Positions 1 to 44,141 of a stretch of DNA of 44,141 bases are shown here, piece by piece. Every line of letters starts with the position of its first letter. Positions within the stretch are counted from its first letter, which is position 1. Under the pieces are notes generated by a model. That model was not told the origin of the DNA. It saw nothing but the letters and a program-made list of their open reading frames with translations, and did no database searches. Where the stretch lies: positions 1-44,141 of the forward strand of contig CAJPUS010000050.1 of assembly GCA_905380995.1 (NCBI GenBank), written 5' to 3'. The position numbers and the translations under genes were made by a program. The stretch comes from an uncultured Flavobacteriaceae bacterium (lineage in GTDB: Bacteria; Bacteroidota; Bacteroidia; Flavobacteriales; Flavobacteriaceae).

Positions 1-222
1 GTGGGTGACACACTTAACTTCGAGGTTAATGCGCCAGGACACCCTTTTTATTTAATCAGAGTTTCAAATGGAAGTACTGACTCTAATAATCTAGTTGACG
101 GTGTTTCTAATAACGGAGCCTCAAGTGGAACTGTTTCATGGACTCCATCTGTAGCTGGTACTTATTACTACTTATGTGAATTTCATTCCTCAATGCTAGG
201 GACAATTACTATAACTGAGTAA
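1..222 (+). CDS. Cupredoxin/plastocyanin-like protein, C-terminal part (5' end cut by window edge)
   Basis: Translation ends ...GTVSWTPSVAGTYYYLCEFHSSMLGTITITE with upstream GHPFY; Cys-x2-His-x2-Met blue-copper-like ligand pattern; ORF open at base 1. Confidence 0.7.
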   Translation: MGDTLNFEVNAPGHPFYLIRVSNGSTDSNNLVDGVSNNGASSGTVSWTPSVAGTYYYLCEFHSSMLGTITITE

Positions 223-225
223 ATA

Positions 226-678
226 CTATCTAAATTTTAATAGTTTTGAATTAGATGGGAGGTATAATGGATGCCTAGGAGAACCATCTTTGTTTTTTCC
301 AAGACACATAGGGCTTTTGACTTTTTTTTTAAGAAAATTCGGCTCCTCTGTATTATTTCCCCAAGCGTAGACAACATCACTTACAGAATTAATTAATTTT
401 ATAAGAATCTTTATATTTTTTTTTGAAATGTTTTCAGATCGATCAATTTTATTTGGATTAGAAGATATAAAAGTGTAAAGGTTACCAACAAAAAATCCTC
501 CATAATTAAATTTTTTAGAAAAATTAATCAGTCGTCTAATTGTTGGATCATCTTTGCTCTCATCTGCCTTAGAAGGATTATACATTATGTAAAGGATTTT
601 CTTTTTTGATTTATTCCATTCACGTTTTAATAGAAATCTATTTTTGCTCACTGAACAGAACTCTGCTTCGCCTCTCAC
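226..678 (-). CDS. DUF1643 domain-containing protein
   Basis: ILYIMYNPSKADESKDDPTIRRLINFSKKFNYGGFFVGNLYTFISSNP is typical of the DUF1643 family. Confidence 0.8.
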   Translation of the reverse strand: MRGEAEFCSVSKNRFLLKREWNKSKKKILYIMYNPSKADESKDDPTIRRLINFSKKFNYGGFFVGNLYTFISSNPNKIDRSENISKKNIKILIKLINSVSDVVYAWGNNTEEPNFLKKKVKSPMCLGKNKDGSPRHPLYLPSNSKLLKFR

Positions 679-2958
679 TTATTTATATTTATTTACTCTA
701 TGATCTTGAATTACACCATTCCAATTCATCCCAAATGCAAAGTCATAAATATTTCCTCTAGAATCTTTGTAGGGAACCATATCCCTAGATAAATCTTCGT
801 ATTGTTTTTCCACTGTCTCCATATCAGCAGGCATTTGAAATGGCAATAATCCTGAGGGCTCAACTTTTCCTGAAATAACCTCGAATAAGGCTTTATCCTC
901 AATACCTGTAGTTATTATTATTACATCTGAATTTTTTTCAATTTCCTTAAGAACCATTGGTCTTGACAGCTCTATAACAACAACTAACGGTTTTTCACCC
1001 ATTTTTTTCTTTGTTTCATTTACAAGATTCATATCTGTATAGTTATTTGATGTAACTGTCTTACCTCTATAGCTTCTGTTGAAAAATTCTTCAAAAGGAC
1101 TTCCACCAGAAAAACTTTTTTCTCTAGCATTAAAAGCAGTATATTCTGAATACTGCAAGTTAATTGGCATATATCCGTTTCCTCCATTATCTAAATCCTT
1201 TTCACTATATCCAGTGCCTCCATCTGGATCTTTAATTCCAACTAGAGCAAAATCTGCATCCTGAGGATTATCAACAACTTCAAAATATTTTGCCAAATCG
1301 AACATATCAAAAGAATATTCATATTTACCTTCTGTTTGCATCATACCAAAAAATATGTTTGTAGGTGGATTATATCTAATTGGAATATATACTTTTTTCT
1401 TACTGCTAAAAGGTAAAACGTCATTGTTTTTTAGCATGATTATGGATTTTAATTGAGCATTAAACCCTTCTATTACAAATTCCTCTTTTCCTACTGTATC
1501 AATTGTGTTTTTTACATCTATATATGGATTTTCAAATAATCCCACATTAAAAATATTTACTAATAATCTTATTGCTGATTTTTCAAACCTCTTTCTCATA
1601 TACTCTTCTCCATACTTTTCAACACCAATTTTATAAGCCTCAACTACTGGTAAATAGTTATTGTTGCCACCAAATTGATCCATTCCTGCATCAATTGCTA
1701 AAAAATGTCTTTCTGACTCTGAAAGATTTTCCACACCCCAACTTTTTCCCTGAAACAAACTAACTGAGAAAACATCTTTAGTAATAGCCCAATCAGTACA
1801 TAAGACACCATCATAATTATATTTTTTTCTTAAAACATCTGTTATAAGATATTTATTAAAACCTGATCCAACATTTTCTCCAAAACCCTGAGAAATTGTA
1901 TAATATGGCATTACAGCTGAAGCTTTTTTTGTTTTACCATTTAATTTAAAAGCTCCTTCGGTAAATGGCTTTAAATGATTGTCAAAATTATTTCCTGGAT
2001 AAATTGCATAAGCTCCAAACCCAAAATGGCCATCTCTTCCTCCCTCTCCACTTCCGCCACCTGGCCAATGTTTAATCATAGCGTTAACACTCTCTTTACC
2101 CCACCCCTTATTTTTGGTTGATTGAAAACCATCTACATATGCTCTGGCAAGATCGGTTGAAAGTGAAACATCTTCTCCCATTGTTCCATCAAATCGATAC
2201 CATCTTGGATCAGTAGCTAGATCAATTTGAGGAGATAAAGCAGTAGTTATGCCTAATGCTCTATATTCAATTGAGGCGATTTCACCAAATTTTTTCATTA
2301 AAGACGGATCAAAAGATGCAGCAATTCCCAGAGTACTTGGCCAGATCGAGATTTTTTGTTTTTGTCCTCTATTAAATAGTGCAAATGCATCATTACCATG
2401 TCTTGGATCTGAACTAATATTAACTGGTATTCCAAATCCATTTGACTCAGCTAACTCTTGAACATTATTATTCCATATAGCTGCAACCTGAGGTGACTCA
2501 ACAGATGTAATTAATATGTGTCTGAGGTTATCATCCTCAATAAATTTTTTTTGTTCATCAGTTAAATCGCTAGCAATTGCATTACTTTGATTATATGGTA
2601 AACCACTATAGAAAGCACTCATCCATTCACCCATCGATCTACCTGGAAGAGATTGATGTGAACTGTACAGCATTAAACCTGCAATTTCATTAAGGGATAA
2701 TTTAGATGCCAAATCAATTGCTCTTTCTTCAGAGGATAATCTCCAGTCCTCATATTTATCAAGTTTTTTATTTTTATTTAAGTCCTTAAATGGAATAGAT
2801 TTTTCATAAATAATAGAAACTCCAGAAAGTTTACTAAATTTTAAAAATTCATCATTTGCTCTCTCTACTGTTACAAATTTATCACTACTGATAATATTAT
2901 AGTTCTCAGAATTACATGCCGTAATAAAAAGAATAAACAATACAAAAAGCTTTTTCAT
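679..2958 (-). CDS. Glycoside hydrolase family 3 protein (beta-glucosidase-like), exported lipoprotein
   Basis: Lipoprotein-type signal (LFILFITAC); KHWPGGGSGEGGRDGHFGFG and GVLCTDWAIT (nucleophile region) as in GH3. Confidence 0.85.
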   Translation of the reverse strand: MKKLFVLFILFITACNSENYNIISSDKFVTVERANDEFLKFSKLSGVSIIYEKSIPFKDLNKNKKLDKYEDWRLSSEERAIDLASKLSLNEIAGLMLYSSHQSLPGRSMGEWMSAFYSGLPYNQSNAIASDLTDEQKKFIEDDNLRHILITSVESPQVAAIWNNNVQELAESNGFGIPVNISSDPRHGNDAFALFNRGQKQKISIWPSTLGIAASFDPSLMKKFGEIASIEYRALGITTALSPQIDLATDPRWYRFDGTMGEDVSLSTDLARAYVDGFQSTKNKGWGKESVNAMIKHWPGGGSGEGGRDGHFGFGAYAIYPGNNFDNHLKPFTEGAFKLNGKTKKASAVMPYYTISQGFGENVGSGFNKYLITDVLRKKYNYDGVLCTDWAITKDVFSVSLFQGKSWGVENLSESERHFLAIDAGMDQFGGNNNYLPVVEAYKIGVEKYGEEYMRKRFEKSAIRLLVNIFNVGLFENPYIDVKNTIDTVGKEEFVIEGFNAQLKSIIMLKNNDVLPFSSKKKVYIPIRYNPPTNIFFGMMQTEGKYEYSFDMFDLAKYFEVVDNPQDADFALVGIKDPDGGTGYSEKDLDNGGNGYMPINLQYSEYTAFNAREKSFSGGSPFEEFFNRSYRGKTVTSNNYTDMNLVNETKKKMGEKPLVVVIELSRPMVLKEIEKNSDVIIITTGIEDKALFEVISGKVEPSGLLPFQMPADMETVEKQYEDLSRDMVPYKDSRGNIYDFAFGMNWNGVIQDHRVNKYK

Positions 2959-2964
2959 TTTAAT

Positions 2965-3540
2965 TTATTTTTTACAATCTTTAAGTATATCTTTTTCAAC
3001 GACTCTGAGATATTTTTGTCTTTTTTGATCAGAGACAAATGGGACTGACCAAAACTGTTTTGTGTTTTTCCAATTTCCACCCCAACCAAAAACAAAAGTA
3101 AATACACCAAGCACTAGTCTTAGCTTGACTGAATTTAGATAAATGGTTTTAACTGGAATAGATGGAGCTCCATGAGTAAGATAACATCTTATCTTTTTGT
3201 GTTTAAAATATGATTTAGGATAAGCATAGATTTTAGTAATTTTTACGAATTCATATGCAAAGCCTGGAGCAAAAACTTCATCAAAAAAAGTTTCCATTTT
3301 TGGAGTTAGCCTAAACCACCAAATAGGAGAAATAAAATATATTCTTTCAGCCCAAAGAACTTTTTTTTTATAAGACTCGATTAATTGTTTTTTACCCTCA
3401 TGAAGTTTATCTTCGTATAGGTCAATAGTTTTAGTATTTTGATTTTGATGTTTACTTAAAATTGTAGTTATAATACTAAAAATTCCATTATGGCAAAAAG
3501 ATTTTTTATCTGGATGGCCAACTATAACTAGGTTATTCAA
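2965..3540 (-). CDS. NAD(P)H-dependent oxidoreductase, flavodoxin-like fold (NQO/MdaB type)
   Basis: LVIVGHPDKKSFC..., RIYFISPIWWFRLTPKMETFFDEVFAPGFAYEF. Confidence 0.8.
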   Translation of the reverse strand: MNNLVIVGHPDKKSFCHNGIFSIITTILSKHQNQNTKTIDLYEDKLHEGKKQLIESYKKKVLWAERIYFISPIWWFRLTPKMETFFDEVFAPGFAYEFVKITKIYAYPKSYFKHKKIRCYLTHGAPSIPVKTIYLNSVKLRLVLGVFTFVFGWGGNWKNTKQFWSVPFVSDQKRQKYLRVVEKDILKDCKK

Positions 3541-3594
3541 TGTAAGAATTTAAATTAAAACCTAAAATTAAATAAATTTGTTTAGAATTATACT

Positions 3595-4554
3595 ATGAAA
3601 GATTTAATAATTGTTGGAGCAGGACCTATAGGTCTAGCTTGTGGAATTGAGGCAGAAAAAAATAGCTTAGACTATTTAATTATCGATAAAGGAATGCTAG
3701 TTAATTCAATATTTAATTACCCTGTTAATACAACTTTTTTCTCTACATCTGACAAACTCGAAATTGGAGATATTCCTTTCATATCGCACAATATAAAACC
3801 AACTAGGACAGAAGCTTTAGAATACTACAGGAGAGTTTGTGATTCATGGAAATTAAAACTTAGTTTATACAATGATGTAACTGAAATAATAAATAAAGAA
3901 AACTATTTTGAGTTAAAAACCATTAAAGGAAATTTTAATTCAAAAAAGGTAATTATCTGCACTGGCTTTTATGATATTCCCTACATGCTAAATATTCCAG
4001 GAGAGGATAAAGATAAAGTTCTACATTATTATAACGAATCTCATCCATATTATAAAATGGATATTGCAATTGTAGGAGCAGGAAATTCAGCTGTAGATGC
4101 AGCTCTTGATACTTTCAGAAAAGGTGCGAAAAGTGTAACCATGATCATAAGAGAAAATAAAATTGGAAAGAATATAAAATATTGGGTAAGACCAGATATA
4201 ATTAATAGGATTGAGAATAACGAAATTAATGTATTCTATGAATCTACAATTAGTGAAATCAGAGATAAAACAATATTAATAAATAATAAAGATGGAGAAA
4301 TTGAAATAGAAAATGACTTTGTACTGGCAATGACAGGGTATCTGCCTAATTATGGAATACTAGAAAAGCTTGGAATTGACATTTTAAAAGACGAATTTAA
4401 AACTCCATTTTATAATGAAAATACCATGGAGACAAATGTAAAAGGAGTATTTCTTGCTGGTGTGATTTGTGGTGGGCTTAAAACAAACAAATGGTTTATT
4501 GAAAATTCAAGAGACCATTCTGAAAAAATAATATCTCAAATTACTAACGCTTAG
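3595..4554 (+). CDS. YpdA family putative bacillithiol disulfide reductase
   Basis: FAD motif DLIIVGAGPIGLACGIEA, second dinucleotide motif IAIVGAGNSAVDAAL, NYPVNTTFFSTSDKLEIGDIPF typical of YpdA; -7-like TAAATTTG at 3573-3580. Confidence 0.8.
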   Translation: MKDLIIVGAGPIGLACGIEAEKNSLDYLIIDKGMLVNSIFNYPVNTTFFSTSDKLEIGDIPFISHNIKPTRTEALEYYRRVCDSWKLKLSLYNDVTEIINKENYFELKTIKGNFNSKKVIICTGFYDIPYMLNIPGEDKDKVLHYYNESHPYYKMDIAIVGAGNSAVDAALDTFRKGAKSVTMIIRENKIGKNIKYWVRPDIINRIENNEINVFYESTISEIRDKTILINNKDGEIEIENDFVLAMTGYLPNYGILEKLGIDILKDEFKTPFYNENTMETNVKGVFLAGVICGGLKTNKWFIENSRDHSEKIISQITNA

Positions 4555-5890
4555 TGTTTTTATAGATTTTTCCCTTCTTCATAACAATATCAACATTCTG
4601 AAGAGTTGAGATATGTTTTAGGACGTTTCCCTTAACTGCAATTATATCAGCTTGTTTTCCTACAGAAATTGTACCAACAGTGTCTGAAACACCCATAAAA
4701 AAAGATGGCCAATAAGTAGCAGATTTTATAGCATCAAGTGGCTCAACATCCATAACATTTACCCAGACCTCTAATTCATTCCAAGTACTTTGAGAATGAA
4801 ATTTCATTGGAATACCACTGTCAGTACCAATCATCATTACTACACCAGAATTTCTTAATTGATCAAACTTTGTTTTTAGAGTTGGTTTTCTGATAGGAGT
4901 GAGCTGAAAATATGGTAATTCCCCTGGTTTTAATATTGAGTTTTTAATATCTGTAATAATTGAATCTGGAAGGTCTAGATGCCAGGAATCATTATCTAAA
5001 TGCTCATTGTTTATAATTACATCAGTGTAATTATAAAGTCCTTCAATTGTTGGAGTCCAAAATAACGGACCTAGATTCATTTGAGCAGTTCTCTCATTAA
5101 TCATTTCAATTACATCATCAGAAAACTTTGGAGAAGAAGATAATCCAGTGTGTTCAAAATTATCAACACCAACTTTTAACCCAAGCCTAATTTCCTCTGG
5201 ACGATGAGCATGCGCTACAACTTTTAAATTATTTTTGTGTGCTTCATCTACAATTGCTGATAATTCTTCAAATGTCATTTGATCTTGATCAATTAATTTA
5301 ATAAGGTCGACACCTGCCTTTGCTAAAATTTTAATTTTATTTCTTGCATCCTTTTCCCCATTAACTCCCCATCTAAATAGTTCAGTTCCTGGATATGGTT
5401 TTTTTTGGATAAAAGGTCCACTCATATACATTGTTGGACCAGGAATCTTTCCTTCATTAATCATATCTCTTACCTCTAAACTTTCCTCTAAAGGTCCTCC
5501 CAAATCTCTTGCACTTGTAACGCCAGCCATTAGTAATTGATGAGCTGAAGATGGCATAATTACATCTTTAAATAATTTAGGGTATGTCTTATCCCAATAT
5601 GCATAATCTGAGTGTCCATTAATCATTAAGTGTACATGCATATCCCATAGACCAGGCATAACAGACATACCTTCAGTACTTACAACTTCATATTCGGTTG
5701 GAATATTTATATTTCCAATCGTTCCAATATCTGTTATAGTATCATCATTAATTAAAATCACACTATCATAAATAGGTGTATTTCCATATCCATCAATCAA
5801 AGTCCCTCCTACTAATGCTGTTTTCTGTGAAAATAAAATAGCATGAAATAAAAGTACTAAGATTAATGGTATTCTTTTCATTTTAATCAA
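4544..5890 (-). CDS. Exported amidohydrolase family protein (imidazolonepropionase/prolidase-like)
   Basis: Signal peptide; GLWDMHVHLM, VVAHAHRPEEI, GTDSGIP, GKQADIIAVKG motifs. Confidence 0.85.
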   Translation of the reverse strand: MIKMKRIPLILVLLFHAILFSQKTALVGGTLIDGYGNTPIYDSVILINDDTITDIGTIGNINIPTEYEVVSTEGMSVMPGLWDMHVHLMINGHSDYAYWDKTYPKLFKDVIMPSSAHQLLMAGVTSARDLGGPLEESLEVRDMINEGKIPGPTMYMSGPFIQKKPYPGTELFRWGVNGEKDARNKIKILAKAGVDLIKLIDQDQMTFEELSAIVDEAHKNNLKVVAHAHRPEEIRLGLKVGVDNFEHTGLSSSPKFSDDVIEMINERTAQMNLGPLFWTPTIEGLYNYTDVIINNEHLDNDSWHLDLPDSIITDIKNSILKPGELPYFQLTPIRKPTLKTKFDQLRNSGVVMMIGTDSGIPMKFHSQSTWNELEVWVNVMDVEPLDAIKSATYWPSFFMGVSDTVGTISVGKQADIIAVKGNVLKHISTLQNVDIVMKKGKIYKNTKR

Positions 5891-7169
5891 GTGTAGTTTT
5901 ATCGATTTTTAAGATAGTATTAAGCATTACATTAGTTGTTTTTTCTAGCATTTCAAAATTTGTAAATTCTTTTGGTGAATGACTTATTCCATCCTTACTT
6001 GGAGCAAATATCATAGCTGTTGGTGCAATTAATGCCATACTCTGTGCATCATGACCAGCCCCACTTGGCATTAACATAGTGCTATATCCGAGATCATCTG
6101 ATACTTCACTAAGTATATTGATTATTCTTCTATCCATCAATGCAGGATCTCCAGTGGCATCAATGGGGCTAAATGAGAATTTAGTTTTTGTCTCTTGTTC
6201 AATAATCTTTGAATTTTCTATAATCTTATTATAAATTACTGAAATCTTCTTTGAACTTAGATCTCTTAATTCTAAACTTAATTTTACAATTCCAGGTATT
6301 ACGTTTGGAACTCCTGGTTCTGCTGAGATTCTACCAACAGTCCCTACTTGTGAACCTTCATATGAATTAACAGTTTTGTTAACCATTAATACAAACTTAG
6401 AAGCAGCAATCATTGCATCCTGTCTTTGGTTCATTGGTGTTGTACCTGCATGATTAGTAGTGCCCTTTACAATTACATCCCACCACTTTAGACCCACAAT
6501 TCCCTCAACAATCCCTATATCGGTATTACTACTATAAAGATTATTTCCTTGTTCAATATGCATTTCAATGAAAGCATGGATATCACCAATATCTCTTTTT
6601 ACCTCAAAAATCCTATCAACATTTCCACCAAGTCTTTCAACACCTTCTCCATTGGTATATCCTGAAACAGTTACAACATCCAATGTCTGCTTATTAATTT
6701 TACCTGCAAGAGCTTTACTTCCAAAAAGTCCCCCCTCTTCATTAGAAAAAACTATAACTTCAAGTGGATGATTTAATGAGATATTTTTTGAATGAACAGT
6801 CTGCAAAACTTCAATTGCATGTATTACACCAGCTGTTCCATCATAGTGCCCTCCATTAGGAACAGCATCAACGTGAGATCCAAATAAAATTGGTTTTAGG
6901 TTGCTATTGTTTGGATTATAATTTGCAATAAGATTACCTGCAAAATCAGTATAAACTTTAGCGCCAGTTTTTTCAAGTTTCTTTGAAATATAATCTCTTG
7001 CCTGAATTTCATAGTCACTGTATGCGACTCTATCATTTCCTTGATTCTCATTTACTCCAAACTTTTTTAAATTCTCAAAAAGGTCAATGATTCTGTCTTT
7101 TTCAACTTTGTAATTTTGGGAATATACGATTGAGCAACTTAAAGTGAATATAATTAATAGTTTTTTCAT
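5883..7169 (-). CDS. Exported Zn-dependent hydrolase, M20 hydantoinase/carbamoylase (allantoate amidohydrolase-like) family
   Basis: Signal peptide; GSHVDAVPNGGHYDGTAGV, FSNEEGGLFGSKALAG, FIEMHIEQG motifs. Confidence 0.85.
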   Translation of the reverse strand: MKKLLIIFTLSCSIVYSQNYKVEKDRIIDLFENLKKFGVNENQGNDRVAYSDYEIQARDYISKKLEKTGAKVYTDFAGNLIANYNPNNSNLKPILFGSHVDAVPNGGHYDGTAGVIHAIEVLQTVHSKNISLNHPLEVIVFSNEEGGLFGSKALAGKINKQTLDVVTVSGYTNGEGVERLGGNVDRIFEVKRDIGDIHAFIEMHIEQGNNLYSSNTDIGIVEGIVGLKWWDVIVKGTTNHAGTTPMNQRQDAMIAASKFVLMVNKTVNSYEGSQVGTVGRISAEPGVPNVIPGIVKLSLELRDLSSKKISVIYNKIIENSKIIEQETKTKFSFSPIDATGDPALMDRRIINILSEVSDDLGYSTMLMPSGAGHDAQSMALIAPTAMIFAPSKDGISHSPKEFTNFEMLEKTTNVMLNTILKIDKTTLD

Positions 7170-7177
7170 ACTTAAAT

Positions 7178-8263
7178 TTAAGAGTTTATAAATTTTGAAA
7201 TTAAACTATGAAAATGATGAATTGCCTCCTCTTTTGTAGGAGAAAATCTTCCAGTGGAATAATATCTTGATTCAAGACCCTTACTTACCTCTTGAACAAC
7301 AAATTCATCTTCTCTTTCAACCTTATCTATAAGTCCACCTGCTCCTAAATTATATTTACTTTCATCCATCATAAACTGAATAAATGAAACTTTTGTTCTG
7401 TTTTTATTAATTGGACTTACAACATTAATAGAAAGTCCCCATGGATAAAAATTAAGCATAAGGTTAGGAAATATCCAATAATAATATGCACTTATTTTCT
7501 TTCCGTAATCTTTATTTCCCTTGGGAATTTCAAATGAATCTTCATCATCTTTTGAATATCCAATCTGCAAATTATAATTATTATATATCTCTGTTTTATA
7601 GTTACTGATATCCAAAACAGAAGTTAATTCTTTGTGAACGAATGGAATATGGAATGGGTCTAGATAATTTTCGCAATAAATTGCCCAATTTGCATTGACA
7701 AGATGCTCTGAGGTTAAATCAGGTCTTTCAACCAAATTTTCAAATTTAAAAAAGGATAAACGATTAATTATTTCATCAAATATTTTTTGAATATTAAATT
7801 CTGGCTCCAAGCTTGTGAAAAAAAAAGGACCTAATCTTGAGACGGGAAATGTTTTTAAATTTTCGCAATCTCGTGGGAAATTTTTTGCCTCTTCAAAATC
7901 TGGCATAGATTTAAACTTCCCATCCAAATTAAATTTTCTACCATGATAAAGACATCTTAAGTTTTTTTGTTCACTTGGATTATGAACTATAATGTTTGCT
8001 CTATGTGTGCAAACATTTGATAAACAAGATATAGAATCATCTTGTTTTCTTACTAAAACCAACGGCTCGTCTATATAATTTGGAATAAATGTAAATGGAT
8101 AAAGGTTAATGTTTATTGGCAAAATATTCTCATATCCAATATACTGCCATGATTTTACAAAAATTTTTTCTTTAACAAGTTCAAAAAAATTATCGTTTTT
8201 ATAAAAGTCAGCTGGTAAGGTTTCAGCAATTTTAATATCTTTTTTAACCCTAATTTGTCTCAT
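7178..8263 (-). CDS. Rieske non-heme iron oxygenase, alpha subunit
   Basis: Rieske CTHRANIIVHNPSEQKNLRCLYHGRKF; mononuclear iron motif ENYLDPFHIPFVH. Confidence 0.88.
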   Translation of the reverse strand: MRQIRVKKDIKIAETLPADFYKNDNFFELVKEKIFVKSWQYIGYENILPININLYPFTFIPNYIDEPLVLVRKQDDSISCLSNVCTHRANIIVHNPSEQKNLRCLYHGRKFNLDGKFKSMPDFEEAKNFPRDCENLKTFPVSRLGPFFFTSLEPEFNIQKIFDEIINRLSFFKFENLVERPDLTSEHLVNANWAIYCENYLDPFHIPFVHKELTSVLDISNYKTEIYNNYNLQIGYSKDDEDSFEIPKGNKDYGKKISAYYYWIFPNLMLNFYPWGLSINVVSPINKNRTKVSFIQFMMDESKYNLGAGGLIDKVEREDEFVVQEVSKGLESRYYSTGRFSPTKEEAIHHFHSLISKFINS

Positions 8264-8342
8264 TCTATTTAGTTAAAAGTTTATTAAAGTTTATTCTTCT
8301 TTTTTTTTGTAATAAATATACATATTAGATTTACTAAATATT

Positions 8343-8858
8343 ATGGAAAGAAGAAAGTTTTTAAAAAATACCTGCCCAACAATTACTTTTGCTTTTTTTG
8401 GGCTATCATATATACAAGCATGTTCAAAGTCTGATGATGATACATCTTCATATAGTTCTAATAATTCAGACATATCACCAGACAATGCTTCAGGTAATAA
8501 CAATCAAACTGATAATGGTATAGTTTCAAGTGGAAACAATATTACTTTAGATCTAGCAAACTCTAATTTCAGTAGCTTATCAAGTCCTGGTGACTTTATC
8601 AACCTAACTTCTGTTGGAGTTTTAATTTTAAAAATTTCAAGTTCCGAATTTAGAGCTTTTGATAATTGTTGTCCACACAGTGGAACAAAAAATGATTGGT
8701 CGTATTCAAATGAAGAATTTACATGTGGAACTCATGGTAATAAGTTTGGTATTGAAGGAAATAATGTCGTAAATTGTGGTTCAGCCTCACGATCTGGTGA
8801 CCTAAAAACATATACTACTTCACTAGTTGGTGATAGTTTGACCATAACTACTAGTTAG
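8343..8858 (+). CDS. Rieske [2Fe-2S] domain protein with Tat-type lipoprotein signal
   Basis: MERRKFLKN twin-arginine start, lipobox-like YIQAC, Rieske cluster CPHSG...CGTHGNKF. Confidence 0.8.
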   Translation: MERRKFLKNTCPTITFAFFGLSYIQACSKSDDDTSSYSSNNSDISPDNASGNNNQTDNGIVSSGNNITLDLANSNFSSLSSPGDFINLTSVGVLILKISSSEFRAFDNCCPHSGTKNDWSYSNEEFTCGTHGNKFGIEGNNVVNCGSASRSGDLKTYTTSLVGDSLTITTS

Positions 8859-8859
8859 A

Positions 8860-9501
8860 ATGTATTACATAAAGTTTAAATTAATTTTATTAATTACTCT
8901 AATAATTTCTTCATCTTCATCTCTAAATTCTCAGGAATTTTCAGATGAGTTTGAAAGTCTTTTAAGTAATGATAAGCCATCCCTTCTTCCTGAAAAAATG
9001 TTAATAACCCAAAGAGTGCTCTGGGGAGAGAAGGGCTTGTTTAGAAAAACTGGTATTTCTAAACTGAATATTGAAAATAGAGAAAAAGAGCTTATTGTAC
9101 GTGAAAAAATGTTAAAAGCACACCAAATAATTGGATATATAACTTTTGCTGGTATGATATATCAGGGAATATTGGGTGGAAAGATGTATTATAGTGGTGA
9201 TTATAGTGTATACAGAACACATAAAACACTTGGAAAAATTGTAACTGCCTCATATTTTACAGGAGCTGGACTATCTTTATTTACTCCACCTCCACTCGTT
9301 AGCAGAGAAAGGAAAGGCTTAAACAACATTAGACTTCATAAGATTTTGGCAAATGTTCACATACCGGCTATGATTGTTACTAATATTTACTCTGATAAAC
9401 AACATGATGATAATAAATACAGAGAGATCCATAAAATATCTGCATACACTGCTGTAGCTAGCTATTCTTTTGCAATGATTTCAATAATGCTTAATTTTTA
9501 A
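8860..9501 (+). CDS. Predicted exported/membrane protein with four His-containing helices (cytochrome b561-like?)
   Basis: Signal peptide then four hydrophobic segments each opening with a similar His motif (KAHQIIGY, RTHKTLGK, RLHKILAN, EIHKISAY). Confidence 0.65.
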   Translation: MYYIKFKLILLITLIISSSSSLNSQEFSDEFESLLSNDKPSLLPEKMLITQRVLWGEKGLFRKTGISKLNIENREKELIVREKMLKAHQIIGYITFAGMIYQGILGGKMYYSGDYSVYRTHKTLGKIVTASYFTGAGLSLFTPPPLVSRERKGLNNIRLHKILANVHIPAMIVTNIYSDKQHDDNKYREIHKISAYTAVASYSFAMISIMLNF

Positions 9502-10023
9502 ATGAGATTACTAACTCTTATATTACTACTAACTTCATATAATTTGATTTCTCAAGAAATTAAAAGAATTGATAGTGATAGTTCTAGCATCAATTATTCT
9601 GGTAAACATTTTTTGCATAAATGGTCTGCAGAAAACACAAATATTTCAGGCTTAGTAAATGTTGAAGATGAAAATATTGTTAACATCGGAGTAATTGCCA
9701 AAGTGGCTGATTTTAAATCTGGAAACTCTAGCCTTGACAGCAATGCATTAAGAGTATTGGAAGCACTTCAATTTCCTAATATTATTTTTAAATCAGTTAA
9801 TATAGATAACCAAAATAAAGAGTTACAAATTGACGGATTGATTGAGTTTCATGGAATTGAAAAAAACATAAGTGTAATTGCTGAGCTAACTAAAATTGAT
9901 GACATGTATAGACTTAATGGTGAATTCACTATCAACTTGTCAAATTTTTTAATTGAACGACCGTCATTATTATTAAGAAAAATTGATGATGAAATTTTTA
10001 TAAAATTTAATCTTTTTTATTAA
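9502..10023 (+). CDS. YceI family protein
   Basis: Signal peptide; SSINYSGKHFLHKWSAENTNISG..., ADFKSGNSSLDSNALRVLEALQFPNIIFKS, LQIDGLIEFHGIEKNISV. Confidence 0.8.
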   Translation: MRLLTLILLLTSYNLISQEIKRIDSDSSSINYSGKHFLHKWSAENTNISGLVNVEDENIVNIGVIAKVADFKSGNSSLDSNALRVLEALQFPNIIFKSVNIDNQNKELQIDGLIEFHGIEKNISVIAELTKIDDMYRLNGEFTINLSNFLIERPSLLLRKIDDEIFIKFNLFY

Positions 10024-10028
10024 GTCCT

Positions 10029-10919
10029 TTAATCAATTATACCCTTCATACTCATCCACTCTTCAACAATTTTTGACCAAGACTCGATGGAACCTCTTCC
10101 TTTTGCAAGTCCATAACCATGTCCACCATCTTCCCAAATATGTAATGCTGCAGGTATATTATTTTTTCTCAATGCTGAGTAATAACTTAAACTATTATCT
10201 GGCGGTGTACCTACATCATTATTGGAGTGGATAAGAATGGTTGGAGGAGTTTCCTCATCTACAAAAAGATCATTTGAATATTTTTTGATTATATCTGGAT
10301 CAGGATTTTCACCAAACAAGCTATTAAATGTCCAGGTCTTAGAATTTAAATTCATTGTAATTACTGGATAAACAAGAATTGCAAAGTTTGGCTTATTAAT
10401 ATTCAATTTACCTTTTGTTGAAATAGCTGATGCAAGATGACCTCCTGCTGAGAATCCAATTACGCCAATATTATTACTATCAATTTCCCATTTTGATGAA
10501 TTATTTCTAATTAATTCAATAGCTCTTAGTGCATCTTGGGTTGCAACTATTTGTTTACACGTACCAGAGTAATTATTTGGAAGTCTATGCTTTAACATAA
10601 AGGCATCTATACCTAGACTATTTAACCATTTTGCTATTGAAATTCCCTCATTAGTAATACTTAAATAAGTATATCCACCCCCAGGAATAACAAGGACTGC
10701 AGGTTTATTACTTTCCTTGTTTTCAGAAGTATAATACCATATTTCTGGTGATTTAGTTTCATATATATATGTACTGCCTCCTTCTTCGACAATTCTGTCT
10801 TTTTTATCGAAATCACAATCAAGAGCAGAATTATATAATGGAATAATTTGTTGAGCAAATATGATGTCTGAAATAAAAAAGAGAAAAATTGAAATTGGAA
10901 TGACAGAAGTTATTCTCAT
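10029..10919 (-). CDS. Exported alpha/beta hydrolase (acetyl esterase/carboxylesterase-like)
   Basis: Signal peptide; PAVLVIPGGGYTYLSITNEG, GVIGFSAGGHLAS nucleophile elbow, late GGHGYG. Confidence 0.85.
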   Translation of the reverse strand: MRITSVIPISIFLFFISDIIFAQQIIPLYNSALDCDFDKKDRIVEEGGSTYIYETKSPEIWYYTSENKESNKPAVLVIPGGGYTYLSITNEGISIAKWLNSLGIDAFMLKHRLPNNYSGTCKQIVATQDALRAIELIRNNSSKWEIDSNNIGVIGFSAGGHLASAISTKGKLNINKPNFAILVYPVITMNLNSKTWTFNSLFGENPDPDIIKKYSNDLFVDEETPPTILIHSNNDVGTPPDNSLSYYSALRKNNIPAALHIWEDGGHGYGLAKGRGSIESWSKIVEEWMSMKGIID

Positions 10920-10979
10920 ATATACAATTTATAAAATATATATTATATATTTATTACATAACTATAAATCAATTTAAAA

Positions 10980-11711
10980 ATGAAAAAATTTTTATTACTA
11001 TTAACACTATTTGGCATTGGTTCACTCTCAGCTCAAATAGCTGTTTTCCATCCGATTCAGATACCTGGAGATCAAGTGGAAGCATTTGAAAAAATTCAAA
11101 CTGAATATGTTCAAAAAATTGCACAAGATGCTGTTGATAACGACAACCTTGGTGCATGGGCACTTTTAAAAGCATTTAATACTACTGAAGATGATTACAA
11201 TTACCTTTGGGTTCACTTATATCAAGATGTAGATCAAGTTGTAGATAAGTTCAGTTGGTGGGCTAACTCTGAGGAAGTTTTAGGTATCAAGCCAGATATC
11301 CTTTATGGTGATATTGATGGAAAAGCTGACAGAAGATATTTCTACAAAATGGAGATGGCAATACCGAATTCAGCACAAGGGGAATGGGTTATTCTAAACT
11401 TTGGTAATCCGGATAATGTTAGTCAATTTTTAAAAGACTCAGAGAAAATTGTTATGCCTCATTTTGAGAAAATGCTAAATAAATCTGGTCTTCTAGGATG
11501 GGGTGTTGCAACTAAAATAACTCCTCAAGGTAAAAACTCACAAGGTGGTGATTATGCCACAGCTATGACATATGATGTATATGACAATTTAAAAAATGTA
11601 ATGTTACATATGGCTGGAAGTGCAGCAATTGAAGGCTTACCTATTGAGAAAATCTCTCCTGCTAACTTTTCAATTAGAGGTATATTTAGCGTTGTTACTG
11701 GAACAGAATAA
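10980..11711 (+). CDS. Hypothetical exported protein
   Basis: MKKFLLLLTLFGIGSLSAQ signal peptide; no family confidently recognised. Confidence 0.7.
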   Translation: MKKFLLLLTLFGIGSLSAQIAVFHPIQIPGDQVEAFEKIQTEYVQKIAQDAVDNDNLGAWALLKAFNTTEDDYNYLWVHLYQDVDQVVDKFSWWANSEEVLGIKPDILYGDIDGKADRRYFYKMEMAIPNSAQGEWVILNFGNPDNVSQFLKDSEKIVMPHFEKMLNKSGLLGWGVATKITPQGKNSQGGDYATAMTYDVYDNLKNVMLHMAGSAAIEGLPIEKISPANFSIRGIFSVVTGTE

Positions 11712-11732
11712 CTAATTTAAATAAATTTAAAA

Positions 11733-12245
11733 ATGAAAAAAATAATCCTAACATTAATACTTAGCTTCGCAATTACAAGTTGTGAAACTCCAACTCAAAT
11801 AGACTCTGATTTTCCATCAGTAGTAGACTCTTCAAAATACGAGGAAATAGCTAATGCCTGGACTGATGCAGTAAATGCTCAGGATGTTGATCTTGCTATG
11901 TCATATTTCTCTGAAGATGCAGTTTGGGCATTTCCAAATGGAATCCAGATTCAAGGAAAAGAAGCAATTGCAGATTTAATGCAAACAACATCATCTATAT
12001 GGACATCTATTGAAAATAGTGAGGATACAAATTATTTAGCACTCGAGGGAACCAATGAGGCTGGAGAAGACTTTAAAGTTCTTCTAAGCTGGGGAGATGC
12101 AACATATTCTAATGAAGCTAACTCTGTTACTGTACCTTATCATAATGTTATTTTCTTTACTGATGAGAACAAAATGAGTTTTCAAGGAGGATTTTATGAC
12201 AGAACAAAGTTTGTCCAGGCATATGATGAGGATCCTATAAAATAA
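11733..12245 (+). CDS. NTF2-like (SnoaL/DUF4440-type) lipoprotein
   Basis: Lipobox ITSC; YEEIANAWTDAVNAQDVDLAMSYFSEDAVWAFPNGIQIQGKEAIADLM typical of NTF2-like polyketide cyclase fold. Confidence 0.75.
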   Translation: MKKIILTLILSFAITSCETPTQIDSDFPSVVDSSKYEEIANAWTDAVNAQDVDLAMSYFSEDAVWAFPNGIQIQGKEAIADLMQTTSSIWTSIENSEDTNYLALEGTNEAGEDFKVLLSWGDATYSNEANSVTVPYHNVIFFTDENKMSFQGGFYDRTKFVQAYDEDPIK

Positions 12246-12267
12246 TAACAATATTTTAATTCATATT

Positions 12268-12295
12268 AAAACCCTTATTTTAAGGGTTTTTTTAT
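12268..12295 (+). terminator. Intrinsic terminator
   Basis: aaaaccctta-ttt-taagggtttt followed by T-run. Confidence 0.85.
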
Positions 12296-12423
12296 TTTGA
12301 TTATGTACACTCAAAAGAAGTCTCAGTTTACCATAAACTCATACTGGTTATTGGGTAAGTAATACTTATCAATTATCAGAGACAATATCTGATCAAAATG
12401 ATAGAATGCGTTGTGTTAGCAGT

Positions 12424-12555
12424 ATGAAAAACTCAAAAAAAAGAAAAACAGATATAATTAAAAGTCATACTGTACTAAATTTTAACAACGATGTAAAAGT
12501 TATAAAAGCAATTAAATACGGCAGTTATAAAAGCGCAACAGAAACTTTTGAATAA
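12424..12555 (+). CDS. Small ORF (43 aa), unknown; possibly a transposase orfA/HTH remnant
   Basis: ATG...TAA: MKNSKKRKTDIIKSHTVLNFNNDVKVIKAIKYGSYKSATETFE; basic N-terminus then helix-like segment; below the ORF-track length cutoff. Confidence 0.25.
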   Translation: MKNSKKRKTDIIKSHTVLNFNNDVKVIKAIKYGSYKSATETFE

Positions 12556-12593
12556 AGAATGTTAATAATTAATTTAAATATACTTTTATACAT

Positions 12594-12690
12594 AATAAAA
12601 TCTTAATAGATTTACACGTTTGCACATGCAAACATAAATTGGTTTATGGTTAATTAAAAGCCCTCATGTTAAAGCATGAGGGCTTTTTTA
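12594..12690 (+). ncRNA. Candidate small RNA ending in an orphan intrinsic terminator
   Basis: TACTTTTA (one mismatch to TAnnTTTG) at 12581-12588, hairpin GTTTGC-acat-GCAAAC at 12618-12633, perfect terminator at 12656-12690. Confidence 0.3.
12656..12690 (+). terminator. Strong intrinsic terminator, not adjacent to any annotated CDS
   Basis: gccctcatg-ttaaag-catgagggc then tttttta; flanked by aaaa/tttt extending the stem. Confidence 0.9.
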
Positions 12691-12990
12691 ATTGCCAAAG
12701 TGACAAAGTCTAAAAAGACTATTAACCAATTATTTAGACACAAACAATGTATTGATAAAATCAACTTATATTTAAATAATTTATAATAGTTATATACAAA
12801 TTTTCAACAATTATTACATAAAAATATATTAAATATGTAGCATTTTAGACATGTATTATTTTATTAATTACAATATCTAATACATAAACTAATATGTTTC
12901 TAAATTCGGTATTTAATGTATATAAAAATTATTTATTATACTATTTTTTAAATTAAATTGATTATATTGAATGTATTAATAATACAATAA

Positions 12991-13446
12991 ATGATACGTT
13001 ATATAATAAAATTGTTTTTCGTTTTAATTTTATTTAATTCATGTTCTAACGCAGATTCAAATGTTGCAGAATATTATATAAGTGAGAACTCTAAAGAACT
13101 TAACTTTCCCTTCTCCGATGCTTCTATTGTAAACAATATAATTTATGTTTCAGGTCAAATAGGTTCAAAACCTGGAACAAGAGAATTAGTCGAGGGTGGC
13201 ATTAATGCCGAAACTATTCAAACATTAAGTAATATTAAGATCATTTTAAATGACCTAGGAGTTAGCTCAGATAAAATATTTAAATGTTTGTGTATGCTTG
13301 ATAATATTGATGATTATGCTGCAATGAATAATGCATATGTTACTTTTTTTAAAAATAGAAAAGATTTACCTTCAAGAAGCACTTTTGCTGGATCAGGGCT
13401 TGCTCTTGGAGCAAGAATAGAAATTGAATGTTGGGCAACTAAATAA
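12991..13446 (+). CDS. RidA (YjgF/YER057c/UK114) family protein with lipoprotein signal
   Basis: LFNSCSN lipobox; SDASIVNNIIYVSGQIGSKPGTRELVEGGINAETIQTLSNIKIILNDLG, ...RSTFAGSGLALGARIEIECWA. Confidence 0.85.
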   Translation: MIRYIIKLFFVLILFNSCSNADSNVAEYYISENSKELNFPFSDASIVNNIIYVSGQIGSKPGTRELVEGGINAETIQTLSNIKIILNDLGVSSDKIFKCLCMLDNIDDYAAMNNAYVTFFKNRKDLPSRSTFAGSGLALGARIEIECWATK

Positions 13447-13449
13447 AAA

Positions 13450-13650
13450 TTAACGCCTTTGCTTTGCTACAGACTCAGAAATTAATTCTGCAAGTAATTC
13501 ATCAGCCTTTTCATCTGCCTCTGACCTTTTGTTAGAATCAAATTTTTTATACACTGATATAAAATGATTAGCTGTTTTTTTACTAATTTTTTTTAGTAGT
13601 TGAGCTTCGCGGACTCTTCTTAAGAAAATACTTTTTGAGTTAAGCTGCAT
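13450..13650 (-). CDS. Hypothetical 66-aa protein
   Basis: ORF in an otherwise unoccupied interval between RidA-like and DUF5916 genes; coding-like composition; no family recognised. Confidence 0.55.
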   Translation of the reverse strand: MQLNSKSIFLRRVREAQLLKKISKKTANHFISVYKKFDSNKRSEADEKADELLAELISESVAKQRR

Positions 13651-13755
13651 TGGTTTATAGTTAGTAACTAAAATAAAAAAAAAATTTAATTATAAGACTA
13701 TCTGATAAACAATTTAAATTTCTTATTTCGTTTTTATTGTCAAAACACTATTAGA

Positions 13756-15990
13756 TCACTTAAACAAATACTGAAACTTAAGAAAAAGCTGAGTTGTGTT
13801 TACTCTATAATGAGGTGAGTTATAATCTGGAAATTGATTAATATAATTCTGATTTCCTCCAAAGTAAAATATTGTATCCGGGTTCGGTCTCCATGAAATA
13901 AGTGGTTGAAAGAAAAACTGATCAGAGAAATCATTATATTCAGAAATCAATCTAAGATCTAAATAATTTGTAAACTGATAACGGATATCAAGCCTACCAA
14001 TGTAACCCTTAAAATAATATTCATTTGAATCAGGTTTTCTTATGGAAGAGTAATTAATATTTGGGGAAATTCTAAAATTATCATTAATTGATATCTGTGC
14101 TCCAAATCTTACATCATTAGTAAAGCCCAATTTAGGTGTTGCTATCCGATAAGCTATATCTTTTCCAAACTTATAAAACACATTAAAAGTGAGGAAGTTA
14201 GTTGGCCTTGATTCCATTCTGATCCAATGATTTATAAAATCTTTAAATTGAAACTCAAGATGAGACTTTACAAAATTATACTCATAGTTGTGAGTTATCC
14301 TAGTATTTAAAATTGTTAATACTGAAATGTAGGTTTGAAAATTTGATCTTGCAATATTATGTGAGTAGTCATAGTCAAAGTCTTGTCTCAAAGTTATACT
14401 GTAGTCCTTAATTAAATCATTATTAGGATATTGATTAAAGCTGTGCCAAATAGTATATTTTTTTTCATTATTGGTAGTTATAAATCCTAAGTCTGAACGA
14501 AATCCATCTGACATTTGTGAATACTCAATAAAAGTTCTCCAAGTTTCAGTATTTCTTCTCAACTGAGCATAAACAGCATTTCCGTTTACTTTTTCCCCAT
14601 CAAGATTTACAGTATAGTCTCCAAAAGTTTTATCTGTATTAATCCAATCAGCAACTGGTTCTTTATTTGAATTTAAAAACAATTCAACTTCAAAGCTCCA
14701 AATGTCTGAAAAATTAATAAGTCCATCAATTCCAAATAAATTTCCATAAGCATCTCCTTCATAAAATCTATTAGATGCTAAAATTCCAAATTGTGACTTT
14801 GAGTTTACAAAGTTTTGATATCTAACTATATTACTAAAACTTTTACCACCAACCCCTGAAAATGATTCAAATTGAGTTGGAACAAGGTATGGTGTCTCTT
14901 TGTCTATTGAATTTAAAATATATAATCTAGATTTCTTTCCCTGATTAATAATTTTAGATGCAAATGAAGGATTATTTATTGACCTTGAATAAAAAATGTC
15001 TGTTGAAAAGTCCATTGCATCAATTCCTCTTAGGAAAAAAGGTCTTTTCTCAGGATAATTTAAAGCAGTAACTGAGTTAATATCAATCTTTGTTGCATCT
15101 GACTCAACTTGAGAAAAATCTGGATTTATTGTCCCCTCGATTGAAAAGTTTTTATTTAATTCATAATTAAAGCCTATACCATAGTTTAACTCTGGTCTAT
15201 CATAATTGATTCTATCATAATATTTTTCTCTTTCGCCTGAAACATTGGAACTAACATATGGTAAAAAATCAATTTTTTTTTCGATTTCAATATTATCCAT
15301 TACAATAGTATGGTCCAATAAACACAATTGACAACTTACATCTCTGTTAGATTTGCTTGAGGCGGCTCTGACTTGGACTCCCTCATCTTTATCATCATTA
15401 TATACACTGAAGATTTTAAATTTCCACGATTGGTCTTTTCCATTAGGAAAAGGTAGTTCTGAGAAGGGAACAAAAAACTCAATTTGATAACCATAATCAG
15501 TTATGCTACCAATCGAAGTAAAGTCATAATTAACATCAACATTTATGTTATATTCACTATCAAAACCTCTACCAGGCATTCTTATCGCATCAAATGGGCT
15601 ACCAGAAGGATTTGATACTATAAGTAAATGATTTCTAGCATCTTTATAAGTATCAATTGCAAAACCAGCTAAATCTCCTGTCCAAATAGCACTATTATCT
15701 CTAGTTGTTACAGGAGCCACAACATTATCTCTATATGCCTTTATACCTACATATAAAAATTTATCAGAATAGGTTAAATATCCAATTGTTTTTTTTGATG
15801 GAACTGTATTGAAACTAGGAGTCTCTTCATATAGAATTTTAAGAACCTTGGCACCCTGGATTTCTTCATCTGATATTATTCCGTCTATATTAAAATTATT
15901 TTCTTCTATTTTATTTAAAACCAATACTGTGTCTTGTCCTAAAGTAGTTAAACAATAAATTGAGAAAATAACTAAAAGAAAAAATTTCAT
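13756..15990 (-). CDS. DUF5916 domain-containing outer-membrane protein with N-terminal CBM9-like domain (copy 1)
   Basis: Signal peptide; NIDGIISDEEIQ..., INPDFSQVESDATKIDINS...YPEKRPFFLRG; C-terminal barrel-type ending LFLKFQYLFK. Confidence 0.85.
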   Translation of the reverse strand: MKFFLLVIFSIYCLTTLGQDTVLVLNKIEENNFNIDGIISDEEIQGAKVLKILYEETPSFNTVPSKKTIGYLTYSDKFLYVGIKAYRDNVVAPVTTRDNSAIWTGDLAGFAIDTYKDARNHLLIVSNPSGSPFDAIRMPGRGFDSEYNINVDVNYDFTSIGSITDYGYQIEFFVPFSELPFPNGKDQSWKFKIFSVYNDDKDEGVQVRAASSKSNRDVSCQLCLLDHTIVMDNIEIEKKIDFLPYVSSNVSGEREKYYDRINYDRPELNYGIGFNYELNKNFSIEGTINPDFSQVESDATKIDINSVTALNYPEKRPFFLRGIDAMDFSTDIFYSRSINNPSFASKIINQGKKSRLYILNSIDKETPYLVPTQFESFSGVGGKSFSNIVRYQNFVNSKSQFGILASNRFYEGDAYGNLFGIDGLINFSDIWSFEVELFLNSNKEPVADWINTDKTFGDYTVNLDGEKVNGNAVYAQLRRNTETWRTFIEYSQMSDGFRSDLGFITTNNEKKYTIWHSFNQYPNNDLIKDYSITLRQDFDYDYSHNIARSNFQTYISVLTILNTRITHNYEYNFVKSHLEFQFKDFINHWIRMESRPTNFLTFNVFYKFGKDIAYRIATPKLGFTNDVRFGAQISINDNFRISPNINYSSIRKPDSNEYYFKGYIGRLDIRYQFTNYLDLRLISEYNDFSDQFFFQPLISWRPNPDTIFYFGGNQNYINQFPDYNSPHYRVNTTQLFLKFQYLFK

Positions 15991-16028
15991 TATTAAAATT
16001 AAAATCAGAAAGTTTTAGTAGTATAAAT

Positions 16029-18272
16029 TTAAGATTTTATAAGATACTGAAATTTAAGAAAAAACTGAGATTTGTTAACTCTATAGTTTGGTGAATTGTA
16101 ATCAATAAACTGATCAATATAATTTTGATTTCCTCCAAGATAAAAAATTGTGTCTGAATTTGGTCTCCAAGAGATTAGCGGCTGAACAAAAAATTGATCA
16201 GAGAACTCATTATACTCAGATATAACTCTCAAATTTAATGAATTAGTAAACTGATATCTTATATCAAACCTAGCTATGTATCCATCAAAAAAGTATTCCT
16301 GAGAGTCTAATTTTTTTAATTTAGAAAAATTTACTGATGGTTTTATTCTTAAATTATTGTTTAAAGTAACTTCAATTGAGGTATTGAAAGAAAACTTATC
16401 ACCTAACTTTGGTATTTCTTCACGATATGCAATTTCGTTACCTGCACCAAGCCCTGCTTGAATGTTCAAAAAATCAAATGGTTTTATTGAAAATCTAATA
16501 TTATGGGATATAAAATTTTCAAATTCTGATACTAAATGAGAGTCATAGAAAGCATGCTCATAATTATAAAATATATCAGTGTTTAGGACTGTAAGGATAG
16601 TAAAGTATGCTTCAAATGCGGATCTCTTCAACTTATTGGAAAAACTATATTCCCTATCATATCTTGCACTTATTCTATAATTTCTTAAAAGTTTTTTATC
16701 CGGATATTTATAGAATCCTTGCCATAACTCATATCTTTTTAAGTCATTTTCAACAATAAAACCATTATCTGCTCTAAAAGTTGGAGAGATTCCTGTAAAT
16801 CTAAAAAATGATCTCCATGTGTTGGTGTCTCTTCTAATCTCACTATAGACAGCGTTACCATTGAAGCTTTCTCCATCAAGTTTCACAGAATAGTCACCAA
16901 ATTTCTTATTAGAATCAATCCAATCTGCATCTGGCTCTCTATTTAAGCTTTTAAAATATTCCAGTTCAAATTTCCATCCACCATCTAATTTTAAAAGACC
17001 ATCAAGTCCTATCAAATTTCCATAAGCATCACCCTCGTAAAGCCTGTTAGTAGCTAGGGCTCCAACCTGAATGTTAGAATTTATTATATTTTGATATCTT
17101 AAAATATTATTAAAACTCTTGCCCCCTAAACCTGAGAAGGATTCAAATTGAGTAGGCACTATATATGGAGAATCCTGGTCAATTGCTGTCAACATGTAAA
17201 CTCTTGATTTTTTCCCTTGATTAATAATTTTTGAGGCAAATAATGGATTATTAATTGATCTAGAGTAAATAACATCCATTGTATAATCTAATACATCTAT
17301 ACCTCTATTAAAGAAAGGCCTTCTTTCTGGATAATTAATTGCAGTGGGCGAATTAATATCAATTTTGGTAACATCAGCTTCAACTTGTGAAAAATCAGGA
17401 TTTAATGTGGCCTCTAATGAAAGGTTTTTGTTCAACTCAATGTTAACACCAACTCCATAATTAACTTTTGGTGAATCATAATTAACTCTATCATTAAACT
17501 TCTCTCTGAATCCTGAAAGATTTGAGCTAACATAGGGTAAAAAGTCTAAATTTTTCTTATAGCTTATATCATTCATTACGATTGTATGATCTATCTGGCA
17601 TAACTTACAAGAACTGTCATTATCAAGTTTACTACTGTATGCTCTAACCGTTAATCCTTGTTTTTTTTGATCCCTATAACCAGTACTTACTTTTATTTTC
17701 CAGCTCTGATCTTTTCCATTAGGGAAAGGGATTGCTGAAAATGGAATCATCACCTCAACTTCATATCCAAAATCTGTAAGTCTACCTAATGATTGCCATT
17801 CAAAATTTGGATCAAGACTCCAACCGCTATCTTGCCTTCCAAAACCCGAAGACTCAACTCTTACTCCATCATTTTGGCTTCCATAAATATTAGCAGTAAA
17901 ACCAAGATTATTTCTGGCATCTCCGTAAGTGTCAATATGTATGTTAACGTAATCCTCCGAGAACAATGAAATATTATCTCTTGAATGTATTGAAGCAACA
18001 ACTTGATCCCTGTATGCTTTAAATGCAATGTAAACAAATTCTTCTGAGTAATTGACATAACCTGTAGTTTTATATGATGGGGTGGTATTGTATCCAGGTG
18101 TATGTTCATATATAATTTCAATTGGAAATGCATTTCTTAGTTCTGAATCTGACAAAATACCATCTAGGAGAAACTCAGAATTTTGAGTTTTTTTTAGATT
18201 CAAAACAGTTTGCTGAGGAAAACAATAGGCATAGGTAAATAATAAGAAAATAAAAAAAGAATTCCGCATCAT
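16029..18272 (-). CDS. DUF5916 domain-containing outer-membrane protein (copy 2, tandem paralogue)
   Basis: Extensive similarity to 13756..15990 (LDGILSDSEL, NPDFSQVEADVTKIDINSPTAINYPERRPFFNRG, FFLKFQYLIKS). Confidence 0.85.
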   Translation of the reverse strand: MMRNSFFIFLLFTYAYCFPQQTVLNLKKTQNSEFLLDGILSDSELRNAFPIEIIYEHTPGYNTTPSYKTTGYVNYSEEFVYIAFKAYRDQVVASIHSRDNISLFSEDYVNIHIDTYGDARNNLGFTANIYGSQNDGVRVESSGFGRQDSGWSLDPNFEWQSLGRLTDFGYEVEVMIPFSAIPFPNGKDQSWKIKVSTGYRDQKKQGLTVRAYSSKLDNDSSCKLCQIDHTIVMNDISYKKNLDFLPYVSSNLSGFREKFNDRVNYDSPKVNYGVGVNIELNKNLSLEATLNPDFSQVEADVTKIDINSPTAINYPERRPFFNRGIDVLDYTMDVIYSRSINNPLFASKIINQGKKSRVYMLTAIDQDSPYIVPTQFESFSGLGGKSFNNILRYQNIINSNIQVGALATNRLYEGDAYGNLIGLDGLLKLDGGWKFELEYFKSLNREPDADWIDSNKKFGDYSVKLDGESFNGNAVYSEIRRDTNTWRSFFRFTGISPTFRADNGFIVENDLKRYELWQGFYKYPDKKLLRNYRISARYDREYSFSNKLKRSAFEAYFTILTVLNTDIFYNYEHAFYDSHLVSEFENFISHNIRFSIKPFDFLNIQAGLGAGNEIAYREEIPKLGDKFSFNTSIEVTLNNNLRIKPSVNFSKLKKLDSQEYFFDGYIARFDIRYQFTNSLNLRVISEYNEFSDQFFVQPLISWRPNSDTIFYLGGNQNYIDQFIDYNSPNYRVNKSQFFLKFQYLIKS

Positions 18273-18378
18273 GGTTTTTATATTTCAAAGAAATCAAAAA
18301 GATTTGAGTGTTAACTTAGAATAATCGTTAAAAGTGCGTTAAATGTAAGATTTGAAAAAAACTAGTATTCAGTGAAGA

Positions 18379-18570
18379 TTACTTTTTAAACCGAAAGAAC
18401 TTTTTAATATTAGAAGAATATCTTATCCATATAGCCGCCATACTCCAAAAAGATCCTAATGGTATCCACCACAACGCAATAACAATTGCGTAGAATTGCT
18501 TTTTATTAGCATTTTTGACTTTATCTTTTAATTTAGAATAACTAAGTTTTTTTATTTTCATCTTAATCAA
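18379..18570 (-). CDS. Small membrane protein (63 aa), hypothetical
   Basis: Basic N-terminus plus hydrophobic segment FYAIVIALWWIPLGSFWSMAAIWIRY; overlaps upstream DUF2490 gene by 8 nt. Confidence 0.6.
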   Translation of the reverse strand: MIKMKIKKLSYSKLKDKVKNANKKQFYAIVIALWWIPLGSFWSMAAIWIRYSSNIKKFFRFKK

Positions 18571-19237
18571 AACTATACTTAACAGAAATAATATTTGCAG
18601 AGGAATTTGGACTGTACTTTTCTTTATATTTCTGATAAAAATAACGTAATGTTATATCTTGAGAATTAGTTATATATATTTTCTGACTAATCGCATATCT
18701 GTAGGATTTTTGATCGTTTCCATCTATTTCATCAAAATATTCAAAATAAATTTTTGGATTATTAGACCAATCTATCATTTTTAATTCAATCAATGGTCTC
18801 AAACGAATTCTCTTATTATATCTGTCTTTTCTGTCCAATGAAAAACGATTTTGATATGCGAATCTTAATTCAAAATTTAATTTATTAGAATTGAATTTCT
18901 TTTCAATTCCAAACCTATATCGCATCATATTTTCAAAGCCTTGAATTCCACCATTATTATCATTTCTGCTGTAATATCTTAATTGGCCTAATAATGTTAA
19001 ATTGTTTATTGGTTCATAAGATATTTCTGACTCAGTAATATATGTGTCAATTACATTAAGGTTTTCTTTTAATCTAAAATGTTGGCTTAAATCTATTTTC
19101 AAAATTTCATTAACCTCGAAACCATACTCAACAGATGACCACCCTTTTAATTCATTAGATTGGCTAAAACAAAAGTTGCTTAGTTGAATAAAAATTAATA
19201 ATGTAAAAAATCGGTTTGATTCTTTAATAATAAACAT
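18563..19237 (-). CDS. DUF2490 domain-containing outer-membrane protein
   Basis: Signal peptide; GWSSVEYGFEVNEILKIDLSQHFRLKENL..., RYRFGIEKKFNSNKLNFELRFAYQNRF barrel pattern typical of DUF2490. Confidence 0.75.
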   Translation of the reverse strand: MFIIKESNRFFTLLIFIQLSNFCFSQSNELKGWSSVEYGFEVNEILKIDLSQHFRLKENLNVIDTYITESEISYEPINNLTLLGQLRYYSRNDNNGGIQGFENMMRYRFGIEKKFNSNKLNFELRFAYQNRFSLDRKDRYNKRIRLRPLIELKMIDWSNNPKIYFEYFDEIDGNDQKSYRYAISQKIYITNSQDITLRYFYQKYKEKYSPNSSANIISVKYSFD

Positions 19238-19838
19238 GGATAGTAATAATGTTTAAGTTTTTATCAATTTTAAATACTTTAAAAGTCTTCACATTAATAT
19301 TAAGATTTTTTTCTTGCTTTTTAATTTCATCATCAATTATCTTTTTTGTATTTCTATCTGTATAATCAAGCTGCAATACGATTCTTCTATTAATATCTTC
19401 TGCAAGTGGATGAACTTTATTGTATGAGAATTTCATTAGAATAAATTCTCCAAAAATTATAAAAAATATAACCGTTAGGTTTATAATAATTAACTCACTT
19501 AGAGATAAAAACTCCTCTGAAAGAGCATTAATCACTGCCATTCCAATTGTAATAAATAAATAAGTCATTTCCTCTGTTTGAATAGGCTGTGTCCTATATC
19601 TTATAATCCCAAATATTGCAAACAAACCTAAAGCCATTCCGAGGTTAAGATCAAAATTCTTTAGAGTAAAGCATAAGAAGAACACAATTAGACTAATCAT
19701 CAAAAATGAAAAAGAAAATCGCCTTAAAACCATTTGTTTTGAAATTATTAGAATCATTAAAGCAATAAAAATCGTATTTACAGTAAACCTCACTAAAGCT
19801 GTGTTCCAATCAAATTCCATAAGAAGAAGAGATATCAT
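19224..19838 (-). CDS. DUF4956 domain-containing membrane protein
   Basis: GMALGLFAIFGIIRYRTQPIQTEEMTYLFITIGMAVINAL is the DUF4956 signature region. Confidence 0.8.
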   Translation of the reverse strand: MISLLLMEFDWNTALVRFTVNTIFIALMILIISKQMVLRRFSFSFLMISLIVFFLCFTLKNFDLNLGMALGLFAIFGIIRYRTQPIQTEEMTYLFITIGMAVINALSEEFLSLSELIIINLTVIFFIIFGEFILMKFSYNKVHPLAEDINRRIVLQLDYTDRNTKKIIDDEIKKQEKNLNINVKTFKVFKIDKNLNIITIHVYY

Positions 19839-19925
19839 TTTTTATGAGTATATGGGATAGTTACTTAAATATAGGTTAATCTAAAAATTAATCAAAATTG
19901 TACTAATAAGCAGAATAATGAATTA

Positions 19926-21185
19926 CTAAACTAATGACAATTCTTTCACTGCATCGACAAAACTATCAAGTTCTTTTGTAGTAGTAAAAATATTTGGACT
20001 AATTCTACAACCTTTTACATTTGCATAATCTATTGCAACGGTAAAAATTTTGTACTTTTCAAATAATAAATTTTCCATTTTTGATGGGCTCATATTTGTA
20101 AGCCCTACATTCCCAATTCCACAACTTCTATTAATATCTAAAGGAGTATTCACAATTACACTCTTCACATTCCTTAATTTATCGGACCAATATCTTTGAA
20201 GAAATCTCATTCTTTTTTCCTTTCTTTCAATTCCAATCCATTTTAAATAATCAATTGAATTTGAGATAGCAAGGTCAGTGTGGACAGGATGTGTCCCTAT
20301 GTGATTTAGTCTTTTAATATCCGACTTGTTAGTATTTCCATTTGCTAAGAGAGGCCAAATTCTATGTGTTTTATTTTTATTTACATAAAGTAGTCCTGCC
20401 CCAAGTGGAGTAGCTAGCCACTTGTGCAAACTTGATCCATAGTAATCACAATTAAAATCATCAATTGAAAAATCAAAATGTCCAACGCAATGAGCTCCGT
20501 CAACCATAACTTCAACTCCATGTCTATGCGCCATCTCACATATTTTTTTTATAGGAAGTATCTGACCTGTAATATTTATCATATGACAGACCATTATAAG
20601 CTTTGTCTTACTTGTAATTTGACTTTCATACAAGGACACTATTTCTTTATCATTTTTTGGATGATTAGGAACAGATACTATTTTATTAACAACACCATAT
20701 CTATTTGAAATTTGTTCAAACATTTCTTTCATTGTTCCATAATCTTGTTCTGCATAAATTGCCTCATCACCTTTTTTCCATGGAAAGCCTGAAATAACTA
20801 GATCAAGAGACTCTGTTGCATTTCTGGTAATGACAACTTGATCTGGCGATGACCCAACGATATTTGCAAGCTCACTTGTAACTCTATCTTTATTTTTTTT
20901 CAAATCATTTCTCATATAAAATGATCCCTCAATATTTACATACTTCACATGATTTATAAAATGTTCTAATATCGGATTAGGAATTATATTATAATAACCA
21001 CTTTCAAGATTAATATATTCATCCTTAAGAGTATAATGAGACCTTACAGTTTCCCATAATTTATCTTCATTATTTATGAATGGAAGAGTTTTTGATATAG
21101 GTTTAAAATCACTTAATTTATTAGCTGAAATTAAAGATGAAAATGATAAGGCACCTAATGATTTTATAAATCTCCTTTTGTCCAT
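19926..21185 (-). CDS. Class V aminotransferase-fold PLP enzyme (isopenicillin N epimerase-like) with Tat-like signal
   Basis: MDKRRFIKSLGALSFSSL; VMVDGAHCVGHFDFSIDDFNCDYYGSSLHKWLATPLGAGLLY PLP-Lys region. Confidence 0.85.
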   Translation of the reverse strand: MDKRRFIKSLGALSFSSLISANKLSDFKPISKTLPFINNEDKLWETVRSHYTLKDEYINLESGYYNIIPNPILEHFINHVKYVNIEGSFYMRNDLKKNKDRVTSELANIVGSSPDQVVITRNATESLDLVISGFPWKKGDEAIYAEQDYGTMKEMFEQISNRYGVVNKIVSVPNHPKNDKEIVSLYESQITSKTKLIMVCHMINITGQILPIKKICEMAHRHGVEVMVDGAHCVGHFDFSIDDFNCDYYGSSLHKWLATPLGAGLLYVNKNKTHRIWPLLANGNTNKSDIKRLNHIGTHPVHTDLAISNSIDYLKWIGIERKEKRMRFLQRYWSDKLRNVKSVIVNTPLDINRSCGIGNVGLTNMSPSKMENLLFEKYKIFTVAIDYANVKGCRISPNIFTTTKELDSFVDAVKELSLV

Positions 21186-21217
21186 TTAATTAGTAATTTT
21201 ATTTCAATTTAATAAAA

Positions 21218-21433
21218 ATGTTTAAGCATTTTGATTTTTATTTATTGATTTTCACATTATTAATTGGATGTTCAAAATCTGAAAACCAAGCATGTAAGTC
21301 TGAAAAAAAACTAATTGCATGTACCAAAGAATACATGCCAGTTTGTGGTTGTGATAATACAACATATTCCAATAGATGTATAGCTCAATCGGAAGGAGTA
21401 ATTACTTGGAGTGTTGGTGTCTGTAATAATTAA
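21218..21433 (+). CDS. Kazal-type serine protease inhibitor domain lipoprotein
   Basis: LLIGCSKS lipobox; ACTKEYMPVCGCDNTTYSNRCIAQSEGVITWSVGVC Kazal Cys spacing. Confidence 0.85.
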   Translation: MFKHFDFYLLIFTLLIGCSKSENQACKSEKKLIACTKEYMPVCGCDNTTYSNRCIAQSEGVITWSVGVCNN

Positions 21434-21601
21434 TTTTCCCAAAATTTATTTTAAAACTTAATTAGTTGGGATTAGAAAATCTACATTGATGATTTCATTG
21501 ATTTCAACTTGATTCTAGGCAAAAATTAATCACGGAATATCAATATTAAAAGTAAAATAAAGATAACAGATTATAGTTTTTAGCTAAATTTACTGCTTTG
21601 A

Positions 21602-23839
21602 ATGAATAAAATTAAAATCTTCATATTAACATTTATTTTTTCAAATCTTTGTTTTGCACAGAAAGAATTTAATTTAATAAAATCATTAGAGAATGATATT
21701 GTATTAGATGGAATTATTTCTGCTGATGAAAAAAGAAATTCGTTGGTTACTTCAATTGATTATGAACAGGAGCCAGGTGATAATATTGCCACAAAACTTC
21801 AATCAGAAGTTTTTATTACTTATACTGATACCTTCATTTATTTTGGAGTAAAAGCCTATGGAAATCCAGAAAATATAAGAGGCCAAGTAAAGCCAAGAGA
21901 TCAATCAGAATATGAGAATGAAGACATGATATTCATTAGGATTGACCCTTTTGGTGACTCAAGATCTAATTATATTTTAGGATCAAATGCATTTGGAAGT
22001 CAAGTTGACCTAAGAGTTAAAAATGCAACTAATGAAGAAGATTCTTTTGATAGTGGCTACAATGCTGTTTTTGAAACTAAAAGTTCAATAGTAAAAGATG
22101 GATATGTTTTGGAATTTAAAATTCCAATTAATTCACTCCCCTATCCTCCAGGAAAAAATCAAATATGGAAATTTAATATATCTAGAGTTTTTACACTTAA
22201 TGGAACTTTTTACAGAAGTCAAACTCAGCCATATGATAGGTCAGACCCTTGCTGGGTTTGTCAAGTTACAGATAAACTAATTATGAAAAATATTGTATAC
22301 AAGGGGAAGACCGAATTACTGCCATACATCTCTTCAAATATTACCGGTCAAAGACAAACAGGATATAAAGATCCAATTAAATATGGTAAAATTAAAGGCG
22401 ATTTTGGTATTGGTCTCAACTACGATTTCTCTCCATCTTCTTCAATTGAAGCAACAATTAATCCTGACTTTTCTCAAATTGAAGCTGATGAAACACAAAT
22501 AGATATTAACTCTTCTTTTGCCCTAGATTACCCTGAGTTAAGACCTTTTTTTAATAAGGGAATGGATTTACTAAAATTTATGGATAGAGGATTTTACTCT
22601 AGGACCATTAACTCCCCTAGTTTTTCGTCAAAATTTGTTAATCTTGGACAAAATTCCGGTACGATTCTCTTAAGTGCTATTGATGAAGTTTCACCATATT
22701 TGATTGGTGGTGAGGATAAATCCTATAATGGAAATGGTGGGATTAGTTATGTAAACGCATTCCGACATCAGAGGCTAATTAATGAAGGGTCTAAATATGG
22801 ATTTTTTACAACAAACAGATACTTTAAAGAAGGTGGTTATGGAAATTTAATTGGAATTGATGGTCTTTTCACATTTAACAAAATTTGGAGATTCCAATTT
22901 GAATTATCTAAAAGTTTCAATAAAGAGCCTTTTGCAAATTGGATTGAAAGTGATGAAACATTTTTAGATAAAACTGTAAAACTAGATGGAGAAAATTTTA
23001 AAGGAAGTGCTAATTATATCAGACTATCTAGAAATACGGAACATTGGAATACCTACCTATTTTATAAAGGAATTTCTCCAGGTTTTAGAGCAGATGTTGG
23101 CTTTGTTCCTAGGATAAATAGAAGATATGGATCGATATATCAAGGTTATACAAGCTTTTTTGATAAAAAATATCTGAAAGAATTTAATACAAGCTTGAAA
23201 GGAGATATAAACTATAACTATGATAATCAATTAAAAACAAAAAATTTTGAATTTAATATAAGTATTAAAACATTTGGGAAAACAGAAATTGGATATGTTT
23301 ATGAGTATAATTTATTTAGAAAGTATCTAAATATTGATTTTAAACATTACGGAAAGTCAAGAATTGGAATACGAGGTTTTCCAACTGAAAAATTGACCTT
23401 TGATTTTGAAGGAAAAATTGGAAAAGAGATTGCATTTAATGAAGTAACACCAAAAATAGGAGAAGAAAAGACTATATTTTTTAGCCTTGCTTATAAGCTT
23501 GGTTATAATATCAACGTAAGTTCATCCATTAACTATTCTAGATTAGAAAATTTTAAAAATAACAAAGCAATTTATGATGGATACATATCAAGATTATCTT
23601 TTAGATATCAATTTAATAATGACTTTAGCATTAGGTTAGTCTCTGAATACAATAAGTTTAATGATACTTTTCTCCTTCAGCCTCTTATAAAGTGGAATCC
23701 AAACCCTTCAACAATTTTTTATATTGGTGGAATTCAAAATTCAATAAATAGTTTCGAATTAGAACCAGAAGATTTTGATCCTTTTAGGGTAAATAAATCT
23801 CAATTTTTTCTTAAATTTCAATACTTAATTGGAATTTAA
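21602..23839 (+). CDS. DUF5916 domain-containing outer-membrane protein (copy 3)
   Basis: LDGIISADEKRN..., INPDFSQIEADETQIDINSSFALDYPELRPFFNKG; ends FFLKFQYLIGI. Confidence 0.85.
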   Translation: MNKIKIFILTFIFSNLCFAQKEFNLIKSLENDIVLDGIISADEKRNSLVTSIDYEQEPGDNIATKLQSEVFITYTDTFIYFGVKAYGNPENIRGQVKPRDQSEYENEDMIFIRIDPFGDSRSNYILGSNAFGSQVDLRVKNATNEEDSFDSGYNAVFETKSSIVKDGYVLEFKIPINSLPYPPGKNQIWKFNISRVFTLNGTFYRSQTQPYDRSDPCWVCQVTDKLIMKNIVYKGKTELLPYISSNITGQRQTGYKDPIKYGKIKGDFGIGLNYDFSPSSSIEATINPDFSQIEADETQIDINSSFALDYPELRPFFNKGMDLLKFMDRGFYSRTINSPSFSSKFVNLGQNSGTILLSAIDEVSPYLIGGEDKSYNGNGGISYVNAFRHQRLINEGSKYGFFTTNRYFKEGGYGNLIGIDGLFTFNKIWRFQFELSKSFNKEPFANWIESDETFLDKTVKLDGENFKGSANYIRLSRNTEHWNTYLFYKGISPGFRADVGFVPRINRRYGSIYQGYTSFFDKKYLKEFNTSLKGDINYNYDNQLKTKNFEFNISIKTFGKTEIGYVYEYNLFRKYLNIDFKHYGKSRIGIRGFPTEKLTFDFEGKIGKEIAFNEVTPKIGEEKTIFFSLAYKLGYNINVSSSINYSRLENFKNNKAIYDGYISRLSFRYQFNNDFSIRLVSEYNKFNDTFLLQPLIKWNPNPSTIFYIGGIQNSINSFELEPEDFDPFRVNKSQFFLKFQYLIGI

Positions 23840-23844
23840 AAAAT

Positions 23845-24282
23845 ATGAAAGATAAAATTTTAATATTTGCAATTTTACTGGTGTTTTCATCTTGTAGCAT
23901 CTTTAAAACTTCACAAACAATAACTGAAAACAGCATTAATGAAACATTAAATGATAAAGTTGTTTCTGCAAACAAAAATCAGAAGTTTTTAGGAGATTAT
24001 GCCTTTGAGATTAAGGGTATTCCTTCAGGAGATGATGGTTCACTTACTATAAAAGTTTCTGCTGATAATGATATTCTCAAAGCTGAACTTACCGGAGATT
24101 CTGTAGAAGCATCTAGTTTCTTTTCAATTCAGACTGTTGAAGTTGAGGATGATATCCTCTTTATAGAGATTTTTGTTCCCGAGTATGGTATTACAGGTTT
24201 TTTTGAGCTATACGTTGAAGGTAACGAGGTAACTGGTTATGCTTTTGACATGTTTGAAATAATTGGGACAAAAACAGATTAA
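23845..24282 (+). CDS. Hypothetical lipoprotein
   Basis: LLVFSSCSIF lipobox; 5 nt downstream of DUF5916 copy 3. Confidence 0.65.
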   Translation: MKDKILIFAILLVFSSCSIFKTSQTITENSINETLNDKVVSANKNQKFLGDYAFEIKGIPSGDDGSLTIKVSADNDILKAELTGDSVEASSFFSIQTVEVEDDILFIEIFVPEYGITGFFELYVEGNEVTGYAFDMFEIIGTKTD

Positions 24283-24651
24283 TTATTGGGTAACCTCATA
24301 TTCAAATTCCCATAGGGGGTTATCAAGTTTATTAATTATATAATTTAGGGTAAGTTCTTCACCTGATTGGATTTTTTTTTGTGTAACTATTCTTATGTGT
24401 TTTATATTTCCAATCGATTCATGAGAGTCAGCTACAACAGCTTTACAATTTGGCATTTCATGATGATTTATAAATGCGCCTAATGGGAGCCTTATATAAT
24501 TATCAGGGAATCTTTCATCAAAGACATGAGATATACCAAGATCTATATTAATAAAAATATCCTGCGTGGCAAAAATTCCAAGACCTTCAATTTTACTCTC
24601 CTTTATAGTAATATAGTCAGGCAATGGTCTCCATTCTTTTTTTTCTTTCAT
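24283..24651 (-). CDS. SET domain-containing protein
   Basis: KIEGLGIFATQDI, GAFINHHEMPNCKAV, KKIQSGEELTLNY SET motifs. Confidence 0.85.
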   Translation of the reverse strand: MKEKKEWRPLPDYITIKESKIEGLGIFATQDIFINIDLGISHVFDERFPDNYIRLPLGAFINHHEMPNCKAVVADSHESIGNIKHIRIVTQKKIQSGEELTLNYIINKLDNPLWEFEYEVTQ

Positions 24652-24698
24652 AGCATTAATTTATGAATAATTATTTATTTGAATTAGATTTTAAATCT

Positions 24699-25355
24699 TC
24701 AATCACATTCTATTTGATATTCATTCCATATTTTATCTGGAGAAATATTAGGAAAGTAATAGCATTTTTTTGAACCATCAGGAAAAAATACATGCTTAAG
24801 GAAAGCTGTTGGTACATGAGCACCAGTATCTAAAATAATATGGTTTGAATCGAACTCTAAATATATTTCAATTTCTATATCTCCAAATTTGTCAGCCCAT
24901 TCCCTTACTTGTTGTTCTAGGTCAACCCATGCACCTCTGTTGAGATCATCATATTGAAGTGCAACATTTAAATAAGAAAAAGTTGAATATAAATTCTCAT
25001 ACGAATCATTAAATGATCCTGCTGGTGCCATATGACCCCTATCCCATCTATTTGAATGGTAATCATTATCATCTGATGTATATACTGAATCAACAGTATA
25101 AAATTTCATTCCATCTCTATCTGCATTTTTAACTATATCTCTTACAGTATATTTAACCCAATTTGGTTGCTCAAATTTTTCGTTGTAAGAAATTTGAAAA
25201 ATATTTGTATAAATTATAATAGAATCAATTCTTTCTCTATCTAATTGTTTAGATATTGAATCTTCAACTAAAACTTCATTATTTGATTTGCTCTTGTCCT
25301 TACCACATGAACTTATTATAATTAAAAAAAGTAATACATACTTCTGCATTATCAT
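24699..25355 (-). CDS. DNA/RNA non-specific endonuclease (NUC1 family) lipoprotein
   Basis: Lipobox ISSC; WDRGHMAPAGSF and LNVALQYDDLNRGAWVDLEQQVREWA. Confidence 0.85.
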   Translation of the reverse strand: MIMQKYVLLFLIIISSCGKDKSKSNNEVLVEDSISKQLDRERIDSIIIYTNIFQISYNEKFEQPNWVKYTVRDIVKNADRDGMKFYTVDSVYTSDDNDYHSNRWDRGHMAPAGSFNDSYENLYSTFSYLNVALQYDDLNRGAWVDLEQQVREWADKFGDIEIEIYLEFDSNHIILDTGAHVPTAFLKHVFFPDGSKKCYYFPNISPDKIWNEYQIECD

Positions 25356-26212
25356 TTCTTCAACCTCCTAATTAAACCCTCTTGAGCAACTGAAGCAATC
25401 ATGGTACCATCTTCTTTAAATATACTTCCCCTAGCAAACCCTCTGGAATTTGAAGCACTGGGACTTTCCATATCATATAAAAGCCAATCATTTATTGAAA
25501 AATCTCTGTGAAACCATAAAGCGTGATCAAGACTAGCATAGTAAGCTCTAGTTTTTGCAATCTCCTTTCTGTGAGGAAGAGATGCAGTTGCAAGGAGTTG
25601 ATAGTCACTGACAAATGCCAATAATTGATGATGAAATTGTAATGGCATATCTATTTTATCTTTTAATCTAAACCAACAATGATTAATTGGAAGTGCATTT
25701 TCTTTTCTTAAAAAAATATTTGTTCCTACAGGTTTAAAGTCAAACACTTTTGGGTGAGCAGCTAAAAATATTTGATACCTTTCAGCTAATTCCTCTTTAA
25801 GCTTTTCAGCTTGTTCAAAATCTGTCAATAATAATTTTGGACTTAAGACATTTGGCATTTGAATTTGGTGATCAAAACCTTCCTCATCTTTTTGAAAAGA
25901 AGCAGCCATATTAAAAATTGCCTTTCCCTTTTGAAACGCTACAACTCTTCGTGTTGTAAAACTTCCACCATTTCTAATATTATCAACTTCATAAATAACT
26001 GGTTCATTTAAATCACCAGGTAAAATAAAATATGCGTGCATTGAATGGGCTATTCTATCATTAGGTACAGTCTGATATGCAGCATGTAGTGACTGACTTA
26101 AAACTTGCCCACCAAATATTCTACCCCAAACAGTTTTATAATTTTGACCCTCAAATTTATTGTCTTCAAGTTTTTTGAGTGTAACTATTGAAATTAATTC
26201 ATCTATATCCAT
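25352..26212 (-). CDS. Acyl-CoA thioesterase II (TesB family)
   Basis: VWGRIFGGQVLSQSLHAAYQTVP, SMHAYFILPGD, SLDHALWFHRDFSINDWLLYDMESPSA. Confidence 0.9.
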   Translation of the reverse strand: MDIDELISIVTLKKLEDNKFEGQNYKTVWGRIFGGQVLSQSLHAAYQTVPNDRIAHSMHAYFILPGDLNEPVIYEVDNIRNGGSFTTRRVVAFQKGKAIFNMAASFQKDEEGFDHQIQMPNVLSPKLLLTDFEQAEKLKEELAERYQIFLAAHPKVFDFKPVGTNIFLRKENALPINHCWFRLKDKIDMPLQFHHQLLAFVSDYQLLATASLPHRKEIAKTRAYYASLDHALWFHRDFSINDWLLYDMESPSASNSRGFARGSIFKEDGTMIASVAQEGLIRRLKK

Positions 26213-26281
26213 GAAATTTTAAACACATTTGTGAACCCTTAAAAATAGCGACCTAATAGAACAAAGTTAGCAAAGATTGAT

Positions 26282-26289
26282 TATTTTTG
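26282..26289 (+). promoter_or_regulatory. Bacteroidota -7 element (TATTTTTG) upstream of M16 operon
   Basis: Exact TAnnTTTG match 31 nt upstream of the ATG at 26320; -33 not clear. Confidence 0.45.
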
Positions 26290-26319
26290 CGAACCAATAA
26301 CGTATATTAATTTATTATA

Positions 26320-27654
26320 ATGAGAAATATTTTAGCAATTATAGTCATTGCTTTTTCATTTTTAGCGGTGAATTCACAACAAATTGAATTTGTTGAATAT
26401 GACCTGGATAACGGACTTCACGTTATTCTTCATCAAGATAATACAGCGCCAGTTATAACTACTGCTGTTTCATATCACGTAGGATCTAAAGATGAGGAAG
26501 AGGGTCGAACAGGATTTGCTCACTTTTTTGAGCACTTACTATTTGAAGGAACAAAAAACATTGAGGCGGGTCAATGGTTTAAAATTGTAGAAGCGAATGG
26601 TGGATCAAATAATGCATATACATCAGATGACCAAACTTATTATTACGAAGTTTTTCCGTCTAATAAACTAGAGTTGAGTTTATGGATGGAATCTGAAAGA
26701 ATGTTACATCCAATAATAAGACAAGATAATAGAATTACATTACAGGAAGGTGTCGTAAAAGAAGAAAAAAACTTTAGACTTAGGAATGCTCCATATGGAG
26801 CTCTTCTGTATGCAGTAAGAAGTAATCTTTATAGAAAACATCCATATGGAAGGTTAACAATTGGATTAGATAAAGATCTTGAGGCAGCAAATATTGACGA
26901 TTTTAAGAAATTTAATCAACTATACCACAAACCAAATAATGCTACCTTAGTTGTTGCAGGTGACATAGATGTTGTAGAAGCTAAAATGTTGATTAAAAAG
27001 TATTTTAATGATATTCCTAGTTCCGAGCTAATTAAAAAACAATTCCCAAAAGAAGATCCAATAACAGAGACAATTGAGGCAACTTGGTATGACCCTAATA
27101 TCCAAGTCCCAGCACTATTAATTGGTTATATAACACCTAAAATGACTACTAGAGAATCTAGAGTTCTTAATTTACTATCCACTTATTTAAGTGATGGTAA
27201 AAGCTCTGTACTTTACAAAAAAATGATTGACGAAAAGAAAATGGCTCTAGGAGTTCAAACTATTAATCTTGCTCAAGAAGACCATGGTACATATTTAATG
27301 TTGGCGGTGCCTCTTGATAACTTTACACTTGATGATTTATTATGCGAAATAGATGAGGAGATTAGTAAAGTTCAAAAAGATTTAATTTCAGATAGAGATT
27401 ATAAGAAACTACAGAATATTCTTGAATCTCAATTTGTTAGCAGAAATGCCTCAATCGAGGGAATTGCAAATTCTCTCTCTGACTACCACACATTTTATGG
27501 AGATACAAATCTAGTAAATACTGAAATTGAAATTTATCAGAGTGTAACTAAAGAAGAGATAAGAGAAGTTGCGAGAAAATATTTAATGCCAAATCAAAGA
27601 GTAATAGTAGATTACTTGCCAGGGGATGAAAACAATAAAACAATAATAGAATAA
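26320..27654 (+). CDS. M16 family zinc metallopeptidase, catalytic subunit
   Basis: Signal peptide; HxxEH zinc motif in GFAHFFEHLLFEGTKN. Confidence 0.9.
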   Translation: MRNILAIIVIAFSFLAVNSQQIEFVEYDLDNGLHVILHQDNTAPVITTAVSYHVGSKDEEEGRTGFAHFFEHLLFEGTKNIEAGQWFKIVEANGGSNNAYTSDDQTYYYEVFPSNKLELSLWMESERMLHPIIRQDNRITLQEGVVKEEKNFRLRNAPYGALLYAVRSNLYRKHPYGRLTIGLDKDLEAANIDDFKKFNQLYHKPNNATLVVAGDIDVVEAKMLIKKYFNDIPSSELIKKQFPKEDPITETIEATWYDPNIQVPALLIGYITPKMTTRESRVLNLLSTYLSDGKSSVLYKKMIDEKKMALGVQTINLAQEDHGTYLMLAVPLDNFTLDDLLCEIDEEISKVQKDLISDRDYKKLQNILESQFVSRNASIEGIANSLSDYHTFYGDTNLVNTEIEIYQSVTKEEIREVARKYLMPNQRVIVDYLPGDENNKTIIE

Positions 27655-29777
27655 TGAAAAATATTTTAAAAAGTTTTATTAAATCTTGTGCTTTTTCTAA
27701 GGCATTAATAATAAGTGGATTAATTTTTTACAACCCTGTAAACTCTCAATTAGACAGATCAGTAATGCCCGAATCTGGGCCTCCACCAGAGATTTTTTTT
27801 GGTAAACCTAATACTTTTAAACTTGATAATGGTCTTACAATAATGGTAGTAGAAAACTCTAAATTACCGAGAGCTTCTGCTTCACTATCATTTGACAATC
27901 CTCTAATTTTTGAAGGTGAGGTTGCTGGAGTTAGTTCAATTTTAGGTGAAATGATCGGAAATGGAACCCAGTCAATTTCAAAAGAAAAATTTTTAGAAGA
28001 AGTTGATTTTATGGGTGCCTCAATGAGTGTGTCTGGATCTGGTGCATTTGCAAGCTCACTTTCAAGATATTTTCCAAGAGTATTAGAGTTAATGGCAGAT
28101 GCTGTTTTAAATCCTCTTTTAACACAAGAGGAATTTGATAGTCAGAAAAATTTAATTAAAGAAAGTTTAAAAACTACAGACAAAGATGTTGCCACTGCTG
28201 CGAGTAGAGTTCAGGATTTAATTACATATGGTAGAAGTCACCCAAATGGTGAGTTTGTTTCACAAGAGACTTTGGATAAATCCGAATTAAACGATGCTAT
28301 TGATTTTTACAATAATTATGCAAGTCCTAAAAATGCATTTTTGGTAATATTGGGAGATGTAAATTTTGGAGAAATTAAAGAAAGGGTAACAAAACTTTTT
28401 AGTGCTTGGGAATCAAAAGAAGTTATATCAAAATCTTTCCCTGAACCAACCAACCCAGAAAATACTGAAATAATTTTCATTGATATGCCTAATGGTGTTC
28501 AAGCAGTTGTATCAGTAATTAATACAATTGATTTTAATAAAAAAGAGTCTGATTACTTCTCAGCATTAGTTGCCAATAGGATACTTGGTGGAGGTGGAGC
28601 TGGAAGATTATTTAATAATCTAAGAGAGGATAAAGGGTGGACATATGGATCATATTCAGGAGTATCTGAAAGTTACAAAACAAAAGGATACTTTACTGCT
28701 CAAGCACAAGTTAGAAATGAAGTTGCAGATAGTGCAGCTATAGAGTTACTTAAAGAAGTAGATAAAATGAGAAATACATTAGTATCTGATGATGAGTTGT
28801 CCTCAGCTAAAGCGAAATACACAGGAAATTTTGTTATGTCACTTGAAGACCCTTCAACAATTGCTAGTTTTGCGAGAAATATAATTACTCAGGATTTACC
28901 AAAAGATTATTACAATGGTTTTCTAGAAAAAATTAATTCTGTAACAAAAGAAGATGTTAAGAGTGCAGCAGAAAAATATTTTCTAACAAATAAAACAAGA
29001 GTATTTATAACTGGCAAAGGAAGTGAGATAATTGATGCACTAGATGGACTTAAATATAACGGAAAAGAACTAAAAATTAGATACTATGATAAGTTTGGTA
29101 ATAAAATTGAGAAACCAAACTATTCTGTTATTGATAATATAAATGCTGAAGGGATAGTTAGTAATTATTTAAATTTAATTGGAGGTATAGATAGGCTTAA
29201 AGAGGTTCAGTCTATAGAAACTTTAGGAAACGCTAATCTAAATATGCAAGGGCAGACCTTTGCTTTAGAGTTCTACACCTTAAAAAATTATCAAAATCAA
29301 TCATTAGCTACAGTTACTGCCGGAGGTATGATAGTTCAAAAAAGTGTTTTCAACAAATATCAAGGTTATAATGAGGTAAATGGTCAGAGAATACCTTTAA
29401 CAGATTCAGAACTTGATAATGCAATTATTAATTCTGCTTTGTTCTCAGAACTAAATTATGATTTTTCAAAGATTAAATTAGTTGGAACATCAATGGTAAA
29501 TGATCAGAAAGTTTATGAAATTAAAATATCAGATAATAAAACAGAATATTATTCGGTTCAGTCTGGTTTAAAAGTTAAAGAAATCCAGACAACTGAAGTA
29601 GAAGGAAATCAGATTGTTCTTGAAACAACTATAAATAAGTATGAAGAGGTTGAAGGAGTATTAATCCCAAGCGAGATAAATCAAATAACTCCTGCTCTTC
29701 CAATTCCTGGTGGAATTACAATAAAGTTTGCTAAAATTAAACTAGATGTAAAAACTTCAGATTCTGATTTTAATTAA
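27654..29777 (+). CDS. M16 family protein, non-catalytic partner with C-terminal extension
   Basis: M16 fold regions, no HxxEH (GVSSILGEMIGNGT at equivalent position), GGGGAGRLFNNLREDKGWTYGSYSG; start overlaps the stop of the upstream M16 gene. Confidence 0.85.
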   Translation: MKNILKSFIKSCAFSKALIISGLIFYNPVNSQLDRSVMPESGPPPEIFFGKPNTFKLDNGLTIMVVENSKLPRASASLSFDNPLIFEGEVAGVSSILGEMIGNGTQSISKEKFLEEVDFMGASMSVSGSGAFASSLSRYFPRVLELMADAVLNPLLTQEEFDSQKNLIKESLKTTDKDVATAASRVQDLITYGRSHPNGEFVSQETLDKSELNDAIDFYNNYASPKNAFLVILGDVNFGEIKERVTKLFSAWESKEVISKSFPEPTNPENTEIIFIDMPNGVQAVVSVINTIDFNKKESDYFSALVANRILGGGGAGRLFNNLREDKGWTYGSYSGVSESYKTKGYFTAQAQVRNEVADSAAIELLKEVDKMRNTLVSDDELSSAKAKYTGNFVMSLEDPSTIASFARNIITQDLPKDYYNGFLEKINSVTKEDVKSAAEKYFLTNKTRVFITGKGSEIIDALDGLKYNGKELKIRYYDKFGNKIEKPNYSVIDNINAEGIVSNYLNLIGGIDRLKEVQSIETLGNANLNMQGQTFALEFYTLKNYQNQSLATVTAGGMIVQKSVFNKYQGYNEVNGQRIPLTDSELDNAIINSALFSELNYDFSKIKLVGTSMVNDQKVYEIKISDNKTEYYSVQSGLKVKEIQTTEVEGNQIVLETTINKYEEVEGVLIPSEINQITPALPIPGGITIKFAKIKLDVKTSDSDFN

Positions 29778-29779
29778 GA

Positions 29780-30673
29780 TTAAGATTCACTAATTGGAGG
29801 TGCCTTTTTTTTTGTGACAAGATAAACTCCAATTAAAATTATACTTGTTCCAATAAACTGAGTTAACTTAAAATCTTCCCCATCTAATAACCCCCAAAAA
29901 ATGGCAACAATTGGCATTAAATAAGTCGTTGATACTGAAAATACCGGGGTTGATATAGCTAACAATTTTATATATAAAACCTTAGCAACTGCTGTTCCAA
30001 AAAAAGCAAGTATAACTATGTAAAAAATTGACTCAAGTATTAGCGAGTTTGATGTGAAATCAGAAAATGGAAAATCAGAAAATAGTAAAATAATAAAAGC
30101 TGGAATAAACATAAATAAAAAACTCATAAATACTATACCAAGTGCTGAGATATTAGGAAGTTTATATTTCAAAAGATTTGCATTAACTGCATAACAAAAA
30201 GCTGCAAGAACAATAAACATTACATAAATAATACTAAAGGATGATGATAAAAGCTCATGATTAATTAATACTATAATCCCTGTAAATCCAATAATTACTC
30301 CTATTACTTGTTTTTTTAAAAGCTCTTCTCCAAAAATTATTACACTAATTAATAGAGTAAAAAGAGGGGTAAGTGATACCATTACTGCAGTAATAGAGCT
30401 AGAAATTTCAGTTTCTGCAAATGCGAACAAAAATGCAGGAGAGAATGAGCCTACAAATGCTGAAAGTGCAACCCATTTCATTTTATGTTTAGGTATATAT
30501 TTAATTTTATTAAATCCTATTGGGGCTATTAGTATAGTTGTTACAATTACTCTTAGTGAGCCTAATTGAACTGGAGTAAGACCAGTTAATCCTTTTTTAA
30601 TTAAAATGTAAGAGCTTCCCCATATAACAGATAAAATAATCAAAGTTCCCCATTTTCTAAGATTTAAGTTCAC
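29780..30673 (-). CDS. EamA/DMT family transporter
   Basis: Multi-helix; VIWGSSYILIKKGLTGLTPVQLGSLRV, GFTGIIVLI. Confidence 0.85.
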   Translation of the reverse strand: MNLNLRKWGTLIILSVIWGSSYILIKKGLTGLTPVQLGSLRVIVTTILIAPIGFNKIKYIPKHKMKWVALSAFVGSFSPAFLFAFAETEISSSITAVMVSLTPLFTLLISVIIFGEELLKKQVIGVIIGFTGIIVLINHELLSSSFSIIYVMFIVLAAFCYAVNANLLKYKLPNISALGIVFMSFLFMFIPAFIILLFSDFPFSDFTSNSLILESIFYIVILAFFGTAVAKVLYIKLLAISTPVFSVSTTYLMPIVAIFWGLLDGEDFKLTQFIGTSIILIGVYLVTKKKAPPISES

Positions 30674-30680
30674 TGATTAT

Positions 30681-31934
30681 TTAATTTTTAGGCAATATTA
30701 ACTTTACTTGCTTAATTCTTTTTTTATCAACTATTTCTATAACAAACTTTAATGACTCATGTTTTATAACTTGACCTACTTTAGGAATTTTTTTAACTTT
30801 CTCAATTAAAAACCCTCCAAGAGTTTCAATCTCCGTTGAGATATCATCAAATGATGTCGAATCTTTTAAGTTTACTGCTCTGTAAAAATCTTGAAGATTA
30901 ATTTTTGAGTCAAAAATATAAGTAAAATCATCTAATTTTGAGAACAAATTGTCTTCCTCATCAAACTCTCCACTGATTTCTCCAAATATTTCTTCTATAA
31001 CATCTTCTAAAGTTATTATTCCAGATGTTCCACCATACTCGTCAACAACAATACCGATATGTATTTTTTTTGTTTTAAACTCTGTTAACAAGTCATCAAG
31101 CTTTTTATTTTCGGGAATAAACAGTGGTTTTCTTAGTAAGCTGTTCCAATTAAAATCTTTTTTTTCTAGATGTGGTATGAGATCTTTAACATAGAGTACA
31201 CCCTCAACCTTGTCAAGATTATCATTATAAACTGGAACTCTTGAAAAACCTTTGTCAATTAAATTATGAACTATTTCAGCAAATTTTGTATTTAAATCAA
31301 GTGCAAAGACATCAATTCTAGGACACATTATTTGTCTTGTCTCAACATTTCCAAAATTTACAATACCCTTAAGAATTTTTTTTTCTTCTTTACTTGTTTC
31401 TTTTGAGTCAGTAAGTTCAAAAGCCTTAGAAAGTTTATCTACAGAAAGTTGATTTGAATCTTTTGTCAGGTTTGATTCAAGATAACTCATGGATTTACTC
31501 ATTGGGGTATTAAACAAAAAGAGTATATATCTGTCAAGAAAGTAAATGGGATTTACCATAATTTTTGAAAAAACTAAAGGATTTCTATTAGCATAAATTT
31601 TTGGTAGGATATCTCCAATGAATAAAATTAGCATTCCGATTAAGCCTACCTCAATTATGGTCTCCAGTATTGGGCTATTAAGTGAATTCAAATATGGATT
31701 GTCAATTGAAGCAAATAATATAACTATAGCAATATTAATAAAGTTATTTGATATCAGTATTGTAGCAAGTAATCTTTTAGGCTTCTCTAAAAGTAAAAGT
31801 ATTTTAGATATCAATTTGTCACCATTTTCATTTGGTATATTTGATTTATCTAACGAAAAGAAAGCAACCTCAGAACCAGATGTTAGAGCTGATAAAATTA
31901 GAAAGAGAAAGATTAAAAAGTATTTAACTATCAC
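30681..31934 (-). CDS. gldE: GldE-like CNNM/CBS/CorC-domain protein
   Basis: CNNM N-terminus, CBS pair, VVDEYGGTSGIITLEDVIEEIFGEI, C-terminal transporter-associated domain; located downstream of ssb as in Flavobacteriia. Confidence 0.8.
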   Translation of the reverse strand: MIVKYFLIFLFLILSALTSGSEVAFFSLDKSNIPNENGDKLISKILLLLEKPKRLLATILISNNFINIAIVILFASIDNPYLNSLNSPILETIIEVGLIGMLILFIGDILPKIYANRNPLVFSKIMVNPIYFLDRYILFLFNTPMSKSMSYLESNLTKDSNQLSVDKLSKAFELTDSKETSKEEKKILKGIVNFGNVETRQIMCPRIDVFALDLNTKFAEIVHNLIDKGFSRVPVYNDNLDKVEGVLYVKDLIPHLEKKDFNWNSLLRKPLFIPENKKLDDLLTEFKTKKIHIGIVVDEYGGTSGIITLEDVIEEIFGEISGEFDEEDNLFSKLDDFTYIFDSKINLQDFYRAVNLKDSTSFDDISTEIETLGGFLIEKVKKIPKVGQVIKHESLKFVIEIVDKKRIKQVKLILPKN

Positions 31935-31978
31935 AGAGTTCTTATGTATGATTTATAAGTAAGTATTCAAAAATTAAT

Positions 31979-32404
31979 TTAGAATGGTAGATCGTCTTCA
32001 GCCTGGTCACTTGTCTGATTATTAGTAGCTGTTGATTTATTAGATTCAACATTTGAGGTGGGTTCTTTATTTGTAGACAGGAAGGTAAATTCATCAACAT
32101 TAACCTCAGTTGTATACCTGTCAGCACCGTCATCTCCTTGCCATTTTCTTGTTCTTAGTTTTCCTTCTACATAAACCTTATCTCCCTTTGATAAATATTT
32201 TTCACAGATTTCCGCTGCTTTGTTTCTTAAGACAATGTTATGCCAATCTGTATTTGACACTTTTTCATTTGTTGCCTTGTTCGTATACGTCTCATTTGTC
32301 GCTAAAGGAAATCTTGCAATGCAACCTCCGTTATCAAAATGTTTAATTTTAACATTATCACCTAGGTGACCGATTAACATTACTTTATTAAGTGTTCCGC
32401 TCAT
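31979..32404 (-). CDS. ssb: Single-stranded DNA-binding protein
   Basis: NKVMLIGHLGDNVKIK, VEGKLRTRKWQ, acidic C-terminal tail DDLPF. Confidence 0.92.
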   Translation of the reverse strand: MSGTLNKVMLIGHLGDNVKIKHFDNGGCIARFPLATNETYTNKATNEKVSNTDWHNIVLRNKAAEICEKYLSKGDKVYVEGKLRTRKWQGDDGADRYTTEVNVDEFTFLSTNKEPTSNVESNKSTATNNQTSDQAEDDLPF

Positions 32405-32434
32405 ATATATGGCTAATATACAAAAATAGAGTAC

Positions 32435-33475
32435 CTAGGTTAGAATCTTATTAATAAAATTATTTATGGGAACTGGGAAATTATATTTAAACAGCTTAGA
32501 TAAGTTAACTCCTTTTGAGATATCCTTTTCAATTTTGAATTTATGAAATGTTATGTGTAAGATTTGATGAGATAGTAAATGTTTTATGTAATATTTATTA
32601 TATGACTCACAATTAACTGGAGTCTTTAATAAATATATTAGTTTGTTAAACTTTGATACTTTTGTAATGTCTTCAACTTTTTTATCTGTCTCAATTAATG
32701 GAAACTCATTAAGCTTAAACCATATATCTTTCTTAATTCTTTTCTCTACTATAGTCATATTCTTACTATCTACTAAAACTATGTAATTTAAAAACCTATC
32801 TTTTAATTTTTTCTTTTTTAATTTAACTGGGATTTTTTCAACTTGATTTTTTTTAAATGCAATACATTTTGAATTAAGAAAACATGTCTTACAATTAGGG
32901 AAAGGTTTACATATTAAAGCTCCAAATTCCATAATAGCTTGATTAAAATCTCCGGGGTTGTTAGTCTTTTTTATTAAACCTGTTCCTATCTCTTTAATTT
33001 TATTATGAGTTTTTTTAGATTCAATTGCTTCCCTAATTCCATAATATCTGGATAAAAATCTTAACACATTTCCATCAACTACTGGATAAAATTTATCAAA
33101 ACAAATTGACAATATTGCACTTGCTGTATAATCACCGATTCCACTTAACTTTATTAGATCTTTGTATGCAGTGGGAAATTTACCCCCAAAATTATTGAAT
33201 ATTTCTTTTGAAGTTTTATGAAGGTTAATTGCTCTATTATAATATCCTAAACCTTGCCATACTCTAAGAACTTCACTCTCACTTGACATTGATAGTACTT
33301 TAATATTAGGAAATTTCCTCATAAAATTATTATAATACACAGTGCCTTGAGAGACCTTTGTTTGTTGAAGAATTATTTCTGAAATCCAAATGCTGTATGG
33401 GTCTTTGTTCTTTCTCCATGGCAATTCTCTTTTATTAATTAAATACCATTTAAGTAATTGATTTTCTAATGACAT
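32435..33475 (-). CDS. mutY: A/G-specific adenine glycosylase
   Basis: RELPWRKNKDPYSIWISEIILQQTKV, SGIGDYTASAILS, FeS cysteines CKPFPNCKTCFLNSKC. Confidence 0.93.
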   Translation of the reverse strand: MSLENQLLKWYLINKRELPWRKNKDPYSIWISEIILQQTKVSQGTVYYNNFMRKFPNIKVLSMSSESEVLRVWQGLGYYNRAINLHKTSKEIFNNFGGKFPTAYKDLIKLSGIGDYTASAILSICFDKFYPVVDGNVLRFLSRYYGIREAIESKKTHNKIKEIGTGLIKKTNNPGDFNQAIMEFGALICKPFPNCKTCFLNSKCIAFKKNQVEKIPVKLKKKKLKDRFLNYIVLVDSKNMTIVEKRIKKDIWFKLNEFPLIETDKKVEDITKVSKFNKLIYLLKTPVNCESYNKYYIKHLLSHQILHITFHKFKIEKDISKGVNLSKLFKYNFPVPINNFINKILT

Positions 33476-33536
33476 TATTCAATTTAATTGTGGCTAATTA
33501 TATATTACTAAATAACTAATTTAAAATATAAATTTA

Positions 33537-33544
33537 TATATTTG
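33537..33544 (+). promoter_or_regulatory. Bacteroidota -7 element (TATATTTG) upstream of HU gene
   Basis: Exact TAnnTTTG match 41 nt upstream of ATG at 33585. Confidence 0.45.
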
Positions 33545-33584
33545 CTTGCCTTAAAAGCTAATTGTATAACCAATAAAACAGAAA

Positions 33585-33875
33585 ATGACAAAGGCTGATA
33601 TTGTAAATAATATATCCAACCAAACAGGTATGGATAAGACTGATGTTCAAATGATCGCTGAAAAACTTATGGATGAAATTAAAAATTCACTCCAAAACAA
33701 TAACAATGTTTATCTAAGAGGTTTTGGAAGTTTTATAATTAAAACAAGAGCTGAGAAAACAGGTAGAAATATATCACAAAATACTGCCGTAATCATACCA
33801 GCTCATAATATACCAGCATTTAAACCCTCTAAAACTTTTGTCAAATCTGTAAAAAAGAATGTTCCGGTTGGCTAA
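33585..33875 (+). CDS. HU/IHF family DNA-binding protein
   Basis: TKADIVNNISNQTGMDKTDVQMIAEKLMDEIK..., LRGFGSFIIKTRAEKTGRNI. Confidence 0.92.
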   Translation: MTKADIVNNISNQTGMDKTDVQMIAEKLMDEIKNSLQNNNNVYLRGFGSFIIKTRAEKTGRNISQNTAVIIPAHNIPAFKPSKTFVKSVKKNVPVG

Positions 33876-33892
33876 TTATAATTTAGATAGAT

Positions 33893-33982
33893 ATGCCTAG
33901 CGGTAAGAAAAGAAAAAGACATAAAGTTGCTACTCATAAAAGAAAAAAAAGAGCGAGAGCGAACCGTCATAAAAAGAAATAG
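33893..33982 (+). CDS. Very small, extremely basic protein (29 aa), possible ribosome-associated protein
   Basis: ATG-TAG ORF MPSGKKRKRHKVATHKRKKRARANRHKKK; resembles conserved Bacteroidota small ORFs next to rng; absent from the ORF track because of length. Confidence 0.75.
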   Translation: MPSGKKRKRHKVATHKRKKRARANRHKKK

Positions 33983-34099
33983 TGTTAGGGATTGCACTTA
34001 AAACATCCCGAGTTCTTTGAAATAACATATAACAAAAGTTATATAATTATGAAAAATGTTTAACCTGTCTACTAAATAGTAGAAACAATACATACAACA

Positions 34100-35650
34100 G
34101 TGAAAAAAGAATTGATTATTAGGTCAAATTCAAATGCTGTTGATTTTGCAATGCTTAGTGAGGGAAGACTTATTGAGCTAGACAAAGAAATAGGTAAAAA
34201 CAAATTTTCTGTAGGTGATATTTTTGTTGCAAAAATAAGAAAAACCATACCTGGACTAAATGCTGCATTTGTAAATATTGGGCATGAAAAGGATGGATTT
34301 TTACACTATCATGACTTAGGACCAAAATTATTATCATTATCCAAATTTGTAAATCAAATTGATGAAAAAAAAGTAAAATCTTTTTCCTTTAGTAAGTTTG
34401 ATTTTGAAAAGGATATTCCAAAAAATGGTCTAATTAAAGATTGTCTTAAAAATAAACAGACAACTTTGGTACAAATTATAAAAGAACCTATATCAACCAA
34501 AGGGCCAAGACTGAGCTCAGAAATTTCATTGGCAGGTAGATATATGGTTTTGATTCCTTTTTCAGAAAGAATCTCAATTTCACAAAAAATTAAAAGTCAA
34601 GATGAGAAGAATAGGCTAAAAAACTTAGTTAAAAATATTAAACCAAAAGGCTTTGGTTTAATAATTCGAACAGTAGCAAAGAATAAATCCGTAAGTGAGC
34701 TTGAAGGGGATCTAAAAGATTTAATTTTAAGATGGAAAAGACTATGTATAAATTTTAGTAAGTCTGATTCATATCCAACAAAAATCTTAGGAGAAATTAA
34801 CAGAACTACATCAAAATTAAGAGATGTATTTGATGATTCATTCTCCAACATTTATCTTAATGATCCAAATTTGCATAGTGAAATTAAAGACTATATTAAG
34901 CTAATTGCTCCTGGAAAATCATCAATAGTTAAACTATATAAAGGGGTAACTCCAATTTTTGAAAAATATGGAATTGAAAGACAAATAAAATCTTCTTTTG
35001 GAAGAACTGTCTCTATGCAAAAAGGAGCCTATCTTATAATTGAACACACAGAAGCTCTTCATGTTATTGATGTAAATAGTGGAAACAGATCTAATAAATC
35101 AAAAACACAAGAAGAGACTGCCATGGAAGTTAATTTAATTGCATCTGCTGAAATTGCAAGACAATTAAGGCTAAGGGATATGGGAGGAATTATAGTTATA
35201 GATTTCATAGATTTAACTAAAAGAGACAACAGAAAAAAGTTATTTGATCACTTTTGTGCAGAAATGGCAAAAGACAGAACAAAGCACAAGATTCTTCCAC
35301 CTAGTAAATTTGGATTGATTCAAATCACAAGGCAAAGGGTAAGGCCTGAAATGAATATTAAAACAAAAGAAGCTAATCCAAATAAAGAATTAGAAGTGGA
35401 AGCACCTATTTTACTTGTTGACAAAATTAACACAGAACTTAACAGGATTGTTAAGAATTCGCATTACAAAACTGGGACAATATACATACATGTTCACCCA
35501 TTTGTAGCAGCGTATATAAATAAGGGTCTATTTTCATTAAAAAATAAGTGGAGCTTTCAGTACAAAAGAATAATTAAAGTTATTCCTAGAGACTCATACT
35601 TATATCTTCAATATAATTTAACAAACAATAGATCTAAAATTTTGAAATAA
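34100..35650 (+). CDS. rng: Ribonuclease E/G family (RNase G), GTG start
   Basis: IPGLNAAFVNIGHEKDGFLHYHDL, LHVIDVNSGNRS, LRDMGGIIVIDFIDL, LIQITRQRVRPE. Confidence 0.92.
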   Translation: MKKELIIRSNSNAVDFAMLSEGRLIELDKEIGKNKFSVGDIFVAKIRKTIPGLNAAFVNIGHEKDGFLHYHDLGPKLLSLSKFVNQIDEKKVKSFSFSKFDFEKDIPKNGLIKDCLKNKQTTLVQIIKEPISTKGPRLSSEISLAGRYMVLIPFSERISISQKIKSQDEKNRLKNLVKNIKPKGFGLIIRTVAKNKSVSELEGDLKDLILRWKRLCINFSKSDSYPTKILGEINRTTSKLRDVFDDSFSNIYLNDPNLHSEIKDYIKLIAPGKSSIVKLYKGVTPIFEKYGIERQIKSSFGRTVSMQKGAYLIIEHTEALHVIDVNSGNRSNKSKTQEETAMEVNLIASAEIARQLRLRDMGGIIVIDFIDLTKRDNRKKLFDHFCAEMAKDRTKHKILPPSKFGLIQITRQRVRPEMNIKTKEANPNKELEVEAPILLVDKINTELNRIVKNSHYKTGTIYIHVHPFVAAYINKGLFSLKNKWSFQYKRIIKVIPRDSYLYLQYNLTNNRSKILK

Positions 35651-35655
35651 ATATT

Positions 35656-35690
35656 AAAAAACCGTTTATAAAATCTAAACGGTTTTTTTT
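35656..35690 (+). terminator. Intrinsic terminator of rng
   Basis: aaaccgttta...taaacggttttttt stem-loop with T-run. Confidence 0.85.
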
Positions 35691-35700
35691 ATATTATACT

Positions 35701-36150
35701 ATGGAGTCGTCAGTAAAAAATAAAATTGAACATTATTGCGCATATCAAGAAAGATGTCACTTAGATGTTAAAAATAAACTTAATAAACTAGGAATATTTG
35801 GTGACCAATTAGATGAATATATTTGTTATCTAATTGATGAAAATTATTTATCAGAAACAAGATATTCTGAAGCATTTACCAGAGGAAAATATAATAATAA
35901 CAACTGGGGGCGTATAAAAATTAAAATGGAGTTAAAGTTAAGGAATATTTCAGAATGGAATATTGACAATGCATTAAAACAAATAACTGAGGAAGACTAT
36001 GAAAATAAATTATATAAAATTTGTGAAAAGCAAATAAAAAATGTTGATTATAATATATCTGAAGTTAGAAAAAAGATAGTTAGGCGCCTCACTCAAAAAG
36101 GCTGGGAAATGGATTTAATAATTAAATGCATTAATCGATTAATAAAGTAA
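35701..36150 (+). CDS. recX: Regulatory protein RecX
   Basis: Three-helix repeats: YCAYQERCHLDVKNKLNKLG, LIDENYLSETRYSEAFTRGKYNNNNWGRIKIKMELKLRNI, VRRLTQKGW. Confidence 0.88.
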   Translation: MESSVKNKIEHYCAYQERCHLDVKNKLNKLGIFGDQLDEYICYLIDENYLSETRYSEAFTRGKYNNNNWGRIKIKMELKLRNISEWNIDNALKQITEEDYENKLYKICEKQIKNVDYNISEVRKKIVRRLTQKGWEMDLIIKCINRLIK

Positions 36151-36406
36151 CATGATTATTGTTCATCTCTACTGTACCAGACTTGATATTAAGTGTAGTT
36201 TCCTTCTCATTATATTCAAATTTATCTTTGACATCCTTTTCAATAGAAATTTTACCTAAAATTTTAACCTTACCTTTTGTGAGAGTAGATACAATTGGTG
36301 CATGATTGTTAAGAATCTGAAAGTCACCATATGTTCCTGGGAAGAGAACAGACTCAACTTCTCCTTTGAATAATGTCATTTGTGGTGAGATTATTTCTAG
36401 ATACAT
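36131..36406 (-). CDS. atpC: F1 ATP synthase epsilon subunit
   Basis: LEIISPQMTLFKGEVESVLFPGTYGDFQILNNHAPIVSTL. Confidence 0.92.
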   Translation of the reverse strand: MYLEIISPQMTLFKGEVESVLFPGTYGDFQILNNHAPIVSTLTKGKVKILGKISIEKDVKDKFEYNEKETTLNIKSGTVEMNNNHVTLLID

Positions 36407-36408
36407 TA

Positions 36409-37932
<1,524 letters not shown>

Positions 37933-37946
37933 TTAAAGTAAAAGTG

Positions 37947-37954
37947 CAAATATA
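37947..37954 (-). promoter_or_regulatory. Bacteroidota -7 element (TATATTTG on minus strand) upstream of atpDC
   Basis: Plus-strand CAAATATA 24 nt upstream of the atpD start. Confidence 0.45.
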
Positions 37955-38049
37955 TGTTGTAAGATTAAAAAATAAAAGATAAAAGCTCTTCAATTTTGAT
38001 TATTTATTAATACATGTTTTGTAAAGAAAACTAAAATATATAATCTAAT

Positions 38050-38523
38050 CTATACTTTATAAACTATAGAAATTGTCTCTGCGACACAAACAGGTTTTGT
38101 CTCACCCTCAACTTCAATGATAATTTTTAGAGTAAATTTAACACCCCCTTCTTTATCCTCAATATCAATTAATGAAACTTTACCACGAAATTTTGAGTTT
38201 ACTGGAGTTGCATTAGGAAACCTAACTTTATTAAGTCCATAGTTTACAGCAAAAGCAATGTTGTTTAATTTAACAGTCTGCGAGACAATTTGAGTTGCAA
38301 AGGACAAGATAAGAAAACCGTGAGCAATAGTTTTTTTATAAGGAGAATACTTTGCAGCTTTTTCTGAATCTATATGAATCCATTGGTTATCATATGTTAG
38401 CTCAGCAAATAGATTAACCTTTTCTTGAGACATTTCAAACCAATTTGAAATACCAAGATCTTTTCCAAGATATTTTTTTAAGTCTTCCAGTTTATTTATT
38501 TCAGTTGAAAAAGGTTTTTCCAT
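38050..38523 (-). CDS. MaoC family (hotdog-fold) dehydratase
   Basis: FAELTYDNQWIHIDSEKAAKYSPYKKTIAHGFLILS. Confidence 0.88.
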   Translation of the reverse strand: MEKPFSTEINKLEDLKKYLGKDLGISNWFEMSQEKVNLFAELTYDNQWIHIDSEKAAKYSPYKKTIAHGFLILSFATQIVSQTVKLNNIAFAVNYGLNKVRFPNATPVNSKFRGKVSLIDIEDKEGGVKFTLKIIIEVEGETKPVCVAETISIVYKV

Positions 38524-38678
38524 TAATTATTATTTACAAATTGAATACTAAATTCAATGTAAATCTATAAATAAATGAATAAATAGATTTTTTAAAATTT
38601 TAAACCTACTTTATATTTTTCTTAGATGAAAATATTCTTATATATTTAAAAAATTAAACTAATGAAAACCAAACAATT

Positions 38679-40367
38679 ATGACTGATAATAAAGAAAAGT
38701 ATGAATTTAAATTCTATGAGTGGGAGAAAAAAAATAAGGATAAGCCTTTACTAAGGCAACCTTTTGGTGATAAATGGGAGGAATATACCTGGGGTGAAGT
38801 TGGGATAATGGCAAGAAAGCTTGCTAGTGGATTAAAATCATTAGGATTAAGAGAGAATGCACACATAGGTATATATTCGAAAAATTGTAGAGAGTGGGTT
38901 ATATCTGATCTCGCAATTGTGATGGCAGGTTATATATCTGTTCCATTTTTTCCATCATTAAATGGTGAAGAACTTTCTCATTTATTAGATTACGGTGATG
39001 TGGATGCGCTTTTTATAGGTAAAATAGAAACATGGGATAAAATCAAAAATAGTATCCCAGAAAAACTGCCGTTAATTAAGTTCCCACAATACGATGGTTG
39101 TTCAAATGTAACAAAAGGATTTGAGTGGGAGAAATTTATTAATAGTCATAAACCAATTCAAAATCCTCATAAACCAAGATTATCCGAATTATGGACAATA
39201 ATTTTTACTTCAGGTACAACAGGTAACTCAAAAGGAGTCATGCTTAAATATATGTCAATTGATGGTATAAAAAGTGTGCTGTCAGAACCTGATAATCCTC
39301 TCGGTATTAAACATGATGGCAATAATAATTTTATTTCATATCTACCTCTTAATCACATATTTGAAAGGGTTGTTGTTGAATGGGTCTGTTTCACTTATGG
39401 AGGTACAATATCATTTGTTGAATCAATTGATACATTTGGGAAAAATTTAAAAGAAATACAACCCCATGTTTTTGCAGCTGCACCCAGAGTTTGGACTAAG
39501 CTTCAACTTGGTGTTTTATCAAAATTTCCTCAAAATAGATTAGATCTTTTATTAAGCATACCAATAGTATCATCATTATTAAAAAAATTAATTAGAAAAG
39601 GTTTAGGTTTTGGAAAAATAAGGCAGACTGTTTCTGGTGCTGCACCGATTCAAGTATCGCTTATCGAATGGTTTAGAAGTATCGGAATCTATATTACAAA
39701 TGGTTATGGAATGACTGAAAACTGCGTAATATGTACTGCTGTGGATGGTAAGAATATTGAAAAAACAGGATCTGTAGGTATTACACATAAGGGAATTGAC
39801 TTAAAAATTGACGATGATACAGGAGAGATATTAACAAAAGGGCCTGTAATAATGTCTGGATATTACAAAAACGAAGAAATGTCAAATAGAGCGTTAAAAG
39901 ACGGATGGCTCCATACTGGAGATAAAGGTTATCTTGACAAAGATAATTATCTATATATAACAGGAAGAGTTACTGATAGTTTTAAAACATCAAAAGGAAA
40001 ATTTATAGAACCTGTTATACTTGAAGAAATGATTGGAGATATTAATGAAATTGAGGAGTCTTGCATTGTTGGAAGAGGTATTGCACAGCCAATATGTTTG
40101 GTGCAATTATCAGACATTGGAAAATCTATGTCTAGAGATAAATTATCTAATATTCTTTCAAATAAAATAAGCAATATGAATAATGATTTAATGAATTACC
40201 AAAAGGTTTCAACTTTTATTGTAGTAAAAGATGAATGGACTCAAGAGAATGGAATAATTGGCCCAACACAAAAATTAAAAAGAGGTGAAATCGAAGATAT
40301 ATACTCTAAAAATTACTTAAAATGGCATGAATCAGATATGGAAATTGTATTTGAGGATAGCTTTTAG
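38679..40367 (+). CDS. AMP-dependent synthetase/long-chain acyl-CoA ligase
   Basis: IIFTSGTTGNSKGVMLKY, NGYGMTENC, GWLHTGDKGYLD. Confidence 0.93.
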   Translation: MTDNKEKYEFKFYEWEKKNKDKPLLRQPFGDKWEEYTWGEVGIMARKLASGLKSLGLRENAHIGIYSKNCREWVISDLAIVMAGYISVPFFPSLNGEELSHLLDYGDVDALFIGKIETWDKIKNSIPEKLPLIKFPQYDGCSNVTKGFEWEKFINSHKPIQNPHKPRLSELWTIIFTSGTTGNSKGVMLKYMSIDGIKSVLSEPDNPLGIKHDGNNNFISYLPLNHIFERVVVEWVCFTYGGTISFVESIDTFGKNLKEIQPHVFAAAPRVWTKLQLGVLSKFPQNRLDLLLSIPIVSSLLKKLIRKGLGFGKIRQTVSGAAPIQVSLIEWFRSIGIYITNGYGMTENCVICTAVDGKNIEKTGSVGITHKGIDLKIDDDTGEILTKGPVIMSGYYKNEEMSNRALKDGWLHTGDKGYLDKDNYLYITGRVTDSFKTSKGKFIEPVILEEMIGDINEIEESCIVGRGIAQPICLVQLSDIGKSMSRDKLSNILSNKISNMNNDLMNYQKVSTFIVVKDEWTQENGIIGPTQKLKRGEIEDIYSKNYLKWHESDMEIVFEDSF

Positions 40368-40575
40368 AAATATGTATTTGGTATTTAAAATATAGTGCTA
40401 CTACTAAATTCTATTTGTGATATGCAAAAAATTATATTAACTTCAACTCTAAATCAGATAATCTATAGTAGTGGAACTTAATAAAAACCCTAGTTTTCCA
40501 CAACCTATACTTGTCTTAAACAAATAAACTAGTTAGACTAAAGAATTAACTTTTGTATAACAAAAACTAATTAAT

Positions 40576-43497
40576 ATGAAAAATATTTTAAATAAGTATT
40601 ATTTAGCCTTTTTGGCTGTACTTCTATTTGGTGGTGTTTACTCTCAAACTCAAATTTCTGGATCTGTAAGTGACTCAGACAGTATGAGTGCTATTCCTGG
40701 AGTGAATGTAATCATAGATGGAACTAATGTTGGGACAGTAACTGACTTTGATGGAAATTTTTCCATTAATACTAGTCAAGAATTTCCCTTAACAATAGTG
40801 ATTAGTTATGTTGGTTACTCTGCTGAAAGAGTTGTGGTTACCTCTGCTAATCAAGATATTAATGTAATGCTTTCCGCAGGACAAAACCTTGAAGAAATAG
40901 TCATTTCTGCTTCAAGACGAGCTCAAAAAGCGCTTGAAGCTCCAGCATCTGTTAGTGTAATTTCAACAAGAGAAATTGAAAACTCTTCTGCTGTTGCTGA
41001 TCCTGCAAGAATTCTTACTAATGTACCAGGAGTCCAAATCCAACAGCAAAGTGCAAACTCTCTGAATTTTGAAATGAGAGCGGGATCAGGAACATTTGGT
41101 ACCTCAACATTTGTAATGCAAGACAACAGGTTTCTTACAACTCCTGCTGCTGGAACCTATTTTAGTTTCCAACAAGGTCTTTCAAATTTAGATCTTGCTA
41201 CAGTTGAAGTAGTAAGAGGAGCTGCAGGTGTTCTATATGGGCCTGGCGTAACTTCAGGTGTTATTCACTTTAGAACCAAAAGTCCAATAGATTATCAAGG
41301 TAACTCTGTATCAGTTTGGGGTGGTGAGATGGACACATTTGGTTCAGAATTTAGAATTGCAAGAGCAAATGATGACAAAACTTTTGGTTGGAAAATTAAT
41401 GCTACATTGAGCTCGGGTACAGATTTTACTTATGAAGACGAGTCAGAACTTACAGCAGCTGGAATAACATTAAATAGAATAATTCGTCAACCTATAATTA
41501 CTAATAAATACGTAGACCCCGGATTATCGCCTGGTGGACCTATTCTTTTAGACTTCAGTAATAATGAAAATGCAATTATAGATGAATACAGCAATTTAAC
41601 TGCAAATACAACCTTAGAGTGGAGACCAAGCGATGATTCAAATTATACAGTGAGCGCAGGACTTAATAGTGGTAGTGGTTTATTTTGGCAAGACTTAGGA
41701 ATTGGTTACACAGATGGTACTACATATTGGGGTCAAGCTCAAGCAACAATTGGTAATTGGTATGCACAAGCATTTGTTGATCACAATGATGGAGGTCAAG
41801 AGGATAACCCTACATTTCTTTATGGATCAGGTTACAGGCAAGTAGCAAAGAGAACATCTGTTGAAGCTCAACTTCAATATAACTTTGATTTGCCTTTTTT
41901 ATTTGATTCAGAGTGGACTGCAGGTTGGGATTATAGAGATACAGCCTCTGATTCTGAATATACACTTTATGGAAGAAATGATGACGACGATAAGTATACT
42001 ATTAACGGTTTCTATGGGCAAGGTACACTTAAGATGTCAGAAAAAGTTGATCTAGTTTTAGCTGGAAGATATGACCATATTAATTTTATAAGTACTGGAG
42101 AATTTGCTCCTAGAGTTGCTCTAGTTTATAAATCATCTGAAAATACAACTTGGAGGTTTGCATACAATAAAGCACTATCTGGTCCAACAGCACTACAACA
42201 ATATATAGACTTTCCTGTCGCAGTTCAAGCGCCTGGGATTCTAGATGCATGGCTTACTGGACAAGCAAATGCTCAAAGATTTGGTGATCCTTCAACTCAA
42301 GTAATTGATCTTGCTGGACTTCCAATTGATATACCTGTGAGTGCTGCTGGAAGTGGGCTTCCACTTGCTATCCCTTATGGATCTGTTGCATCTGCATCGT
42401 GGGCTGGTTTATTTGCTCAAGCGCCAACACTTCAACCGCTTTTATCACCATGGATTGCACAGTATGGTGGTCCATCTGGTGGTTCAGGGATTTTAAGTCC
42501 ATATGACGCTTTTGAACCAACTAGAACAACAGGAAATAGAGATACTAATAAAGCTGCTTTTCAGTCTGTTGAGAACATCGAGTTTGGAGTGACAAGTGTA
42601 ATAGGTAAACTTAAATTAAGTGCAGATGTATACTCTTATGAAACAATTGGTTTTACAAACTTTAATGCTGTTGGTGATACTTATGCGCTAGTAGGCTCTG
42701 ATATTCCAGGAGATTTAGGAGCTGCTGTTGCTGCTGATGCAGCTGCATATGTCACTGGTGCTTTAACTGCCGTTACAACTCAGACTTATCAAGGTCTTGC
42801 TGCTCAATTAGGACTTCCATATAGTGTAGTTGCTTCAGGTGCACTTGCCGCACAAGGAGTGCCTGCTCTACAAACAGCTATTGCAGGTGGTGTAGCTCAA
42901 ACTCTAGGTGGTATTAATGGAGCATTCCAAGCAGGAGGTCAAGGTTTTGTAGGACAATTAGGTCCTTTATTTAGTGCGATTGGTGCAGTAGAATCTGACA
43001 TGGTTCCTCAAGGTGACGGTATTACTCACATAACAACAGGTTATATTACTAATGGTGATGCTAAGAGATCTCACTTTGGTGCTGACTTTTCGATGGATTA
43101 CTTCGCTAATCCTGATGTAAGATTATGGGCTAATGCTTCATGGTTAAGTCAAAATGAGTGGATTCCAGGAGAAGACAATGATGATGGACTTCTAAATACT
43201 TCATACTTAAACGTTCCTAAATGGAAATACAGAATGGGTGTTGATTATACTCCTTTAACAGGGGTTAACTTTGCAATTTCATTTCAACACGATGACAAAT
43301 TTAGATCAGTTCAAGGTTTCTGGAATGGAATGGTAGAGGCAAAGAATTTAATTGATGCTAGTGTGGGTTACAGGTTTAGTCCAAACCTTAGATTTGATGT
43401 TTCTGCAACTAACCTTACTGACAAACCATATCAAACTTATCCTAATTTACCAACTATTAGAAGGAGAGTAATTGGAAAACTTACTTTCAACTTCTAA
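40576..43497 (+). CDS. TonB-dependent receptor with carboxypeptidase-like regulatory N-terminal domain
   Basis: Signal peptide; ISGSVSDSDSMSAIPGVNVIIDGTNVGTVTDFDGNFSI; plug VEVVRGAAGVLYGPGVTSGVIHFRTK; C-terminal RRRVIGKLTFNF. Confidence 0.93.
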   Translation: MKNILNKYYLAFLAVLLFGGVYSQTQISGSVSDSDSMSAIPGVNVIIDGTNVGTVTDFDGNFSINTSQEFPLTIVISYVGYSAERVVVTSANQDINVMLSAGQNLEEIVISASRRAQKALEAPASVSVISTREIENSSAVADPARILTNVPGVQIQQQSANSLNFEMRAGSGTFGTSTFVMQDNRFLTTPAAGTYFSFQQGLSNLDLATVEVVRGAAGVLYGPGVTSGVIHFRTKSPIDYQGNSVSVWGGEMDTFGSEFRIARANDDKTFGWKINATLSSGTDFTYEDESELTAAGITLNRIIRQPIITNKYVDPGLSPGGPILLDFSNNENAIIDEYSNLTANTTLEWRPSDDSNYTVSAGLNSGSGLFWQDLGIGYTDGTTYWGQAQATIGNWYAQAFVDHNDGGQEDNPTFLYGSGYRQVAKRTSVEAQLQYNFDLPFLFDSEWTAGWDYRDTASDSEYTLYGRNDDDDKYTINGFYGQGTLKMSEKVDLVLAGRYDHINFISTGEFAPRVALVYKSSENTTWRFAYNKALSGPTALQQYIDFPVAVQAPGILDAWLTGQANAQRFGDPSTQVIDLAGLPIDIPVSAAGSGLPLAIPYGSVASASWAGLFAQAPTLQPLLSPWIAQYGGPSGGSGILSPYDAFEPTRTTGNRDTNKAAFQSVENIEFGVTSVIGKLKLSADVYSYETIGFTNFNAVGDTYALVGSDIPGDLGAAVAADAAAYVTGALTAVTTQTYQGLAAQLGLPYSVVASGALAAQGVPALQTAIAGGVAQTLGGINGAFQAGGQGFVGQLGPLFSAIGAVESDMVPQGDGITHITTGYITNGDAKRSHFGADFSMDYFANPDVRLWANASWLSQNEWIPGEDNDDGLLNTSYLNVPKWKYRMGVDYTPLTGVNFAISFQHDDKFRSVQGFWNGMVEAKNLIDASVGYRFSPNLRFDVSATNLTDKPYQTYPNLPTIRRRVIGKLTFNF

Positions 43498-43516
43498 CTA
43501 ATCATAATTTTATCAT

Positions 43517-43548
43517 AAAAAGAGCAACTTTGGTTGCTCTTTTTTTTT
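43517..43548 (+). terminator. Intrinsic terminator of TonB-dependent receptor gene
   Basis: aaaagagcaac-tttg-gttgctctttttttt. Confidence 0.9.
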
Positions 43549-43591
43549 GGATAAACTTTTATGTAACTATATTTGAATTTAAGCAATCGTA

Positions 43592-44141
43592 ATGAAAAAA
43601 GTTGGTATAGATTCACTTTCATATTATGTTCCATCTCTATATGTGGATATAGAGGAATTAGCTATAGCCAGAGATATTCCACCAGAAAAACTAGTAAGTG
43701 GATTAGGTCTGAAGAAAATGGCTACTCCAGATTATGACGAGGATTCCGCCTCAATAGCCGCCAATTCTTTACTAAGGCTTATAGAAGAAAATAACATTGA
43801 CCCAAGGAAAATTGGTAGGGTTTATTTAGGAACCGAAAGTGGTGTTGATGCATCTAAACCAACTTCTTCTTATGTAGTTGAAATTCTTGAAGAAATTCTT
43901 AGAAAAGAATATGGAAATCGATGTTTTAAAAACTGTGATATAGTAGACCTTACTTTTGCTTGTGCTGGCGCTGTTGATGCATTGCAAAATTGTTGTGATT
44001 GGGTCAGAAATGGCCAAAATAGGCAAGCCATTGTTATTGCATCAGATATAGCGAAATATGAAATTAACTCAACTGGTGAGTACACTCAAGGTGCTGGATC
44101 AGTTTCAATGTTAATTTGCGAGAATCCCTCAATTATCTCTT
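43592..44141 (+). CDS. Hydroxymethylglutaryl-CoA synthase, N-terminal part (runs off window)
   Basis: MKKVGIDSLSYYVPSLYVDIEELAIARDIPPEKLVSGLGLKKMATPDYDEDSAS..., GTESGVDASKPTSSYV, DLTFACAGAVDALQ; no stop before window end. Confidence 0.88.
   Translation, partial: MKKVGIDSLSYYVPSLYVDIEELAIARDIPPEKLVSGLGLKKMATPDYDEDSASIAANSLLRLIEENNIDPRKIGRVYLGTESGVDASKPTSSYVVEILEEILRKEYGNRCFKNCDIVDLTFACAGAVDALQNCCDWVRNGQNRQAIVIASDIAKYEINSTGEYTQGAGSVSMLICENPSIIS

Follow-up and report, generated by a model that had tools for sequence, protein, structure and literature searches.

A recurrent Bacteroidota gene trio for a Rieske lipoprotein, a distant relative of cytochrome b561 and a YceI protein: a candidate redox device of the cell envelope

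Three co-directional genes occupy positions 8343-10023 of the forward strand in the window, the whole stretch of 44,141 nucleotides from an uncultured Flavobacteriaceae bacterium that was analysed here. They code for a Rieske lipoprotein, a four-helix membrane protein and a secreted protein of the YceI family (Table 1). The ORF coordinates agree with the preliminary description of this DNA, which had placed the genes end to end with intergenic gaps of 1 and 0 nt. Its reading of the two outer genes also stands: the MERRKFLKN start, the lipobox-like cysteine and the Rieske [2Fe-2S] motif are all found in the first ORF, whose Pfam Rieske match lies above the cut-off, and the Pfam match of the third ORF identifies it as YceI.

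The trio was compared in 49 loci. Sixteen related loci, recovered when prokaryote genomes were searched with the middle protein, form the marine group, a name read from the titles of their assemblies (uncultured Bacteroidetes, Flavobacteriaceae or 'Cryomorphaceae MED-G11'). The 33 further loci are from the wider phylum, and flanking genes were inspected. One marine locus, L015, has no Rieske gene in an assembly with ambiguous bases close by. The Rieske entry for this locus is the neighbouring oxygenase and no module protein, so the marine Rieske counts exclude it (n=15).

Table 1. Position in the window of the trio genes, of their motifs and conserved residues, and of other ORFs.
Feature	Position	Strand	Remark
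Rieske [2Fe-2S] lipoprotein, Tat-like signal, 171 aa	8343..8858	+	Pfam PF00355 E = 2.9e-6, above gathering cut-off
RRKFLK, twin-arginine-like motif	8346..8363	+	RR in 15/15 marine Rieske copies
Lipobox-like Cys C27 (IQAC)	8421..8423	+	Invariant in marine clade; 27/28 distant copies
Cluster ligands C110, H112, C128, H131	8670..8735	+	Invariant in all copies
b561-like four-helix membrane protein, 213 aa, signal-peptide-like N-terminus	8860..9501	+	b561 matches at family level
H88, start of helix 1	9121..9123	+	Invariant, 49/49
H121, start of helix 2	9220..9222	+	His in 16/16 marine copies; Lys or Gln in 8/33 others
H160 and H167, helix 3	9337..9360	+	Invariant, 49/49
H191, start of helix 4	9430..9432	+	48/49, lost only in L059
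YceI family secreted lipocalin-like protein, 173 aa	9502..10023	+	Pfam PF04264 E = 3.9e-15
H36-x-x-H39 motif of module-linked YceI	9607..9618	+	48/48 linked copies
Ring-hydroxylating oxygenase alpha-subunit-like gene	7178-8263	-	Rieske and Ring_hydroxyl_A domains (Pfam)
ORF of ~745 aa	16029-18272	-	No Pfam match at 1e-5
ORF of ~745 aa	21602-23839	+	No Pfam match at 1e-5

The cluster ligands of the Rieske protein are arranged in the motif C110-P-H112 ... C128-G-T-H131, and a Foldseek search recovered the Rieske fold with the Kuenenia Rieske protein as best match (PDB access code 9rk4, E = 7e-4). In motif and fold the protein resembles the Rieske subunits of bc1 and b6f complexes, including cyanobacterial PetC3 (5cxm). 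It differs from them in being lipoprotein-like, in lacking an adjoining gene for a bc1-type cytochrome b and in the loss of the canonical disulphide in the marine clade. Export by the Tat pathway is plausible from the amino terminus, and TatC is present in the window's genome; among distant members the second arginine of the twin-arginine motif is replaced in 10 of 25. The genome codes for only two Rieske proteins that could be found, the trio member and the neighbouring oxygenase. No bc1-type cytochrome b was found in this genome, which is 77% complete, and its incompleteness makes the missing bc1 weak evidence.

The marine and the distant Rieske proteins differ around the iron-sulphur cluster. 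The disulphide pattern of the bc1 type, CxHxxC...CxCH, is kept in 14 of 28 distant members and the GPA loop in most of them. The loop is lost in the marine group, and the second cysteine pair of the bc1-type disulphide is absent from the window protein and from all 15 marine copies. Two other cysteines, C109 and C145 (window 8670-8780), are found in every marine copy (15/15) and in none of the 28 distant ones. C145 sits at the place expected for the GPA loop, so that a relocated C109-C145 disulphide in the marine proteins is a reasonable guess.

Neither Pfam nor NCBIfam places the product of the middle gene in a family above cut-off. It reaches 15.4 bits against the prokaryotic cytochrome b561 family PF01292, whose cut-off is 30.1, and PF03188, the eukaryotic cytochrome b561 family, is not listed. 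Its relatives are more informative: at E <= 0.1, 13 of 31 family members match PF03188 and 11 match PF01292. When ten members were scanned singly, three of them, all distant, passed the PF03188 cut-off; the reversed sequences of the same ten gave no b561 match, so that composition does not explain the matches. These profiles make the family a remote relative of cytochrome b561, a relation that holds at family level only. Like the proteins of PF03188 and PF01292 it has four helices and conserved histidines, from which it is set apart by the signal-peptide-like amino terminus, by a conserved Arg/Trp stretch preceding helix 1 (W55, R62, R74 and R81) and by H121, which is not conserved outside some lineages.

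Four long helices are present in the structure model (residues 71-112, 115-141, 151-176 and 185-212), which is of low confidence (pLDDT 63). That part of the preliminary label 'four-helix His-rich' can be kept on the model, but 'His-rich' is better replaced by a few conserved histidines, namely H88, H160, H167 and H191. Their conservation, on which the same description had laid weight, is borne out across the loci (Table 1). The position of conserved histidines at helix starts suggests that the protein binds haem. Since position 121 is a histidine in only 41 of 49 loci, it is doubtful whether some members bind a second haem. Were helix directions to alternate, H88, H160 and H167 would face one membrane side, and H121 and H191 the opposite one. 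Cytochrome b561 cores likewise have their histidines split between the two membrane sides. The charge distribution of the protein does not settle its topology. Foldseek searches with the weak model returned unspecific helical bundles, all with E > 1, and PDB sequence searches with profiles of the membrane family gave nothing usable.

The membrane protein gene at locus L059 (G517:C1, about 5808000) is an unlinked second copy in its genome, with neither YceI nor Rieske neighbours. This is the only copy missing H191 and the only one lacking both neighbours; H121 is missing too, while H88, H160 and H167 are kept.

The YceI domain of the window protein scores 57 bits in Pfam, where the cut-off is 23.7, and was also recovered by a PDB profile search, which relates it to the lipocalin-like YceI proteins 1y0g, 5ixg and 1wub. 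Module-linked YceI proteins have in common Y32, H36-x-x-H39, N75 and D79, together with H117 in all but one. H39 also occurs widely among YceI proteins of other Bacteroidota loci, but H36, a histidine in all 48 linked copies, was found in only one of the 12 Bacteroidota YceI proteins examined from outside the module. This near-confinement of H36 to linked copies suggests that the role of these YceI proteins is tied to the module.

All three genes, identically ordered and with short gaps, occur in 15 of the 16 marine loci, the exception being L015. In the wider phylum the complete set was found in 28 of 33 loci; the remaining five have no Rieske gene nearby, and the Rieske protein would thus not be strictly required. 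YceI lies directly downstream of the membrane protein gene and co-directional with it in 48 of 49 loci. A Rieske gene adjoins the membrane protein gene in 43 (39 recognised by profile and four more by motif), and this adjacency spans 11 of 13 taxonomic families. Two families (f31 and f45) have the order membrane protein-YceI-Rieske instead of Rieske-membrane protein-YceI, and the set still stays together. The trio-bearing genomes that were checked have only 1-6 Rieske matches each, from which it is estimated that chance would place one within two genes in at most ~1/100 loci. The recurrence of the trio is far beyond chance.

In a phylum-wide sample, 32 of 396 genomes, among them that of the window, contain a match to a profile of the middle protein. 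The distribution of the trio is broader than the preliminary description supposed. That description had looked to conservation across Flavobacteriia, and the trio does co-occur in related genomes of the marine group and in distant Bacteroidota, but it is absent from 297 other sampled Flavobacteriales. Searches of Flavobacteriales found the middle protein in 0/297 genomes with the single sequence and in 0/247 with the profile, in overlapping samples and with nothing outside the window's own genome; general conservation in Flavobacteriia is rejected on these counts. In a tree of the middle protein, sequences cluster by taxonomic family, and the marine group falls next to families of the same class with moderate support. 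A tree that follows taxonomy argues for vertical descent with much loss and not for recent transfer, and the trio looks ancient and often lost. In a named record, Fibrella plasmid CP155472, the trio is annotated as a Rieske protein, a hypothetical protein and a YceI family protein.

Because the trio stays together across distant Bacteroidota families, the three genes very probably code for a single electron-transfer device of the cell envelope. Both the linkage of the genes and the redox character of their products are well supported. A small extracytoplasmic redox module apart from bc1, as first proposed for this locus, therefore retains the backing of the linkage, the b561-type signal, the histidines, TatC and the lack of a detected bc1 cytochrome b. 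One correction to that proposal comes from the precedent of LcoA-BcnA, which points to an antioxidant task at the membrane no less than to a respiratory chain (PMC9113575).

LcoA-BcnA of Burkholderia cenocepacia combines a cytochrome b561 with a YceI lipocalin for the detoxification of lipid peroxyl radicals, and its mutants show raised lipid peroxidation (PMC9113575). The b561 gene is found upstream of the YceI gene, the pair is linked or fused in many Proteobacteria, and the E. coli orthologues form a two-gene operon (PMC9113575). The authors proposed that the LcoA cytochrome returns a lipocalin-bound quinone to its reduced state (PMC9113575). The Bacteroidota trio shares with this system a b561-related four-helix membrane protein gene directly upstream of, and co-directional with, a gene for a secreted YceI protein, over a large phylogenetic range. 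It differs in the additional Rieske lipoprotein gene and in the membrane protein, whose family is divergent and whose window member scores under the b561 cut-offs. The trio may best be filed as a variant of the b561-YceI pair that would work like LcoA-BcnA, a membership that is not proven because the window protein is below those cut-offs and is known here from its sequence. The main text of the LcoA-BcnA paper makes no mention of Bacteroidota or of Rieske proteins (PMC9113575), and none of the papers searched names YceI, Rieske and cytochrome b561 together.

The favoured reading, with about even chances of being correct, is an envelope antioxidant relay by which a quinone or isoprenoid bound to YceI stays reduced. 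In the relay that we infer, from haem and YceI ligand to electron direction and antioxidant role, the middle protein would be a divergent membrane cytochrome of the b561 type. The Rieske lipoprotein, exported by Tat and anchored to lipid, would work with this b-type protein, and the secreted YceI lipocalin would hold an isoprenoid ligand, probably menaquinone. Electrons might then pass from the membrane quinol pool to the b-type protein, on to the Rieske centre and from there to the YceI-bound ligand. Kept reduced, this ligand would quench lipid peroxyl radicals at the envelope, making the trio a counterpart of LcoA-BcnA with a Rieske protein added. In L047 and L125 (Fibrella plasmid CP155472), both of one Spirosomataceae lineage, genes for Dps-like ferritins and a catalase come after the trio. 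This context, seen in that lineage only, agrees weakly with an antioxidant role.

In its fullest form the proposal is that of an undescribed and ancient three-component envelope redox complex of Bacteroidota, made of a new b561-like family, a Rieske protein and a YceI protein with the histidine motif, in which the marine Rieske proteins exchanged their disulphide for C109-C145. It is put forward tentatively, the balance leaning slightly against it. Should it hold, a phylum that abounds in marine and soil habitats would possess an envelope redox system so far overlooked; even a named record labels its middle protein hypothetical. The defence against lipid peroxidation described for LcoA-BcnA would be extended to Bacteroidota, with a visible electron path in the form of the Rieske centre. 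Haem spectra, EPR and gene deletion, the last with culturable Spirosomataceae at hand, would then also offer direct tests of what YceI does at the membrane.

The trio might instead serve a side-branch of respiration, as a reduced bc1 substitute in which the b-type protein oxidises menaquinol, the Rieske protein reduces a periplasmic cytochrome c or oxidase and YceI acts as a quinone shuttle. This is unlikely, yet it is the rival with most in its favour: the bc1-type features of distant Rieske members (the GPA loop, and the disulphide pattern in 14 of 28) fit it, as does the failure to find a bc1 cytochrome b in the incomplete genome of the window. The CxxCH-motif proteins encoded beside the trio in L051, L056, L057, L060 and L067 would also fit it. 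These have a single CxxCH and a Por secretion tail, one of them also a Reeler domain, and with such tail domains they look secreted, which speaks against the side-branch. So does the fact that b561 proteins are not known to act as bc1-like quinol oxidases, and the absence of the module from nearly all Flavobacteriales shows that the trio is no general bc1 replacement.

Doubtful, and less probable than a respiratory role, is a haem-free function in which the membrane protein and YceI handle an isoprenoid lipid, with the Rieske protein as sensor or accessory. YceI is more tightly linked to the membrane protein than the Rieske protein is (48/49 against 43/49), the fold search of the membrane model was unspecific and haem is a deduction from histidines, all of which would suit such a function. 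The invariance of the helix-start histidines, the b561 matches of the family and the persistent company of the Rieske protein speak against it.

It is very improbable that common ancestry alone keeps the genes adjacent and that they have no joint work. Evolutionary distances among the trio proteins correlate in a mirror-tree comparison with r 0.84-0.91, a value confounded by common species history, which would alone produce it. Descent alone accounts poorly for a set that is kept through rearranged gene order in 11 families at roughly 25-40% identity, and for linked YceI copies that carry a motif residue missing from other YceI proteins.

The least probable rival, with hardly any chance of being right, makes the trio the electron supply of the divergent ring-hydroxylating oxygenase, itself a protein with a Rieske domain whose gene lies directly upstream in 16/16 marine loci (40-94 bp between the start codons of the oxygenase and Rieske genes where both are present), and it is rejected on compartment, since the oxygenase has no visible export signal while the Rieske lipoprotein is by its sequence exported, and no such neighbour was found by motif in the distant loci listed.

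Another recurring YceI cluster was seen in several Flavobacteriaceae genomes. At L118, L119 and L121 module-free YceI genes are flanked by a second YceI-like gene and by a gene for a protein of ~420 aa with the conserved start ..LDN.R.PD..G...F..PKD.
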